From an uncultured Eudoraea sp. (GTDB lineage Bacteria > Bacteroidota > Bacteroidia > Flavobacteriales > Flavobacteriaceae), in assembly GCA_947258405.1 (NCBI GenBank), contig CAMYIE010000014.1, positions 1 to 64,000 of the forward strand: 64,000 nucleotides of DNA. Direction: 5' to 3'. Numbering within the stretch: position 1 is the stretch's first letter; every line of letters starts with the position of its first letter. Below, in pieces: positions 1-64,000 of the stretch. The position numbers were made by a program, and so were the translations under genes. The notes under the pieces were generated by a model. It saw only the letters and a program-made list of their open reading frames with translations, ran no database searches and was not told the origin of the DNA.

Positions 1-624
1 ATAGATATCGCCGTTAGTAGGTAGTAGTGTCCCCTCCCCTTCCAGCTTACCATCAACGAATTCCCCGTAGTACTCTTCTCCTTCAGGTGTTATCTGGTGA
101 CCTTGGCCATGAGGCATGTTGTTGATTACATCCCCTTCATAACTTCCACCTTCTGTTATAGTGGCTTTGATATAGCCGTTCATATTATCGTGTCTGAAGT
201 CGCCTTCTGCACGACTTTTATCCGGAAACACCAGTAAACCACGACCGTGCATTTCACTGTTCTTAAAATCTCCATGATAACTTGCAAAACCATCCTCTAC
301 CTGAAAATCGAGCTTTCCTCTGCCTTCAACTTTTCCCTCGGCCATGGTTCCTGTAAAACGTCCTACTATTTTTCCATCTTCCAGCCATACGAGTACGCCA
401 TAGCCTGAAGCCTTGCCATCCTGGCATTCTCCAGACCAGCTGATCGTCTCATTTCCCTGAGGTGCCGAATTCCAAACTTCACATCCAGAAATTGGGTCCT
501 GCAGAAAGACTCCTTCTGTGTTTAAAGTGTCCTTTTGCTGAGCCAGTAATCCTGATATAAATGAAATTGCAAACACAATGGTAAGCAGCCCACTAAATCT
601 CTGTGTTTTATTCTTTGTTTTCAT
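1..624 (-). CDS. MORN-repeat secreted protein (3' end outside window)
   Basis: The reading frame is open from an ATG at 624 to the left edge (208 codons), so the C-terminus is missing. The first ~28 residues form a signal peptide (basic start, hydrophobic core, ending near LLAQQ). From about residue 60 there are repeated MORN-type units: GYGVLVWLEDGK, GRGKLDF, GRGLLVFPDKS, GEYYGEF-like and GEGTLLPTNGD. MORN repeats are structural or membrane-associating modules, so no specific reaction can be inferred. The 263 bp upstream separate it from the arylsulfatase on the same strand, so it probably has its own promoter. The MORN assignment is confident; the cellular role is unknown. Confidence 0.85.
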   Translation of the reverse strand, partial: MKTKNKTQRFSGLLTIVFAISFISGLLAQQKDTLNTEGVFLQDPISGCEVWNSAPQGNETISWSGECQDGKASGYGVLVWLEDGKIVGRFTGTMAEGKVEGRGKLDFQVEDGFASYHGDFKNSEMHGRGLLVFPDKSRAEGDFRHDNMNGYIKATITEGGSYEGDVINNMPHGQGHQITPEGEEYYGEFVDGKLEGEGTLLPTNGDIY

Positions 625-887
625 ACGCTAAATATTGTTCCCAGTTTTTACTGTCGGGTGATCATCACAGGGACCATCACCTCGGTGATCTAAATTCTGT
701 ACTCGTCAATAGTATAAAAAACACTCGGTCTGTGTTGAAGATCGAATTGATAACGTGTTTGAAGGGAAGGATTAAGATTCGAACAGAAGGCCCCGTTATC
801 CTGCCAATACCGGGGACCTTCCGTTGCAAACCTACTAATTATTTGTCTCCGGCTCCTCTGGTCGCCGCTTCCACATCGCGGTTCAGG
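625..887. other. Intergenic region with two hairpin-forming inverted repeats
   Basis: This stretch between the MORN gene and the sulfatase has no convincing coding frame. It holds a compact inverted repeat ATCACC-TC-GGTGAT at 676-689, about 50 bp upstream of the MORN start codon. It also holds an imperfect stem at 786-795/811-821 (GAAGGCCCCG paired with CGGGG-A-CCTTC), just downstream of the sulfatase stop. The second stem could act in 3'-end formation, but no clear U-tract follows it on the minus strand. The first may be an operator. Both roles are inference. Confidence 0.4.
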
Positions 888-2456
888 CTAGTGGCTTTTT
901 GTAATCATTGATTTAACCTGCTCTTCTATAGAACTCAGACTCCAGTCCCCGGGTACCTGGCTTGGAGGATACTCAATGAAGGTATTAAGGAAGTTCAGGG
1001 CGTAGTACTGCATACCACCCAGCATATAAACTCGATCTAAATACCAATCCCAATAGGTATTGGAGCCTTCTAAAGCTTTCTCAAACGGGTCGCGCCTCAA
1101 GTTAAACAGATAGGGTCCCCTGAGGTCTACAAATGGTTCAAACCACAATGACAGTTGATTGGCACGCTGCACGTGGAACATCGCCTTCCAGTCTCCATAC
1201 CTAAGTGCCGTGATTTCTCCTGCATCGCTGACATAAATAAAGCCCTTCCGTGCTGATTCCTCAGATTTGCCCATCAGGTAGTCTAACTGGTTAACGCCGT
1301 CTATATAATTCTTGTACGGTCTGCCATTGAGCGTAACCCCCTTTTTAATATTATCGGCCATATCATCAGCGCCGGCAACAGCTGCGAAGGTAGGCAACCA
1401 ATCTTCATGTGAAAAAATTCCATTCAGGGTTTTCCCTGCAGGAAATTTACCAGGCCACCTGATAAAGGCTGGTGAACGGAAAGCCCCTTCCCAACTGGTA
1501 TTTTTCTCCCCATGAAATGGTGTGGTACCGGCATCTGGCCATGTGTTGAAGTGGGGTCCGTTGTCGGAGGAATAAAAAACAATTGTATTATCAGCTATGC
1601 CCAGTTCATCCAGGTAATCTAAAAGCTGGCCCACATGCATATCGTGCTCAATCATTCCATCAGTATACTCGTCATTACCGGGATGGCGGCGCTCCTCTTT
1701 CACATGAGTGCGGAAATGCATGCGCGTACCGTTCCACCAGGTGAAGAAGGGTTTTTCAGCGTCCACTTGTTCTTTGATGAACCTTTTGGTTTCGGCCACG
1801 GTTACATCATCAATTGATTCCATACGTTTTTTAGTCAGAGGGCCAGTATCCTCAACCCGCTGTCCACCTTTACCGTCAGCCCAGCTATGGATTACACCCC
1901 TGGGGCCAAAGACCTCCGAAAATTTCTTTCCATTGGCCAACACCAAATCCGCCGGATAGTCCTCATTTTCGGGTTCTTCCTCCGCATTCAAGTGGTAGAG
2001 GTTCCCATAAAACTCATCAAACCCGTGCATCGTTGGTAGATGCTCATCCAGGTCTCCCTGGTGGTTTTTTCCAAACTGGCCAGTGGCATAGCCCAGACTT
2101 TTCATCACAGTGGCTATGGTCACATCTGTTTTTTGCCAGCCTTGAGGAGCGTTGGGCATACCCACCTTGGTCATGCCCGTACGAACTGGCACGTTGCCCC
2201 CTATGAATGCAGCACGTCCTGCCGTGCAGCTCTGCTGGGAATAATAGTCGGTAAAGGCAATACCTTCTTTAGCAATTCGGTCGATGTTCGGGGTTTTGTA
2301 CCCCATCATACCATGGTTGTTATGGCTGATATTCCAGTAGCCTATATCATCTCCCCATATCACCAGGATATTGGGTTTTTTCGACTTCTGAGCCCATAGC
2401 AATGAAGCACAAAACAAAAGCGTTACTGCGGTAAAAAGAATCTTTTTCATTTTCAA
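888..2456 (-). CDS. Arylsulfatase (type I, formylglycine-dependent)
   Basis: Secreted sulfatase of 522 residues with a signal peptide (hydrophobic residues ~5-22, cleavage near WAQ). The calcium-binding Asp pair (GDDIGY) is at residues ~35-40. The activation motif CTAGR starts at Cys77, which a formylglycine-generating enzyme would oxidise to the catalytic formylglycine. Further sulfatase signatures are FGKNHQGD, SSDNGPHF and GEKNTSWEGAFRSP. It would hydrolyse sulfate esters, probably of algal or host glycans, in the periplasm or outside the cell; the substrate cannot be told from sequence. It lies 82 bp downstream of the ABM-fold gene on the same strand and may share its candidate sigma-54 promoter. 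No formylglycine-generating enzyme gene is in the window. Confidence 0.93.
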   Translation of the reverse strand: MKMKKILFTAVTLLFCASLLWAQKSKKPNILVIWGDDIGYWNISHNNHGMMGYKTPNIDRIAKEGIAFTDYYSQQSCTAGRAAFIGGNVPVRTGMTKVGMPNAPQGWQKTDVTIATVMKSLGYATGQFGKNHQGDLDEHLPTMHGFDEFYGNLYHLNAEEEPENEDYPADLVLANGKKFSEVFGPRGVIHSWADGKGGQRVEDTGPLTKKRMESIDDVTVAETKRFIKEQVDAEKPFFTWWNGTRMHFRTHVKEERRHPGNDEYTDGMIEHDMHVGQLLDYLDELGIADNTIVFYSSDNGPHFNTWPDAGTTPFHGEKNTSWEGAFRSPAFIRWPGKFPAGKTLNGIFSHEDWLPTFAAVAGADDMADNIKKGVTLNGRPYKNYIDGVNQLDYLMGKSEESARKGFIYVSDAGEITALRYGDWKAMFHVQRANQLSLWFEPFVDLRGPYLFNLRRDPFEKALEGSNTYWDWYLDRVYMLGGMQYYALNFLNTFIEYPPSQVPGDWSLSSIEEQVKSMITKSH

Positions 2457-2538
2457 AAAGGTTTAAATAATTATTTATAGGTGAATATTCATATTTAATC
2501 TCTTCCCCCTATGAAAAAAAGGTTTAGAGCTTTGGTGT

Positions 2539-2847
2539 TCATTTTAATTCTGAGGCTTCCATAAGGTCGGCCCTGTTGGAGACATCATATATATAAGATT
2601 GCAATACATCCCCCAGGACTTTTATCATCCCTATCATATTGGTAAAATCCCGACTATCGAGTTCCATTTTCATCTCTTCCTTACTATCCCAGTTCCTCAC
2701 TAATTCAAAAGTTTTGCTTTCTGTGTTTTCCCCGGTAGCGTATAATGTGTACACCGGCCACTTTACCAGCCGTTTAAAGGCGAGGTCGAACTCCTGGATC
2801 TTGTTGTTGGGAATTTCGAATCTCATGAGCAAAAAATGTGAATTCAT
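2539..2847 (-). CDS. Small ABM-fold (dimeric alpha/beta barrel) protein
   Basis: A 102-residue cytoplasmic protein without signal peptide. The pattern of alternating strands and helices (FLLMRFEIP, YTLYATGENTESKTFELVRNWDSKEEMKMELDSRDFTNMI, LGDVLQSY) resembles the antibiotic-biosynthesis-monooxygenase/quinol-monooxygenase-like superfamily, in which small dimers bind oxidisable or reactive compounds. The exact activity is unknown. It is the first gene downstream of a candidate sigma-54 promoter (2894-2908) and sits next to the sigma-54 activator gene, so it is the most likely target of that activator. An internal Met at codon 8 is a possible alternative start. Confidence 0.7.
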   Translation of the reverse strand: MNSHFLLMRFEIPNNKIQEFDLAFKRLVKWPVYTLYATGENTESKTFELVRNWDSKEEMKMELDSRDFTNMIGMIKVLGDVLQSYIYDVSNRADLMEASELK

Positions 2848-2893
2848 CGGGAGCTTTGATTATAGGTTCGGCTAGTTTGTTTGAGCAGCAAGG

Positions 2894-2908
2894 CCAAGTA
2901 TTGTGCCA
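2894..2908 (-). promoter_or_regulatory. Candidate sigma-54 (-24/-12) promoter
   Basis: On the minus strand the sequence reads TGGCAC-N5-TTGG. The GG dinucleotide (-24) is followed by exactly ten bases before the -12 dinucleotide. It matches the sigma-54 consensus TGGCAC-N5-TTGC except for the last base. A start site near 2882 would give a ~35 nt leader before the ABM-fold gene (ATG at 2847). The adjacent upstream gene encodes a sigma-54 activator with an intact GAFTGA loop, which strengthens the call. Confidence 0.55.
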
Positions 2909-3009
2909 TGATTTTATGGTTTCTTTAACGAATTAGCTATATGCCTGATTTTCAGCACTTAAAAATCTTAATATTCTCGGATACAAGCATTCTAGAGAAT
3001 TGATCTGGT

Positions 3010-3052
3010 CACTATATCTCGTGAAACGCGATATATCGCGACGATATTTCGT
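3010..3052. promoter_or_regulatory. Cluster of three palindromes, candidate enhancer (UAS) for the sigma-54 activator
   Basis: Three dyad elements lie side by side. Positions 3010-3023 are an imperfect palindrome (CACTATATCTCGTG, 10/14 symmetric). Positions 3027-3040 are a perfect 14-bp palindrome (CGCGATATATCGCG). Positions 3041-3052 are imperfect (ACGATATTTCGT, 10/12). All share a CGATATnTCG-like core. They are centred roughly 150 bp upstream of the predicted sigma-54 start site, a usual distance for enhancer sites of bacterial enhancer-binding proteins, and lie just downstream of the activator gene itself. Binding by that activator is inference. Confidence 0.5.
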
Positions 3053-3078
3053 TTTTAAGCCAAAAGTAAGAGTGAATA

Positions 3079-5136
3079 TTAGTTGGGTTGGATTCCCAAT
3101 TTCTTCATTTTAGAACGCAATGTACTTGGGGGCAAATCCAGTAATTCCGAGGCACTCGATTTCCCGGAAATCTTCCAATTGCAACGCTCCAGGGTCTGAG
3201 TGATAAACCGGCGTTCGAATTCCTCCAGAGACATCGCTTCCTGGTCGGCCTGGCCATTGATCTGTCCGATAACGGCTTGTTGATCCCGAATACTGGGTTC
3301 CGGTAATGGAGCCGCAAGTTTTAGTACCGATTCGCTGGAGGTGATCACCGCCCTTTCGATGATATTGCGCAATTGCCTGATATTCCCCGGCCAGGGATAT
3401 TCCTGCAACACGTCCATCAGGGATTCCGAGACCTCCTCAATATTTTTGGAGTATTTCTCATTAAAGAAATTAACAAACCATTCTACCAGCATGGGGATGT
3501 CTTCCTTGCGTTTACGCAATGGCGGAATGGTAATCGGAAATACATTTACGCGGTAATAGAGATCGGACCGGAAACTACCTTTTTCCACCTCAGCCAGCAA
3601 ACTCCGGTTGGTAGCCGCCAGCAACCGAATATTAATAGGCCGCTCCTTCTCTGCACCCAAAGGTTTGATCTTCTGTTCCTGTATTGCCCTTAACAGTTTG
3701 GGCTGCAGGGAGTTTGGTAGTTCCCCGATCTCATCCAGGAAAAGCGTTCCCCCGTCTGCCAGCTCAAACATACCCTTCTTATCTTTCTCAGCACCGGTAA
3801 ATGCTCCTTTTTCATAGCCGAACAATTCGCTTTCCAATAGTTCTCCGGGAATGGCAGCACAATTCACTTTTATAAAGGAATTATTCCTCCTCGGACTCTT
3901 TTCATGAATGGCATTGGCAAATAGTTCTTTGCCTACCCCGGTCTCCCCTTCAAGCAAAACGGGGATGTCGAGAGGTGCAGCGTCTTCAATACGGTTGAGC
4001 ACATAGTGGAACAAAGGACTCTGACCAATTAGCTTATCGTCGCTTTGCTCAATGGTCAAATTGCTTCGAAGCTGGATATTCTCGGCCTGGAGCTTGTTCT
4101 TTAATAACTCCAAATTCTCATAGGCCTTCATGAGGTTGTCCTCAGCATTTTTCATCCTTGTGATGTCCGATCCAAAAAGGTAGGTCTGCCCTCCGGATTC
4201 GGAAGATTCTTCGATTGACTGTTTGATAAAAGACCAGGCCACAGTTTTATTTCCACTCTTTGTCTTATGTGTGATGATCAATGTGCCTTTGGTGGCTTCA
4301 GCTTCCAGGATTTCTTTCCTGAAAATATCCAGGTCGTCCTTTTGTAGCAAATCTTCAAAATAGAATGTTGATTTTACCATGGGATCGGTAAGCAAAGTAT
4401 TAAAAGCAAAATTCCTGTAGATTATTTTTCCATCCACACCCATGGCTGCCACCAATTGGTCTGACTTATCAAGAATGAGGTTCAGATTTTCCTGATAATA
4501 CTTTAACGAGCGCTCCAATGCGCCTTTGTTTAATTGATCGCGGATAATAAGAAAGAGCTTGTTAACCACTATGATCATCGGAAAAAGATCGAGGTACTGG
4601 AAATTCACCGATCTCCGCCATGGTAGCTGCATCCCCCAATAATTAAAGGCCATCTCTTCCATTATAAAAATGGTATAATAAAGTGTTACCACCAAAAAGG
4701 GATAGAAAATGAAAGTTGCCCGATATTTTAGATTCGCCAGGCCCATAAAACAGAAAATGGCTGTTAGGGTATAAACGCTGTAACTAAATACATATGGCAA
4801 CCAGGTGAAATCATTTAGGGGTAATAACATCGTCACCATATAGTATGCAACACATGAACCAGTGATGGTCCAAAGCAACTTCCTTTGCATATATCCAAGT
4901 TCCTTCGCATAATACCATGGGAACAAGGCAAACACGGTCACGGCAAAAAACAGAGTTAACTCTGTTACAGCAAATTCAAGACCCAGGATGAGGTAATAGC
5001 ACCCGGCTGCTATAGTAAAGAGCCCAAATAAAAAATCTGTGCCGAATTTTTTTCTGGCAATTCCAAGCCAGACTTCGATCAGGCCGAGGGAAAGGGCGAT
5101 CCCTGCAAAAAATACAAAAAGCGTATTGATCATCAT
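3079..5136 (-). CDS. Membrane-anchored sigma-54-dependent transcriptional activator
   Basis: A 685-residue bacterial enhancer-binding protein. Residues ~2-200 form about seven hydrophobic membrane segments, an unusual sensor for this class. A PAS domain follows (~215-330), then a short coiled coil (~330-360). The AAA+ domain (~365-590) has Walker A GETGVGKE (397-404), the sigma-54 contact loop GAFTGA (444-449), Walker B GGTLFLDEI (462-470) and the ATNRSL sensor region. A Fis-type helix-turn-helix closes the protein (~640-683, SASELLDLPPSTLRSKMKKLGI). It should hydrolyse ATP to remodel the sigma-54 holoenzyme in response to a membrane or PAS-sensed signal. Likely targets are its downstream neighbours through the palindromes at 3010-3052. 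Two direct repeats CACTAAATA (5150-5158, 5170-5178) lie just upstream of its start. Confidence 0.92.
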   Translation of the reverse strand: MMINTLFVFFAGIALSLGLIEVWLGIARKKFGTDFLFGLFTIAAGCYYLILGLEFAVTELTLFFAVTVFALFPWYYAKELGYMQRKLLWTITGSCVAYYMVTMLLPLNDFTWLPYVFSYSVYTLTAIFCFMGLANLKYRATFIFYPFLVVTLYYTIFIMEEMAFNYWGMQLPWRRSVNFQYLDLFPMIIVVNKLFLIIRDQLNKGALERSLKYYQENLNLILDKSDQLVAAMGVDGKIIYRNFAFNTLLTDPMVKSTFYFEDLLQKDDLDIFRKEILEAEATKGTLIITHKTKSGNKTVAWSFIKQSIEESSESGGQTYLFGSDITRMKNAEDNLMKAYENLELLKNKLQAENIQLRSNLTIEQSDDKLIGQSPLFHYVLNRIEDAAPLDIPVLLEGETGVGKELFANAIHEKSPRRNNSFIKVNCAAIPGELLESELFGYEKGAFTGAEKDKKGMFELADGGTLFLDEIGELPNSLQPKLLRAIQEQKIKPLGAEKERPINIRLLAATNRSLLAEVEKGSFRSDLYYRVNVFPITIPPLRKRKEDIPMLVEWFVNFFNEKYSKNIEEVSESLMDVLQEYPWPGNIRQLRNIIERAVITSSESVLKLAAPLPEPSIRDQQAVIGQINGQADQEAMSLEEFERRFITQTLERCNWKISGKSSASELLDLPPSTLRSKMKKLGIQPN

Positions 5137-5244
5137 AAGTTGGATTGGGCACTAAATATAAGCATTGCACACTAAATACTGGCTGAAGGTCCTTTGCTGT
5201 GGATTATAAGGATACGGAGAATGGGTTATGAGCCATATGGCCCA

Positions 5245-5799
5245 TTAAAACCTTTTGCTTATTCCTATACCCAGGGAATAGGTGTCGAAATCCTGTTTGA
5301 AGTCGTAATTTAGAGCCGGAAATAATTCCCAACCATTTTCCAAATAAAAGAGATATTCGATCCCAACACGGAGGATAAACAGGTTTTTGTTTCTTTCAAA
5401 TTCTATACCTGGCCCAATACTCACACCAAATCTTGGAAATATTTTGTAACCTGCAACCAGCCCCGTTACCAGGGCATTTTCCCTGGGAAGGCGTTCTCCA
5501 TCGAAATCAACTTCATATGAGTTGAGTTCCAGATCGACAACTAATCCTAATTTCCATCTTTCAGCTGGAAAGTAGTAAAAGTCCAGTCCAATCGTAGGCA
5601 GATATTCAGCTTCCGTCATACCTTCTTCTGTCCGGGCTTCCGGGATATAAGTATAACCCAGTACAAGACCCAGACCAAATTTACCCTCTTCTTCCCCTGC
5701 TTCATTTTCTACATTGTCCTCTTCCTGAGCCTGACTGTAATTCGGAGCTATGCATAGAATTAGAAAAACGATTTGAATAATAATTGAAGGTAGTTTCAT
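5245..5799 (-). CDS. Outer-membrane beta-barrel protein (small porin-like)
   Basis: A 184-residue envelope protein with a signal peptide (residues ~1-24, ending SQAQ), followed by an acidic stretch (EEDNVENEAGEEEG). Eight or so amphipathic strands follow, e.g. FGLGLVLGYTYIP, WKLGLVVDLELNSYEVDFDGE, ALVTGLVAGYKIFPRFGVSIGPGIEFE. It ends in an aromatic residue (ISKRF), as is usual for substrates of the BAM machinery. It resembles the OmpW/OprF-N type 'outer membrane protein beta-barrel' families of Bacteroidota. No specific transport function can be assigned. Confidence 0.75.
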   Translation of the reverse strand: MKLPSIIIQIVFLILCIAPNYSQAQEEDNVENEAGEEEGKFGLGLVLGYTYIPEARTEEGMTEAEYLPTIGLDFYYFPAERWKLGLVVDLELNSYEVDFDGERLPRENALVTGLVAGYKIFPRFGVSIGPGIEFERNKNLFILRVGIEYLFYLENGWELFPALNYDFKQDFDTYSLGIGISKRF

Positions 5800-5857
5800 C
5801 TGCTAGATTATATGCGAGAGGAAGATAAGATTTTCCTCCTTATCCTCAGGTCAATAA

Positions 5858-6901
5858 TTATTGAAGACCAATCTTTCGGGCAGCTTTATTATAGCCACGG
5901 TCTATAAATCCCGGGGTATTAAGCCGATACCCTACATATACCTGTGCAAAAAACTTGTTATTCTCAACACTGCCCAGTCTTTCCTCATCATAACCATTCA
6001 CATCAAAGACAAAACTGGAACCGAACACCCAGCGTTCTGCTGCGTAACCTATTTGGATCCCACCTTCAATGCCCCGTGTGAGGTAAGTTCGGCTTTCTTC
6101 TATACGCATATCGGCAACATCTTCTTTATATCGTGAAAAACTCACTCCCAGCGAAGGGGAGATATTTACCCCGGCAAACCAGTTTTCGTTGAGGACCCAG
6201 GTATGGTAATAAGGCAGGGCCAACTTTAACTGGAAAATATTCTCATCAGATTTCACCCCTTCAAAAGTATATTCAAAATCTTCCCAGCCGTAAAATAAAG
6301 AAGGTATCCAACTCCCTGCGCTCTTTTTCTGCCATTCGGTATTGTAGAGGATATTCCTAAATGAGAAGTTAGGGTTTAGGACATAATGGGTAGACATCCC
6401 ATAGATCCGATTCGTAAAATCGGGTATCTGAATATACGGATCAATCCCTTCCATCCAGTCGGGTACAAAATCTCCTGTATTGTCTACATAAAAACCCTTG
6501 AGTGTACTAAATTGAAATCCCTGAACCCAATTACCCAGCGCGGCCCGAAAACGGAAATCAGTCATTGAAGATTCACCTTTCAGATTGAGGTTGTCCTCTC
6601 CCCCGAAAATATCCGGGGCAATTCCGAAACTAAGCCCAAAAAACTGATAGTCGAGCGAAACATAGAGCCTGTAAGTATTATTATGTTCCAAATTTAGCTC
6701 CCTTCCAGACAAATCACGAAGTTCGTAAGAAGAGGTCTGGGTATCTACATTGAGTTTTAGTACAAACTTATCGGCATAGGAGGTGATATATGTAGAGTCC
6801 TTTTCCCAGCGTTTTTGCCCAAGTAACCCTGCGCTTTTAAACAAAAAGCAAAAGACAATAAGGCCGGTGATCTTAGTAAGTTTATCTATACGCAGCACCA
6901 T
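5858..6901 (-). CDS. DUF4421 family outer-membrane protein
   Basis: A 347-residue protein with a signal-like N-terminus (hydrophobic ~12-27, ending LLGQK). It has the conserved opening of DUF4421 proteins: a KDSTYITSYADKFVLKLNVDT segment followed by DLSGRELNLEHNNTYRLYVSLDYQFFGLSFGI. The rest alternates short beta strands rich in aromatic and glycine residues, consistent with an outer-membrane barrel. The function of DUF4421 is not known. It lies between two other envelope genes on the same strand. Confidence 0.8.
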   Translation of the reverse strand: MVLRIDKLTKITGLIVFCFLFKSAGLLGQKRWEKDSTYITSYADKFVLKLNVDTQTSSYELRDLSGRELNLEHNNTYRLYVSLDYQFFGLSFGIAPDIFGGEDNLNLKGESSMTDFRFRAALGNWVQGFQFSTLKGFYVDNTGDFVPDWMEGIDPYIQIPDFTNRIYGMSTHYVLNPNFSFRNILYNTEWQKKSAGSWIPSLFYGWEDFEYTFEGVKSDENIFQLKLALPYYHTWVLNENWFAGVNISPSLGVSFSRYKEDVADMRIEESRTYLTRGIEGGIQIGYAAERWVFGSSFVFDVNGYDEERLGSVENNKFFAQVYVGYRLNTPGFIDRGYNKAARKIGLQ

Positions 6902-6986
6902 TGGGGAAATTTATTATTGATCAGCTTTGATAAAGTCACCGTACAAATATAGTGCAGCAAAACATGCCTGCCGCTATTAAAAAATT

Positions 6987-7367
6987 CTAATTCTTTGGCC
7001 TTACACGCTTATCGAGACATCTGTACTGATAGGAGATCGCAAAGCCATCAAAGTCGCTTCCCTGTTTAAAACGGATCCCGGAAGCCAGCGCCAGTTTTAC
7101 TGAATGTTTTTTTCCAGACTTACCCCAGAAGTTCACAGAACGGACATAGGCTACGATAATACTATTAATACGCCCGTTAAAATCCTCCAGTGGCAGACTG
7201 GGATCGAGCAAGGTATTTCCTGATGCGTAGGCATAACCGGCAGAAAAGAAGTTGATCCCTTTGGGCAGGTTGGTCAGGTTACGGGGTTCGAGTTCCTGAG
7301 CTGCCGCGGGATTATGAATTGCCCATAGCAGAGCAAAAAGAAAGATGCCAAAAAAGGTCCTTTTCAT
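6987..7367 (-). CDS. Internally deleted transporter-like outer-membrane protein
   Basis: A 126-residue ORF with a clear signal peptide (residues 1-23, ending PAAAQ). Residues 24-82 (ELEPRNLTNLPKGINFFSAGYAYASGNTLLDPS...RSVNFWGKSGK) look like the N-terminus of the MetA-pathway phenol-degradation/transporter beta-barrel family. Residues ~88-116 (HSVKLALASGIRFKQGSDFDGFAISYQYR) look like its final two strands. Full members are roughly 250-300 residues, so about half the barrel appears to be missing while the frame is kept. After YQYR it continues for ten basic residues instead of ending at the aromatic terminus. It is probably non-functional or a recent deletion derivative. The family assignment is from memory of conserved motifs. 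Confidence 0.6.
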   Translation of the reverse strand: MKRTFFGIFLFALLWAIHNPAAAQELEPRNLTNLPKGINFFSAGYAYASGNTLLDPSLPLEDFNGRINSIIVAYVRSVNFWGKSGKKHSVKLALASGIRFKQGSDFDGFAISYQYRCLDKRVRPKN

Positions 7368-7541
7368 TTCTCATTTCAGCAGTCTGGCAGGGTTACATAT
7401 AATTAATAGTCTAAAAATATTTCTTTCCATTTGAATATCGGTTATGGTCGCCCAAGAATTACCTACGACCTACATAAGACGAATCCATTCTAATACGATG
7501 AGGAATTCCTGAATTCAACTAAAATCTGAATCATCTCGATA

Positions 7542-9977
7542 TTATCGATCAAGGGCAGCGCTGAATTTGCCTATATGACCCTCTTTGGTTACCGTACTGG
7601 CCTGGATAATGACAGATTCATTATTATTAGGAATCGATAATTTAATGATAGCTTTCCCATCCGTACCGGTATTAACGGTAGGGTTCCAATACAAAGTGCT
7701 TGATAATTCTCGTACTCTTTTCGACTCGGTTTCCTTATATTCCACAAAATCGACGGGAAGCTCATAGCCCTGAAACATCAATTGTGCCTCTTTCCTCTCA
7801 GACTTTCTGAGTTCAGCACCTGTCCTGGTATAAAACAGAAGCACACCTCCATTAGATCGTGATCCAAAAATAGCGGCCTCTGGTCCCAAAAGGAATTCAA
7901 TTCGCTCTACATCACTGGCAGGGACCAAATTCATGATTTCGACTAATGGATTATTCCCAATGGAGCCAAGACTACCCCTGCCTTGTCCCTGGCTAAGCGG
8001 GAATCCATCCAATACATATAAAAGGGGACCACCGCCTGCCATTTCAGATCTTATATTAACCGCCACAGGGTTTTGTGATCCAATACCGATCACACGAATG
8101 TTGGGAATATTCATCAGTAATTCCGGGATAGTCTGAGGACGCTCAGGATTCTGATATTTAATGCGAGTCGGTTGTACATTAAACAGTGAAGGTGATTGCG
8201 ACTTATCGTTTGCCTTCTCACGGACCACCACTTCCTGTAACTCGATAAGGCCCGTGGTATCGGAGGGTGTTTGATCGGTGGGTTCGTAGATCCTCTTCTT
8301 TTCCTGGCTGGCCAGGGTCTTTTCGCGGGTTGCTGATTCGGATTGTTTTGTGCTTTTTGCCGGGATCACTTTTACCATCCTTTCCTGGCTTTCGTCTCCG
8401 GTGGTTCTGAACACGAGCTCGGTCATTCCTCTTAATTGAAGGTTCTCCAGTACCAGACGACCATTGGAATCGGATTCGAGATCCTGAGCCCAAACATCGG
8501 TTTCGGAAAAGGCCATCACCTGGATAGGGGTATTCCTCAATAGATTGTTTTCCATATCATATGCATAACCGATAAGTTCCAATCCGTTCTGGAATGGAAA
8601 CCTGATATCACCCCCTTCTTGTCCGGCTCCATCAATATACCTTCGGATTTCTGCAGCAGAACACAATAGTCTGAGATCATCTATAAACCGTAGCTGCCTT
8701 GCCCGATCCAGGCTCGTTGAATTTCCAATCCCTTCAGTAGAAGGGAAAAGATCGAATTCGTCAAAATCTGCGGATGCCACATCCGGTATCGGTAATGCTT
8801 CCAGGTTTTTTGTGATGCTCAAAGCTACCTCCGTTTCAACCGGGTTATCTTCCATATCGGTAACCTTCACTTCTAATACCGTTTCACCGGCTTGTTGCTT
8901 ACCCTTGTTTATAGGTGTAACTGCTACCTTAACGCCACCGTCATCTATCCAAATAGGCCGTGCAGAAAGCTCAAGACCTTCATCATCGATAAGCCTTAGC
9001 CATACTATACCTCTCCGAAATCCCTTTTTAGGCATTTCAAATTCTACCTTGCCCTGCTGATTAATATTGAGATACCGTTCCAGATATGGAATACCCTCAA
9101 ATTCCGCGAGAAGTTTAAGCTGTGCGCCCTGATACGCAGAAGTGGCCAAAATCCTTACCCTTACCATTTCACGATCCAAATTGTTAATCTGCAGAAGACA
9201 TCCCTTGTCTTTAGCTACCGGCATTGGATATGAACTGCCATCAGACATCTTCAATGTATAAGCCTTGCCAGACTGAGGTTCAAAAGTAGCAGCAAAGAAA
9301 TCAGTTGGATAAGCCGTAAGTATGCTCACCACTTTACCTTGCTCATCTGTTATTTGTCCTTTTAGGGCATTCGCATTGCTCCCGCGCTGATCTATTTTTA
9401 CTACAACACGATTGAGGAGGCCATTGAGCAAGTTGCCTCCTTCCGGGTATATGTCAATTAGAGGAGTGGCATTATTATTAATTGCAGGCTGACTCTTAGT
9501 CTTACCGATAAATACCGGTTTAACCGCATAGGAAGATTCCCCGTAGTTTTGCATCCATCGTGTATAGGCGCGCAAGAAATATTGGCCTGAAGGTAATTTT
9601 TTGGGAACCTCCAGATTACCCATAATCATCCCTTCATTTATCGGATGATATTGCTTTAAGATCACTTCACCCTTCTGATCCAACAACTCTACTTTGAGAA
9701 CCTTACTCATACTAACCCTCAGATTCTTGGGCCCGGTGAGAAGATAGCCTTTAAAAAAGATCACGCTTTTGTTGGGAGCATGAGCATCTGCCAGGTGTAA
9801 TAGTACTTTCTCCTGCCAGGTGATCAGGGAATCCCGGTTAGATTTCTGCAGAGAAACCCAAAAGTCCAATTCTGTTAATGGTTCTGTAGCATTGGGACCC
9901 ATCTGCTGAGACCATATGGTATAAGGCATGGAAATTACAAGAAAAAGTATTAGAATCGAACATAGGTAATCTTTCAT
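7542..9977 (-). CDS. Surface protein with MG2-like domain and TonB-receptor plug domain
   Basis: An 811-residue protein with a signal peptide (~1-24). Residues ~35-160 carry an alpha-2-macroglobulin MG2-like module (KVLLHLADAHAPNKSVIFFKGYLLTGP, LPSGQYFLRAYTRWMQN). Several beta-sandwich segments follow. At ~600-700 there is a TonB-dependent-receptor plug domain (IPELLMNIPNIRVIG, PLLYVLDGFPLS, DVERIEFLLGPEAAIFGSRSNGGVLLFYTRTG). No C-terminal 22-strand barrel follows, so it is not a transporter by itself. Such MG2/carboxypeptidase-like/plug proteins are common single genes in Bacteroidota and their role is unknown; they may associate with outer-membrane complexes. The ~120 bp upstream separate it from the HD-domain gene. 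Confidence 0.82.
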   Translation of the reverse strand: MKDYLCSILILFLVISMPYTIWSQQMGPNATEPLTELDFWVSLQKSNRDSLITWQEKVLLHLADAHAPNKSVIFFKGYLLTGPKNLRVSMSKVLKVELLDQKGEVILKQYHPINEGMIMGNLEVPKKLPSGQYFLRAYTRWMQNYGESSYAVKPVFIGKTKSQPAINNNATPLIDIYPEGGNLLNGLLNRVVVKIDQRGSNANALKGQITDEQGKVVSILTAYPTDFFAATFEPQSGKAYTLKMSDGSSYPMPVAKDKGCLLQINNLDREMVRVRILATSAYQGAQLKLLAEFEGIPYLERYLNINQQGKVEFEMPKKGFRRGIVWLRLIDDEGLELSARPIWIDDGGVKVAVTPINKGKQQAGETVLEVKVTDMEDNPVETEVALSITKNLEALPIPDVASADFDEFDLFPSTEGIGNSTSLDRARQLRFIDDLRLLCSAAEIRRYIDGAGQEGGDIRFPFQNGLELIGYAYDMENNLLRNTPIQVMAFSETDVWAQDLESDSNGRLVLENLQLRGMTELVFRTTGDESQERMVKVIPAKSTKQSESATREKTLASQEKKRIYEPTDQTPSDTTGLIELQEVVVREKANDKSQSPSLFNVQPTRIKYQNPERPQTIPELLMNIPNIRVIGIGSQNPVAVNIRSEMAGGGPLLYVLDGFPLSQGQGRGSLGSIGNNPLVEIMNLVPASDVERIEFLLGPEAAIFGSRSNGGVLLFYTRTGAELRKSERKEAQLMFQGYELPVDFVEYKETESKRVRELSSTLYWNPTVNTGTDGKAIIKLSIPNNNESVIIQASTVTKEGHIGKFSAALDR

Positions 9978-10101
9978 GATAGTAATACTATTAATTTAGC
10001 TAGTCTTATTGTTAAATTTACTTAGCATGTACCGAAAAATAGTCTTTTTTAGGCAATATTTAACAGCTATTTCTCTGTATTACTACCAAAACAGCTGTAA
10101 T

Positions 10102-12150
10102 CTATTCCGGATATTCTACCCTGAGGTGGTAAATATTAGTGAGTTTTTGTTTCAGAACCTTTTTAACCGATTGTATTTCTTTAAAAGTAATATTCGCGTT
10201 TAAAAACTGCTGCCCATTCATCTGTCCGCTTACAATTTTCTCAACAAATTCATCTAAGATAGAATAGGTGGGATTGTTCAGACTTTTCGAGGCGGCTTCA
10301 ACAGCATCCGACATCATTAGAATAGCGGTTTCTTTTGAGAATGGAATAGGACCTGGATAGCGGAAATCAGATTCTTTGACCTCTTCGCCCGAATCCTGTT
10401 GCTTTTTGTAGAAATAATAGACAAAGGTAGTTCCGTGATGGGTTCTGATAAAATCGATCACCCTGTCGGGTAACCTGTTCTGACGGGCAATCTCGATCCC
10501 TTCGATAACATGGTCGATAATGATCCTGGCACTTTCTACAGGCTCCAGGTCGTCGTGGGGGTTGATATTGGTTACCTGGTTCTCCGTAAAATAAGCCGGC
10601 TTATTCATCTTGCCGATATCGTGGTATAAAGCCCCTACCCTCACCAGCATCGCATTGGCGCCAATCTCATTGGCGGCGGCCTCAGCGAGGTTCGCTACCT
10701 GAAGACTATGGTGAAAAGTGCCCGGTGCCTTGTTCGCCAGTTCCTTGAGGAGTCGGGAATTGGTATCCGACAGCTCGAGCAGTGAAACATCGGAGATAAG
10801 TCCGAAGATCTTTTCATACATATAGATCAGTGGTTGTGCAAAAAGGGTTATCATACCATTGAGCAGAAAAAATCCAAAAGTATAGAGGTTGATCTGATCT
10901 AAGGTGCCTTCCTGAATGACATAGAAGGCGAAATAGCCCAACATATAGATCAGCGTAATCTGTCCGACCGAAATAAAGAGATTGGCTCTTTTGTAGAGTT
11001 CAGAGACCGTAAGAATGGTTACAATACCAGCGATGATCTGCAAGAATATATACTCGAAACTATTGGGCACTACAAATCCAAGGATCAAGACCGTTAGTAC
11101 ATGGACAAACAAGCCTAGTCGGGCATCGAAAAAGGTCTTTAGAATAAGCGGGAGGATACATAACGGCACAACAAATACATAGGCTTCGTTATACTTCACC
11201 ACCAGGGTGGTAATAAAGACCATCAAAAGAATATTGAAAAAGATAAAGGTCACTTTTACGTTGTTTCGAAAAACTTCCTGCCGGTATTTTTTTAAAAACA
11301 ACATGAGCATCATCAACACCAGGGCCACCAGAATAGTATAACCGGCCAGTATAAAGAGGAAGTTGTTCTCGGCCCATAATTCCGATTCATACTCGGCCTT
11401 TAAGGAATTCAATATTTTCAGGTTCTCGGCCTCAACCACCTCGCCCTTGGCAATAATCAATTTGCCTTCATCCACACTACCCCTGGTCATGGAGATCTCA
11501 GAGAACACATCGTCTAAAGCTTTTTTAGAGAGTTCATCATCGTATCTTACATTAGGTCTGAGAATATCAAAAAACAACTGGCGGAATTGATTTTGATAAC
11601 GCGTCAGGGACTGCGCGTCTAATAGTACAGACAGTTTATCGCCAGCGTCTACAACTCCCAGGAGTTCATCGCTTTCAAGCAGCATGGCCTCATTGTTCTT
11701 TACTAAATAGAGTTTTGCTTTCTGAGACCTGTTTTGAGTATTCTCCAGCAATCCATATCGATAAAATTCTTCCAGGATTTCCCTTCCAGACTCCTCTAAC
11801 CGTTTCAGCTGTGAGACAGAATATCGCTCCTGTGGAAACACTGCGTTAAATTGCTGATCAAAAAGTGTATGAACTTGGTCTACAACTAACGTATCATAGA
11901 TATAATAGTCGATATGCCGACTTTCGATCTCCTGCTTTTCCAGCTGAATTTCATCCTCAGATTTCTTTATCGTAAAATCGAAGGGAGCATAAAGGTTTTC
12001 GTATTGCCAGGGTTTTCCTTTTTGAAATTCGTATTTGAATTTACCTCCCCTTGGGAAAAAAAATACGATGCACCCAACGGTGAGAAAGTAGAGGAAATAT
12101 TTATAAATAAGTGATTGCTTCTTGTAAACGGTATCAAGGTATTTCCCCAT
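10102..12150 (-). CDS. 7TM-HD family membrane phosphohydrolase (PgpH-like)
   Basis: A 682-residue protein. An N-terminal membrane helix (FLYFLTVGCIVFFFP) is followed by a large extracytoplasmic region (~40-260), seven membrane helices (~265-460) and a cytoplasmic HD domain. The HD motifs are HHSLQVANLAEAA, LYHDIGK and THHGTT. Proteins of this architecture (7TMR-HDED/7TM-HD) hydrolyse cyclic di-AMP in Firmicutes (PgpH); the same activity here is inferred. The ATG at 12150 (MGKYLDTVYKK) was chosen over an in-frame TTG at 12171 because a -7-like box (12169-12176) overlaps that TTG. Confidence 0.88.
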   Translation of the reverse strand: MGKYLDTVYKKQSLIYKYFLYFLTVGCIVFFFPRGGKFKYEFQKGKPWQYENLYAPFDFTIKKSEDEIQLEKQEIESRHIDYYIYDTLVVDQVHTLFDQQFNAVFPQERYSVSQLKRLEESGREILEEFYRYGLLENTQNRSQKAKLYLVKNNEAMLLESDELLGVVDAGDKLSVLLDAQSLTRYQNQFRQLFFDILRPNVRYDDELSKKALDDVFSEISMTRGSVDEGKLIIAKGEVVEAENLKILNSLKAEYESELWAENNFLFILAGYTILVALVLMMLMLFLKKYRQEVFRNNVKVTFIFFNILLMVFITTLVVKYNEAYVFVVPLCILPLILKTFFDARLGLFVHVLTVLILGFVVPNSFEYIFLQIIAGIVTILTVSELYKRANLFISVGQITLIYMLGYFAFYVIQEGTLDQINLYTFGFFLLNGMITLFAQPLIYMYEKIFGLISDVSLLELSDTNSRLLKELANKAPGTFHHSLQVANLAEAAANEIGANAMLVRVGALYHDIGKMNKPAYFTENQVTNINPHDDLEPVESARIIIDHVIEGIEIARQNRLPDRVIDFIRTHHGTTFVYYFYKKQQDSGEEVKESDFRYPGPIPFSKETAILMMSDAVEAASKSLNNPTYSILDEFVEKIVSGQMNGQQFLNANITFKEIQSVKKVLKQKLTNIYHLRVEYPE

Positions 12151-12168
12151 GTCGAGTATTATCTTTAC

Positions 12169-12176
12169 CAAAAATA
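12169..12176 (-). promoter_or_regulatory. -7 promoter element for the 7TM-HD gene
   Basis: On the minus strand it reads TATTTTTG, matching the Bacteroidota -7 consensus TAnnTTTG. A transcript would begin about 10-15 nt before the ATG at 12150. No good -33 TTTG is seen at the usual 19-21 bp distance, so support is partial. Confidence 0.4.
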
Positions 12177-12280
12177 GAAAATTAAACGCTTAAGATGGGG
12201 TTAGCAGGCCACGATGAAGTTTAATTTATTAATTTCGCACTGACATTTTTAAAACATCCTTCTAACTAAGAATATTATTG

Positions 12281-13456
12281 ATGAAAGAGGTCGTAATTGT
12301 CTCGATGGCGCGCACACCAATCGGAAGTTTTATGGGCGGCTTATCGGGCATACCGGCACCTGAACTCGGTGCAAAAGCTATAAAAGGCGCCCTGAATAAG
12401 GCGGGAATAGACCCTGGTCTGGTCCAGGAGGTGCTAATGGGTAATGTTGTTCAGGCAGGTACCGGACAGGCTCCTGCCCGACAGGCGGCGATTTATGCCG
12501 GTATCCCGGATACAGTTCCCTGTACCACTGTCAATAAAGTATGTGCCTCGGGCATGAAAGCTATTATGCAGGGAGCCCAATCTATCGCCCTTGGCGACAA
12601 CGACATAGTGGTAGCCGGAGGTATGGAAAACATGAGCCTCATCCCTCACTATGTGCATATGAGAACTCCTAATAAATTTGGGCCTGTGCAGATGGAAGAC
12701 GGGATGCAGAAAGATGGCCTGGTAGATGTATACGACCAGCACGCCATGGGCGTTTGTGCGGATGCCTGCGCCGCGGAATATAATTTCAGTCGGGAAGAAC
12801 AGGACCAATATGCTATTCAGTCATATGAGCGCTCTTCCGCTGCCTGGAAATCGGGCAAGTTCAAAGATGAGGTAATCGGGGTAGAAGTACCACAGCGACG
12901 GGGTGAGCCCCTGATGATCGCAGAGGATGAGGAGTTTAAAAATGTACGGATGGATAAAATCCCAAATCTTCGTCCCGCATTCAGCAAAGAAGGTACGGTG
13001 ACCGCTGCCAATGCCTCAACCATTAATGACGGAGCCGCTGCAGTTGTACTTATGAGTGCAGAAAAGGCCGGTGAGTTGAATATTGAGCCGCTGGTAAAGA
13101 TCAGGAGTTTTGCCGACGCTGCGCAGGAACCGAAATGGTTTACTACGGCACCGGCCAAGGCCTTGCCAAAAGCCCTCGACAAGGCGGGGATAGACATAAG
13201 CGATGTGGATTATTTTGAATTCAACGAAGCATTCTCCGTAGTTGGATTGGCCAATATTAAGCTATTGGGTTTAAACGACTCCAATGTAAATGTAAATGGT
13301 GGAGCTGTTTCACTCGGACACCCGCTGGGTTGCTCCGGGGCACGAATAACCATTACCCTGATCAGCGTGCTTATACAAAACCAGGCCAGGATCGGTGCCG
13401 CAGCCATATGCAATGGCGGAGGTGGTGCATCGGCGATCGTCCTGGAGCGGAGCTGA
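12281..13456 (+). CDS. Acetyl-CoA C-acyltransferase (thiolase)
   Basis: A 391-residue thiolase. The nucleophile is in NKVCASGMKAIMQGAQ (Cys ~88), the histidine in GGAVSLGHPLGCSGAR, and the second cysteine in AAICNGGGGASA. It carries out reversible Claisen condensation or thiolysis of acyl-CoA in fatty-acid or acetoacetate metabolism. The N-terminal VIVSMARTPIGSFMGGL is typical of the acetyl-CoA acetyltransferase (AtoB/PhaA) branch. The ATG at 12281 was chosen over the in-frame TTG three bases earlier. It is followed 26 bp later by the NlpC/P60-like gene on the same strand. Confidence 0.94.
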   Translation: MKEVVIVSMARTPIGSFMGGLSGIPAPELGAKAIKGALNKAGIDPGLVQEVLMGNVVQAGTGQAPARQAAIYAGIPDTVPCTTVNKVCASGMKAIMQGAQSIALGDNDIVVAGGMENMSLIPHYVHMRTPNKFGPVQMEDGMQKDGLVDVYDQHAMGVCADACAAEYNFSREEQDQYAIQSYERSSAAWKSGKFKDEVIGVEVPQRRGEPLMIAEDEEFKNVRMDKIPNLRPAFSKEGTVTAANASTINDGAAAVVLMSAEKAGELNIEPLVKIRSFADAAQEPKWFTTAPAKALPKALDKAGIDISDVDYFEFNEAFSVVGLANIKLLGLNDSNVNVNGGAVSLGHPLGCSGARITITLISVLIQNQARIGAAAICNGGGGASAIVLERS

Positions 13457-13482
13457 TCGGTCTTAGGGAATTAAAAAAGTTT

Positions 13483-14235
13483 ATGCCATACGGTATATGC
13501 CATCTTAGTGTAATTCCAGTTCGGGCACAGGCGGATAACTCGAGTGAAATGCTTACCCAATTACTTTATGGGGAACATTTTAGAATCACAGAAAATAGAA
13601 AATTCTGGTCTAAGGTCAGGATCGTAGATGACGGAACAGAAGGCTGGATTACCAAACAGCAATTCCTTCAGCTCGATAAACCACAATTCGATACTATTCA
13701 GCAAAATAAGAGTCCAGAGTATGCTTCAGACCTTGTGGGCTATGCCTCTGGTAAAGATCAAGTTCTTATCCCGGTCTTGCTTGGCTCTTCTGTCTCAAAC
13801 GCTCCTTTGATGGATCAATCTTTTGAAGGTGCTTGTCTGAACGGAACCGGTTCAAAATCGAATATAGTTCCCACGGCGATGTACTACCTCCATGCCCCTT
13901 TTCTCTGGGGCGGGAAGACCCCTTTTGGAGTAGATGATGCCGGATTGAGCCAGATGGTTTACAAGATCAATGGCAACCAGATACCACGCCGGGCTTCCGA
14001 ACAGGCAATGGTTGGTGAATCGCTTAGTTTTATTGAGGAGAGCGAGCCGGGCGACCTTGCTTTTTTCGATGATAAGGAAGGAAATATAGATCATGTGGGA
14101 ATCATTATGAAGGATAACTTCATCATACATTCTCATGGAAAGGTACGGATCGACCGCCTTGATCATACCGGGATCTTTAACAGAGAAGAGGGGCGCTATT
14201 CCCATTCACTCAGGGTCATTAAAAGAATTGTATAA
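13483..14235 (+). CDS. NlpC/P60-family protein with altered active site (probable pseudo-hydrolase)
   Basis: A 250-residue protein: an N-terminal SH3-like domain (~1-60, ICHLSVIPVRAQADNSSEM...GTEGWITKQQ) and a C-terminal NlpC/P60 (C40) fold (~125-250). Family members, which cut peptidoglycan peptides, have a catalytic Cys in a GxDCSG motif. Here the motif reads GVDDAG (residues 149-154), so Asp152 stands where Cys should be. The likely histidines remain (DHVGII, His204; HSHGK, 216-218). The surrounding WGGKTPFG and EESEPGDLAFFD are well conserved, so the frame is sound. The ATG at 13483 was chosen because an upstream extension overlaps the thiolase. It is predicted to bind wall peptides but not cleave them. 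Confidence 0.88.
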   Translation: MPYGICHLSVIPVRAQADNSSEMLTQLLYGEHFRITENRKFWSKVRIVDDGTEGWITKQQFLQLDKPQFDTIQQNKSPEYASDLVGYASGKDQVLIPVLLGSSVSNAPLMDQSFEGACLNGTGSKSNIVPTAMYYLHAPFLWGGKTPFGVDDAGLSQMVYKINGNQIPRRASEQAMVGESLSFIEESEPGDLAFFDDKEGNIDHVGIIMKDNFIIHSHGKVRIDRLDHTGIFNREEGRYSHSLRVIKRIV

Positions 14236-14239
14236 AAAA

Positions 14240-14258
14240 CCCCGGCATAAGGCCGGGG
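14240..14258 (-). terminator. Intrinsic terminator between NlpC/P60-like and TPR genes
   Basis: A GC-rich stem of 7 bp (CCCCGGC/GCCGGGG) with a 5-nt loop lies between two convergent genes. The run of six A's at 14234-14239 becomes a U-tract on the minus strand, so it fits best as the terminator of the TPR gene; it may also stop the plus-strand transcript. Confidence 0.8.
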
Positions 14259-14281
14259 CTATTCGTTTCAATACCTGGGCT

Positions 14282-15547
14282 TTATTCTTCACCCAGCATT
14301 TTTTTCATCTTCATGAAATTCTCAGTATCTCCCAAGGCACCATAAATATTTTTCAACTGTGTCAGGATCCCCTGATTGTCAGGATTCATTTTTAAAGCAT
14401 CTTCCAACACTTTTGCACCTTCGCGGAAGAGGTCATCCTTTTTCTTTTTTAGCTCATCATAACGAGTGATATCTGCCCTTGAACTACCCAGAGTATTCAT
14501 CTCGTCTATAAGACCGTTACCTTCGTTCACATATGTGGTGGATAGATTGAGCAGCGCATTGATATATCCAGGGTTGATTTCCAGTGCTCTTTTATACGCC
14601 GCTCTGGCCTCTTCAAGGTTACCCTGTTCCATATTGATCACCCCAATATTATACTGAAGGTCTGGGTTTTCGGGCGCCATATCTGCCGCTTTCGCCATCA
14701 TGGTCTTAAATGTATCCTTGTCGCCCATTTTGTAGTGCAAATTGGCTTCATTGAGAATTAGATTTACATCATCCGGGTAAGCAGCCCTGGCATCTGCATA
14801 GGCCTGAAGTGCTTTGTCATCCTGACCCAATTGCGTGTAGATAAGTGCGATGTTCTTAATCACCTCTGCCCTTTTTGAAGGAGTTTTTTCGTCTACAGGA
14901 TCTTTATATTCTTTAGACTTGATCATCAAATCGCGCTGGAACTCGTCCATTTCCTCCACTTCACCTGTTTCTACATTGGTTGCTTTGAAAATGGTTGTGC
15001 TGCCATCATAGCCTACATCTTTCAATTCTTTATAATAGGCAAGCGCCTCTTCATAATGCGAACCGTTAACAGCACTGCTGGCTGCGTAATAGAGATAAAT
15101 CGTATCCTTAGGACTCAGCTTATAACCCATATAGAGTTTTTCGGCTGCTTCCTTGAAATTTTTGTTAGTATTATCCTCTACAGCTGCGCTGATCAGATCT
15201 GAAGTTAACGCCGCCAAGTTTTGTTGAGCCTCAGCAGTGTATCGCTCCTTGCCACTTTTTTCTTCTACGCTGATGGTTTCATTAAAGCAGTGGATTGCCA
15301 CATCAAAAGCCGAAACATCTCCTTTTTTAGCCAAGTCGGTATATATTTTGCCCCTTGTTAGATGGTACTGAGCCTGGGTTCTTGCATCGGTAGAAGCTAT
15401 CAATCCTGATGCTGCCTCAAGAGCTGTCTTCGCCCCGGCGGCGTCACCTGATTTTAAGGCTTTTTCTGCCGCCTTAATCTCATTTTTCTGTGCATAACTA
15501 ACCAGGCTGAATGCCATGGCCAGTATAATTAAGAAATTGGTTTTCAT
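14282..15547 (-). CDS. Tetratricopeptide-repeat protein, exported
   Basis: A 421-residue protein with a signal peptide (MKTNFLIILAMAFSLVSYAQ). Several TPR units follow; the clearest are near residues 235-345 (DDKALQAYADARAAYPDDVNLILNEANLHYKMGD, PENPDLQYNIGVINMEQGNLEEARAAYKRALEINPGYINALLNLSTTY). TPRs mediate protein-protein contacts, so it may scaffold an envelope complex. It is downstream of gyrA by 40 bp on the same strand and may be co-transcribed. A strong terminator follows. Confidence 0.85.
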   Translation of the reverse strand: MKTNFLIILAMAFSLVSYAQKNEIKAAEKALKSGDAAGAKTALEAASGLIASTDARTQAQYHLTRGKIYTDLAKKGDVSAFDVAIHCFNETISVEEKSGKERYTAEAQQNLAALTSDLISAAVEDNTNKNFKEAAEKLYMGYKLSPKDTIYLYYAASSAVNGSHYEEALAYYKELKDVGYDGSTTIFKATNVETGEVEEMDEFQRDLMIKSKEYKDPVDEKTPSKRAEVIKNIALIYTQLGQDDKALQAYADARAAYPDDVNLILNEANLHYKMGDKDTFKTMMAKAADMAPENPDLQYNIGVINMEQGNLEEARAAYKRALEINPGYINALLNLSTTYVNEGNGLIDEMNTLGSSRADITRYDELKKKKDDLFREGAKVLEDALKMNPDNQGILTQLKNIYGALGDTENFMKMKKMLGEE

Positions 15548-15587
15548 AGTAAAAATAAATTAGTGAAATAGTGTTTATAATCGTTTA

Positions 15588-18116
15588 TTAATCCTTATCC
15601 GATTCCTTATCATCAATTGCCGTGCCATCTTCGGTTTCTACCTCTATATCAAGAATTTCTGCCTGATCGAGGTTCTCTTCCTCCTTCATCACCTTGGCTA
15701 CGGCTGCAATAGAATCATTTTCCTTGATGTTGATCAGTTTCACACCCTGGGTAGCCCTTCCCATCGTACGCAGGTCTTCCACAATCATTCTTATCGCGAT
15801 ACCCGATTTATTAATGATCATCAGGTCGTCTGAATCCGAAACATTTTTAATGGACACAAGCCCTCCGGTTTTATCCGTAATGGAGATGGTTTTTACACCT
15901 TTTCCACCTCTGTTGGTTATCCTGTAATCGTCTATGCTGGATCGTTTGCCATAACCATTTTCAGAAACCACGAGGATCTCGTCGTCAAAATTATGAACTG
16001 AGATCATCCCGATTACCTCGTCATCATCATTGGCCAGTGTGATTCCTCTTACGCCGCTGGCATTTCGCCCCATGGGTCGTGTCTTACTCTCCTCAAAACG
16101 TATAGCCTTTCCGGATCGCAATCCAAGGAAGATCTGGCTGGTACCAGTAGTGAGTTTCGCTTCAAGAAGTTCATCACCCTCTCTGATATTGATAGCGATA
16201 ATACCATTTTGACGTGGTCGGGAATATTGTTCCAAAGAAGTCTTCTTAACAGTCCCCTTCTTGGTAGCCATAATAACATAATGACTGTTCACATACTCCT
16301 CGTCCTTGAGGTCCTGGGTACATATAAATGCCTTAACCTTGTCATCCTGTTCAATATTAATCAGGTTTTGGATGGCGCGTCCTTTAGAAGTACGACTGCC
16401 TTCCGGGATCTCAAAGACCCTCATCCAGAAGCACTTCCCTTTTTGGGTAAAGAACAGCATGTACTGGTGATTGGTGCCCACAAAAAGATGTTCGAGGAAA
16501 TCTTCATTTCGGGTAGAAGAAGCTTTTTGTCCTACCCCACCCCTGTGCTGAGTTTTATATTCGGTCAGCGGGGTACGTTTTATATAACCCGCATGAGAAA
16601 TCGTGATAATCACCTGCTCGTCCGGGATCATATCCTCTATGCTAAGGTCTCCGCCGGCAAAATTGATTTCTGATCGTCTAATATCGCCGAACTTTTCCTT
16701 AACCTCCAACAGCTCTCCTTTGATGATTTCCATCCTTCTGTCTTTGTGATCGAGAATATCTTTAAGATCGGTAATTCTTACTTTTATCTCCTCGTACTCG
16801 GTACGTAGTTTGTCCTGTTCCAGACCGGTAAGCTGGCGTAGTCGCATCTCTACAATAGCCTTAGCCTGTATCTCGGTCAGTTTAAAGCGTTCGATCAGAT
16901 TTTCGCGGGCATCATCGGCATTAGAAGAAGCACGGATAATAGCAATCACCTCGTCTATATGATCTGAGGCGATGATGAGCCCTTCGAGGATATGAGCCCT
17001 GTCTTCGGCTTTTTTCAATTCGAACTTGGTTCGCCTTACCACCACTTCGTGACGGTGTTCAACAAAATACTTAATGATCTGTTTAACGTTCAGCAACTCA
17101 GGCCGGCCTTTAACCAGGGCAATATTATTAACGCTGAAAGACGATTGCAGTGCAGTGTACTTGTAAAGCGTGTTCAGTACAATGTTCGGAATTGCATCCC
17201 TCTTAAGGATATAGACAATACGCATCCCATTCCGATCCGACTCATCGCGGATAGTTGAAATACCATCGATCCTTTTATCATTGATCAGGTCGGCCGTTTT
17301 CTTTATCATATCGGCCTTGTTTACCTGATAAGGAATCTCAGTGACCACAATGCTTTCACGGCCATTCGATTCCTCAAAAGTAGCTTTAGCCCGCATCATC
17401 ACTCTTCCGCGCCCGGTATGAAAAGCCTCTTTTACACCATCGTAGCCATAGATAATTCCACCTGTTGGAAAATCCGGAGCCTTAACATGTGTGATAAGCT
17501 CGTCGATTTCAATGTCATTGTTTTCGATATACGCCACGGTACCGTCTACTACTTCAGACAGGTTGTGAGGAGGCATATTGGTCGCCATTCCAACTGCAAT
17601 ACCCGATGCCCCGTTGATCAGCAGATTCGGGATTCTGGTCGGTAAAACGGTAGGTTCCTGAAGGGAGTCGTCAAAATTCAGCTGATGATCTACGGTATCC
17701 TTCTCAATATCCGAAAGCATTTCATCTGCGATCTTACGCATTTTGGCCTCGGTATATCGCATCGCTGCCGGACTGTCACCATCTACAGATCCGAAATTCC
17801 CCTGACCATCGATCAGCATATAACGCAAACTCCATTCCTGAGCCATCCGCACCATCGTATCGTAGACCGATGTATCGCCATGGGGATGGTATTTACCTAA
17901 TACTTCCCCGACGATACGCGCCGATTTTTTATAGGAACTGTTCGACCGCACACCCAATTCGTGCATGCCATAAAGAACTCTTCTATGCACCGGTTTCAGA
18001 CCATCCCTGACATCAGGGAGGGCGCGTGACACAATGACCGACATTGAGTAATCAATGTAGGCCGATTTCATCTCATCTTCTATGTTAATGGGAATTAACT
18101 TTTCTCCTTCAGCCAT
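15588..18116 (-). CDS. gyrA: DNA gyrase subunit A
   Basis: An 842-residue type II topoisomerase subunit that, with GyrB, introduces negative supercoils. The opening [31 protein letters not shown] and the segment [34 protein letters not shown] are diagnostic. The catalytic tyrosine is in [10 protein letters not shown]. The quinolone-resistance region has the usual Ser (GDTSVYD). The C-terminal half holds the beta-propeller blades with the GyrA-box-like [10 protein letters not shown]. It ends in an acidic tail. It is divergent from clpC across a 261 bp gap. Confidence 0.98.
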
Positions 18117-18212
18117 ACAAAAATGATATCGATTTTATGTAGTAAAAATATCAGGGCAATATACACAAAAACGAAGCTTTTCAAATACTCCGCGGCCACT
18201 TTATTGAATAAT

Positions 18213-18247
18213 TTATCAACACCTTACACCCCTTATTTCGTTGATAA
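18213..18247. promoter_or_regulatory. Inverted repeat in the gyrA-clpC divergent region
   Basis: An 8-bp perfect inverted repeat (TTATCAAC at 18213-18220, GTTGATAA at 18240-18247) flanks a 19-nt C-rich spacer. A second, competing pair AACACC/GGTGTT overlaps it slightly downstream. It lies about 100 bp upstream of gyrA and 130 bp upstream of clpC, so it could be a shared operator. No function can be assigned. Confidence 0.3.
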
Positions 18248-18377
18248 TTCAGGTGTTAATTTTTTTGTAAATCGATGTTTTTTTCGTCATTTAGTCCATG
18301 TTTATCGAATATAGGTACGGTATTTGACGTTCTTATAGTTAGAATTAGTAATTTTATGGATGTTTTAATGACAGTTT

Positions 18378-20924
18378 ATGGATGATAATTTTTCACCGAG
18401 GGTTAAGGACGTAATCGCCTACAGCAAGGAAGAAGCACTGAGACTTGGGCACGATTTTATCGGCACCGAACATTTGATGCTGGGATTGCTGCGCGATGGT
18501 AATGGGAAAGCGATCAGTATCCTGGATGCCCTGGACGTCGATCTAGACCATTTAAGGCGTAAGGTAGAAATTCTCAGTCCGGCTAATCCTAATTCAGGCA
18601 CCAGCCAGAAGGACAAAAAAAATCTGCACCTGACTCGCCAGGCCGAGCGTGCTTTAAAAACAACATTCCTCGAAGCCAAGCTTTTCCAAAGCTCTTCTAT
18701 AAATACAGCACATCTGCTCTTGTGCATCCTTAGAAATGAAAATGACCCGACGACTAAATTGCTGCATAAACTAAAAGTGGATTATGACGGTGTTAAGGAT
18801 CAGTTCAAATCGATGATCACCAGCGATGATGACTATATAGATTCTCCTACTTCTGAATCTTTTCCCAGTGATTCAGATGAACCAACCGAAGGTAAAGAGG
18901 GTTCTTTTGGAACGACAGGACAAAAAGGCAGTAAGAAGTCGAAAACTCCTGTTTTAGATAATTTCGGACGGGATCTAACCCGGCTTGCGGAGGACAATAA
19001 ACTGGATCCGGTAGTAGGCAGGGAGAAGGAAATCGAAAGAGTATCACAGATCCTGAGTCGAAGAAAAAAGAATAACCCCTTGTTGATCGGTGAGCCCGGT
19101 GTGGGTAAAAGTGCTATAGCTGAGGGTCTGGCGCTGAGGATTATAAATAAGAAGGTGTCGAGGATACTGTACAACAAACGACTGGTTACCTTGGATCTGG
19201 CTTCACTTGTGGCCGGAACAAAATACAGAGGACAGTTCGAAGAGCGGATGAAGGCGGTGATGAACGAACTGGAAAAGAATGAAGATGTGATCCTCTTTAT
19301 CGATGAGATCCATACCATCGTTGGTGCCGGGGGTGCTACTGGCAGCCTCGATGCTTCCAATATGTTTAAACCGGCTCTTGCCAGGGGTGAGATTCAATGT
19401 ATTGGAGCAACCACATTAGACGAATACCGACAATATATCGAAAAGGACGGTGCGCTCGAAAGGCGGTTCCAAAAAGTAATGATAGAGCCAACTTCTGTTG
19501 ATGAGACCATCGAGATCCTTCAAAATATTAAAGGGAAGTACGAAGACCATCATAATGTCAATTACACCGATGAGGCACTAATTGCTTGTGTAAAGCTCAC
19601 CAACCGGTATATGACAGATCGCTTTCTGCCCGATAAGGCTATCGACGCACTCGATGAGGCTGGTTCAAGGGTGCATATTGTGAATATGGATGTTCCCAAA
19701 CAGATCCTTGAGCTCGAGAAGCAGCTTGAAGATGTTCGCGAACTCAAGAACAGTGTGGTTAAGAAACAACGCTACGAAGAGGCTGCCAAGCTCAGGGACG
19801 ATGAAAAAAGACTTGAGAAAGAACTTGCAGTAGCTCAGGAGAAATGGGAGGAAGATAGCAGGTTGAATCGCGAAACCGTTTCGGAAGACAATGTTGCCGA
19901 TGTGGTTTCTATGATGAGCGGTGTACCGGTGAACAAAATCGCGCAGACAGAAAGTAATAAACTGGCCAAATTACCCGATCTCATCAAGGGAAATGTAATC
20001 GGGCAGGACGAAGCAGTGGCCAAAGTGGCCAAAGCTATTCAACGTAACAGGGCTGGTTTGAAAGATCCCAATAAGCCAATAGGGTCCTTTATCTTCCTCG
20101 GACAGACCGGTGTGGGTAAAACTCAGTTGGCAAAAGTTCTTGCCCAGGAATTATTTGATTCGCAAGATGCGCTGATCAGGATCGATATGAGTGAGTACAT
20201 GGAAAAATTCACTATCTCGCGGCTGGTAGGAGCACCTCCCGGTTATGTGGGTTATGAGGAAGGCGGTCAGCTGACTGAAAAAGTCAGAAGAAAACCTTAT
20301 TCGGTGATCCTGCTCGACGAGGTAGAAAAAGCACATCCCGATGTTTTTAATATGTTGCTGCAGGTCCTAGACGATGGATTCCTGACAGACAGCCTGGGAA
20401 GGCGGATCGATTTTAGGAATTCTATCCTAATCATGACTTCCAATATCGGAGCACGTCAGCTTAAGGATTTTGGACAAGGTGTAGGATTTGGTACTGCTGC
20501 CAAAAAATCGCAGGTAGACGATCATCAGAGATCGGTAATAGAAAACGCTCTTAAAAAAGCTTTTGCTCCCGAATTTCTGAACAGGATAGACGATGTGATT
20601 GTGTTCAATCCGCTTGAGCGAGAACATATCCATCAGATTATTGATATCGAATTGAATAAACTGTTCCTCAGGATCAATGAAATCGGTTACGATCTGAACC
20701 TTACAGATAAGGCAAAGGATTATATTGCTGATAAAGGTTTTGATAAACAATATGGAGCCCGGCCTTTAAAGAGGGCTATCCAGAAATATATAGAAGATGC
20801 CCTGGCAGAAGAAATTGTAAATTCCAAACTGCAGGAAGGGGATAGTATTTTTATGGATGTGGACAAGAAAGAAGAAAAGTTGACCATCGAAATAAAAAAG
20901 GCTAAGAAATCTTCGAAAGCTTAG
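18378..20924 (+). CDS. clpC: ATP-dependent Clp protease ATP-binding subunit ClpC
   Basis: An 848-residue Hsp100 unfoldase. The N-terminal Clp repeats (~1-145: SPRVKDVIAYSKEEALRLGHDFIGTEHLMLGLL) bind substrates or adaptors. The first AAA+ module has Walker A GEPGVGKSAIAE, and a UVR/coiled-coil middle region follows (VVKKQRYEEAAKLRDDEKRLEKELA). The second AAA+ module has GQTGVGKTQLAK and GAPPGYVGYEEGG. It would feed unfolded proteins to ClpP, and the middle domain separates it from ClpA. It ends in a Ser/Lys-rich tail and is followed by a strong terminator. Confidence 0.97.
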   Translation: MDDNFSPRVKDVIAYSKEEALRLGHDFIGTEHLMLGLLRDGNGKAISILDALDVDLDHLRRKVEILSPANPNSGTSQKDKKNLHLTRQAERALKTTFLEAKLFQSSSINTAHLLLCILRNENDPTTKLLHKLKVDYDGVKDQFKSMITSDDDYIDSPTSESFPSDSDEPTEGKEGSFGTTGQKGSKKSKTPVLDNFGRDLTRLAEDNKLDPVVGREKEIERVSQILSRRKKNNPLLIGEPGVGKSAIAEGLALRIINKKVSRILYNKRLVTLDLASLVAGTKYRGQFEERMKAVMNELEKNEDVILFIDEIHTIVGAGGATGSLDASNMFKPALARGEIQCIGATTLDEYRQYIEKDGALERRFQKVMIEPTSVDETIEILQNIKGKYEDHHNVNYTDEALIACVKLTNRYMTDRFLPDKAIDALDEAGSRVHIVNMDVPKQILELEKQLEDVRELKNSVVKKQRYEEAAKLRDDEKRLEKELAVAQEKWEEDSRLNRETVSEDNVADVVSMMSGVPVNKIAQTESNKLAKLPDLIKGNVIGQDEAVAKVAKAIQRNRAGLKDPNKPIGSFIFLGQTGVGKTQLAKVLAQELFDSQDALIRIDMSEYMEKFTISRLVGAPPGYVGYEEGGQLTEKVRRKPYSVILLDEVEKAHPDVFNMLLQVLDDGFLTDSLGRRIDFRNSILIMTSNIGARQLKDFGQGVGFGTAAKKSQVDDHQRSVIENALKKAFAPEFLNRIDDVIVFNPLEREHIHQIIDIELNKLFLRINEIGYDLNLTDKAKDYIADKGFDKQYGARPLKRAIQKYIEDALAEEIVNSKLQEGDSIFMDVDKKEEKLTIEIKKAKKSSKA

Positions 20925-20944
20925 ACTTTTAATTAGTTTATTTG

Positions 20945-20973
20945 AAAAGGGGTCAATGGTGGCCCCTTTTTTT
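20945..20973 (+). terminator. Intrinsic terminator of clpC
   Basis: An 8-bp stem (AAAAGGGG/CCCCTTTT) with a 10-nt loop runs into seven T's, beginning 21 bp after the clpC stop codon. Confidence 0.85.
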
Positions 20974-21120
20974 ATGTCTTAAAATCAGGTATTCGCGAAA
21001 TATAAGAAACTTGCTAAACCACCAGGACCGTACAAACGATATATTCGCGTTTGGTCTAATATTTTTCCAAAAAGTAGTGCATAGGTCTACATTCGTCTCG
21101 GACACTATATTTATATTGAA

Positions 21121-21525
21121 ATGAACGTCGGACCGACAAAAAAAGCCCTTGTTGTTAAGGAATACCACTTGGATATAGGTAGGGTACAGGTTTTTAAAAA
21201 CCATCTCGTAGCCATTTTCGATGAAGGGGCCACACTCACACTTGAAAGAGCCTATCAAATCATCGGAATCTCTGAAATACACTTCAGGGACAGGAATTTT
21301 GGTTTTATAAGTTTCAGGCAGAATTCTTATGCCATCGACCCAACTATTTACACCTACCTCAGGGAACTGAAAAATCTTAGAGCGTTTGCCATTGTTTCCG
21401 TAAAGGAAATGGACATGCATAACTTTAAGATCGAAAAACTCTTCTATAAAAAACCGATGAAACTCTTTATCGATTATAAGAATGCACAGAAATGGGTTAA
21501 ACGTCGGGTGAAAGAGGCACGCTGA
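21121..21525 (+). CDS. SpoIIAA-like/STAS-fold hypothetical protein
   Basis: A 134-residue cytoplasmic protein without signal or membrane segment. The pattern VQVFKNHLVAIFDEGATLTLERAYQII..HFRDRNFGFISFRQNSYAIDPTIYTYL...LRAFAIVSV resembles the SpoIIAA-like (STAS-related) small proteins frequent in Flavobacteriia. Molecular function is unknown. The opposite strand has a long open frame over the same region, but the plus frame has the protein-like composition. It stands alone between clpC and nnr. Confidence 0.72.
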   Translation: MNVGPTKKALVVKEYHLDIGRVQVFKNHLVAIFDEGATLTLERAYQIIGISEIHFRDRNFGFISFRQNSYAIDPTIYTYLRELKNLRAFAIVSVKEMDMHNFKIEKLFYKKPMKLFIDYKNAQKWVKRRVKEAR

Positions 21526-21586
21526 TCATCCAGCGCCTTCGGTTCGCCATCTTTCCGAACCACCACAATTGCTATCACAATAAAAC

Positions 21587-23137
21587 TTATTCCGATGAAT
21601 TTTGGTCGGGCTCCTGTTGAATTTGTTCCGGAGGTGCCGTTAGACTGATATAAGCCTGTCCGATCGACTGGATTATTTCTCCGGCTGTCAGCGATTCAAA
21701 TCCGGTATTTACAACGGCCAGATCGGCCGCCTTTCCATGAAGATAAACCGCCATTACTGCGGCAGTAACGCTCTCATAGCCCTGGGCGATCAGAGAAGTG
21801 ATCATCCCTGTTAGTACATCACCACTGCCAGCTGTGGCCATACCTGCATTGCCGGTAGAATTTACATAACCGATACCCTCGGCGATAGTAATGGTATAAG
21901 CATCTTTCAGTACCAGAACACAATTGTACTTCTTTGTGAATGCCCTGGCTTTCTTCAACTTATCGAAATCGTCTGTCCAGTCACCTAGAATTCGTTTCAG
22001 CTCACCGGGATGTGGTGTCAGTACAGTTCCGCCGGGCAGCTCCTTTAGAAGGGAGGGATGCTCAGCCAGAATATTCAGCCCATCGGCATCGACCACCAAT
22101 GGACCCGTATAAGTTTTTAAGAAATTCTGGAATGCTTCTCTGGTTTCCTTCAAGGTGCCCATGCCCATACCAATTCCGACTACATCGGGTGATATGGTAT
22201 AGGAAATATTTTCAATATGATCCTCATTCTTATCTGTATTTACCATTACCTCCACAGCAGAAGTTTGAAGGGGCAGATAGCCACATTTAGGGACAAAAGC
22301 CGTAACCAGCCCGCTGCCCGCCTTCAGGCAGGCCTTGCTACTCAGAATCACTGCCCCGATCTTTCCATAACTCCCACCGATGATAAGGGAATGGCCATAG
22401 GTTCCTTTATGCGAAAATCGTTTCCGCTCCTTGTATTGCTTAAGTATCTCCTCTTTACCAATAAGATGAAAATCGGTTTCGGTCTCTGCCAAAGTCTTTT
22501 TATCCATACCTATATCGAGGATTTCCCAATGTTCACAGAAAACCCCGGTATCAGGAAGAAAGAAAACCAGTTTGGGCAACTGTATGGTGAGTACAATATT
22601 TGAACAAACAACTGCTTCCCGATTATCAATAGGCCGGTCTAAATAAAGACCGGAAGGCACATCTACCGAAACAACAAAGGCGCCGGATTGGTTAATATGG
22701 CACATAAGCTTTTGTACCCAGTTATCTGGGGCGCGGTTCAGACCAATACCAAAGATTGCATCTACAATAATATCTTCGGTTCCTATTTCCGGAAAGGCTG
22801 TTCCTTCCTGTATGAAATTTGGCCATATCTTCCTTTCCTTTAATCGTTTGAGATTGATCAGGAAGTCTTCGGATCGTTTTTCACTATAGCTGACCACATT
22901 CACTTCAATGTTATAACCGTGTTCCCACAAATGACGTGCGAGGGCTAGTCCGTCTCCTCCATTATTTCCGATCCCGCAGAAGAGATGAATTTTCACCTGT
23001 GCACCGCGCATCTTCCGGTGAAGCCAATTGAATAACGCCACCGCCGCTCGCTCCATTAACTGTTCACTGCTGATCTGTTGCCTTTCAATTGTGGATTTGT
23101 CAGCCGCGTACAGCTGACTGGCCGAAAATATCTTCAT
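21587..23137 (-). CDS. nnr: Bifunctional NAD(P)H-hydrate epimerase / ADP- or ATP-dependent dehydratase
   Basis: A 516-residue fusion that repairs hydrated NAD(P)H. The N-terminal YjeF_N epimerase (~1-215) has GIGNNGGDGLALARHL and VDAIFGIGL. The C-terminal ribokinase-like dehydratase (~230-495) has GGSYGKIGAVILSSKACLKAGSGLVTA, DADGLNIL, TPHPGEL and the catalytic loop NAGMATAGSGDVLTG. Both halves look intact. It is divergent from the threonine operon; the 102 bp between its start and the thr leader start includes the thr promoter. Confidence 0.95.
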   Translation of the reverse strand: MKIFSASQLYAADKSTIERQQISSEQLMERAAVALFNWLHRKMRGAQVKIHLFCGIGNNGGDGLALARHLWEHGYNIEVNVVSYSEKRSEDFLINLKRLKERKIWPNFIQEGTAFPEIGTEDIIVDAIFGIGLNRAPDNWVQKLMCHINQSGAFVVSVDVPSGLYLDRPIDNREAVVCSNIVLTIQLPKLVFFLPDTGVFCEHWEILDIGMDKKTLAETETDFHLIGKEEILKQYKERKRFSHKGTYGHSLIIGGSYGKIGAVILSSKACLKAGSGLVTAFVPKCGYLPLQTSAVEVMVNTDKNEDHIENISYTISPDVVGIGMGMGTLKETREAFQNFLKTYTGPLVVDADGLNILAEHPSLLKELPGGTVLTPHPGELKRILGDWTDDFDKLKKARAFTKKYNCVLVLKDAYTITIAEGIGYVNSTGNAGMATAGSGDVLTGMITSLIAQGYESVTAAVMAVYLHGKAADLAVVNTGFESLTAGEIIQSIGQAYISLTAPPEQIQQEPDQNSSE

Positions 23138-23189
23138 CTGGCAATAATTTTTAATAAAAAACGGCTACTTGACAAAAATTGTGGAATAA

Positions 23190-23220
23190 TTTGATAAGGT
23201 ATTCAAAAGTACTACTTTTG
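23190..23220 (+). promoter_or_regulatory. Threonine operon promoter (Bacteroidota type)
   Basis: TTTG (23190-23193), a 19-bp spacer and TACTTTTG (23213-23220) form a full match to the Bacteroidota housekeeping promoter (-33 TTTG, -7 TAnnTTTG). A start near 23226 puts the leader ORF start codon (23240) about 14 nt into the message and leaves ~175 nt before thrA. Confidence 0.75.
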
Positions 23221-23239
23221 AGGCTTTATCAGAAGTACG

Positions 23240-23335
23240 ATGATTGGCATTACAGATTTTGGGAACCGCATATTTACTCTTCATGCTTTTTGGTATTCCA
23301 TCACTCCAGCATTTACCACTACCCCTGTGGGGTAA
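23240..23335 (+). CDS. thrL: Threonine operon leader peptide (31 codons)
   Basis: A short ORF (ATG 23240, TAA 23333-23335) between the thr promoter and thrA. It encodes six Thr and four Ile in 31 residues, with three consecutive Thr codons (ACC ACT ACC) and the ending FTTTPVG. The Thr run is directly followed by a small stem ACCCC-TGT-GGGGT (23321-23333) that covers the last codons and the stop. Ribosome stalling on Thr (and perhaps Ile) codons would change folding of the leader and so control thrABC. A tract of six T's (23380-23385) lies before thrA, but I cannot build a convincing terminator stem in front of it, so the mechanism is open. A longer ORF in another frame here begins upstream of the predicted transcript start and is not favoured. 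Confidence 0.72.
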   Translation: MIGITDFGNRIFTLHAFWYSITPAFTTTPVG

Positions 23336-23399
23336 GCAGCTATTTATATTTCCGTTTTTACAAAATCTTTTAGACGACCTTTTTTAACTAATATTCCAT

Positions 23400-25844
23400 A
23401 TGAAGGTTTTAAAATTTGGCGGTACTTCGGTAGCCAGCGCAGATCAGATAAAACAAGTAAAGCAAATTATTGCCGATAAGCAGGCCCAGCGGGTTTTTGT
23501 GGTGGTCTCTGCATTGGGTGGCATCACAGATCTTCTAATCAAGACTTCAGCCATGGCTGCCAAAAGGGATGAAGGATTTCACGAGGGTGCGAGGGAACTT
23601 GAAAAAAGACATCTGGAAGCTATAAAGTCACTCATCCCTGTTAAATCCCAAAGTGGGATTCTGAGTCATGTGAAAACCGAACTCAATACACTGGAAACGC
23701 TGCTTGAAGGGGCATATCTTATCGGGGAGATCACTCCCCGACTGCTCGACAGGATTTTATCTTATGGAGAATTACTCTCTTCCTACATTATCAGTGAATA
23801 CCTGCTTGTTTCAGGTCTCGATGCCAAACTTAAAGACAGTCGGGAGCTGATCATCACCGACGAAAACTATGGTAAAGCTGCTGTAAACTTTGAGATCACC
23901 AACCCGGCTTGTCAGTCGTATTTTGAAAATAGCAAAGAGAAGATTACCGTACTCCCTGGTTTTGTATCTTCTTCAGAAACAGGTAATTCCACAACTCTGG
24001 GTAGAGGAGGGTCGGACTTTACGGCTGCTGTGATCGCAGGTGCTCTGGGTGCGAAACTATTGGAAATATGGACCGATGTAAGTGGAATGTATACCGCAAA
24101 TCCTAAACTGGTAAAACAGGCTAAGGCGATCACGAATATCTCTTATGAAGAGGCTATGGAATTATCGCACTTCGGTGCAAAGGTCCTTTATCCGCCTACT
24201 ATCCAACCAGTGCTGCAAAAGGGAATTCCAATACATATCAAAAATACTTTTAGGCCCCAGGATCAGGGTACTACGATAGAGAAAAACAAAGGAGATTCAA
24301 AATACGCTGTAAGGGGCATCAGTTATATTCCGAATATCAGTTTGCTCACTCTTGAAGGGCCAGGTATGATTGGTATACCGGGTACCTCCAGGAAATTCTT
24401 TGAGGTGCTCTCGCAGGCCCAGATCAGTGTTGTTCTGATTACACAGGCATCTTCAGAACATTCCATCTGTATAGGACTGGCCCAGGACGATGCGCCAAAA
24501 GCAGAAAAGCTGGTTAATGAAGCTTTTGCCTATGAGATCAGGGAGTCTAAAATAAAACCGGTAATAACAGAAGGTGATTTGGCCATCATTGCACTGGTAG
24601 GCGATCAAATGAAAAGCTACCAGGGACTCAGTGGAAGAATGTTCAGCACCCTTGGCCGGAACAACGTTAATATCAGAGCGATAGCCCAGGGCGCTTCGGA
24701 ACGGAATATCTCGGCAGTTATCCAGAAGGAAGACGTCAGAAAAGCGCTTAATGCGCTCCACGAAACATTTTTTGAAGAGAACATAAAGCAGTTGAATCTA
24801 TACATTATGGGAGTAGGTAATGTTGGATCAAGACTTTTGAATCAAATACGGCAACAGCATAGATATCTCAAAAATCAACTCCGTTTAAATATTCGGGTAA
24901 TTGGAGTATCCAACTCAAGGACCATGTATTTCCAAGAGGGCGGAATTCCGCTAGAAGCCTGGGAGGAAAACTTGGCTCAGGGAGAAAAGGCAGATCCAAA
25001 TAAATTTTTAAGTCAGTTGCTTACCCATAATTTTCGCAATAGCATTTTCGTAGACAATACGGCTAGCTCGGTGGTAGCGGATACCTATCAGAATTATCTC
25101 AGCAAAAGCATTGCCGTGGTTACCTGTAATAAGATTGCATGTTCTTCCGACCTCGATAAATATCTTAAACTGAAAGAAGTCTCCAGGGCATACAACGCTC
25201 CTTTCCTTTTTGAAACTAACGTTGGAGCCGGCTTGCCGATTATTGACACCTTAAAACACCTCATCGCATCGGGCGACAGGGTGAACAAGATTCAGGCCGT
25301 CCTTTCAGGAAGCCTGAATTTCGTATTTAATAATTACGATGGCAGTATTCCCTTTTCCCAGATAGTCCAAAGAGCTCAGAAAGAAGGCTATACCGAACCT
25401 GATCCCAAAATCGATCTAAGCGGTGTAGATGTAATGCGCAAAATACTTATCCTGGCAAGGGAAAGTGGATATTCCATAAATATGGATGACATTGCCAATA
25501 ATTCCTTCCTGCCTCAGGAAAGCCTCGATACGAACGACAATGACGCTTTCTGCCAATCGCTGGAGAAAAATGAATCGGGATTTCGCGAGCTGTATAACAA
25601 GGCAGATGAAAACGACTGCAAACTTAAATACGTAGCCCAGTTTGAAGAGGGTCGGGCCTCGGTCGGACTACAGTCTATACCCAGGGATCACGATTTCTTT
25701 AAACTGGAAGGCAGCGACAATATCGTACTATTCTTTACCGATCGCTACCGGGAACAACCCCTGGTGGTTAAAGGTGCCGGTGCGGGTGCAGAAGTTACCG
25801 CTTCCGGTATTTTCGCAGACATAATCAGAATTGGTAACTTTTAG
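23400..25844 (+). CDS. thrA: Bifunctional aspartate kinase / homoserine dehydrogenase I
   Basis: An 814-residue fusion catalysing the first and third steps of the aspartate pathway to threonine and methionine. The aspartokinase domain (~1-290) has KFGGTSVAS at the N-terminus and TTLGRGGSDFTAA. Two ACT regulatory segments follow (~310-460; e.g. ISVVLITQASSEHSICIGL, GRNNVNIRAIAQGASERNISAVI). The homoserine dehydrogenase domain (~465-810) has the NAD(P)-binding IMGVGNVGSRLLNQI and the active region FETNVGAGLPIIDTLKHL. It is the first gene of thrABC, 64 bp after the leader stop. The ACT domains imply threonine feedback inhibition in addition to leader control. Confidence 0.97.
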   Translation: MKVLKFGGTSVASADQIKQVKQIIADKQAQRVFVVVSALGGITDLLIKTSAMAAKRDEGFHEGARELEKRHLEAIKSLIPVKSQSGILSHVKTELNTLETLLEGAYLIGEITPRLLDRILSYGELLSSYIISEYLLVSGLDAKLKDSRELIITDENYGKAAVNFEITNPACQSYFENSKEKITVLPGFVSSSETGNSTTLGRGGSDFTAAVIAGALGAKLLEIWTDVSGMYTANPKLVKQAKAITNISYEEAMELSHFGAKVLYPPTIQPVLQKGIPIHIKNTFRPQDQGTTIEKNKGDSKYAVRGISYIPNISLLTLEGPGMIGIPGTSRKFFEVLSQAQISVVLITQASSEHSICIGLAQDDAPKAEKLVNEAFAYEIRESKIKPVITEGDLAIIALVGDQMKSYQGLSGRMFSTLGRNNVNIRAIAQGASERNISAVIQKEDVRKALNALHETFFEENIKQLNLYIMGVGNVGSRLLNQIRQQHRYLKNQLRLNIRVIGVSNSRTMYFQEGGIPLEAWEENLAQGEKADPNKFLSQLLTHNFRNSIFVDNTASSVVADTYQNYLSKSIAVVTCNKIACSSDLDKYLKLKEVSRAYNAPFLFETNVGAGLPIIDTLKHLIASGDRVNKIQAVLSGSLNFVFNNYDGSIPFSQIVQRAQKEGYTEPDPKIDLSGVDVMRKILILARESGYSINMDDIANNSFLPQESLDTNDNDAFCQSLEKNESGFRELYNKADENDCKLKYVAQFEEGRASVGLQSIPRDHDFFKLEGSDNIVLFFTDRYREQPLVVKGAGAGAEVTASGIFADIIRIGNF

Positions 25845-25848
25845 GCCT

Positions 25849-26772
25849 ATGGAAAGTATTCGGATTTTTTCACCGGCCTCTGTTGCAAACATCTCCTGTG
25901 GTTTTGACGTATTGGGGCTTGCACTTGAAACCATAGGTGATTATATGACCGTGACGAAAGTACCTGAACCCGGCATAAGGATTACCCGTATCACCGGTCA
26001 AAAACTCCCACTCGAAACAAATAAAAATGTTGCAGGAGTAGCGGCCCTGGCCCTGCTCGATAAATTTGATTTTGAAGGCGGCTTCGAGATTGAGATCGAT
26101 AAGAGGATCAAACCGGGCAGTGGGATCGGCAGCAGTGCCGCGAGCGCTTCGGGTGCGGTATGGGCAATTAATGAATTACTGGGGCACCCTTTTACCAAGC
26201 TCCAATTGGTGGAGTTTGCCATGGAAGGAGAACGCCTCGCCAGTGGTGCGGCCCATGCAGACAATGTAGCCCCGGCTTTATTTGGCGGATTTACACTGGT
26301 AAGAAGTTACGAACCCCTTGATATCGTGGCTATTCCTGCCCCTGAGGATCTCTTTGCGACAATTGTCCATCCCCTCATTGAGATTAAAACCGCTGATTCA
26401 AGGAAGATTCTGAAAAAGTCGATCACCCTTGCCGATGGAATTAAACAATGGGGCAATTTAGGCGGGCTTGTAGCCGGACTGTACACTCAGGATTATAGTT
26501 TAATCGGCAGATCTATGATAGACCATATCATAGAACCCACCCGCGCTATACTGATCCCTGGTTTCGACGAAGTAAAAAGTGCAGCCTTAAATGCCGGAGC
26601 GCTTGGATGTGGTATTTCAGGTTCCGGGCCATCGATCTTTGCGCTGAGTAAAGGCAAGACAATTGCCGATGAAACCGCAGTGGCAATGAAAGAAATATAT
26701 AATGGACTCGACATCGATTTTGATGTCCATGTATCGAATATCAACCCTTACGGCATCAAAGAAGTTCAATAG
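25849..26772 (+). CDS. thrB: Homoserine kinase
   Basis: A 307-residue GHMP kinase that phosphorylates homoserine with ATP. Motif 1 is SPASVANISCGFDVLGLAL near the N-terminus, the ATP loop is KPGSGIGSSAASASGA (~85-100), and the C-terminal motif is GCGISGSGPSIFAL. The ATG at 25849 is used; an in-frame TTG at 25831 would overlap thrA. Only four bases separate it from the thrA stop, indicating translational coupling. Confidence 0.97.
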   Translation: MESIRIFSPASVANISCGFDVLGLALETIGDYMTVTKVPEPGIRITRITGQKLPLETNKNVAGVAALALLDKFDFEGGFEIEIDKRIKPGSGIGSSAASASGAVWAINELLGHPFTKLQLVEFAMEGERLASGAAHADNVAPALFGGFTLVRSYEPLDIVAIPAPEDLFATIVHPLIEIKTADSRKILKKSITLADGIKQWGNLGGLVAGLYTQDYSLIGRSMIDHIIEPTRAILIPGFDEVKSAALNAGALGCGISGSGPSIFALSKGKTIADETAVAMKEIYNGLDIDFDVHVSNINPYGIKEVQ

Positions 26773-26814
26773 TCAACTGTAGATTTATTTCCTGAAAAAA
26801 TAGAGTCGAATCAT

Positions 26815-28110
26815 ATGAAATTCTATAGCCTCAATCGAAATTCTGCCCCTGTAAGCTTTCGCGAAGCTGTGCTTAGGGGAATTGCACCGGATAGAGGCCT
26901 GTATTTCCCTGAAAATATCGAATCGCTGCCTGCGTCTTTCATTGCAAATTTGATAGCTCATTCGAATGCTGAGTTGGCTTTCCATGCCATGCAACAGTTC
27001 ACCAGGGAGGATATTCCTGATGAGGTACTTATGGAAATGGTACATGAGGTACTCCAGTTCGATTTTCCGCTGGTGAGCCTCACCAATGAGATCGCTGTTT
27101 TAGAATTGTTTCACGGCCCCACCATGGCCTTTAAGGATGTAGGGGCTCGTTTTATGGCTCAATGTATGGGTTACTTTGCTTCTTCCGGCAGCAAGGAAAC
27201 CACTGTCCTGGTTGCTACCTCCGGCGATACCGGTGGCGCTGTGGCCAGAGGATTCCTGGGTGTTGAAGGTGTTAAGGTGGTCATTCTCTATCCCAGCGGA
27301 AAGGTTAGTAATATTCAGGAAAAACAGCTCACCACGCTGGGGCAGAATATTACCGCCCTTGAAGTAAACGGGACTTTCGACGATTGTCAGCAAATGGTAA
27401 AGAATGCATTTTTGGATCCTGATCTTACGACCAAACTTCAGCTAACTTCTGCAAATTCGATCAACGTGGCGCGTTGGCTGCCTCAGCAATTCTATTATTT
27501 CATCGCCTGCAAAGCTTTGGAAGAACGTTCCCAGCCCCTGGTGTTTTCCGTGCCCAGTGGGAATTTTGGTAATCTTTGTGCAGGTATGGTGGCCCAGCGG
27601 CTCGGCTTGCCAATCGAACATTTTATCGCTGCAACGAATATCAACGATACGATTCCCAAGTTTATGAAGACCGGGGATTATTTCGCACAACCCTCCTCCC
27701 CTACTATTTCGAATGCCATGGATGTGGGGGATCCCAGTAATTTTGTCAGGATACTGGAATTGGTAGACCATGATTTCGACCGACTCAGAAAGATTTTCTC
27801 TTCTTATTCGTATACCGATAAGGAAACCAGGAATGCCATGAAAGAAATCTATAAAATTTCGGGATATGTAGCCGACCCTCATGGCGCTGTGGGCTACCTA
27901 GGGCTCAAGCGCTTTCTTCAAGATCATCCGGAGTATTATGGAGTATTCCTCGAGACTGCTCATCCCGTTAAATTTTTAGATGTGGTTGAAGATACCCTGG
28001 GCTTCAAACAGTCTCTACCAAAGCAAATTGCGGATATCACTAAAAAAGAGAAGAAAGCAATCGCCGTGGATTCCTATAAGGATGTGAAGGAGTATTTGCT
28101 GCTTTCGTAA
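26815..28110 (+). CDS. thrC: Threonine synthase
   Basis: A 431-residue PLP enzyme converting O-phosphohomoserine to threonine. The N-terminus (FYSLNRNSAPVSFREAVLRGIAPDRGLYFPE) is typical. The PLP lysine is in HGPTMAFKDVGARF (~100-113). The phosphate/PLP-binding loop is TSGDTGGAVA, and SVPSGNFGNLCAG follows at ~240. Last gene of the thr operon, 42 bp after thrB. REP hairpins begin just 10 bp after its stop and may protect or end the transcript. Confidence 0.97.
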   Translation: MKFYSLNRNSAPVSFREAVLRGIAPDRGLYFPENIESLPASFIANLIAHSNAELAFHAMQQFTREDIPDEVLMEMVHEVLQFDFPLVSLTNEIAVLELFHGPTMAFKDVGARFMAQCMGYFASSGSKETTVLVATSGDTGGAVARGFLGVEGVKVVILYPSGKVSNIQEKQLTTLGQNITALEVNGTFDDCQQMVKNAFLDPDLTTKLQLTSANSINVARWLPQQFYYFIACKALEERSQPLVFSVPSGNFGNLCAGMVAQRLGLPIEHFIAATNINDTIPKFMKTGDYFAQPSSPTISNAMDVGDPSNFVRILELVDHDFDRLRKIFSSYSYTDKETRNAMKEIYKISGYVADPHGAVGYLGLKRFLQDHPEYYGVFLETAHPVKFLDVVEDTLGFKQSLPKQIADITKKEKKAIAVDSYKDVKEYLLLS

Positions 28111-28120
28111 TCGATCGTTG

Positions 28121-28180
28121 CCGCCAGCCTACAGGCTGGTGGATATAAATCTTTGTTACCGCCAGCCTCCAAGCTGGTGG
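28121..28180 (-). repeat. Two REP-like hairpins downstream of thrC
   Basis: Two 22-bp palindromic units at 28121-28142 and 28159-28180. Each has a stem of CCGCCAGC on the left and GCTGGTGG on the right (one G-T pair) with a 4-6 nt loop. Their orientation is opposite to the copies on the other side of the transposase gene (28846-28948), which read CCACC...GGCGG. They lie between thrC and the 3' end of the transposase gene. Confidence 0.85.
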
Positions 28181-28183
28181 CGA

Positions 28184-28741
28184 TTAACCCATAAATCCAA
28201 TTTCATCTATCTTCATTACTGAATGATCTTCCTGATAATTTCTGGCACTACTGTATTTCCAATCTTCTGGCCTTGTAACAAAGCCTGATACTACAGGATT
28301 TCTATGTATATACTCTATTTTTTGTTTGATTACTCCAGTACTCCATAACTCAATCGGCTTATTATGATGTTGCCAAAGTTGCCTGCGAGTAACATTGCTT
28401 TTGTTTTTTGCCGCCCGTTTAAATAATTCGAGCAACCATTTGCGTCTGCTTTCTAAAGAATTCTCCTCTATACCTTTTAAAAGCCTTCTTGACGAATACC
28501 CTTTAAAATCTCTTATTAGACCAGACGGGTCTCCAATGACTGATCTAAAAATCATATGGACATGGCTGGGCATAAAACAGTATGCATATACTTCCATGTC
28601 TTTTTTCTCCCGGCAATAAGTAATACTTTTTTCAAGAATACTAAAATATTTCTCTCTCGTAAATAGATCTATCCAATAAACTGTAGCAAAAGATATAAAA
28701 TAGGCTGCTGTTGGGTTGTGGAACTTGTAATTGCGGCTCAT
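28184..28741 (-). CDS. rayT: REP-associated tyrosine transposase (RAYT, Y1 family)
   Basis: A 185-residue single-strand-specific HUH nuclease of the IS200-like family. The metal-binding HUH motif is MPSHVHMIF (His60, His62) and the probable nucleophile is Tyr144 in EYIHRNPVVSG. C-terminal WKYSSARNY is typical of the RAYT group. All catalytic residues look intact. REP-like hairpins flank the gene on both sides in inverted orientation, the usual arrangement of a RAYT with its REP substrate. It sits in an intergenic slot between the thr operon and gcvT, without visible target duplications. Confidence 0.9.
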   Translation of the reverse strand: MSRNYKFHNPTAAYFISFATVYWIDLFTREKYFSILEKSITYCREKKDMEVYAYCFMPSHVHMIFRSVIGDPSGLIRDFKGYSSRRLLKGIEENSLESRRKWLLELFKRAAKNKSNVTRRQLWQHHNKPIELWSTGVIKQKIEYIHRNPVVSGFVTRPEDWKYSSARNYQEDHSVMKIDEIGFMG

Positions 28742-28812
28742 ACAGGTTAAAATAATTGCCCATTGTGCAATCTCATTTCAGAATTTTGAGAATAGTATCC
28801 AATATATTTTAA

Positions 28813-28948
28813 GCCGCCAGCTTGCAGAATACAGGAATTTTGAAACCACCAGCCTGGAAGCTGACTTTAGTACTGATTTTGTGGTTTTCAGACCACCAGC
28901 CTGGAAGCTGGCGGTAGTGGGGGAAACCACCAGCCCGGAGGCTGGCGG
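28813..28948 (+). repeat. REP-like hairpin cluster upstream of the RAYT gene
   Basis: Three clear units and one fragment. A half unit lies at 28813-28825. Units follow at 28846-28863 (right arm decayed), 28893-28914 and 28927-28948. The intact ones have stem CCACCAGC/GCTGGCGG and are followed by TAGTGG. They are inverted relative to the pair at 28121-28180. The whole 28742-29006 gap is otherwise gene-free. Confidence 0.85.
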
Positions 28949-29006
28949 TAGTGGTGAGTTATAAAATAACTTAACAAAAGATTATTGAAAACCACTATCG
29001 GCGATC

Positions 29007-29037
29007 TGTGGTGATCTATTAATTTTCAATAAATTTG
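29007..29037 (+). promoter_or_regulatory. Promoter of gcvT
   Basis: TGTG (29007-29010), a 19-bp spacer and TAAATTTG (29030-29037) match the Bacteroidota -33/-7 pattern with one mismatch in the -33 box. The predicted start lies ~13 nt before the gcvT ATG. Confidence 0.6.
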
Positions 29038-29056
29038 CGCATCTAATTTACAGCGT

Positions 29057-30142
29057 ATGAAAAATACTGCCCTAACCGCTACCCATGAAGCACTCGGTGC
29101 TAAAATGGTGCCTTTTGCCGGCTATCTGATGCCGGTGTCTTACGAGGGTGTCAATGTAGAACATGAAACCGTCCGAAACAATCTCGGAGTTTTCGACGTC
29201 TCTCATATGGGCGAGTTTTTAATCGAAGGACCTAAAGCGCTGGATTTAATCCAGAAAGTCTGTTCTAACGATGCTTCCAAACTTACTGTCGGAAGGGCAC
29301 AGTACAGCTGTATGCCCAATGAAAATGGAGGAGTTGTAGACGATCTGATCATTTACAGGGTTAAGGATGAAGTGTTTCTATTGGTGGTCAATGCTTCAAA
29401 TATTGAAAAGGACTGGACTCATATAGAAAAATACAACCAGGATATCGGAGCCGTTATGCGAAATATTTCTGAAGGATATTCTTTGTTGGCCATTCAAGGT
29501 CCTAAGGCTGTTGAGGCGATGCAATCGCTTAGCTCTGTTGACCTTTCGGCGATTAAATTTTATCATTTTACGGTAGCCGATTTTGCAGGGATTGATCATG
29601 TGATTATTTCTGCTACTGGTTATACCGGTTCCGGAGGTTTTGAGATCTATTGTAAAAACGAAGAAGTTAAACAAGTTTGGGACAAGGTGCTGGAAGCCGG
29701 AGCGGACTATGGTATAAAACCTATTGGCCTGGCTGCCCGTGATACGCTGCGTCTGGAGATGGGCTATTGCCTCTATGGTAACGATATTGATGAAACTACC
29801 TCACCCATTGAAGCCGGACTCGGCTGGATTACGAAATTCACCAAGAAGTTTGTGAATAGCGAAGCACTGGAAAAAGAAAAAGAGCGGGGCCCCGAAAACA
29901 AACTGATTGCTTTTGAGCTCGATGAAAGGGGCATCCCCAGAAAGGATTATGATATAGTAGACAGTCAGGGCAAAAAACTGGGGAGGGTCACCTCGGGTAC
30001 CATGTCGCCTTCGATGGCCAAAGGCATTGGCCTGGGATATGTTCCTTCGGTTTTTGCATCACCCGGCAGTAAGATTTATATCCAGATCAGGAAAAACAGA
30101 ATTCCGGCTACGGTGATTAAACTGCCGTTCTACAAAGCTTAA
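29057..30142 (+). CDS. gcvT: Glycine cleavage system aminomethyltransferase (T protein)
   Basis: A 361-residue T protein that transfers the aminomethyl carbon from the H protein to tetrahydrofolate, releasing ammonia. Family motifs include [25 protein letters not shown] (~50-60), [12 protein letters not shown]-like, [12 protein letters not shown], the folate-site region [22 protein letters not shown] and the C-terminal [17 protein letters not shown]. Full length and intact. It heads a short plus-strand series with the dehydrogenase-like gene 8 bp downstream. Confidence 0.96.
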
Positions 30143-30150
30143 GTTCCCCA

Positions 30151-30993
30151 ATGGAAGAAGGTAAAAGAAAGGAAGGGGAAGGAGGAAAAATCTTGATATT
30201 GGGCGGGAGCGGATTCCTTGGCCATTCATTATACAAGGAATTGTGTAACTATTACAATACCTACGCCACCTATTCCACTGCCAGCAGTTTTCAGGACAAT
30301 AAACAGTTCGTCAGCTACGATATGCGTGAAGACGATATCTACTTATTGCTGGAGAGAATTAAACCCAAAGTGATCATTTCGGCATTAAGGGGGGAGTTTT
30401 CTTCTCAGATCCAGGCACATCAGCATATTTGCGAATACCTTATCAAAAACAAATGCAGGCTTTACTTCCTGTCTTCGGCCAACGTTTTTGACGCCTACAG
30501 TAAATACCCTTCCTATGAATACGACAAGACACTGTCGGAAAGTATTTATGGACGACTAAAGATCCGGATCGAGAATATGTTGCTCAGGTTACCAAAATCA
30601 AAAACTGCGATCCTTAGGGTTCCCATGGTATTTGGCAATACTTCCCCACGTATAAAGGAGATGAAATCTGCCATATGGAACAACGAACCCATAGAAGTAT
30701 TTCCGAACCTGGTGATGAATGTAACCAACGTTGACAGGCTTACCCAGCAACTTCACTACCTGATCAATCGTAAAAAAACCGGCATATTTCACCTCGGAAG
30801 CAAGGACCTGGTCCACCACGACGACTTTGTTAAAGAAGTTGTGGAAAGGATTGGCAGCTTTAACCCCATATACAAAAATGTCTTTACCACGAACGAAGAA
30901 CGCTACCTGGCGGTATTACCCAAAGACAATAAACTTCCCAAATACCTCCGCTTCGGGTATCAGGATATCATAGATCATCATGTGATGAGCTAA
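30151..30993 (+). CDS. NAD(P)-dependent sugar-epimerase/RmlD-like SDR protein
   Basis: A 280-residue extended SDR. The nucleotide-binding motif ILGGSGFLGHSLYKEL is at residues ~14-28, after a hydrophilic start rich in Lys, Glu and Gly. An active-site-like Tyr/Lys pair occurs in SIYGRLKIR (YxxxK), with SSAN preceding it as the Ser segment. RVPMVFGN and a C-terminal FHLGSKDL segment fit RmlD/dTDP-4-dehydrorhamnose-reductase-like proteins. The substrate is unknown. It follows gcvT by 8 bp and is probably co-transcribed. Confidence 0.82.
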   Translation: MEEGKRKEGEGGKILILGGSGFLGHSLYKELCNYYNTYATYSTASSFQDNKQFVSYDMREDDIYLLLERIKPKVIISALRGEFSSQIQAHQHICEYLIKNKCRLYFLSSANVFDAYSKYPSYEYDKTLSESIYGRLKIRIENMLLRLPKSKTAILRVPMVFGNTSPRIKEMKSAIWNNEPIEVFPNLVMNVTNVDRLTQQLHYLINRKKTGIFHLGSKDLVHHDDFVKEVVERIGSFNPIYKNVFTTNEERYLAVLPKDNKLPKYLRFGYQDIIDHHVMS

Positions 30994-31032
30994 TCTGCTT
31001 TCATTTTCTTGCCCCGTAGCCTATTGAATTCC

Positions 31033-31040
31033 TACATTTG
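31033..31040 (+). promoter_or_regulatory. -7 promoter element for the pterin dehydratase gene
   Basis: TACATTTG matches TAnnTTTG. A weak -33 candidate CTTG lies 21 bp upstream (31008-31011). It overlaps the alternative TTG start of the next gene, which supports the downstream ATG at 31056. Confidence 0.5.
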
Positions 31041-31055
31041 AGAAAACTCTTTACT

Positions 31056-31337
31056 ATGGAAAAACTAAGTACATCGGCCATAACGGAAAAACTCGCTCAG
31101 TTAAATGGCTGGGACCTAAAAGATGATGGTATCGAAAAGTCATTCTCTTTTCAGGATTTCAAAACCGCATTTGCAGCTATGACCCATATCGCTATAGAAT
31201 GCGAAGTACTAAATCACCATCCTGAATGGAACAACGTCTACAACAGGCTACATATAAGGTTCAGTACCCATGATGCAGGCGGACTCACCCAGGCAGATTT
31301 CGATCTGGCGAAAATTGTAGACAAGATTATCGGGTAA
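31056..31337 (+). CDS. 4a-hydroxytetrahydrobiopterin dehydratase (PCD/DCoH family)
   Basis: A 93-residue protein that dehydrates the 4a-carbinolamine formed by aromatic amino acid hydroxylases. The signature is ECEVLNHHPEWNNVYNRLHIRFSTHDAGGLTQADFDLA with the two adjacent catalytic His (HHPEW), plus the N-terminal W/F-rich KSFSFQDFKTAFAFM-like strand. The ATG at 31056 is favoured over the TTG at 31038 because the -7 box covers the latter. No aromatic amino acid hydroxylase gene is in the window. Confidence 0.93.
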   Translation: MEKLSTSAITEKLAQLNGWDLKDDGIEKSFSFQDFKTAFAAMTHIAIECEVLNHHPEWNNVYNRLHIRFSTHDAGGLTQADFDLAKIVDKIIG

Positions 31338-31406
31338 TTTCAGGAAGAACCGGGTTTTACCGGACTGGAGAAATTATTAATTTTAAGGTATTAGAATTTC
31401 ATTTAT

Positions 31407-32117
31407 ATGGGAAGGGCTTTTGAATTCAGGAAGGCAAGAAAAATGAAGCGTTGGGCAGCTATGTCTAAGGCGTTTACCCGAATCGGAAAGGACATCGTAA
31501 TCGCCGTCAAAGAAGGTGGTCCGGACCCCGACTCGAATTCCAGACTGAGGGCAGTGATCCAGAATGCAAAGTCGGTAAACATGCCCAAAGAGAATGTCGA
31601 AAGGGCGATCAAGCGGGCGAGCGATAAATCTCAGGGTGATTTCAAGGAAGTCTTGTTCGAAGGCTATGGACCACACGGCATAGCTATCCTAATCGAGACG
31701 GCTACAGACAACAATACTCGTACAGTAGCCAATATCCGCTCTTACTTTAACAAGTACAATGGCAGCCTGGGTACCTCGGGTTCGGTAGAATTCATGTTCG
31801 ACCACAGCTGTAGTTTTCGTATCCCGGCAGAAGGTCTGGACCCGGAAGAACTGGAACTCGATATGATCGATTTCGGAGCCGAAGAAGTTTTTACCGACGA
31901 AGACGGATTACATATTTATGCCCCTTTTGAGAGTTTTGGGGCCATTCAGAAGGAACTGGAGTCCCGCGAACTGGAAATTCTATCGTCGGGCTTTGACCGG
32001 ATACCGCAGGTCACCAAAGAGCTGAGCTCCGAACAGGTTGAGGATGTAGAGAAACTATTGGAAAAAATAGAGGAAGACGACGATGTTCAGAACGTATTCC
32101 ACTCCATGAAGGAATAG
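31407..32117 (+). CDS. yebC: YebC/PmpR (TACO1) family protein
   Basis: A 236-residue member of the universal YebC family, formerly called DNA-binding regulators and more recently linked to translation of difficult motifs. The N-terminal GRAFEFRKARKMKRWAAMSKAFTRIGKDI, the helical NMPKENVERAIKRA and ENYxxEGYGPHGIAILIETATDNNTRTVANIRSYFNKYNG segments (ending GSLGTSGSVEFMF) are diagnostic. Full length. A terminator follows. Confidence 0.95.
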   Translation: MGRAFEFRKARKMKRWAAMSKAFTRIGKDIVIAVKEGGPDPDSNSRLRAVIQNAKSVNMPKENVERAIKRASDKSQGDFKEVLFEGYGPHGIAILIETATDNNTRTVANIRSYFNKYNGSLGTSGSVEFMFDHSCSFRIPAEGLDPEELELDMIDFGAEEVFTDEDGLHIYAPFESFGAIQKELESRELEILSSGFDRIPQVTKELSSEQVEDVEKLLEKIEEDDDVQNVFHSMKE

Positions 32118-32148
32118 GTTTTTGGTTTTTCCTCTCAAAAAAATAATT

Positions 32149-32178
32149 AAGCCCCGCAAAGAGCAGGGCTTTTTTTTA
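32149..32178 (+). terminator. Intrinsic terminator after yebC
   Basis: The stem AGCCC-C-GC/GC-A-GGGCT is followed by eight T's (32170-32177). It lies between convergent genes. The reverse strand also has a U-rich tract after the stem, so it may be bidirectional. Its T-run overlaps the stop region of the type IX cargo gene. Confidence 0.8.
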
Positions 32179-34455
32179 TTTCCTAACCACAAAAGTCTTT
32201 TGCTCTAACCTTCCGCTGGTATCTTCTACCGTCATAAAATAGATGCCTGGAGGAATCGATTGGGTAGGTATTTCGAAAGGGTTTTGCCCCAATAGAGCAG
32301 AAGATGAGTAACTGCGGATCAGCCTGCCTTGTACATCGTGGATTTGAAGTGATTGTTTGCGTACCTGTTTCATATCCTTTCCAAAATCAGCCATAATCAA
32401 GGTGTTTGAGTGATTTGGATAGAGTTTTAGGAATAATCCACCCCCATTACCTTCAATTATCGTAAAACCAATCACCTTAGGGATACCGGCGATTCCCTCA
32501 AGATTCTTTTCGGTATAAGGCGTAATGGACAATCGGTAATTTCCCAGCGGGAGATTCCCGCTGTAGTAATTCCCTTTCCAGTCTCCAAATAAGGAAAATG
32601 GCGGAACATTCTCTGTTCTTCGATGGTGAACAGGGCCCGTAAGATCGAAGGCAACACTTTCTACATCGCTGCTGGTATCTGCCCGGATATTAAATCTGGT
32701 TTTGGCAAGGGTCAGCAAATCGATGATCCAACCATCTTCAATATTCATTATATCGGTAATGTTCAGGGCATCGACAAGCACAACCCGCTCTATGGAATTA
32801 TGAACATCATCCTCACCAAATAAGACCATATCTATATCGGATTCTGATGGAATTTCCGACTCACTGTCATCAGACATCCTTTCAATAGCAAAACTTACTG
32901 TCAGGGACTCCCCAGCCTCCCCGCTTAGGTTATTCAATGCATAAGGTGTGGCTTTAAGCATATAGCTTCCTGTTAAGAATTGGTGAGCCACATAATCCCC
33001 GCCATGGTCTCCGAAAAGTGCATAAGGAGGCAGGTTTTCATTTCGCTTTACTTCCTCAATACCCGTGAGTTCAAATCCAACACTTTCGACGTCTTCCGTG
33101 CCTATCGCCCGAATATTCAAACTGTCTGTTGTTAGTTCTTCCAAATCGAGGGTCATTCCTTCTTCCAGTTCCATGATATCCTGGTTTCGATGAGCGTCAA
33201 CCAAAACAAATCCTCTAATTTCCAATGCTTTATAAATATCATCCTCAATAATCACATTAAATCTACAACTACTTGTATTTCCGGCTTCATCGGTGGCCAC
33301 TGCCGTCACCTCTGTAGTGCCAAGGGCAAAAAACGAACCGCTTGCCACACTTGTTTCAACCTCCACTTCTCCACTCCCATCACTGGCCAAAACCTCAAAG
33401 CTAACCCGGGTACCACAGGACGATCCATCCACCGATACTACGATATCATCAGGACAGATAATTTCGGGTGGGATGGTGTCTTGTTCTCCTGTTGAGATCA
33501 ACAAAGACACTGCCGTACCAGGTTCCGATATACTGCCTGCCTCGGGATTCTGTTGGATTACCAGGCCAGCTGCCCATTCAAGGCTTGGCACTGAATCGAT
33601 CTCTCCCAGGGAAAGACCGGCTTCCAGTATTGCCACTATAGCGGCTTCCTGTGTGGAGCCAACCAAGAGAGGTACTCTAATAGTTTCACTGCCAACTGGC
33701 CGACCCTCAGTAAACTCCACATTATCGATCCCGAGTATTTCCGCTGCAGAATTGGAATCGAATTCGATGATGAGTCGGGCTCTGCATCCTGTAAAGTCCG
33801 ACAAATCTGTACTAAGGGTAGTCCAGGCACCCTCAATTTCCAATGCGTCGATATCGCCTCCATTATTACCTCCGGAGCCCCCACCATCGGTATCTAACAA
33901 GGTAATCGTGGTGGCCGAAACGCATTGGTCTATTTCGACCCGGACATAGAACCGGTCGTTTTGTCCGCTGGAACGTTCCCATGTTGTCTCAGACAATATG
34001 TAGTCTAGTCGGAGTACTGGCGAGTTGGTCCCGCTCAGGTCCACATCATCAAAGTACATGGATACCTGTCCGTCCGTATCTTGCATCAGGAATGCCTGGT
34101 TACCCTCGTTTGCTTCAACACCCAATTCAGACAATAGCTGATTGGGTCCACCAACCCCAAATACATCACCGTCCGTGAGTCCGTCTACGCCAGATGCTCC
34201 GGATCTGCTGGGGGTAAATTCTGTCACAAAACCCAATACAGCTGTGGTGCCCGAAGCCGAAACCGGGATGTTCTCATCAGAAAGAAAGTGTTGCACTGAA
34301 GCGGGTTCTGAATCGAAATAAAGACAGTTGTTGTTTCCACAATTAAGTGTTGTGGTCAGGTTTTCAAAACCCTGGTTTAGCTGGGCATTTAAAGTGCTGA
34401 TACTAAAGCTGCAGAGAGAAGCAATCAAAAAAAAGGTAAGTGTTCTTGGATTCAT
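32176..34455 (-). CDS. Type IX-secreted multidomain protein with PASTA and HYR domains
   Basis: A 759-residue extracellular protein. It has a signal peptide (~1-24) and a jelly-roll-like N-terminal region (~25-250, with an Asn/Gly-rich GGGGSGGNNGGD linker). A PASTA-like domain (~257-322: VPLLVGSTQEAAIVAILEAGLSLG...VIQQNPEAGS) and a HYR domain (~328-405: PPEIICPDDIVVSVDG...TTEVTAVATDEAGNTSSC) follow. Then come two ~110-residue repeats (VLVDAHRNQDIMELEEGMTLDLEEL; VLVDALNITDIMNIEDGWIIDLLTL), and a C-terminal type IX sorting domain (LKLYPNHSN...IPPGIYFMTVEDTSGRLEQKTFVVRK). It is exported by the type IX system and attached or released at the surface. Adhesion or glycan binding is plausible but not shown. 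Confidence 0.88.
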   Translation of the reverse strand: MNPRTLTFFLIASLCSFSISTLNAQLNQGFENLTTTLNCGNNNCLYFDSEPASVQHFLSDENIPVSASGTTAVLGFVTEFTPSRSGASGVDGLTDGDVFGVGGPNQLLSELGVEANEGNQAFLMQDTDGQVSMYFDDVDLSGTNSPVLRLDYILSETTWERSSGQNDRFYVRVEIDQCVSATTITLLDTDGGGSGGNNGGDIDALEIEGAWTTLSTDLSDFTGCRARLIIEFDSNSAAEILGIDNVEFTEGRPVGSETIRVPLLVGSTQEAAIVAILEAGLSLGEIDSVPSLEWAAGLVIQQNPEAGSISEPGTAVSLLISTGEQDTIPPEIICPDDIVVSVDGSSCGTRVSFEVLASDGSGEVEVETSVASGSFFALGTTEVTAVATDEAGNTSSCRFNVIIEDDIYKALEIRGFVLVDAHRNQDIMELEEGMTLDLEELTTDSLNIRAIGTEDVESVGFELTGIEEVKRNENLPPYALFGDHGGDYVAHQFLTGSYMLKATPYALNNLSGEAGESLTVSFAIERMSDDSESEIPSESDIDMVLFGEDDVHNSIERVVLVDALNITDIMNIEDGWIIDLLTLAKTRFNIRADTSSDVESVAFDLTGPVHHRRTENVPPFSLFGDWKGNYYSGNLPLGNYRLSITPYTEKNLEGIAGIPKVIGFTIIEGNGGGLFLKLYPNHSNTLIMADFGKDMKQVRKQSLQIHDVQGRLIRSYSSSALLGQNPFEIPTQSIPPGIYFMTVEDTSGRLEQKTFVVRK

Positions 34456-34610
34456 AAGTCAAACTGTTTTAAAATGTCAATCAATCAGCTGGAACATAAA
34501 CCGCGTATGAAAGAATACGGCTCTAACCAGCAGTAGAATGACACAAAGAAAATGTCGGACTGTGAAATATGAATGCAGGGAAGGAATCCCTTTAAGAAAG
34601 AAGGAAAAAC

Positions 34611-35201
34611 TTATACCGAAACACGCTTGATATCCATCTCCCGGGCAAGGCTTAATTCTTCCATAATTATTGGGATGCCAATATTGAATTTAAAGCTTGT
34701 GCTTGCCCTTTTCAGGGAGATCGACCCCTTATGATTCCGGGATTTTGTTGCTGTACTCATCGATGAGATCAAAGCCAGTGAATGGTTGAAAGATAGTTTT
34801 GTAAAAAAGCTTTGCCGTTTATAACTGATCTTAAAAAAAATATTATAATTCTTCCCGTTTTCACGATCAGGCAAATCAGTGATAAATCGATAACTTCCGT
34901 TGTCATCGGTATAAAAATGGGCTCGATGATCAAGAAAGCCAGCTTTTGGTGAGCGGTGCCAGACCTCAATCCGTGCATTGGCCAAAATACGGTGAGAAAG
35001 AGCATCAAAGAGTATCCCTCGTACCGTTACCTCAGGATAATCAGGGAGTTTACGCAGATTGTTTTTTTCTACCGAAAGCGGAGAATATCCAAAACCGGGA
35101 GTTCTATTCCCCGAACAGGGAATCACTCGTTGAGACGCGAAATGAAAATCTCTGCCCCCGCAGGTCGATAAACTTGCGCTGCCTTCTCTGATACAATTCA
35201 T
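34611..35201 (-). CDS. Intradiol-dioxygenase-like fold protein, possibly decayed
   Basis: A 196-residue ORF from the ATG at 35201 (a TTG at 35282 would extend it). The central part, EVTVRGILFDALSHRILANARIEVWHRSPKAG...YTDDNGSYRFITDLPD, resembles the beta-sandwich core of intradiol ring-cleavage dioxygenases and related carboxypeptidase-regulatory-like domains. The iron-binding Tyr/His set of true dioxygenases is not evident. The N-terminus lacks a good signal peptide and the C-terminal ~70 residues are not recognisable. Coding is likely from composition, but function and start are uncertain. The flanking gaps (34456-34610, 35283-35420) show nothing else. Confidence 0.5.
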   Translation of the reverse strand: MNCIREGSASLSTCGGRDFHFASQRVIPCSGNRTPGFGYSPLSVEKNNLRKLPDYPEVTVRGILFDALSHRILANARIEVWHRSPKAGFLDHRAHFYTDDNGSYRFITDLPDRENGKNYNIFFKISYKRQSFFTKLSFNHSLALISSMSTATKSRNHKGSISLKRASTSFKFNIGIPIIMEELSLAREMDIKRVSV

Positions 35202-35420
35202 AATGAATAGCTTTCGCAAAACACGATAAGTCAGCACAGGATAAAGAAAATGGGGTAGATCCCTGAGGTCTTTTGTGTTCAAAAGGAATTATTGAATTCA
35301 CTAAAAAGATCTGAAGGACTATAAGATGAAATTAATCAATTGAATGTGGACGGGGTCTTCAACGCCATTTATTTTCGACCAAAAGAGGTATTTGAAAGAT
35401 GATTGCACTAGTTCTGGTTC

Positions 35421-35972
35421 TCAGTCGGGATGGTAACTATTGTCTGCCACATAGCCTTCCACTCCTTTGAAGAACCGTTCATAGGTCTTTCGGTCATTTT
35501 CGTAATCGCCGCTCGGATATTGAGGGTCCGAGACTTTAATCTGCTTTCTTCCATAGTCGAAGGCCACCATTATAATGGGTACCCCGGCATTTTGAGCAAT
35601 ATAATAGTAGCCCGATTTCCATTGGCTGACCTTCTTACGGGTTCCTTCGGGTGCCAGGGCCAGCCTGAATTCAGATTTTTCATGAAAGATATCAGCAATT
35701 GCCGACACAGTATCGCTACTCTTACTGCGATCTACGGGCGCTCCGCCAAGCCAACGGAAATACCAACCAAAAGGCGGATTAAAAAGGCTTTTTTTGCCTA
35801 CAAAATGAAAATCCTTACCGAGTACTCTCCTGATCAGCAAGCCTAAAAAAAAATCTAACCAGCTGGTATGAGGCGCCACAATTACTACACATTTGGATAC
35901 ATCGGGAAAGGGACCTTCAAAGGTCCAGCCTAAAAGTTTATAATAAATGAAGTGGGCTATATTCTTTGCCAT
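35421..35972 (-). CDS. 1-acyl-sn-glycerol-3-phosphate acyltransferase-like protein
   Basis: A 183-residue PlsC-family acyltransferase. The catalytic HX4D motif is HTSWLD (~37-42), and the later EGTRKKVSQWKSGYYYIA matches the EGTR substrate-binding block. The ATG at 35972 (MAKNIAHFIYYKLLG) is preferred; the frame extends to a TTG at 36035. It is the last gene of the kdsB-HAD-kdnB run. It may acylate a lipid precursor of the envelope; the acceptor is not known. Confidence 0.88.
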   Translation of the reverse strand: MAKNIAHFIYYKLLGWTFEGPFPDVSKCVVIVAPHTSWLDFFLGLLIRRVLGKDFHFVGKKSLFNPPFGWYFRWLGGAPVDRSKSSDTVSAIADIFHEKSEFRLALAPEGTRKKVSQWKSGYYYIAQNAGVPIIMVAFDYGRKQIKVSDPQYPSGDYENDRKTYERFFKGVEGYVADNSYHPD

Positions 35973-36045
35973 GTGATGATGGTAAGATTCAATCAAAAAA
36001 ATTCGGGGACATATCAATTTCTCTGAGCTATTCAAGCTAAATATA

Positions 36046-37170
36046 TCAGATTTTAAGATAGATCTCTTTTAACATGTCGGGATTGATCTGTTCGCGCCAA
36101 TGCGGTCCTAAGGCATTTTCCCATAGCGGCGTCATCCCGAGAGATACACGACACATCTCATCGAGGTCTTCTTCACATAGGCCGGAGCAAAGATTTTCGG
36201 GCAATAGAATATCGTTTTTCTTTTTCATCCGCTCAAAGAGCTCAACTCCTTCAGGATAATAGTCTTTTAAATGCTGGAACACCAGGCAATTCCCTAGTCC
36301 ATGTCGCGTACCAAGGACAAAGGATAAACCATAGCTCATAGCATGAGCTATGCCCACCTGTGAATACGCTATACTCATCCCCCCATGCCAGGATGCCATC
36401 ATGAGTTTTTCCCTTGCCTCATCCGGATCGAGTTCGTTAAGGAATACCTCCTCACAAAGATCCATGGCTTTTTCCCCATAACTCTGGCTAAAGGTATTGA
36501 GATAGGTGCCTCTTAGTGATTCCACACAGTGAATAAAACAGTCCATTCCTGTATAGAACCATTGTTCTTTTTGTACACCCCTTGTAAGATCGGGATCAAG
36601 GACCACCTGGTCGAATGTGGTATAATCGGAATTGATCCCCAGTTTCATTTCAGGCCCCATCAGTACGGTTGTACGACTTACCTCTGCCCCTGTTCCACTA
36701 ATTGTAGGTATTCCCACATGATAGAGCGATGGTTTCTGTACCAGGTCCCAACCCTGATAATTTGCAGCTGAACCCTTATTGGTATACAAAATTGCGACTG
36801 CTTTGGCCAGATCGAGTAAGGTGCCACCACCTATCCCAACTATACCTGAAGGGACTTCCGAAAACATATCGCGGATTTCGCTTACCAGAGCATCTACCTG
36901 GCCGGTTTTGGGCTCCTCTTCGGAATTCACATATAAGATAAGATCATTGAAAATTGCAGGGATGCGCGATTCGAACTCTCCTCCTTCAAATACGTCATCT
37001 ACCAAAAAAATGACGGGGGCATCGGCATTCTTTCGTTTTGCAAGCAGAATGTCTCCTAACTGATCGAAACTGCCTTTTCCATAGATTACGCGCGGGACCA
37101 TGGGAAAATTGCGGTAGTTTACCGAAGTCTTGATTTTATTATTGAAATCCAATTCTTTGTTAAGACTCAT
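36046..37170 (-). CDS. kdnB: Iron-containing alcohol dehydrogenase, Kdo 8-oxidase (KdnB-like)
   Basis: A 374-residue group III metal-dependent alcohol dehydrogenase. The nucleotide-binding GIGGGTLLDLAKAVA and TISGTGAEVS are present, and the metal-binding region carries MDCFIHCVESLRG, GIAHAMSYGLS and GTRHGLGN. It resembles Shewanella KdnB, which oxidises the C8 hydroxyl of Kdo so that the aminotransferase KdnA can make 8-amino-Kdo. The location four bases after the HAD gene and next to kdsB strongly supports a role in Kdo metabolism. No KdnA-like aminotransferase gene is in the window. Confidence 0.82.
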   Translation of the reverse strand: MSLNKELDFNNKIKTSVNYRNFPMVPRVIYGKGSFDQLGDILLAKRKNADAPVIFLVDDVFEGGEFESRIPAIFNDLILYVNSEEEPKTGQVDALVSEIRDMFSEVPSGIVGIGGGTLLDLAKAVAILYTNKGSAANYQGWDLVQKPSLYHVGIPTISGTGAEVSRTTVLMGPEMKLGINSDYTTFDQVVLDPDLTRGVQKEQWFYTGMDCFIHCVESLRGTYLNTFSQSYGEKAMDLCEEVFLNELDPDEAREKLMMASWHGGMSIAYSQVGIAHAMSYGLSFVLGTRHGLGNCLVFQHLKDYYPEGVELFERMKKKNDILLPENLCSGLCEEDLDEMCRVSLGMTPLWENALGPHWREQINPDMLKEIYLKI

Positions 37171-37174
37171 ATCG

Positions 37175-37876
37175 TCAATTCAAATATTTAAGCAGGTCTT
37201 TGATATTATTTAGGGTCAGGTGGCCATTGGGATGTTCTTCCTCCGGAACCACTTCATGGGCCCAAGTAGTATGGAAGGGAACATGTACTGCCGTAGCGCC
37301 TATATTAAGGATGGGAATCACATCGGACTTTAGTGAATTCCCCACCATCAGAAACTCTCCAACCTCGATTTCCAAATGGTCGAGTAAATTCTTGTAATTC
37401 ATCTCCTTTTTGTCACTTAACACCTCAACATGATGAAAATACTTTGAGAGTCCGGAACGATCTAACTTGCGTTCCTGATCGAGTAAATCCCCTTTGGTAA
37501 GTACAATTAACCTGTACCTTTTTTCCAATTTTCCCAATACTTCTTCTACCCCATCGAGGAGTTCTACCGGACGAGATATCATATATTTTCCAATCTCCAG
37601 TATTTTACCGATCGTTTCCTGGGAAACGCTATTATTTGAGAGTTCCATGGCCGATTCGATCATCGACAACATAAAACCTTTTATGCCAAATCCATAGAGC
37701 TCAAGGTTATTCATTTCGACTTTAAAAAGCTCCTGGTCGATCTTATTCTTTGTCTCATAGTGTTCCAACAACTCTGCAAACTTTTCCTCCGCCTCACGGA
37801 AATAGGTTTCATTGACCCATAGTGTATCATCGGCATCAAATCCCACCACCTTAATCTGGCTATAATCTAATTCCAT
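37175..37876 (-). CDS. HAD-superfamily hydrolase
   Basis: A 233-residue HAD phosphatase. Motif I is [12 protein letters not shown] (nucleophile Asp near residue 14), motif II VLTKGDL, and motif [26 protein letters not shown]. Its start overlaps the kdsB stop by 10 bases, implying coupled translation. The substrate is unknown. Since KdsC (Kdo-8-P phosphatase) is a smaller HAD type, this is not obviously KdsC. Confidence 0.85.
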
Positions 37877-38595
37877 GCTTCTTTTGCTCTTTTCAGATCT
37901 TCCGGGGTATCGATTTCGATTCCGGTCGCCTTTGTTTCCACCATCTTAATCTTCTTTCCATATTCCAGGTAGCGAATGGCCTCAATTTTTTCTGCCGCTT
38001 CCAAAGGTAACATAGGTAAACGCCTGAAATCCATAAGCGCTTCTTTTCTAAAAGCGTAAATACCCTTATGTTTAAAATGGGTAATTTCAATGTCTTTATC
38101 CCTTGGGAACGGAATAGGGGAACGGGAAAAATAAAGGGCAAAATTATCTTTATTTACGATAACTTTTACTGTATTTGGATTATTAATTTCGTCCCAATCC
38201 GAGATACGTGTCATAAGGGAGGCAAGGTCGATTTCCTTATGAGGATCATCTCTAAAAACTTCCAGTACCGACTCCAGGCTTCTCTTGTCCGTAAACGGTT
38301 CATCGCCCTGAACATTGACAATGATATCCACATCCAGATCGGCCACAGCTTCTGCAATCCGATCGCTGCCTGTATCGTGTTCCTGGACACTAATCAGTAC
38401 TTTTCCGCCTTCCTCAGTTACAGCATCAGCTATGATATCACTATCGGTAACCACATATACTTCGTCGAACAAGCCTGTTTTAGCTGCTGCCTGAAAAGTG
38501 CGTATGATAACAGGTTTACCGGCCAGGTCTTCCATGAGTTTACCCGGAAACCTGGAGGCTGCATAACGTGCTGGTATCATAGCGATAATCTTCAT
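37867..38595 (-). CDS. kdsB: 3-deoxy-manno-octulosonate cytidylyltransferase
   Basis: A 242-residue nucleotidyltransferase activating Kdo (or 8-amino-Kdo) as the CMP-sugar for LPS inner-core synthesis. The N-terminal [44 protein letters not shown] and [11 protein letters not shown] are diagnostic. It is clustered with kdnB, as in organisms that use 8-amino-Kdo. Confidence 0.95.
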
Positions 38596-38607
38596 GGTAA
38601 AAAAGGT

Positions 38608-39177
38608 CTATTTTTTAAGTCTTGGCCTTAATTTTCGATAAATCACAAATATAAAAGCAAGTATTATAATTACCAGGACTGCAGCCAAAATAGGAGCAAA
38701 AATCGACGCAGCGGTCACAACGGCTGCTGTTCCTGTTTCAATTACAGTTATACCCGGATTCGCCAATCCGCCTGTTGCAGCTGTGGAGGTAAGCCTGCTG
38801 GTAGCTGAGGCTCCTTTAATAGCTGTAGCCGTTCCGCCACCCGCAATGATCGCCAACGACCAGGTAATCACAGGATCCAGGTCGGCCACAGTAGATACCA
38901 TTACGGCAGTACCTGCCAGCGCTGCAAGTGGCAGGGCGATACTGTCGAGCAGATTGTCCACCCAGGGTATAAAATAGGCAAATATTTCAGCCAATGTGGC
39001 AACACCCAGAGTGATCACCGCAGCCAGACTGCCCACCCACTGCCAGTTGTCGTTTAGTGTCCAAATATCGAAATACGATGCAAGGCTCAAGGCAAAAAGG
39101 GGTAAAAACACTCTAAATCCCACTGAAGCTGCCAGGCCAATACCCAGGAAGATACTTATGATGGTCTCCGACGTCAT
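38608..39177 (-). CDS. DUF4126 family membrane protein
   Basis: A 189-residue protein with about five hydrophobic segments (residues ~5-35, 48-70, 83-100, 105-120, 160-182) and a basic C-terminal tail (YRKLRPRLKK). The small-residue-rich middle (IIAGGGTATAIKGASATSRLTSTAATGG) and overall length match DUF4126. Function is unknown. It lies 12 bp before kdsB in the same run. Confidence 0.8.
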   Translation of the reverse strand: MTSETIISIFLGIGLAASVGFRVFLPLFALSLASYFDIWTLNDNWQWVGSLAAVITLGVATLAEIFAYFIPWVDNLLDSIALPLAALAGTAVMVSTVADLDPVITWSLAIIAGGGTATAIKGASATSRLTSTAATGGLANPGITVIETGTAAVVTAASIFAPILAAVLVIIILAFIFVIYRKLRPRLKK

Positions 39178-39203
39178 CGTCAGTTATTTAATACGAAAAT
39201 AGG

Positions 39204-40643
39204 CTATTCCGAACTTACAAAAAAATCACTTTTGAAACCGATAAGATAAAGCCTTTTTCGAGCCCTGGTTACTGCGGTATACAACCACCTCAAGTACTCC
39301 CTGTCGATGCCTGAGGGTAAATAGGGCTGTTCTACAAAAACCCTATCCCATTGGCCTCCCTGCGACTTATGACAGGTAATAGCATAGGAAAATTTAACCT
39401 GAAGTGCGTTGAAAAACGGATTGTTTTTTACGGCAAGGAATTTCTTATACTTCGATTTTTCGTGTTCATAATCCTGTAGAACTTCCTGATAAAGTCGGTT
39501 GCCATCTTCATAGGAAAGCGAAGCTGCGGGTGCTTTGATAGTATCCAGGATAAGTACTGTTTCGAAGGGTCGCTGACGGGGATAATCGACCATCTGGATC
39601 CTCACTTCTGCAAACCGGAAACCGTAGAGTTCTTTGATGGCAAGGATCTCTAATATCTCGATGATATCTCCATTGGCGATAAAACCAGCCGCGGAATTAG
39701 GTTTTAACCAAAAGTAATTGTTCTTAACCACCATCATGTAGTCTCCGGCGGCCAAGTCGCTTTCGAGCTGCAGGATACGACTTCTGATACTCTCGTTATA
39801 AAGATTTGCCCTTTTATTGGAACGGACGATAAATACGGTATCTTCCTTTCCGTTTTCGCTATAGGATTGTTCTATGGCATCCTGAATATCATAACCATCG
39901 ATCAGTCTTATCATATCGCTATAGCCAGTGAGATCGAACTGAAAACTTCCTGATGGATTGTATTGAATTTGTTCCCGCAACAGGGTAGCGTTAGCGAGTA
40001 TACCTGAGTGTTGTTGTTGCCGAACCACTTCATCGAGCTCAAGGTAATGTACTTCCTTATCATAATTAAGTCGCAATTTTTGTTCATCAAGCGCAGGGCT
40101 CAGGTCGAGCTGAACAGGTGGTAATTGCGCGGTATCGCCTATTAAAACAAGTTTACACCGGTGGCCGGAATAAACAAACTGCACCAAATCGTCTAAAAGA
40201 GCGCCGTTCTCAAAGAGCTTGGTATCGGTTGGCCTGTCTGGGATCATCGAGGCTTCGTCGACTATAAAAATGGTATCGCGATGTTTATTGGGTGCAAGGA
40301 CAAATTTCATACCGCCAGACTTGTCTTTTCTTGGAAAATAGATCTTTCGATGGATCGTCTGGGCCGTTGTTCCGGAATAAGCCGACATCACCTTTGCCGC
40401 CCGACCAGTTGGTGCCAGCAATACAGCTTTCAATTTGGTATGCCATAGTTGGGAAACAATCACTCCGGTAATTGTGGTTTTCCCTGTGCCGGCATATCCT
40501 TTTAACAAAAAGACTTCTTCTTTAGAGTCAGACAAAATGAAGCGCGACAGGGCCTCCAACGCCGCTTGTTGTTTAAGCGTTGGTTCGTGTGGAAATTTGT
40601 CTTTTAAAATAGTGTAAAAATCAGCCGCGCGAATCGGATTCAT
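39204..40643 (-). CDS. RecD/Pif1-like superfamily 1 DNA helicase
   Basis: A 479-residue ATP-dependent 5'-3' helicase. Walker A is LKGYAGTGKTT (~47-57), motif II is FIVDEASMI, motif III ...LIGDTAQLPPV, and C-terminal motifs include YAITCHKSQGGQWDRV and WLYTAVTRARKRLYLIG. It lacks the N-terminal extension of RecD2 and resembles the short helicases annotated as 'exodeoxyribonuclease V subunit' or 'AAA family ATPase' in Flavobacteriia. It lies 26 bp upstream of DUF4126 and is probably the first gene of that run. Confidence 0.9.
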   Translation of the reverse strand: MNPIRAADFYTILKDKFPHEPTLKQQAALEALSRFILSDSKEEVFLLKGYAGTGKTTITGVIVSQLWHTKLKAVLLAPTGRAAKVMSAYSGTTAQTIHRKIYFPRKDKSGGMKFVLAPNKHRDTIFIVDEASMIPDRPTDTKLFENGALLDDLVQFVYSGHRCKLVLIGDTAQLPPVQLDLSPALDEQKLRLNYDKEVHYLELDEVVRQQQHSGILANATLLREQIQYNPSGSFQFDLTGYSDMIRLIDGYDIQDAIEQSYSENGKEDTVFIVRSNKRANLYNESIRSRILQLESDLAAGDYMMVVKNNYFWLKPNSAAGFIANGDIIEILEILAIKELYGFRFAEVRIQMVDYPRQRPFETVLILDTIKAPAASLSYEDGNRLYQEVLQDYEHEKSKYKKFLAVKNNPFFNALQVKFSYAITCHKSQGGQWDRVFVEQPYLPSGIDREYLRWLYTAVTRARKRLYLIGFKSDFFVSSE

Positions 40644-40702
40644 AGGGCTTTAAAGATAGTCAGGTTTTTTGGTGAATTCCTTTTACGATTAAAAAAAAAT
40701 TG

Positions 40703-40710
40703 TAGATTTG
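40703..40710 (+). promoter_or_regulatory. -7 promoter element upstream of the DUF3822 operon
   Basis: TAGATTTG matches TAnnTTTG, 38 bp before the ATG at 40748. No perfect -33 box is seen (a T-run begins at 40681). It would drive the three overlapping genes to rsmD. Confidence 0.5.
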
Positions 40711-40747
40711 TGAAGACCACTAAATTTAACTAACACGAGGATAAGAA

Positions 40748-41392
40748 ATGAAAACCATCTTTCAAATTGTACTTTGGATAGTCTGTATAGGTTTGGGTTA
40801 CCTGATCTATAGGTCCGTAACCGGGCCCATCGAGTTCAAAAAGGTGAAGCAGAGCAGATACTCCGATGTGATATCCAATCTTAAGGATATCAGGGATTCT
40901 CAGGAAGCCTACAGGACCGTCAACGGTGAATTCGCCAAAGATTTCAAAACGCTGATCGCCTTTGTCGAAACCGGGCAATATACCATTACACAGCGGCGTG
41001 ATTCATCTTATATGGAATTCGATAAAACCTATGGCATTGATTTGTTAAGAGAGGTAACCATTGTCGATACATTGGGCTTCGTCAAGGTAAAAGATTCCAT
41101 TTTCAAGGGTAGCGATCGCTACAAAAGCATGATGAATGTTCCTCATGCTCAGGGCAATGAGCAATTTGAGATGAAGGCGGATATTTTGGACAAAGGTGGC
41201 TACAGGGCCCCTGTTTTTGAAGTTAAAGTGAAAAAAAATGTCGTCTTGTACGATCAGCCAAAAGATCTCATAGACAGGGAGAATGCCCACATCAGTGTGG
41301 AAGAAGTTAACGGGTCTGAGATTATTGTTGGTTCTCTAAACGATGTGAGTACCAATGGTAACTGGCCGCCAATCTATGACAAAAAGCAATAA
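40748..41392 (+). CDS. Hypothetical membrane-anchored protein
   Basis: A 214-residue protein with one N-terminal membrane helix (~3-22, FQIVLWIVCIGLGYLIY) and a soluble remainder. The segment DVISNLKDIRDSQEAYRTVNGEFAKDFKTLIAFVETG resembles the helix-plus-loop start of pilin-like pseudopilins, but there is no prepilin peptidase site. I do not recognise a family function. It overlaps the DUF3822 gene by 17 bases, so the two are likely co-translated and functionally linked. Confidence 0.78.
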   Translation: MKTIFQIVLWIVCIGLGYLIYRSVTGPIEFKKVKQSRYSDVISNLKDIRDSQEAYRTVNGEFAKDFKTLIAFVETGQYTITQRRDSSYMEFDKTYGIDLLREVTIVDTLGFVKVKDSIFKGSDRYKSMMNVPHAQGNEQFEMKADILDKGGYRAPVFEVKVKKNVVLYDQPKDLIDRENAHISVEEVNGSEIIVGSLNDVSTNGNWPPIYDKKQ

Positions 41393-42206
41393 TCAGAGCG
41401 CGGAAAATAGCTCAGAAAATTTCTATAAATTGTCCATTCAGGTTAGCTTGAATGGACTTTCTTTTTGCGTGGCAGATACGCTAAAAAATGCTATTCTGAT
41501 CGGGGAACATGTGAATTTCGGCAAGGAACTATCGCCCTACGAGGTGCAGCGCGAACTTAAAGAGGTACTAAGAGAACACAATATTCATGAGATGGAAATC
41601 TCAGATGTGGTGGTAATACATCGCAACCCACTTTTCAACCTTGTGCCCAAAGCACTTTTCGATAAGAATGAACTGGCAAATTACCTTAAATTCAACACTA
41701 AAATTCTGGCTACAGATCTCATTGAATACGATGAGCTAGAAAGCTATGACGTGGTAAATGTCTTTGTGCCATACATGAACATCAACAATTTCGTATTTGA
41801 TCTCTTTGGGGAGTTCGAATTTGTTCATAACGGTACCATACTGCTGCAATCGTTGCTTAAATCTGTTGGAAACACCTCAGAACCCATTTGTTATATCAAT
41901 GTTGGATATCGCCAGATGGACATGATCGTTATCTCCAGAAAACAGCTTATTTTCTACAATAGCTTTAATTTTCATACCAAAGAAGATTTTGTCTATTACC
42001 TCCTGTTTAGTTTTGAACAACTCGATCTCGACCCTGAAAATATTCCATTAAGACTATTCGGTTTTATCGAAGAGGGCGACGAACTCTACAATATTTGTTA
42101 TGAATTTATCCGGAATATCTCTATCTATATTCACGACAATACCTATACCCTAAGTGCAGAAACAAAAGAACCAGAGCTAGATTTCACCGTTTTAAATGCC
42201 CTCTGA
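41376..42206 (+). CDS. DUF3822 family protein
   Basis: A 276-residue protein with the DUF3822 layout: an N-terminal strand-rich half (FYKLSIQVSLNGLSFCVADTLKNAIL) and ...VVIHRNPLFNLVPKALFDKNELANYLKFN, followed by a second half reading YINVGYRQMDMIVISRKQLIFYNSFNFHTKEDFVYYLLFSFEQL. This pattern suggests an actin-like (ASKHA) fold without evident catalytic residues. The role is unknown. The ATG at 41376 is chosen over one at 41355. Its stop codon overlaps the rsmD start (TGATG). Confidence 0.82.
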   Translation: MTKSNNQSAENSSENFYKLSIQVSLNGLSFCVADTLKNAILIGEHVNFGKELSPYEVQRELKEVLREHNIHEMEISDVVVIHRNPLFNLVPKALFDKNELANYLKFNTKILATDLIEYDELESYDVVNVFVPYMNINNFVFDLFGEFEFVHNGTILLQSLLKSVGNTSEPICYINVGYRQMDMIVISRKQLIFYNSFNFHTKEDFVYYLLFSFEQLDLDPENIPLRLFGFIEEGDELYNICYEFIRNISIYIHDNTYTLSAETKEPELDFTVLNAL

Positions 42207-42748
42207 TGCGAATCATCTCGGGAACCCATAAGGGGAAACGCATTCATGCGCCAAAAAAATTACCGGCCAGGCCCACTACCGATATAGCCAAGGAAGCCCT
42301 TTTCAACATTCTCAACAATAATTACTATCTCAGTGAAATAAAGGTATTGGACCTGTTTTCAGGAACAGGTAATATTAGTTTTGAATTTGCCTCTCGGGGA
42401 ACCCCCGAGGTCATCGCCGTTGACAGGGATCCCAAAAGCGCAGCCTTTATTTCTAAAACAGTTGCGGAACTCGGATTTCCCATAGTGGTTTTTAAATCGG
42501 ATTCCCTAAAATTTCTGCACAAAACCACTGAGAGCTTCGACCTTATTTTTGCAGATCCGCCCTACCAGATGGAGTTGGGAGAGTTTATGATGATCACAAA
42601 AATTGTCTTTGAACGAAAGTTGCTCAACGAAGGTGGTATGCTCATCATTGAACACAGCAAGCATACCGATCTTAGCCAACTCGAATACTACAAGGAGTCT
42701 AGAAGATACGGAGGAAGTGTCTTTAGTTTTTTTGAAGATGCCAATTAA
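42206..42748 (+). CDS. rsmD: 16S rRNA (guanine(966)-N2)-methyltransferase
   Basis: A 180-residue Rossmann methyltransferase modifying the small-subunit rRNA. The N-terminal MRIISGTHKGKRIHAPKKLPARPTTD is a hallmark. The AdoMet loop is VLDLFSGTGNISFEFASRG (~47-65) and the catalytic motif is FADPPYQ (~113-119). Full length. Convergent with the RNase P RNA gene; a long shared hairpin lies between them. Confidence 0.94.
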   Translation: MRIISGTHKGKRIHAPKKLPARPTTDIAKEALFNILNNNYYLSEIKVLDLFSGTGNISFEFASRGTPEVIAVDRDPKSAAFISKTVAELGFPIVVFKSDSLKFLHKTTESFDLIFADPPYQMELGEFMMITKIVFERKLLNEGGMLIIEHSKHTDLSQLEYYKESRRYGGSVFSFFEDAN

Positions 42749-42754
42749 TAAAAA

Positions 42755-42792
42755 GATCCCTGCCATTCCCTATAAAAGGTTCGGCAGGGATC
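42755..42792 (-). terminator. Terminator of rnpB (convergent with rsmD)
   Basis: A perfect 10-bp stem (GATCCCTGCC/GGCAGGGATC) encloses an 18-nt loop. On the minus strand it is followed by a U-rich tract (TTTTTATTAATT), so it fits as the end of the RNase P RNA transcript. It also lies just after the rsmD stop codon. Confidence 0.8.
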
Positions 42793-42795
42793 TCA

Positions 42796-43121
42796 AGAAG
42801 CGGTTTATAAGCCGGATTCTGTAACCCGTATATGTAATACAGGCCCTTATCATTTATCTGGACCCATGGTTGCCCATAAGTTCTATCCGCCTACCCACCA
42901 ACTCGGGCGTGCTACCCTCAAACACTGGCTTACATGGCGTTTCACCACATAGAGTTTACCTGATTTCACTACAGCCTTACCTGTACTTGCTTTCTGTTGC
43001 ACTTGTCCTCTCCTGACGATGAACGTCAGGATGACGGGCGTTACCCGCTATGCTGCACTTTGGTGTCCGGACTTTCCTCCCAATAGTGATTAACTACTAC
43101 AGGGCGATAAGGCCACCGCAT
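42796..43121 (-). ncRNA. rnpB: RNase P RNA (bacterial type A)
   Basis: The minus strand carries the conserved 5' core block GAGGAAAGTCCGGAC near 43070 (P4 region), the internal block GGGTAACGCCCG, GGTGAAACGCC and the 3' block ACAGAATCCGGCTTATA (near 42805-42822). The 5' and 3' ends are set by these blocks and by the following terminator and could shift by several bases. This is the catalytic subunit that removes 5' leaders from tRNA precursors. There is no protein-coding frame in this stretch. Confidence 0.93.
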
Positions 43122-43198
43122 CGTACAAAGATAGTGCAATTGTTGATAAATATTGGTTAATCTGAGCTAATCGCAATACTCTTATATCGGTCTATTTT

Positions 43199-43206
43199 TA
43201 TATTTG
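43199..43206 (+). promoter_or_regulatory. -7 promoter element of dnaX
   Basis: TATATTTG matches TAnnTTTG, 43 bp before the TTG start codon of dnaX. No matching -33 box is seen. Confidence 0.45.
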
Positions 43207-43249
43207 CAGTACACGCCTTAAGAAGCGTAAACACAAAAAAGCAACTGTA

Positions 43250-45028
43250 TTGGAACCATTTATTGTTTCGGCGAGAAAATACAGGCCACAAACCTTCGAA
43301 GATGTTGTAGGCCAGCAGGCGATCACCAATACGCTGGTTAATGCCATTGAGAATGATCATCTGGCACAGGCTTTACTATTCTGTGGACCAAGAGGTGTGG
43401 GTAAGACTACCTGTGCACGTATTTTGGCCAAACAGATCAATCAGGATGGTACTGCCAGGGAAGACGAAGACTTCGCATTCAATATATTCGAGTTAGACGC
43501 GGCATCTAACAATTCTGTTGATGATATAAGAAGCCTTATCGACCAGGTAAGAATACCACCTCAGGTAGGTAATTACAAGGTTTATATTATCGATGAGGTA
43601 CATATGCTATCTCCGTCTGCCTTTAATGCATTTTTAAAAACGCTTGAAGAACCGCCCAAACACGCCATTTTTATACTGGCCACCACTGAGAAACACAAGA
43701 TAATACCAACCATATTGTCGCGGTGTCAGATTTTCGATTTTAAGAGGATCACTGTTAAGGACACGGCGGATTATCTCAAACATATCGCAGAACAACAGGG
43801 GGTGGAGTCAGAAGAAGATGCACTGCATATCATCGCTCAAAAATCGGATGGGGCCTTACGCGATGCCTTATCCATATTTGACAGAGTAGTGAGTTTTTCC
43901 GGGAAGAAGCTTACAAGAAAAGCTGTTACGGAAAACCTCAATGTCCTTGATTATGACACCTATTTCAAAACCACAGATCTCCTTCTTGATCATAATGTTC
44001 CGGAGCTCCTGTTGCTTTTCAATTCTATCTTGTCGAAAGGTTTTGAAGGGCATCATTTTATCAATGGGCTGGCCTCTCATTTCAGAGACCTCTTGGTTTG
44101 CCAGCATGAGAACACCATCGATCTGCTGGAAGTAAGTGAAAATGCCAGGGAACAATATCTCAAGCAATCAAAAAAGACTTCTGAGACCTTCCTGATGAAG
44201 GCTATAGATATCGCCAACACCTGTGATATCAATTATAAGACAAGTAAAAATCATCGTTTGCTGGTTGAACTGAGTTTGATGAAGATGGCCTCCATCGGAT
44301 TTGATCCTGAAAAAAAAAACGCTGAACACAGCTACTCCTTTGAAGATGACCTCCTCCGACTGATCCCGGCTTCATTCTTCAAAATACGTCCTCGGGAAAG
44401 AAATGAAATTCCATCTGAACCTGCATTAGAGTTAAAAAAACACACAAAACCCGAGCCAGAAATGGTGGAGATTGTAAGAGAAGAGGGGCCGATAGTGGAG
44501 TCTGCCTCTGTTGAAAATGCACCACCCAGCGCCCATGCGCCTAAAATCAATATCAAAGAACGTTCTAAACGGGTGTCGGGCCTTTCCATCTCAAGTCTGA
44601 AAGCCAAAAAAGCGCATGAACTCGCTAAAATTGAGGTAGTTATAGACGAGAACGATCTACCTCATGATTCTTTTACCGAAAAAGAAATGCAGCACCTATG
44701 GGAACAATATGTAGACAAACTCGACAATTCAGGACGTAAGATCCTGGCTTCAAACCTCAGTATCGACAAACCCAGCTTAGAAGGAGAAAACACCCTCTGT
44801 ATCCAATTGCCCAATCATACAATGAAGAAAGAGATTGAGCGTGAAAAATCTGGCTTGATGGATTATTTAAAAGCTGAATTAAATAACCATGAGATACAGC
44901 TAAAAATTATGGTACAAGAGGATCAAGCCAAACAATTTGTATACACGCCTGAGGAAAAATACGAGAAACTGAAGGAAAAAAATCCTGCTATTGATCTGCT
45001 CCGTAAAGAATTTGATCTCGACCTTTAA
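43250..45028 (+). CDS. dnaX: DNA polymerase III subunit gamma/tau
   Basis: A 592-residue clamp-loader ATPase. The start FIVSARKYRPQTFEDVVGQQAITNTL, Walker A GPRGVGKTTCARIL (~47-60), the DEVHMLSPSAFNAFLKTLEEPP Walker B region and the ATTEKHKIIPTILSRCQIF sensor are diagnostic. The four-Cys zinc module of the E. coli protein is absent. A long variable tail (~370-592) provides the tau-like region. Translation starts at TTG 43250 since no in-frame ATG exists before the conserved region. It ends immediately next to the convergent TMEM220-like gene (no gap). Confidence 0.95.
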   Translation: MEPFIVSARKYRPQTFEDVVGQQAITNTLVNAIENDHLAQALLFCGPRGVGKTTCARILAKQINQDGTAREDEDFAFNIFELDAASNNSVDDIRSLIDQVRIPPQVGNYKVYIIDEVHMLSPSAFNAFLKTLEEPPKHAIFILATTEKHKIIPTILSRCQIFDFKRITVKDTADYLKHIAEQQGVESEEDALHIIAQKSDGALRDALSIFDRVVSFSGKKLTRKAVTENLNVLDYDTYFKTTDLLLDHNVPELLLLFNSILSKGFEGHHFINGLASHFRDLLVCQHENTIDLLEVSENAREQYLKQSKKTSETFLMKAIDIANTCDINYKTSKNHRLLVELSLMKMASIGFDPEKKNAEHSYSFEDDLLRLIPASFFKIRPRERNEIPSEPALELKKHTKPEPEMVEIVREEGPIVESASVENAPPSAHAPKINIKERSKRVSGLSISSLKAKKAHELAKIEVVIDENDLPHDSFTEKEMQHLWEQYVDKLDNSGRKILASNLSIDKPSLEGENTLCIQLPNHTMKKEIEREKSGLMDYLKAELNNHEIQLKIMVQEDQAKQFVYTPEEKYEKLKEKNPAIDLLRKEFDLDL

Positions 45029-45376
45029 CTAGCTGGACAGTCGTTTCTGAACGGCATAAATTAGCATCACCAGGCCGGTGATCAGCATGCCTAAAGATTC
45101 CCGCGCTCGCTCGATATTTACAATATCCCCTGCCCCAATACTCACTCCTTCCCACTTTTCAGGCCAAAGTACAACCGTACCCGAAATATAGAGGATCCCC
45201 AGGATGATCGCCACAACGAAACTGAGTCGGCCCATAAAAAACATTATCGAAGCCAGGGCAGCAATCCCGTAAATAAAGTACCAGAGAGAAGCATCAGGAT
45301 CGTTCCATTGAACATAAGCGGCGATGACAAAAAGTATAGCCATCAGCAGCGAAAAGATTTTAAACAGGTTTTTCAT
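45029..45376 (-). CDS. TMEM220 family membrane protein
   Basis: A 115-residue protein with about four membrane helices. The signature AAYVQWNDPDASLWYFIYGIAALASI (residues ~18-43) is typical of the TMEM220 family. The function is not known. It is 13 bp downstream of eboF and on the same strand, so it may be the last gene of the ebo transcript. Its stop is directly adjacent to the dnaX stop. Confidence 0.85.
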   Translation of the reverse strand: MKNLFKIFSLLMAILFVIAAYVQWNDPDASLWYFIYGIAALASIMFFMGRLSFVVAIILGILYISGTVVLWPEKWEGVSIGAGDIVNIERARESLGMLITGLVMLIYAVQKRLSS

Positions 45377-45389
45377 GATGATGAATGGG

Positions 45390-46760
45390 TTAGATTGAGG
45401 TTATTTGTCGATAAATTAGTTCATAAACATCTGTTGCATCGATGTTTTGCTGGCCACCCAGACCAGGGCTTCCAGATATAAAGATAGGAAAGTCTACAGG
45501 ATCGTCAGGGATACGACCATGAGACCCCCTTACAAGATTAGCATCAAGGGGAATTATATCCATCAAAGTTCTAAATCCAAGTTTCTTTTTTAATAATTTA
45601 CCCAGTACCCTCAGGAAAATAAGCCTTTTCCCGGGATCTGTAAACATTTCTACAGGGTCGTATCCCGGCTTCCTGTGAATATCTACTGTCTGAGCAAAAT
45701 CCGGAGCCTTTTTATCGTCCAGCCAGTAATAGTAGGTAAACCAGGCATCTGGTTCTGCTATAACTATCAGGTCGCCCGCCCTGTCATGGTTCAGCTCTTT
45801 TGTATCTTTTGTGATCAACACCTTTTCTACCCCATCCTGTGCTTCAAGAAGTGTTTTTACCTCCGGCAGCAGTAGACTGTCCTTGCAATAAATATGGGCA
45901 ATCTGATGATCCGCTACCGCGAATGCTTTGCTTGCACCTGCATCGAGTAATTCCAGGCCACGTTCCAACCTTATCGCCAGGAAATCCTTCTCCCTTAAAA
46001 CCCTGTTCAGGTGAACAGGTCGGGATACATAGGTGATTCCATACTCCGATAACAGCAGGGCATTGCATCCTCTTTCAGCATAATACGTAACCAGTTGTGC
46101 CACTACCCTATCAATCTCTTTTAAATCCTTTTCGATCAGTTTGATATTGTTTCCGAACCTCTGCAGATTATAATCTAGATGAGGAAGGTAGATGAGCGTC
46201 AGAGTTGGATCATAGAGCTTATCGGTCTTTATGGCCGCATCTGCAATCCATTGGCTCGACCTGATACTTGTTTTAGGTCCCCAGAATTGAAAAAGTGGAA
46301 AACGCCCGAGTTCGGTTTGCAATCGATCCCTTAGTTCGGGCGGATGAGAATACACATCGGGGATTTTCCGGCCATCGGCCAGGTAATTTGGTCGCGGTGT
46401 TACACTGTAGTCCGCTGAAGAATACATATTATACCACCAAAAGAGGTTCGCACAACTAAACTCAGTATCCTCACGTTTTAGTCGTTCCCAGATCTTTTCT
46501 GCCTGGACCAAACGGTTCGACTGCCGCCAGAATTTCACCTCGGCTTCATCCTTAAAATACCAGCCGTTGCCAACAATTCCGTGGTCGGCAGGTAGCCTTC
46601 CTGTCAGATAGGTCGATTGAGCCGTACAGGTGACCGCCGGAAAGGCTGGTTTAACTGTTAAAAGCTGCCCTTTTTGGGCATATTCCTGAATAAAAGGAGT
46701 GTGTTCTCCAATCAACCGGCGGCTGAGCCCCACAACATTTATCACCACGGTTTTATTCAT
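45390..46760 (-). CDS. eboF: EboF-like alkaline phosphatase/nucleotide pyrophosphatase family protein
   Basis: A 456-residue protein of the alkaline phosphatase superfamily (type I phosphodiesterase/nucleotide pyrophosphatase branch). The active-site threonine segment is AVTCTAQSTYLTGRLPADHGIVGNGWYF (~40-68); metal-binding PHLDYNLQRFG and DHQIAHIYC, and RGSHGRIPD near the C-terminus, are present. The ATG at 46760 is chosen since it forms a four-base ATGA overlap with the eboE stop; an upstream ATG at 46784 also exists. No signal peptide is seen. It belongs to the ebo metabolite-traffic cluster; its substrate is unknown. Confidence 0.88.
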   Translation of the reverse strand: MNKTVVINVVGLSRRLIGEHTPFIQEYAQKGQLLTVKPAFPAVTCTAQSTYLTGRLPADHGIVGNGWYFKDEAEVKFWRQSNRLVQAEKIWERLKREDTEFSCANLFWWYNMYSSADYSVTPRPNYLADGRKIPDVYSHPPELRDRLQTELGRFPLFQFWGPKTSIRSSQWIADAAIKTDKLYDPTLTLIYLPHLDYNLQRFGNNIKLIEKDLKEIDRVVAQLVTYYAERGCNALLLSEYGITYVSRPVHLNRVLREKDFLAIRLERGLELLDAGASKAFAVADHQIAHIYCKDSLLLPEVKTLLEAQDGVEKVLITKDTKELNHDRAGDLIVIAEPDAWFTYYYWLDDKKAPDFAQTVDIHRKPGYDPVEMFTDPGKRLIFLRVLGKLLKKKLGFRTLMDIIPLDANLVRGSHGRIPDDPVDFPIFISGSPGLGGQQNIDATDVYELIYRQITSI

Positions 46761-47953
46761 ATCGACATATGATTTATTACCCATTGTATCTCCCTGGAGA
46801 TAGAATCACCGATCTCCGTTTTCAGCTCGGCAGGTAACACGTCCCAGGTATAGGTCTCTACTTCCAGGTGCCGTGTGATATCGTGCTTTTGAAGGTAGGA
46901 GAAAACTTTTAAAATATGGTCCTGGGTAGAGTGTAGTTTGTCGAAAGAATCTATAAAAACCGGGACATGAAAATGAGCTCTTAGTTCATCAAAATCGGGT
47001 TCCCCGGACAATACCTGTGGTAAATCTTTATATGTGACAATACCATTTTTTGTGGATTGGGTAACCTGGTGGAGGTAGGTGGGTTCATCGAACTTTTCAA
47101 GTGATCTCCAAATGCTATCCATATCATATCCGGCCAGTATTTTTAAAGCTGCGCTGATCTGGATCTTACCTACCCCGATCCCATAAGCAGCCCATTGCGA
47201 AAAGGTAAATTCGGGTTCTTCATAGGCCAGAGAAAAATGACAAATATCGTAGCAGATACAAATATACCTCAGCAGCAACTCCTCAGCCCGGTTTTTGGAA
47301 ACACCCAACTCTTGCATGAGGATAGGTGCACCGATTGGTAAAAGATATTCTTTATAGAAAGCAAGTACATCGGAAGTATTCTCCAGAAAGCCATCCGGCT
47401 CCGGCTCGATGTCGAGATGGAGATAGCGACCCGATTTTTGCTCCAGTTCCCTTAGGAACAAAGTGAGTTGCACCAATTGGCCACAGGCTATTTGGAAAAT
47501 ATTACTCTTTCCATCCTTCGTTTTAATCCAGGGTTTGTATGAAATAGGAGATGTAGAAATCCCTCCATCTACTTCCTCCGGTAAAATATAGGCCAGTTGT
47601 TCAAATAATCGTTTGGTATACCTCAATCTATCAATGCTGGTCCAGTCTGGAAGATGTACTTTATCCTTAACCGATTCACCATGAAAGTTACCGTATGGAA
47701 AGCCATTCATGGTAAAGACATAGCAATTTTTCTCCGATAACCAATGTTTAAAATCGATCAGGTTTTCGTTCTGCTCAAGTTCAATACTGGCCTGATTTGA
47801 AAGACGCAGACCCAGACCGAAAGGTGCATTGGGAACCAATTTAGATTTTACCGCCGGAACATATTTTTTCAGGTTATCAAAAGTGGTCTCCCAATCTTGT
47901 CCCGGATGGATATTAGTACAATACGACAAGTGAAATCTATCCCCAAACTTCAT
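46757..47953 (-). CDS. eboE: EboE, sugar-isomerase-like TIM-barrel protein
   Basis: A 398-residue protein of the xylose isomerase-like TIM-barrel type. The opening FHLSYCTNIHPGQDWETTFDNLKKYVPAVK and the following FTMNGFPYGNFHGESVKDKVHLPDW are hallmarks of EboE. HLDIEPEPDGFLEN, CYDICHFSLAYEEP and HFHVPVF hold the probable metal ligands (Glu, Asp, His). It is coupled to eboF by a four-base overlap and is 2 bases from eboD. The reaction is not known. Confidence 0.92.
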   Translation of the reverse strand: MKFGDRFHLSYCTNIHPGQDWETTFDNLKKYVPAVKSKLVPNAPFGLGLRLSNQASIELEQNENLIDFKHWLSEKNCYVFTMNGFPYGNFHGESVKDKVHLPDWTSIDRLRYTKRLFEQLAYILPEEVDGGISTSPISYKPWIKTKDGKSNIFQIACGQLVQLTLFLRELEQKSGRYLHLDIEPEPDGFLENTSDVLAFYKEYLLPIGAPILMQELGVSKNRAEELLLRYICICYDICHFSLAYEEPEFTFSQWAAYGIGVGKIQISAALKILAGYDMDSIWRSLEKFDEPTYLHQVTQSTKNGIVTYKDLPQVLSGEPDFDELRAHFHVPVFIDSFDKLHSTQDHILKVFSYLQKHDITRHLEVETYTWDVLPAELKTEIGDSISREIQWVINHMSI

Positions 47954-47955
47954 TT

Positions 47956-49122
47956 TCAGGTCATTTTCGCTTTTATTCTGTCATTTAATACCATTATAGA
48001 TGCCTCCATCCTTTGCAAATCGATCTCATGCACATCCTCTTTTTCGCCAATTGATGAAATAAAGGTGATGGTAAGACGTCCTCCCAGATGTTCACGGAAT
48101 TCTTCTATTCCGGAAAGCAAGTCACTTATTTGCGTCTTGGTTTTAACGGGAATTTCCAAATCGAATCCAATATCTATCAACAGCCCGATAATTTTATCGG
48201 TTAATGCAGCAGAGATCAATCCAATTTCGGAAGCATAGACCAGATCGAGTGCCATACCTTTTGCCACTGCCTCACCGTGTCGGATCTGGTAATTGGTCAT
48301 ATGCTCCAGCTTGTGTGCAGACCAATGCCCGAAATCGAGAGGCCTTGAGGAACCTTTTTCGAAAGGATCCCCACCCCTGGCAATATGCTCCATGTGTAAT
48401 TCTGCACAGCGATAGATCAGGTACTGCATCGACTCTTTGTCGCGTTTTTTAAGATCAGCAACATGATCGCTGATATATTGATAGAAGTCAGGATCCTTAA
48501 TCAACGCCACTTTTATCGCTTCGGCAATACCGGCGATCCAGTCACGATCATCGAGGGTGGTTAAAAAATGATAGTCGATGATCACCGCATGGGGAATTTG
48601 AAAACTCCCCACAAAATTCTTCTTACCCAGCAGGTTCATACCATTTTTAACTCCTACTGCAGCATCATTTTGTGATAGTACGGTAGTAGGTATACGAATA
48701 TGACGTACACCGCGATGGGCAATCGATGCAGCATACCCGGCAAGGTCGATCAATGCACCCCCACCTATAGCTACCACATAGGAATGGCGGCAAATTTTAT
48801 TGATATCTATGGCTTTTAATAGCTGATCGAGATATCGAGGATCATTCTTAACCTCTTCTCCTCCTGGCAGCTCAATAATCCCGGTTAATTCCAGGGAATA
48901 CTTGTGAAATCTACAGTAGTCGGGGATATCCTCATTGAGGTAAGTGTGGGCGTTTAAGACCCCTGCATCGATAACAAAAAGTAATTTTGCGGGGCCTTCA
49001 TCCTTAGCCTCCTGTATCAAATCCCTGAAGGTGGGATTCTTAAGATCAAAAAGGCGATCTGTAAAGTACGATCCGTAGGAGTATTTTAACTCGAAAGAAT
49101 GCTTAATCGGTTTAAGCCCCAT
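47956..49122 (-). CDS. eboD: EboD, 3-dehydroquinate-synthase-like protein
   Basis: A 388-residue sugar-phosphate cyclase fold protein. The NAD-binding AIGGGALIDLAGYAASIAHRGVRHIRIPTT and the active-site QNDAAVGVKNGMNLLGKKNFVGSF are conserved. The metal-site region includes FGHWSAHKLEHM and IRHGEAVAKGMALD. It is not the shikimate-pathway AroB in context: it lies inside the ebo operon and its length exceeds that of typical AroB. It may cyclise a sugar-phosphate-like substrate. Confidence 0.92.
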   Translation of the reverse strand: MGLKPIKHSFELKYSYGSYFTDRLFDLKNPTFRDLIQEAKDEGPAKLLFVIDAGVLNAHTYLNEDIPDYCRFHKYSLELTGIIELPGGEEVKNDPRYLDQLLKAIDINKICRHSYVVAIGGGALIDLAGYAASIAHRGVRHIRIPTTVLSQNDAAVGVKNGMNLLGKKNFVGSFQIPHAVIIDYHFLTTLDDRDWIAGIAEAIKVALIKDPDFYQYISDHVADLKKRDKESMQYLIYRCAELHMEHIARGGDPFEKGSSRPLDFGHWSAHKLEHMTNYQIRHGEAVAKGMALDLVYASEIGLISAALTDKIIGLLIDIGFDLEIPVKTKTQISDLLSGIEEFREHLGGRLTITFISSIGEKEDVHEIDLQRMEASIMVLNDRIKAKMT

Positions 49123-49131
49123 TGTATTTTG

Positions 49132-50034
49132 TTATGTTACGTCAAATATCCTGGAGAGAACGTAACATAAAGGCAATAATAGAATTACCAGTATTCCGTA
49201 CCCCCAGCCAGAAAAACCTGAAGCGATGGTTGCGTCGAGTGCAATAATGGAGAGTACACCTGCAACTACCGCCTTCCTGATATTCTCCGCTGTATTTTGC
49301 CTGTAAGCAATTAAGAGTGGTCTGTAGATCAAGACTATGAACAATAGTAAAAAAGGAATTACCCTCACCAATACCTCTGGTTTGCCCGGTACTACTGAGA
49401 CAACGGCAAAAATAACCCCAGCGTATAAAATACCGGCCCAAATTATCTGTTTTCTATTGCCTGCATGTACCTCTCCTCTGCTAACCAGTGTTACTGCGAA
49501 TATGTAGGCCAAAGGGATAAGCGCATACCAATACGAATAGATATGTCCTATGATAGACATACCTAATATAAGGTTCAGCCCCCGGCAAATGCCCATATTC
49601 AAGGGCCCGAGTAAGCTATATTTTTTTGAAAACGAATCGTAGATTAAAATGGCCAGGACAAGTATTATGGCGACATTACCGCTTAAATTATTAACCGCAA
49701 AAGCCAGTGCAATTCCAATGAGTAACAGAACAGAACCAAAAATGGCTGCTGATTTTTGTGAGATCACACCTTTGGGTATAGGCCGTTCGGGTCTTTCGAT
49801 GCGATCGATCTTCAGGTCGAACACATCATTGAGTACCACCCCACCGGCATACATGCAGACGGAAGCAAGGGACAGATACCAATCCATTGGAAATAGCCGA
49901 AGTCCCTCCACAGTGATATAATCGGTATCCATCGTTATGCCTGCAATGGCAATTCCAGCAAGGATATCGGCAGCAGCTGTCGGTATATTGGCTGGCCTTA
50001 TTAATTTTAGATATGCCAGAAAAACTGGATTCAT
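49132..50034 (-). CDS. eboC: EboC, UbiA-family prenyltransferase-like membrane protein
   Basis: A 300-residue polytopic protein (about eight helices) with the UbiA family Asp-rich motif NDVFDLKIDRIERPERPIP (~80-98). The second Asp-rich motif appears partly altered (LIYDSFSKK). UbiA proteins transfer isoprenyl groups to aromatic or lipid acceptors in the inner membrane. The ATG at 50034 is used; an ATG at 50055 would overlap eboB by 11 bases. It is the only clearly membrane-embedded component of the ebo operon apart from the downstream TMEM220-like protein. Confidence 0.9.
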   Translation of the reverse strand: MNPVFLAYLKLIRPANIPTAAADILAGIAIAGITMDTDYITVEGLRLFPMDWYLSLASVCMYAGGVVLNDVFDLKIDRIERPERPIPKGVISQKSAAIFGSVLLLIGIALAFAVNNLSGNVAIILVLAILIYDSFSKKYSLLGPLNMGICRGLNLILGMSIIGHIYSYWYALIPLAYIFAVTLVSRGEVHAGNRKQIIWAGILYAGVIFAVVSVVPGKPEVLVRVIPFLLLFIVLIYRPLLIAYRQNTAENIRKAVVAGVLSIIALDATIASGFSGWGYGILVILLLPLCYVLSRIFDVT

Positions 50035-50044
50035 TCTATTTAGT

Positions 50045-50944
50045 TTAATCGGCATCTATGCGGGGTTGTTGGCCTCTTAGAACGCTGTTTTCATTGAATA
50101 ACCGGCTCTGGTCGATGCCAGCCTTGTCCAACCAGTGTCCCTCCTTCATTTTACCATTTTTGCTAAATGCGGCCAGGGCATTGGCATAGCATGTCTTAAT
50201 AACATCTTCCTTCGATATCCCCCTTTTGATCATTAACGAGGCAGTCTTAGGGACGGCCAGGGGATCGCTTACTCCCCAGTCTGCAGAGCTGTCTACTATA
50301 ATATTCGTACTGCCAAATTTGCGTACCACCTCCACCATACGTTCGTTGCCCATTTTGGTTTTAGGATAAATGGTAAAAGCAGCGATAAAACCACGGTCGA
50401 GTACCTCTCGTACGGTCTCCTCATTATTGTGATCGATAATGATATTGGCAGGGTCTAATCCGTGTTCTATACAGACCTCCATGCTTTTCAATGTGCCAGC
50501 CTTCTTGTCGCGATGCGGAGTATGAACCTGGACCGTCATATCAAGGGTTTTGGCCAACTCGAGCTGTGCCCTGAAATACTTGTCTTCTGCCGGGGTCTGA
50601 TCATCATATCCAATTTCGCCGATCGCTACTACATTTTCCTTATGCAGATAGAGTGGCAGAAGTTCCATGACCTGCTCGGCCAGGGCTTCGTTATTGGCTT
50701 CTTTTGAATTCAAGCCGATTGTACAATAGTGTTGTATCCCAAACTGACTTGCCCTAAAAGGTTCCCAGCCCACCAGGCTGCTAAAGTAGTCCTGAAAGGA
50801 GCCTACCTGGGTTCTCGGCTGACCCAACCAAAATGAGGGTTCGATGACGGCCACAATACCGGATGCTGCCATAGCTTCATAATCGTCTGTGGTGCGCGAT
50901 GTCATATGGATATGAGGGTCGATATAAATTAATTTGTCTTCCAT
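50045..50944 (-). CDS. eboB: EboB, TatD-like metal-dependent hydrolase
   Basis: A 299-residue TatD-family TIM-barrel. Metal ligands appear in YIDPHIHMTSRT (HxH near residue 11), GEIGYDDQTP (Glu), VQVHTPHRDK and IIIDHNNEETV, with VDSSADWGVSDP at the end. TatD proteins are nucleases or phosphohydrolases; the branch in ebo clusters has unknown substrates. Spaced 3 bases from eboA. Confidence 0.92.
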   Translation of the reverse strand: MEDKLIYIDPHIHMTSRTTDDYEAMAASGIVAVIEPSFWLGQPRTQVGSFQDYFSSLVGWEPFRASQFGIQHYCTIGLNSKEANNEALAEQVMELLPLYLHKENVVAIGEIGYDDQTPAEDKYFRAQLELAKTLDMTVQVHTPHRDKKAGTLKSMEVCIEHGLDPANIIIDHNNEETVREVLDRGFIAAFTIYPKTKMGNERMVEVVRKFGSTNIIVDSSADWGVSDPLAVPKTASLMIKRGISKEDVIKTCYANALAAFSKNGKMKEGHWLDKAGIDQSRLFNENSVLRGQQPRIDAD

Positions 50945-50947
50945 AGT

Positions 50948-51808
50948 CTATTGTAAATCATATAATTGATTCCAGTTCAATTCATTATTACTGGCCGAAT
51001 GATACAATTCTGGCATAACCGATTCCAGCAATTCTAAGGCTTCTTTTGATGATGAATGGTAGCAACAGAGTGCGGCGGCTATATTTTCTGAGGGTTGATC
51101 ACTTTTTAAAAGATGATCCATATCGGCCAACAACTCATCATTGAGATATAGGCTTACCGGCCTCCAAATCATCGGATCGATATCCCTTGATGCCGCCCAG
51201 CGCTCATGAGCATAGTCTGAAATAATACGGGCCAATTCGGCATTGGCGCGTTTTTCAACCCCCATTATTTGGCCCAGGTTAAGTTGCATAAATGCCGCCT
51301 TTAAATACATCTGGTTCCATTGTTGCTCGTTAAAATATAGCTCCGGATAAGGGTTATTCATACTGATGGCTTCGAAGACCGGGGTAATATTGGTGCGGAG
51401 CGCTTCTACGGCTGTATCCTTAAAATACTCTGCCCTGGGCAGGAGTACTAAAAATTTCAGGAAGGTGATGAGTTCTCCCTGATCTGCTACCTGGATGATC
51501 TGTGCCACTTTTGGGCCAAAAAAATCGAAATCGGCCTTTAGGACAGATGCCAACAGGTATACCCTGGACAGCTGGCGAAAACTGGCTATTTGTTTGTGAA
51601 GATAAGCCAATTCGGGCACCTTGGTTTCTCCGATCAGTAATGGTTTATCTGCTGATTTTGAAGCCAGCAGACTATAGGTTAAATATAGCTTCTGGGTATC
51701 TTTATGCTTTATAATGTAATTAAGGTTTTCATCGATCCAGGCCAAATCGGTCAGCGAAGGGTTCGCTTCTAATAATTCCTTAAGAAAGTTAGTTTGTGAC
51801 TGGATCAT
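50948..51808 (-). CDS. eboA: EboA domain-containing protein
   Basis: A 286-residue, predicted all-helical, soluble protein. Its assignment rests on position as the first gene of the ebo operon and on the EboA-like ALxxNITPVFEAISMNNPYPELYFNEQQWNQMYLKAAFM segment (~140-180). No catalytic motif is visible. It is divergent from miaE across 148 bp; the -7 element at 51865-51872 may serve it. Confidence 0.87.
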   Translation of the reverse strand: MIQSQTNFLKELLEANPSLTDLAWIDENLNYIIKHKDTQKLYLTYSLLASKSADKPLLIGETKVPELAYLHKQIASFRQLSRVYLLASVLKADFDFFGPKVAQIIQVADQGELITFLKFLVLLPRAEYFKDTAVEALRTNITPVFEAISMNNPYPELYFNEQQWNQMYLKAAFMQLNLGQIMGVEKRANAELARIISDYAHERWAASRDIDPMIWRPVSLYLNDELLADMDHLLKSDQPSENIAAALCCYHSSSKEALELLESVMPELYHSASNNELNWNQLYDLQ

Positions 51809-51864
51809 CGAGCCTGATAAAAACTTATTTTCGATTTAAAGCTACCATTTCAACGCCGGCATGT

Positions 51865-51872
51865 CAAATATA
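51865..51872 (-). promoter_or_regulatory. -7 promoter element of the ebo operon
   Basis: On the minus strand TATATTTG, a match to TAnnTTTG, 57 bp before the eboA ATG. No -33 TTTG is seen at the usual distance. Confidence 0.4.
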
Positions 51873-51926
51873 TTGAGATAAGCCTATACGATAGTACAAT
51901 TCCCTCCAATATTATTTAGTAATACG

Positions 51927-51934
51927 TATTTTTG
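51927..51934 (+). promoter_or_regulatory. -7 promoter element of miaE
   Basis: TATTTTTG matches TAnnTTTG, 23 bp before the ATG at 51957. The -33 region is not convincing. Confidence 0.45.
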
Positions 51935-51956
51935 ATTTTATAACAAACTCTTTTAA

Positions 51957-52538
51957 ATGTTAGGACTAAAGCTACCCACCGATCCGCGATGGGTCAATAT
52001 TGTGGAAAAGGATATCGATGAAATACTAACAGATCATGCTTATTGCGAACAGAAAGCAGCAAGCACTGCGATCTCTCTAATCGTAAATTTTCCGGAGTAC
52101 CCGGAGCTGGTGCAGGAAATGATAGCACTTTCCAGGGAAGAGATGGGACATTTTAAGATGGTCCATGATCTAATACTTCAAAGGGGTTCCAATTTAGGAC
52201 GGTATCGAAAAGATGAATATGTTATCGAGCTGATGAAATTCTTCCCAAAGGGCGGAGACCGACAAACACAATTGGTCCATAGGTTGTTATATGCCGCACT
52301 TATCGAAGCCCGCAGCTGTGAGCGTTTCAGACTATTATCTGAAGAATTAAAGGACAGGGAGCTGGCTGAATTCTATCGTAAACTCATGGTAAGTGAAGCC
52401 AACCATTATACGATGTTCCTAAAATTTGCAAGGTCTTACGGCAATCGGGAAGAGGTAGACCACAAGTGGCAGGATTTACTTGAATACGAAGCAGGCATCA
52501 TGAAGCAACTGGGTAAAAATGTGAGTATTCACGGTTAG
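51957..52538 (+). CDS. miaE: tRNA-(ms2io6A)-hydroxylase (MiaE family)
   Basis: A 193-residue ferritin-like diiron protein. Iron-ligand helices: CEQKAASTAISLI (Glu ~31), REEMGHFKMVHDLI (ExxH), LIEARSCERFRLL (Glu) and SEANHYTMFLKFA (ExxH). MiaE hydroxylates the isopentenyl group of ms2i6A in tRNA. It is divergent from the ebo operon and convergent with ppk1. Length and motifs fit the family. Confidence 0.93.
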   Translation: MLGLKLPTDPRWVNIVEKDIDEILTDHAYCEQKAASTAISLIVNFPEYPELVQEMIALSREEMGHFKMVHDLILQRGSNLGRYRKDEYVIELMKFFPKGGDRQTQLVHRLLYAALIEARSCERFRLLSEELKDRELAEFYRKLMVSEANHYTMFLKFARSYGNREEVDHKWQDLLEYEAGIMKQLGKNVSIHG

Positions 52539-52560
52539 GCGGTACTATGTTCAAAGGGAT

Positions 52561-54651
52561 TTATGGATTGTACTTTAGTTTGTCGAGGTAGTAATCGTAC
52601 ATAGCAAATTGTGATCGCAATTTGGGCAGATCGTTCTTTCTGTATTTACTGTCCTGATCCTGATCGAAAATCCTTGCTTTTACATTATCCCTCCAGGAAA
52701 TCTCAAAAGTATCGATAAGTTCGGCCTTAATCTCTTCATCGTAAATCGGGCAACCCACCTCCACACGGTTATCCAGATTTCGGGTCATCCAGTCGGCCGA
52801 AGAAATATAAACCTTGGGATCTCCGTTATTTCCAAGAATAAATAGTCTTGGGTGCTCCAGGAATTTATCCACGATACTGATCGCTTCGATATTTTCACTC
52901 ATTCCTTCGATTCCCGGGATGAGACAACATATCCCGCGGACGATCAATTGAATTTTCACTCCCGCATTGCTTGCTTCATAGAGCTTATCGACCATTCTGT
53001 ATGAGGTAAAACTGTTCATTTTGATCTTGATATAAGCCTCCCCGCCTTGCCGGGCATTCTCAATCTCCTGATCGATCAGCTTTACAAAGGCATTGCTGGT
53101 ATAATGGGGCGATACGAGCAGGTGTTTGTACTTGTATATCTTATAGGTGGTTTCGAAAAAATCGAATACTATTTTTAATTCTTTCAGAATTGCCTGGTTG
53201 GCAGTGAATAGGGTATAATCGGTATATATTTTGGCTGTAGATTCGTTAAAATTACCCGTACTGATAAATCCGTATCGTTTTAACTCATCACCTTCTTTGC
53301 GCGCTATCACACAAATCTTACTATGAACTTTAAGCCCGGGTACCCCAAAAATCAGTTTTACCCCCTCAGCCTGAAGTTCTTCTGCATACTGAATATTTGC
53401 CTGTTCGTCGAAACGAGCCCTCAATTCGATTTGCATCGTTACCTGTTTACCATTCTTTACCGCCTGAATAAGGGATGCAGCGACCTGCGAATTCTTTGCC
53501 AGCCTGTATACTGTAATTTTTATGCTTCGCACTTTTGGATCGAGGGCAGCTTCGCGAAGAAATTTGATCACATAGGAGAATTTGTGATAGGGCGCGTAGA
53601 GTAAATAGTCTTTTTCGGCTATACTTTCGAGCAGACTCCCTTCGAGGCTAAGTCCACTAATCGGTAAGGGGGTAATTTTTTCATACATCAGATCATTCCG
53701 GCCAAGACTGGGGAAGCCCATATAGTCGCGCCGGTTGTGATATCGTCCTCCCGGAATGACACTATCTGTTTCCTGGATCCTCATTTTATCCTTGAGAAAG
53801 CGGAGTGTGTCGGGCTCTATATTCTGGTCATAGACAAATCGGACAGGATCGCTGATTTTCCGGCCTTCTACACTGGAGGAGATCTTTTCGATAAATGTTT
53901 TGCTGAGATCGTTATCAATATCCAATTCGGCATCACGGGTAATCTTGATCATATGTGCTGAAATGGAATGGAATTCGAACATTGAAAAAATATTGCCGAT
54001 ACAATAGCGTATCAGGTCATCGAGAATAATGATATACTGTTTATCCCCTTCCGGCGGCAAAACCACAAAACGGTCAACTCCCTGGGGAATTTCGATTAGG
54101 GCATAGCGAATGCCATTGCCTTTCGTCGCCTTTTCCTCCAGGACCATTTTAACGGCGAGATAGGCCGCGGTATCTTTTAATGTGGGAAATTGGGTTAGAT
54201 CGTTAAGGATAATCGACATGAGTTGCGGACTCACATTTTGAAGGAAATAATCTTTAAGGAAACCGGCCTGGTGCTCTGACACCTTGGTTTCATCGATCAG
54301 AAAGATATTGTGATCCTCCAGCTCCCTTTCTATATCATGAAGTATCTCAAGACTTTTTTCCTGTTGTCCTATTACTATTTTGGTGATCTGGGCTAAAAGG
54401 TCCTTGGCTTTCTCCCCACCTAATGCACTCTTACCCTTCTTACCAGCGAGCACAATTCTTTTCACTGTGGCATAACGCACTTTGAAAAACTCATCGAGAT
54501 TATTCGAAAAGATTCCGAGAAAACGCAGCCTTTCGATAAGCGGGACCTCATTATCTGCACTTTCCTGTAAAACACGGTCATTGAACAGCAACCAGCTTAT
54601 TTCTCTGTTGATGTATTGATTTTTTGCTTTGACCACCGCCGTTTTTGACAT
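52561..54651 (-). CDS. ppk1: Polyphosphate kinase 1
   Basis: A 696-residue polyphosphate-synthesising kinase that adds the ATP gamma-phosphate to polyP. Diagnostic segments: YINREISWLLFNDRVLQES at the N-terminus; ELRARFDEQANIQYAEELQAEGVKLIFG; the autophosphorylated His in GLKVHSKICVIARK; RYGFISTGNFNESTAKIYTDY; and IPGIEGMSENIEAISIVDKFLEHPR. It overlaps the sixA stop by one base and appears co-transcribed with sixA and pdxH. Confidence 0.96.
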   Translation of the reverse strand: MSKTAVVKAKNQYINREISWLLFNDRVLQESADNEVPLIERLRFLGIFSNNLDEFFKVRYATVKRIVLAGKKGKSALGGEKAKDLLAQITKIVIGQQEKSLEILHDIERELEDHNIFLIDETKVSEHQAGFLKDYFLQNVSPQLMSIILNDLTQFPTLKDTAAYLAVKMVLEEKATKGNGIRYALIEIPQGVDRFVVLPPEGDKQYIIILDDLIRYCIGNIFSMFEFHSISAHMIKITRDAELDIDNDLSKTFIEKISSSVEGRKISDPVRFVYDQNIEPDTLRFLKDKMRIQETDSVIPGGRYHNRRDYMGFPSLGRNDLMYEKITPLPISGLSLEGSLLESIAEKDYLLYAPYHKFSYVIKFLREAALDPKVRSIKITVYRLAKNSQVAASLIQAVKNGKQVTMQIELRARFDEQANIQYAEELQAEGVKLIFGVPGLKVHSKICVIARKEGDELKRYGFISTGNFNESTAKIYTDYTLFTANQAILKELKIVFDFFETTYKIYKYKHLLVSPHYTSNAFVKLIDQEIENARQGGEAYIKIKMNSFTSYRMVDKLYEASNAGVKIQLIVRGICCLIPGIEGMSENIEAISIVDKFLEHPRLFILGNNGDPKVYISSADWMTRNLDNRVEVGCPIYDEEIKAELIDTFEISWRDNVKARIFDQDQDSKYRKNDLPKLRSQFAMYDYYLDKLKYNP

Positions 54652-55136
54652 TACCTCAGTTGTTTAGGGAATAGAACCTGTTTAGTGCTTCCATTTTGTA
54701 TATCAGCCCAACGATCGGAGTTAAATACGAGTTCCACCAGTCCGGCGGTAGGCACATTATCAATAGCCTGGTCGCCCCATTGGTTGGCAATATTGGTAAA
54801 AGCATAGTTATGGCCAAAAATGATTACTTTTTGCCATCGATCGTCTAGCTCACGCACAAATTCGGCTACGCCTGAACCTGAGAAATCATATAAATCTTCT
54901 GTAACGCGGAAATCGGATAAATCATATTTTAACTCCCTTAGAACGATCATTGAGGTATGCAAAGCTCTACATGCCGGAGAAGAAAAGGCGGCATCTATAT
55001 CTTCTGCCTGTGAGCTGTAATGCCTCCCCACCAGGTGTGCATCGTTGATGCCGCGCTGCTTTAGCGGTCTGTCCTTATCGCTTACCTCGTATTCCCAGGA
55101 GGATTTACCGTGTCTTACCAGAATCAGTGTTTTCAT
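54651..55136 (-). CDS. sixA: SixA-type histidine phosphatase family protein
   Basis: A 161-residue small histidine phosphatase. The catalytic RHG motif is LVRHGKSSWE (~6-15), with the second Arg and His in SPACRALHTSMIV and FGHNYAFTNIA. SixA in E. coli dephosphorylates phosphohistidine proteins. The coupling to ppk1 suggests phosphate-related regulation, by inference. Confidence 0.9.
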   Translation of the reverse strand: MKTLILVRHGKSSWEYEVSDKDRPLKQRGINDAHLVGRHYSSQAEDIDAAFSSPACRALHTSMIVLRELKYDLSDFRVTEDLYDFSGSGVAEFVRELDDRWQKVIIFGHNYAFTNIANQWGDQAIDNVPTAGLVELVFNSDRWADIQNGSTKQVLFPKQLR

Positions 55137-55145
55137 AATTTGCCA

Positions 55146-55793
55146 TTAAGGAGCTAAACGCTCTATTTTCCAACTATAATCCTCCTGCAGGCTATATCGT
55201 AATCGATCGTGGAGCCTATTAGGCCTTCCCTGCCAGAATTCGATTGATTGCGGCCGAACCATATAGCCACCCCAATATTCCGGCCGTTCGATCTCCTTCT
55301 TGTGATATGTTTTCTCGAGTGCTTTAAGCTTCTTATCCAGATAGTCCCGTGATGGAATTACGTCGCTTTGAGGAGATACAATAGCCCCTAATTTACTGCC
55401 CTCAGGCCTGGATTCGAAATAACCATCCGACAGGTTGGGAGCTATTTTTTCGGCCTGCCCTTTAATGATCACCTGCCGTTCCATAAACGGCCAGAAAAAG
55501 TTTAAACATACCCTGGGATCGCGGGCAATCGCCTGGCCCTTTTCACTTTCATAATTGGTATAAAAAATAAACCCCTCGAAGGTATATTTTTTAAGCAAGA
55601 CCACTCTCGCTTTGGGATATCCATCGAGGCCCAAGGTAGTAAGCGTCATGGCATTGGGCTCTTCCACCCCACCATGAGCCTCAACCTCATAATACCAATT
55701 CCGGAATAATTCCAATGGATTATCGGATATAGTATCTTCCAGGAGTGCACTTTTTTTATAAGCCTTTCTGTTGCTATGGAGATCTTCTTGCAT
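55146..55793 (-). CDS. pdxH: Pyridoxamine 5'-phosphate oxidase
   Basis: A 215-residue FMN enzyme making pyridoxal 5'-phosphate. Motifs: EPNAMTLTTLGLDGYPKARVVLLKKYTFEGFIFYTNYESEKGQ (FMN site), CLNFFWPFMERQVIIKGQAEKI, the substrate-binding SRPEGS-like block (FESRPEGSKLGAIVSPQSDVI) and C-terminal WQGRPNRLHDRLRY. Full length. First gene of the pdxH-sixA-ppk1 set. Confidence 0.96.
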   Translation of the reverse strand: MQEDLHSNRKAYKKSALLEDTISDNPLELFRNWYYEVEAHGGVEEPNAMTLTTLGLDGYPKARVVLLKKYTFEGFIFYTNYESEKGQAIARDPRVCLNFFWPFMERQVIIKGQAEKIAPNLSDGYFESRPEGSKLGAIVSPQSDVIPSRDYLDKKLKALEKTYHKKEIERPEYWGGYMVRPQSIEFWQGRPNRLHDRLRYSLQEDYSWKIERLAP

Positions 55794-55880
55794 AGTGCTG
55801 CAAGTTAGATAATTTACTGATTTTATTAAGTCGACAATAGCGCAGAAAACAGGGATTCCATAGAAATTTCATCAAATTCC

Positions 55881-56792
55881 TCAGATTTCGAATACTTTTC
55901 CATCTTCGGCCAATTCCACAGGGTTGAAAATTGTTGATGCTTCAGCCTGAAATGGTTCGGTATTTTTATAGCGGGTGGAAAAGTGTCCCAGTATCAGCCT
56001 GCCTACCTCAGCCTTTTTTGCAATCGTAGCCGCCTGTTTTGCAGTGGAGTGTTTGGTGGTCGCTGAATAATGGGCCTCTGAATCGAGGAAGGTAGCCTCG
56101 TGATATAGTGCATCTGAATTCCGAATTAAGGGGATGATATTCTCGAAATAACCGGTATCACTGCAATAGGCATAGGACTTGATTGGTGGAGGGTCGAGGG
56201 TCAATTGGTCGTTGGTTAATATTATACCATCGGGCAGGGTATAATCACTACCTTTTTTAATCTCACCGAAGTACTGCTTATCAATCCTGTACTTCGCCAT
56301 CGCCTGAACATCTAATTTTCGATCGCCTATTTTTTCCATAAAAAGAAAACCGTTGGTATAGATCCGATGATCCAGCGGGATAGTGGTTACGGTCAGTTTT
56401 TCATCTTCGAAAATAATTTGGCTTTCTTTAGAGTCGAGTTCATGGAAGATCAAGGGGTAATTCGTCCATGAGTTCCCCAGTTTCATCAGTAGTGTAATCG
56501 CCTCTTTTATCCCTTTCGGTCCATAAACATGCAGCTCTTTTTCCCTGCCAAGAAGCCTGAAAGTTGAAATGAGTCCGGGTAAACCAAAAAAATGATCGCC
56601 GTGCAGATGGGAGATAAAAATATGCTGGATACGCGAAAATTTGACCTTATTCTTTCTGAGTTGCACCTGAGTCCCTTCACCACAATCAATAAGAAAGAGA
56701 TGGTTCCTGATCTCCAAAACCTGGGCGGTGGGATTGCTTAGTGTTCGCGGAGTAGCGGCGTAACAACCTAGGATGTGCAATTTCATTGACAT
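55881..56792 (-). CDS. rnz: Ribonuclease Z
   Basis: A 303-residue metallo-beta-lactamase-fold nuclease that trims tRNA 3' ends. The zinc motif is FISHLHGDHFFGLPGL (~57-72); later ligands are in YCSDTGYFENI, YHEATFLDSEAHYSATTKHSTAKQAA and LGHFSTRY. The start could be the ATG at 56792 or 56786. It lies at the end of a pyrR-pyrB-110-residue gene series that has been split by the four-helix-bundle unit. Confidence 0.95.
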   Translation of the reverse strand: MSMKLHILGCYAATPRTLSNPTAQVLEIRNHLFLIDCGEGTQVQLRKNKVKFSRIQHIFISHLHGDHFFGLPGLISTFRLLGREKELHVYGPKGIKEAITLLMKLGNSWTNYPLIFHELDSKESQIIFEDEKLTVTTIPLDHRIYTNGFLFMEKIGDRKLDVQAMAKYRIDKQYFGEIKKGSDYTLPDGIILTNDQLTLDPPPIKSYAYCSDTGYFENIIPLIRNSDALYHEATFLDSEAHYSATTKHSTAKQAATIAKKAEVGRLILGHFSTRYKNTEPFQAEASTIFNPVELAEDGKVFEI

Positions 56793-56799
56793 ATGAAAA

Positions 56800-57298
56800 T
56801 TGAAAGATGAAAGATGAAAGCTGTTATTACTTTTGGCATAAGGACGAGTTAATTTTTTAATGATTTAACAGTTGAAGCCAGTAATTTAATCAATTCAGTA
56901 ACATCGTTATTTAAAACGGTGAATGTCTCATAATCAAAATAATGAGACATATAGCTTAACTTAAGCCAATAACGTGTTTCATTAGCTTCTTTTAATCCAA
57001 TATTCAACTTGTGTCTAAAATCCTGTCGACTTTCAGCATGCTCTGCCTCACAGATCATTGCTCCTTTAGCGGTTCCAGATCTTAACAGCTGCTTACTTAA
57101 CACATATTCTTTCTTCGTCCTTTGGATCGTTTGAACAAGCTTTATTATCTGCAATGCAAAATCAAAACTTTTACTGCGTGTAATACTTTTAGCCATGATA
57201 GGACAGTAGTCCTAAATAAGATTACTGATTATCCAATATAGCTGTTAAGACTGAATTAATGTTTCAACTATAATCTTACATCTTTCAACTTTCAACTA
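56800..57298. repeat. Inverted GAAAG-rich ends flanking the four-helix-bundle gene
   Basis: The left end (56800-56820) has TTGAAAGATGAAAGATGAAA. The right end (57279-57298) is the inverted counterpart, reading TAGTTGAAAGTTGAAAGATG on the minus strand. They bracket a ~500 bp unit placed exactly between the rnz start and the next gene's stop. This suggests the unit arrived as one piece; no target-site duplication can be shown. Confidence 0.55.
56849..57196 (-). CDS. Four-helix-bundle protein (S23/IVP family)
   Basis: A 115-residue helical protein. The segment FDFALQIIKLVQTIQRTKKEYVLSKQLLRSGTAKGAMICEAEHAESRQDFRHKLNIGLKEANETRYWLKLS is characteristic of the 23S rRNA intervening-sequence protein family. 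Members are found in rRNA intervening sequences and also as scattered intergenic units with GAAAG-rich ends. The function is unknown. It interrupts an otherwise tight operon, which suggests recent insertion. Confidence 0.85.
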   Translation of the reverse strand: MAKSITRSKSFDFALQIIKLVQTIQRTKKEYVLSKQLLRSGTAKGAMICEAEHAESRQDFRHKLNIGLKEANETRYWLKLSYMSHYFDYETFTVLNNDVTELIKLLASTVKSLKN

Positions 57299-57628
57299 TA
57301 TCCCAAGATCGCGTTCAATATCCTCCATCTCAATTATGTCCCTGGCTTCCTGAATGGTGGGTACCACACAAATTTCATCGGGAATATCATCGTAATCGAC
57401 CTTACTGGTCACCAGCACAAACGATTTATTTGCCCCGCGATGTTGATTTGATAGATCGAGAAATTCGAGCAATTCTCCCGTTCCCAGCTTTGCAAAACTA
57501 AACAGGTTGATGATCAGGTGATCTTTTTTGAGCCTGGGGTAAGCCTGTTTCAGATTTTCTACAAATTCCGGAAGCGTGATGTTTTCCTGTAAGATTATAG
57601 TAGTATTTCCTTCCTTGTCGAATATCAT
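57296..57628 (-). CDS. Hypothetical STAS-like protein linked to pyrB and rnz
   Basis: A 110-residue soluble protein (MIFDKEGNTTIILQENITLPEFVENLKQAYPRLKKDHLIINLF) with alternating strands and helices resembling a STAS fold. It ends in an acidic EDIERDLGI tail. Homologues in this position are sometimes mislabelled as ribonuclease Z because of their neighbour. It is 3 bases downstream of pyrB. The role is unknown. Confidence 0.8.
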   Translation of the reverse strand: MIFDKEGNTTIILQENITLPEFVENLKQAYPRLKKDHLIINLFSFAKLGTGELLEFLDLSNQHRGANKSFVLVTSKVDYDDIPDEICVVPTIQEARDIIEMEDIERDLGI

Positions 57629-57631
57629 AAC

Positions 57632-58561
57632 CTACTGTTTAATTTTAGCCGCCAGCAAATAGATCACTGCCATTCTAATAGCCACTCCATTTTCTACCTG
57701 ATCTAAGATAATAGATTGTTTGGAGTCGGCCACATCACTGGTTATCTCTACTCCCCTGTTTATCGGCCCGGGGTGCATGATCACGATCTCTTTATCAAGG
57801 CTGTCGAGCAAGGCCTTATTGACACCGTATTGCTGAGTGTACTCTCTGGAGGTAGGGAAGTAACTATAGGCCATACGTTCCCGTTGAATACGAAGCATAT
57901 TCGCGACATCGCACCAATTCAACGCCTTTCTAAGATTGGTTTCTACTTCTATACCTAAAGATTCTATATGTTTGGGAAGCAATGTTTTCGGACCGCATAC
58001 TTTAACCGTAGCTCCTTGTAATTTAAGTGCAAAAATATTGGAAAGCGCCACCCTCGAATGCAGGATGTCACCAACGATCACGACTTTCTTCCCTTCCACC
58101 TGGCCTAATTTTTCGCGTATCGAGTAGGAGTCGAGAAGCGCCTGGGTAGGATGCTCATGAGCCCCATCGCCTGCATTGATGATAGAGGCGTTCACGTGTT
58201 TGGAAAGGAATATACCTGCGCCGGGATTGGGATGGCGCATCACTACCATATCGACCTTCATCGAGAGGATATTGTTAACCGTATCGATCAGGGTTTCCCC
58301 CTTCTTTACAGACGATTGTGCCGCGGAAAAGTTGATCACGTCGGCCGAAAGTCGTTTTTCGGCCAGTTCAAAGGAAAGCTTGGTGCGGGTACTGCTCTCA
58401 AAGAAAATATTGGCAATGGTGATATCGCGTAACGAGGGTACTTTCTTGATAGAACGGTTGATGACTTCTTTAAAATGGTCGGCGGTTTCAAATATGAGAT
58501 GGATATCTTTTTCATTGAGATATTTAATACCCAGTAAGTGATTCACACTTAGTTCACTCAT
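57632..58561 (-). CDS. pyrB: Aspartate carbamoyltransferase catalytic subunit
   Basis: A 309-residue enzyme of pyrimidine synthesis joining carbamoyl phosphate and aspartate. The carbamoyl phosphate loop is FFESSTRTKLSFELA (~54-68); HPTQALLD and the aspartate-site MHPGPINRGVEI are present. It lies 4 bases after pyrR in the same transcript. There is no PyrI regulatory chain nearby. Confidence 0.96.
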   Translation of the reverse strand: MSELSVNHLLGIKYLNEKDIHLIFETADHFKEVINRSIKKVPSLRDITIANIFFESSTRTKLSFELAEKRLSADVINFSAAQSSVKKGETLIDTVNNILSMKVDMVVMRHPNPGAGIFLSKHVNASIINAGDGAHEHPTQALLDSYSIREKLGQVEGKKVVIVGDILHSRVALSNIFALKLQGATVKVCGPKTLLPKHIESLGIEVETNLRKALNWCDVANMLRIQRERMAYSYFPTSREYTQQYGVNKALLDSLDKEIVIMHPGPINRGVEITSDVADSKQSIILDQVENGVAIRMAVIYLLAAKIKQ

Positions 58562-58565
58562 AGCC

Positions 58566-59003
58566 TCATCGGTTTACCAAATAAATTTTATCCTCACCTT
58601 CATGCTCTGCCCACATCACTTTAACTTTTTCCTCATTGATAGCGTCTACCTGCCTGCCCCTGTAGTTCGGTTGAATTGGCAGGTGCCGACTAAAACGCCG
58701 ATCGATCAGCGTTAGTAGCTCTATTTCATTAGGTCGCTCTGTGGTAGAAGCGGTCAATGGCTTCTCCCCCCTTCTGAAATCATCGCGATAAAAAGTGATA
58801 TCGAGAAATCCCAGCTCGATCTCTTTTACTCCGTATTCCTGTTGCAGGATATTGGCAAGCCGTTGTGCGACATAGATCCCACGAGGTTGAAGACCAATGA
58901 GAGCAGTATTGTTAAAATCGAGGTGATTCTCCAATAGTTGACAGGCCAGTCTGTGCAGTATGATATTTATTTCCTTGGAAGTCAGCAGTACTTTTTGACT
59001 CAT
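58566..59003 (-). CDS. pyrR: PyrR-like protein with internal deletion of the PRPP loop
   Basis: A 145-residue form of the bifunctional pyr operon regulator/uracil phosphoribosyltransferase, which normally has ~178 residues. The N-terminal half (SQKVLLTSKEINIILHRLACQLLE, LIGLQPRGIYVAQRLA, LGFLDITFYRDDFRRGEKPL) and the C-terminal end (LIDRRFSRHLPIQPNYRGRQVDAINEEKVKV) are well conserved. Between them the family's VDDVLYTGRT segment, which binds PRPP, is missing: ...TASTTERPNEIELL. About 33 residues are deleted in frame. The enzymatic activity should therefore be lost. The ATG at 59003 is used rather than an in-frame TTG at 59018. It heads the pyrB run; a -7-like box lies at 59030-59037. Confidence 0.85.
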   Translation of the reverse strand: MSQKVLLTSKEINIILHRLACQLLENHLDFNNTALIGLQPRGIYVAQRLANILQQEYGVKEIELGFLDITFYRDDFRRGEKPLTASTTERPNEIELLTLIDRRFSRHLPIQPNYRGRQVDAINEEKVKVMWAEHEGEDKIYLVNR

Positions 59004-59029
59004 AGATGTGAAGGCCAACGCTTATGAGG

Positions 59030-59037
59030 CAAAAATA
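59030..59037 (-). promoter_or_regulatory. -7 promoter element of pyrR
   Basis: Minus strand TATTTTTG (TAnnTTTG), 27 bp upstream of the pyrR ATG. This gives only a short 5' leader, leaving little room for PyrR-controlled attenuation ahead of pyrR. Confidence 0.45.
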
Positions 59038-59101
59038 GGGAATAAATGGTAATTGAAGAGTGGAAAGTGATAAGTGAAGAGTGAAAAGTTGTGGGAAGTG
59101 G

Positions 59102-59164
59102 GAAGTATGCAGCTCCTCCTTCTCCACTTAAAGCGGATACGGAGGACAAAGAGCAGTAGGCAGT
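59102..59164. repeat. 63-bp direct repeat, copy 1
   Basis: This segment is repeated without mismatch at 59457-59519, a 355-bp offset. It contains an imperfect palindrome (CTCCTTCTCCAC paired with GCGGATACGGAG, 9 of 12). About 20 bp after each copy follows a further identical 17-bp block (59185-59201 and 59538-59554), so the original duplicated unit was ~100 bp. The repeat is non-coding. Confidence 0.9.
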
Positions 59165-59265
59165 GCAAAATATGAGGACTAATAATCAGTAATTAATAAT
59201 GGAAAATGGACAATGAAAAATTGATAATGAACAATCAGCAATGTAGTCCAAATATGTCGAATGGT

Positions 59266-59388
59266 TTCTCGATACAATTTGCCGCTCGAACGACTCGCGC
59301 CAAATCACTCGAACTGACAACAGGGATAACAAAAAATTCTTCAAAAGGTCATTTCGAGTGATCCGACAAAGGAGGATTATATCGAGAA
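59266..59388. repeat. Large imperfect hairpin element in the pyrR-rpsA gap
   Basis: The outer arms TTCTCGATACAAT (59266-59278) and ATTATATCGAGAA (59376-59388) pair with one mismatch. The inner arms ATCACTCGAACTGAC (59304-59318) and GTCATTTCGAGTGAT (59348-59362) pair with one mismatch. This resembles the dispersed intergenic palindromes (CACTCGAA.. type) common in Flavobacteriaceae genomes and could be a non-autonomous mobile unit. It lies between the two 63-bp repeats. Confidence 0.75.
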
Positions 59389-59406
59389 GTGATATTGCGT
59401 AAGCTA

Positions 59407-59456
59407 GCAGAAGGCAGTTCCTCATTCTCCACATAAGGCGGATTCGGTGGATGCCA
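59407..59456. repeat. Degenerate third copy of the 63-bp repeat
   Basis: GCAGAAGGCAGTTCCTCATTCTCC... reads as a diverged version of the GCAGCTCCTCCTTCTCCAC core and abuts copy 2 directly. Together with copies 1 and 2 it indicates repeated duplication in this gap. Confidence 0.55.
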
Positions 59457-59519
59457 GAAGTATGCAGCTCCTCCTTCTCCACTTAAAGCGGATACGGAGG
59501 ACAAAGAGCAGTAGGCAGT
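59457..59519. repeat. 63-bp direct repeat, copy 2
   Basis: Identical to 59102-59164. The short open frames seen on the minus strand here start alike only because of this duplication and are not genes. Between the pyrR start and the rpsA stop (59004-59694) there is no supported coding frame. Confidence 0.9.
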
Positions 59520-59641
59520 CCGAATGACAGGGCAAGAATCAGTAATTAATAATGAATAATTGTGAAAGTCAGAAGACCGAAGTCAGGTGATGGATGATGG
59601 GTGATAATTCCAACAGAAATATTATGAGAATTTCAATAAAA

Positions 59642-59667
59642 AAACCCCGATCGAAAGATCAGGGTTT
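59642..59667 (-). terminator. Intrinsic terminator of rpsA
   Basis: Stem AAACCC-C-GATC / GATC-A-GGGTTT with a GAAA tetraloop and one C-A mismatch; on the minus strand a run of T's follows. It lies 28 bp after the rpsA stop. Confidence 0.85.
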
Positions 59668-59694
59668 TTATTTTATAAATGAATTTCGAAAGAA

Positions 59695-61527
59695 TTATTT
59701 CTTCTTCTCCCGTTCCATTTTATCCTTAAGGGCCTGAAGTTGCTCGTTGGCATCACCTAATGTTGGTTTTGCTTCTTCGGCAGCCGCAGCCGCTTTTTTC
59801 TTGGCAGCTTTTACATTGCGTTGTTCCTCCTCGCGGAAGATTGCTGTATGGCTGGCCACTACTCTTTTAAATTCCTTGTTGAATTCGATGATCTTGAATT
59901 CGGCCTCTTCACCTTTGCCAAGTTTTTTACCATCTTCCTTCTCCATATGACGTTGAGGAACAAAAGCGGTGATATCACCGTTAAATGCGATCACAGCACC
60001 TTTGTCGACCACATCGGTGATCGAAGCTTTATGTACAGTACCCAGGGCAAATTCCTGTTCGTATTTATCCCATGGATTCTCGGTGGTTTGCTTATGACCC
60101 AGGCTTAATTTACGCCCTTCAACATCTAATTCAAGGACTTCAACCTCCAGTGTATCTCCTACCGTAACAAATTCCGACGGATGCTTGATCTTTTTTGTCC
60201 AGCTCAGGTCCGAAATATAAATAAGACCATCAATACCTTCCTCCAATTCCACGAATACACCGAAATTGGTAAAATTCCTTACAATACCCTTGTGTTTAGA
60301 TCCTACAGGATATTTTGTGGTGATATCGGTCCATGGATCAGGAGTGAGTTGTTTCAGTCCAAGCGACATTTTGCGATCTTCCCTGTCTAAGGTAAGGACT
60401 ACTGCTTCCAGTTCATCTCCTACTTTAACAAAATCCTGTGCAGAGCGCAGGTGGGTAGACCAGGACATTTCGGAAACATGGATAAGACCTTCCACACCTT
60501 CCGCTACTTCAAGGAAAGCGCCGTAATCTGCAATGACCACAACTTTACCTTTTACCTTGTCTCCTATCTTAATCTCGTCGCCCAGGGCATCCCATGGATG
60601 CTTCTCAAGTTGTTTAAGACCTAGTTGTATCCTTGATTTATTGTCATCGAAATCGAGGATGACCACATTGAGTTTCTCATCGAGTTCAACCACTTCGTTC
60701 GGATGGTTGATCCTGCTCCAGGAAAGGTCCGTGATGTGAATGAGTCCGTCTACACCCCCAAGATCTATAAAGACCCCGTAGGAAGTAATATTCTTAACGA
60801 CTCCTTCGAGTACCTGTCCTTTTTCGAGCTGACTGATGATCTCTCTTTTCTGCTCTTCTATATCTGCCTCAATAAGGGCTTTATGCGAAACCACAACGTT
60901 TTTAAACTCATGGTTAATTTTAACCACCTTGAATTCCATGGTTTTACCAACATACTGGTCATAGTCCCTGATCGGTTTAACATCGATCTGAGAACCAGGC
61001 AGGAATGCTTCGATGCCAAAAACATCGACGATCATACCTCCTTTGGTACGACATTTAACAAATCCTGTCACCACTTCTTCCTTATCATGTGCGGCATTTA
61101 CACGATCCCATGCCTTAATGGTTCTGGCCTTTCGGTGAGAAAGGACCAGTTGTCCACTCTTGTCTTCACGGATATCGATCAATACTTCGACCTTATCCCC
61201 TATTTTAAGACCTGGATTGTAGCGAAACTCATTCAGTGATATAACACCTTCTGATTTCGCATTGATATCTATTATCGCCTCCCGATCTGTAAGATGGGTA
61301 ACCACGCCATCCACAACTTCCTCATCGGCTGTGTCGACAAAATTTTCAGCTACCAGTTTCTCGAATTCCTCGAGTTTTGAATCCGCTATGGTTTCAATAC
61401 CTTCTTCGTACTTCTGCCAGTCGAAATTCTTTAAGAACTCTTCGGGATTTTGCTTGGGAGTTTCTTTTTTTTCTGTTGCCACCTCAGCAGTTTCCTCTAC
61501 TTCCGGTGTTGTTTTTTCTTCAGCCAT
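59695..61527 (-). CDS. rpsA: 30S ribosomal protein S1
   Basis: A 610-residue RNA-binding protein that helps mRNA loading on the ribosome. It has six S1 repeats from about residue 65 to 555; the clearest are GQVLEGVVKNITSYGVFIDLGGVDGLIHITDLSW, GDKVKGKVVVIADYGAFLEVAEGVEGLIHVSEMSW and GSKHKGIVRNFTNFGVFVELEEGIDGLIYISDLSW. The N-terminal extension is acidic (EEKTTPEVEETAEVATEKKE) and the C-terminal tail is rich in Ala/Lys. Monocistronic, with its own promoter (61641-61672) and terminator. Confidence 0.97.
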   Translation of the reverse strand: MAEEKTTPEVEETAEVATEKKETPKQNPEEFLKNFDWQKYEEGIETIADSKLEEFEKLVAENFVDTADEEVVDGVVTHLTDREAIIDINAKSEGVISLNEFRYNPGLKIGDKVEVLIDIREDKSGQLVLSHRKARTIKAWDRVNAAHDKEEVVTGFVKCRTKGGMIVDVFGIEAFLPGSQIDVKPIRDYDQYVGKTMEFKVVKINHEFKNVVVSHKALIEADIEEQKREIISQLEKGQVLEGVVKNITSYGVFIDLGGVDGLIHITDLSWSRINHPNEVVELDEKLNVVILDFDDNKSRIQLGLKQLEKHPWDALGDEIKIGDKVKGKVVVIADYGAFLEVAEGVEGLIHVSEMSWSTHLRSAQDFVKVGDELEAVVLTLDREDRKMSLGLKQLTPDPWTDITTKYPVGSKHKGIVRNFTNFGVFVELEEGIDGLIYISDLSWTKKIKHPSEFVTVGDTLEVEVLELDVEGRKLSLGHKQTTENPWDKYEQEFALGTVHKASITDVVDKGAVIAFNGDITAFVPQRHMEKEDGKKLGKGEEAEFKIIEFNKEFKRVVASHTAIFREEEQRNVKAAKKKAAAAAEEAKPTLGDANEQLQALKDKMEREKKK

Positions 61528-61640
61528 ATGCTGATCTTAAATTTGTATTCTACGGTTCTACAAGAGTTAAACAATCGCCGCAGAAGATGTTATGGTTTTT
61601 TCTATCCCCTTTTCCTCTTGAAATTTGTTAAAAAGGTGTG

Positions 61641-61672
61641 CAAAAGTACAATTTAAAGTTGGTTTTAACAAC
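61641..61672 (-). promoter_or_regulatory. Promoter of rpsA
   Basis: On the minus strand GTTG, a 20-bp spacer and TACTTTTG fit the Bacteroidota -33/-7 pattern with one mismatch in the -33 box. The 5' leader would be ~105 nt, long enough for S1 autoregulation, but no specific structure was recognised. Confidence 0.6.
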
Positions 61673-61783
61673 CCAAATACCAGCAGGTTATAACAGTTGG
61701 TAAAAATTGATGGATTTCCAGCCAAAAAAGGCTGTTATTGATTATCTTGAGGGCTTAAATATTAACCATTAAATACAAAATTC

Positions 61784-62164
61784 ATGAGCGTAAAATCAAA
61801 GTATCAAGCTGTACTGGAATTAGGGGAATCTCTTGGTATTCAGGGAGGTGATGTACGAGAAGAAAATGGCGTCCTGAAAGTCAAGGGAGAAGCCAAAACT
61901 CAGTATGAAAAAGACATAATGTGGGATAAGATAAAAGAAATTGGCGGCTCCAGTCCTTCAGACATCATGGCAAATATTACTGTGGCCGATGATTCTATTT
62001 ATCACAGACATACTGTTAAAAGTGGGGAAACGCTGGGCAAGATTGCCAAGCACTATTACGATGATGCTATGAAGTACAAAGAAATCTTTGCTGCAAACCA
62101 GAATATTCTTAAAAATCCGGATCTTATCCACCCCGATCAGGAACTGGTGATCCCTAATCTATAA
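61784..62164 (+). CDS. BON-LysM protein (Kbp/YgaU family)
   Basis: A 126-residue protein with an N-terminal BON-like domain (~1-68, GVLKVKGEAKTQYEKDIMWDKIKEIGG) and a C-terminal LysM domain (~75-124, HTVKSGETLGKIAKHYYDDAMKYKEIFAANQNIL..PDLIHPDQELVIP). No signal peptide, as in E. coli Kbp, a potassium-binding cytoplasmic protein. It may sense K+ or bind wall material. Its own transcript ends at a strong hairpin. Confidence 0.9.
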   Translation: MSVKSKYQAVLELGESLGIQGGDVREENGVLKVKGEAKTQYEKDIMWDKIKEIGGSSPSDIMANITVADDSIYHRHTVKSGETLGKIAKHYYDDAMKYKEIFAANQNILKNPDLIHPDQELVIPNL

Positions 62165-62201
62165 TCGGAATAAAGAAGTAATTATCTATACACCCGAATT
62201 G

Positions 62202-62232
62202 AAAAAGAGCGCATTCTCGCGCTCTTTTTTTT
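62202..62232 (+). terminator. Bidirectional terminator between the LysM gene and cmk
   Basis: Stem GAGCGC/GCGCTC, extended by AAAAA/TTTTT on both sides, with a 6-nt loop and eight T's. It lies 37 bp after the LysM stop and just after the cmk stop on the other strand. Confidence 0.85.
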
Positions 62233-62926
62233 ATAAACTCTGTTCGATGGTTTCCTTTGCCAGGTGCAAAACCTTCTCAAACTGCTGCTCCGGACTCATT
62301 TCACCGTTATCAATTTCCACGGCATCCTCAGCCTTTTTTAGCGGTGAGAATTCTCTATGAGAATCGATATAGTCTCGTTCTCTAATATTTTTCAACACTT
62401 GCTCAAAGACTACTTGTTCCCCTCTTCCGAGGAGCTCTTTATACCTGCGCTTTGCTCTTACGTCAGGACTAGCAGTAATAAATATTTTCAATTCCGCATC
62501 TGGAAAAACAACAGTTCCGATATCCCGGCCATCCATTACAATCCCCTTGTCCTTGCCCATACTACGCTGTAATTCCACCAGTTTTTCACGAATTTCACGT
62601 ACAACTGCTACCTGACTGACCCGTTCGGAAACCTCCATACTCCTTATTTCTTTCTCGACGTTTTCGCCATTCAGATGGATTTCGGAGTAGCCCAGACGGG
62701 GATCGAAAACAAAGCCAAGATGGATTTCCGGCAAATGTGCCACAAGGCGTTCCAGTCCGGGATCCTCTTCATAGAATAGTTCATTGTGAATCGCATATAG
62801 GGTAACTGCCCGATACATCGCCCCACTGTCTACATAAATATATTCTAATGCATTGGCCAGTTGTCGGGCTACAGTGCTTTTACCAGTAGATGAGAATCCA
62901 TCTATAGCGATTGTAATCTTAGTCAT
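62231..62926 (-). CDS. cmk: Cytidylate kinase
   Basis: A 231-residue NMP kinase for CMP/dCMP. The P-loop is IAIDGFSSTGKSTVARQLA (~5-23); DSGAMYRAVTLYA, MDGRDIGTVVFPDAELKIFITASPDVRAKRRY and RDYIDSHREFSPLKKAEDAVEIDN are diagnostic. Full length. Next to lon by 92 bp on the same strand. Confidence 0.96.
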   Translation of the reverse strand: MTKITIAIDGFSSTGKSTVARQLANALEYIYVDSGAMYRAVTLYAIHNELFYEEDPGLERLVAHLPEIHLGFVFDPRLGYSEIHLNGENVEKEIRSMEVSERVSQVAVVREIREKLVELQRSMGKDKGIVMDGRDIGTVVFPDAELKIFITASPDVRAKRRYKELLGRGEQVVFEQVLKNIRERDYIDSHREFSPLKKAEDAVEIDNGEMSPEQQFEKVLHLAKETIEQSL

Positions 62927-63018
62927 AGGATAAAAATAGGTAGAATTGAAGAATTCTGCTCCATGAGGCTATTCTATTCCCGATGATCAAAAGAAGATGA
63001 AATCAAAAACAGAGCTAA

Positions 63019-64000
63019 CTACAGCTTTTTTGCATTCCTAACCTTCTGATCTGTAATGGCTTTTTCGATGACCTCCGCCATTTCGGTGACATAATGGAAA
63101 GTGAGCCCTTTTAAATATTCCGGTTTAATATCCAAAATATCCTTTTCATTATCCTTGCAGAGTACGATCTCCTTAATACGCGCCCTTTTTGCAGCAAGTA
63201 TCTTCTCCTTGATCCCACCCACAGGCAAAACTTTACCCCTTAAGGTTATCTCTCCGGTCATGGCGATACTTTTCTTCACCTTCCGTTGAGTAAAGAGCGA
63301 TACGAGAGAGGTGAGCATAGCAATCCCGGCACTAGGACCGTCTTTAGGGGTTGCTCCTTCAGGAACGTGAATATGAACATTATAGCGATCAAAAATAAGC
63401 GGGTCTATTTCGAAACGATCGGCATTGGATTTTATGTACTCCAGTGCTATCGTAGCCGATTCCTTCATTACTTTACCAAGGTTTCCCGTTATATTCAGAC
63501 CTCCCTTGCCTCTGGAGAGAATAGATTCAATAAACAGAATATCTCCGCCAACACTGGTCCAGGCCAAACCTGTAACCACTCCGGCTACCTGATTGTTTTC
63601 ATATTTATCCCTCTCGAGTCGTGCAGGGCCCAAAACCTTTTCGATGTCTTCGTTGCTCACTTTTATATTGTATTCCTCTTCTATTGCAATCGATTTGGCA
63701 GCATACCGCACCATTTTAGCAATCTGTTTTTCCAGTCCACGGACCCCAGATTCCCGGGTATAGCCTTCAACAATCTTTTCTAGCTGCCGCTTTCCAATTT
63801 TCAGGTCTTTTGAGGTTAAGCCATGTTCTTTCAACTGTTTTGGAAGCAAATGCCGTTTTCCAATCTCCACCTTTTCCTCAATGGTATAGCCCGTAACATT
63901 TATGATCTCCATCCTGTCTCTCAAGGCCGGTTGTATGGTGGAAAGGCTGTTTGCTGTTGCGATGAACATCACCTTGGAAAGATCGTAACCCAGTTCAAGG
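63019..64000 (-). CDS. lon: ATP-dependent protease Lon (5' part outside window)
   Basis: The frame is open to the right edge; only the C-terminal ~327 residues are present. Visible parts: the end of the AAA+ domain ([29 protein letters not shown], sensor region) and the protease domain with catalytic Ser in [18 protein letters not shown] and Lys in [17 protein letters not shown]. Lon degrades misfolded and regulatory proteins. The ATG at 63972 is internal, not the true start. Confidence 0.97.

Follow-up and report, generated by a model that had tools for sequence, protein, structure and literature searches.

How can a stalled ribosome switch an operon on or off when no intrinsic terminator lies between the leader and the first gene? 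This question is raised by the thrABC operon in a 64,000-nucleotide stretch of DNA from an uncultured Eudoraea sp. (henceforth referred to as the window). A preliminary description had placed here a promoter of the form TTTG-N19-TACTTTTG, a 31-codon open reading frame (ORF) with six Thr and four Ile codons, a run of three Thr codons before a PVG ending encoded within a hairpin, and a gap of 64 nt to thrA. Direct reading bore out each of these features (Table 1): the Thr residues occupy codons 5, 13, 22, 26, 27 and 28, the Ile residues codons 2, 4, 11 and 21, and 64 nt separate the leader stop from the ATG of thrA at position 23400. The assignment of the downstream genes to a thrABC operon also holds (NF006959 for thrA, TIGR00191 for thrB and TIGR00260 for thrC), and ThrA of the window is 86% identical to that of a Robiginitalea MAG, the closest named relative. 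In an alignment of 78 thrA upstream regions, the promoter block (aTTTGat.aag...cAAAagTACTACtTTT) is kept in relatives; a consensus scan of the + strand of the leader, which does not cover Bacteroidota promoters, detected no sigma-70-type promoter. The two halves of the inverted repeat around the -7 box are largely conserved in the same alignment, and the repeat is possibly an operator, or incidental.

Table 1. Coordinates of the features of the thrABC leader and operon in the window.
Feature	Position	Strand	Basis
Bacteroidota-type promoter: TTTG (23190-23193), 19-nt spacer, TACTTTTG (23213-23220)	23190-23220	+	Read directly; block conserved
Perfect inverted repeat CAAAAGTA-C-TACTTTTG, contains the -7 box	23204-23220		Read directly
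Leader ORF, 31 codons, MIGITDFGNRIFTLHAFWYSITPAFTTTPVG followed by stop	23240-23335	+	Thr/Ile-rich frame conserved in 70 non-redundant relatives
Putative regulatory Thr codons ACC ACT ACC, the last in the 5' arm of the hairpin	23315-23323	+	Fixed register
Hairpin H, UACCCC-UGU-GGGGUA, overlaps ORF end and stop codon	23320-23334	+	Conserved stem
Conserved AU-rich element UAUUUAUAUUUCCG, then UCC, 3' of the hairpin	23341-23354	+	Relatives' leaders
G-poor, C/U-rich gap from leader stop to thrA, 12 C and 5 G	23336-23399	+	Composition
thrA, bifunctional aspartate kinase/homoserine dehydrogenase I, 814 aa	23400-25844	+	NF006959, 1054 bits; Pfam AA_kinase, ACT, Homoserine_dh
thrB, homoserine kinase	25849-26772	+	NF002288, TIGR00191
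thrC, threonine synthase	26815-28110	+	TIGR00260

Since 29 of 5000 dinucleotide shuffles of positions 23226-23399 (0.6%) contained an ATG-initiated ORF of 20 codons or more that included six or more Thr codons, the leader ORF is only suggestive when a single sequence is considered, and conservation has to settle the matter. At nearly all of 80 flavobacterial thrA loci we found a short ORF with a Thr/Ile run at its end, located about 55-95 nt 5' of thrA, and when 60 genera of Flavobacteriaceae were sampled, the majority of the thrA genes read were also preceded by such an ORF. The preliminary description had named the lack of a conserved ORF or Thr run in relatives as refuting; the outcome was the opposite, with both there at nearly every sampled thrA of the family. 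To quantify coding, leaders more than 75% alike were dropped, which left a non-redundant set of 70 Flavobacteriaceae leaders. Over the last 10 codons 5' of the hairpin (700 codons in total), the frame of the ORF contained 217 Thr codons, 112 Ile codons and not a single stop, whereas the other two frames of the same stretch contained 20 and 4 Thr codons and 29 and 20 stops, respectively. All four Thr codons are in use (ACT 87, ACC 58, ACA 74 and ACG 20), which argues that the peptide, rather than the DNA, is under selection. Judged by these comparisons, the leader ORF is not a product of chance. As expected of an attenuator, it is short and carries successive codons for an end product of the operon, and its translation is predicted from the conserved frame. 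The leader peptide of the window has no match in Pfam or NCBIfam, and neither do the leaders of two relatives in NCBIfam.

A short hairpin with a C-rich and a G-rich arm (hairpin H) lies at the end of the ORF in 116 of 120 Flavobacteriaceae loci scanned; at one locus (L121) the automatic pick of the scan is a terminator instead. The peptide sequences that end at the hairpin differ (TTPLG, TTPVG, TTP with the stop codon in the loop, TTLWGC, TTRLGC and ITPFGV), the stop codon falls either inside or after the hairpin, and both stem length and loop differ (for example ACCCC-UUU-GGGGU, CAACCC-GUUU-GGGUUG and ACCCC-AUAAC-GGGGU). Since the stem is kept while the encoded residues and the stop position vary, hairpin H appears to be under selection at the RNA level. 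The register of the hairpin relative to the reading frame is identical in 68 of the 70 leaders, and its 5' arm starts with an ACC Thr codon; given the footprint of a ribosome, one waiting at the last Thr codons would have to hold the hairpin open. Hairpin H overlaps the putative regulatory codons and the ORF end, in the position of the 1:2 hairpin of an attenuator. The evidence for the stem comes from arms read sequence by sequence, and we do not claim formal covariation; counting pairs for H on a plain alignment proved invalid because loops of 3-5 nt are not gapped there. When RNA folding was considered, as the preliminary description had proposed, the local hairpin alone stood out, and the complete leader, folded as a single sequence, was no more stable than its shuffles (z = +0.58). 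In one relative (L118) a long hairpin of 14 pairs lies within the ORF, from about 70 to 37 nt 5' of hairpin H and upstream of the Thr codons.

The remark that no clear intrinsic terminator could be built holds for the window and across its relatives. The consensus scan of the window's leader (+ strand) returned no intrinsic terminator. A scan of 70 hairpin-type leaders gave a terminator-like site in only 1, where 1.8 are expected by chance, and recovered four terminators that served as positive controls (at hisG of the same genome and in the thr leaders L121, L149 and L150). Hairpin H itself was rejected as an intrinsic terminator, as too few U residues follow it in most leaders. Nor did the hairpin-type leaders contain a convincing antiterminator, and the classical arrangement, in which an antiterminator excludes an intrinsic terminator with a U-run before the first gene, was not found. 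A second hairpin (T), with stems such as TTGTAATTT..AAATTACAA at a position of about +25 to +30 in some clades, is significant (p < 0.05) in only 14 of the 70 leaders; mostly lacking a U-run, and absent from the window, it was rejected as a universal terminator, and it could be a terminator remnant.

What does accompany hairpin H is an AU-rich element at a near-constant distance. In 75 of 87 leaders, compared to 14 in shuffled copies, the motif A(U/C)AUA or AUAU occurs 5-26 nt past the G-run; its start mostly lies 9-11 nt past the G-run, although that of the window's own copy lies at 13 nt. This hairpin-AUAU module keeps its inner spacing, whereas the gene start follows it at anything from about 58 to about 200 nt, and an effect on transcription is therefore favoured over one on the thrA start codon. 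Over the 70 relatives the gap between leader and gene contains 1008 C and 394 G (a ratio of 2.6), compared to 410 and 407 (1.0) upstream of the other ORFs of the window; a C-rich, G-poor gap of this kind would suit Rho and is suggestive of a rut-like site, though it is no proof of one. Taken by itself, however, the pattern CCCC-N3,4-GGGG-N8,12-ATAT shows no genome-wide enrichment relative to a reversed control, and thus the hairpin with its spacing does not suffice to identify a thr leader.

To determine how far the arrangement extends, we used a covariance model of a 53-nt block, which was built from Flavobacteriaceae and applied with strict filters, so that the numbers of matches given here are lower bounds. 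The model has one match in the genome of the window and 17 in 119 genomes of the order, of which 14 lie before thrA, two before thrB and one in an unrelated coding sequence. The two before thrB (L169 and L181) belong to a family with small genomes in which thrBC is not preceded by thrA; there, too, a Thr leader is followed by the hairpin. In 296 genomes of the phylum there were 23 matches, all 13 further loci precede thrA, and a distant family is included, in which the leaders end in IITTIITP or similar sequences directly before the stop codon. The pattern of hairpin and ATAT alone, which is looser than the model, added a thr leader in one further family (L201). The arrangement of leader and hairpin recurs before threonine genes across much of Bacteroidota, and among gene-leading matches it is restricted to threonine operons. 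An Rfam search returned nothing credible in positions 23150-23450, and a compact module of RNA and peptide that is found in several families and has no Rfam family would allow direct annotation of threonine control. At the gathering threshold, the sole Rfam match in the window is a bacterial RNase P RNA of class A (RF00010, 187 bits; positions 42792-43123, minus strand).

Overall, the leader is almost certainly a threonine-sensing switch, to judge by its sequence conservation, and the proposal of leader-peptide control gains support from a Thr/Ile frame and hairpin conserved in the family and from the recurrence of the block in other families. We propose that the region controls thrABC by ribosome-mediated attenuation, in which H serves as a pause-type hairpin and the output is transcriptional, a reading to which we assign a probability of roughly 0.68, because of the codon pattern, a hairpin that would be opened by a ribosome on those very codons and the restriction to threonine operons. 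Transcription of thrABC would start from the promoter in Table 1, and a ribosome would translate the Thr/Ile-rich leader. With ample charged tRNA-Thr the ribosome would reach the stop codon and depart, and H would fold behind it. With charged tRNA-Thr scarce it would stall on the last Thr codons, the final one of which lies in the 5' arm of H, and H could not fold; scarcity of Ile would likewise cause stalling, through the Ile codons of the leader. The pauses in his and trp leaders are hairpin-stabilised, with a spacing close to the distance between H and AUAU, and for this reason we read H as a pause hairpin: together with the AUAU element at its near-fixed distance, it is placed like a 1:2 pause hairpin and would most likely hold RNA polymerase where the leader ends. 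Against a pause-hairpin attenuator count the 13-nt distance in the window, outside the usual 9-11 nt, and the failure to find an intrinsic terminator or a convincing antiterminator in hairpin-type leaders, as hairpin T is significant in few of them. A stalled ribosome would then leave the operon on and a free H would turn it off, and, since no intrinsic terminator was found, we propose Rho-dependent or another non-canonical termination as the output. Stalling, pausing, the sign of control and the transcriptional output are what we infer from the arrangement of these sequences, while the conservation of Thr/Ile coding, the hairpin, its lock to the frame, its spacing and the restriction to threonine operons are observed directly.

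The main competitor, already raised in the preliminary description, is that the leader acts on the translation of thrA, where translation of the leader or stalling on it would alter folding or re-initiation and so determine whether ribosomes reach the thrA start codon. The failure to find a terminator speaks for this, and so does the minimum-energy fold of the window, in which the first half of the leader ORF is paired to the region around the thrA start, two segments that are identical in a second genome of the genus; however, this fold is no better than those of shuffles, the distance from leader to gene varies widely around a hairpin module that remains compact, and re-initiation would have to span a long 58-200 nt, so we consider control of thrA translation unlikely. 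Classical attenuation by a long-range intrinsic terminator, in which the 5' part of the leader ORF would pair with a segment before a U-tract unless covered by ribosomes, could draw on eight contiguous pairs that are present just 5' of U-rich sequence in the window (AGAUUUUG at 23254-23261 with CAAAAUCU at 23361-23368) and in many Muricauda-type leaders (AAACGGAU with GUCCGUUU). Yet among 112 leaders, pairings within a leader score nearly the same as pairings across species (means of 14.6 vs 13.6; median rank about 0.40), long-range stems adjoining any U-tract have a mean rank of 0.46 relative to shuffled leaders and are hence unsupported, and the conserved KQTD codons account for the Muricauda sequence. 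We regard such a terminator as distinctly improbable.

Two further explanations dispense with attenuation. Were the short ORF translated but without a regulatory role, or merely a constitutive booster of thrA expression, one would have to explain why Thr and Ile, the end products of the pathway, are enriched at its end in dozens of genera, and why the leader sits before thrB in operons that do not begin with thrA; the chance of this seems very small to us. A slimmer chance still is given to the idea that the hairpin binds a threonine-responsive protein (e.g. threonyl-tRNA synthetase) and that the ORF is secondary: the stem is strongly conserved and the loop of the window, UGU, happens to equal the anticodon of a tRNA-Thr, but loops vary freely among leaders (UUU, AUU, UUA, AUA, GUU and AUAAC), and a protein-binding site would need neither the conserved frame nor the Thr codons. 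Having weighed these possibilities, we retain ribosome-mediated attenuation with transcriptional output as the preferred reading. Its extension to a class of threonine attenuators throughout Bacteroidota, where a pause-type hairpin has the regulatory codon itself as its 5' arm and contains or adjoins the stop codon, and where ribosome-controlled pausing or a Rho-dependent output would replace the intrinsic terminator, is more tentative, and we rate it at somewhat below even odds.

The classical case of threonine attenuation is thrL, which controls thrABC in E. coli (Rfam Thr_leader, Pfam Leader_Thr). Like thrL, the leader of the window is a short ORF with many Thr and Ile codons that precedes thrABC and has a hairpin at its end; unlike thrL, it has no Rfam or Pfam match and no intrinsic terminator with a U-run, and the last Thr codon fixes the place of its hairpin, a very short one. 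Earlier surveys that compared attenuation among bacteria, by Vitreschak in 2004 and by Lopatovskaya in 2010 (cited in PMC4833913), reportedly list candidate attenuators in Bacteroidetes, and they may hold a thr entry. Within the phylum, loci L149 and L121, and tentatively L150, share with the window a Thr/Ile leader before thrA but differ in having a strong terminator between leader and gene and no CCCC-NNN-GGGG hairpin; at L149 the leader MYNSTIIITIIITTGRNLAEE, ended by a stop codon, is followed by the terminator AAGAAGCCTTCCT-CATCC-AGGAAGGCTTTTT. Two types of thr attenuator therefore probably coexist in Bacteroidota, with L149 and L121, and less surely L150, representing the canonical one. 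For Flavobacterium psychrophilum, which like the window belongs to Flavobacteriaceae, clues to leader peptides before amino-acid operons are mentioned in one general sentence (PMC9723704), a passage that gives neither a hairpin nor an output step, and a term search of the main text of that article returned neither thrA nor threonine. Leader-peptide attenuation as such is thus known, in outline also in flavobacteria, and what we describe as new is a variant that lacks a terminator and has its hairpin locked to the last Thr codon. Bacteroidota are plentiful in the sea and the gut, where their sensing of amino acids has been little studied.

The genome of the window also carries a leader of the canonical kind. 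Upstream of hisG (L134; contig C17, hisG at 11161), the leader MRNSNTHHHYHPCAQAR, closed by a stop codon, is followed by the terminator AACCCGTTTGAGCAATCAAGCGGGTTTTTTATTG. Like the thr leader, it precedes a biosynthetic operon of the same bacterium and has successive codons for the amino acid made by that operon, here His; unlike the thr leader, it has a textbook terminator (AACCCGTTTGA-GCAA-TCAAGCGGGTT-TTTT) and no CCCC-GGGG/AUAU module. To judge by the hisG leader and its strong terminator, this genome seems to make use of attenuation, which, like the canonical thr attenuators of some relatives, speaks for the attenuator reading of the thr leader, and a canonical His attenuator beside a terminator-less Thr leader permits a comparison within a single organism. 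Directly upstream of ilvD in the same genome no leader peptide was seen by eye. A second open frame of 1144 residues (L166; contig C4, around position 50859) is about 36% identical to ThrA, with extra sequence on its N-terminal side and no Thr leader seen upstream. Just 3' of thrC in the window, an ORF on the minus strand (28184-28741) resembles by eye a REP-associated/IS200-type transposase.
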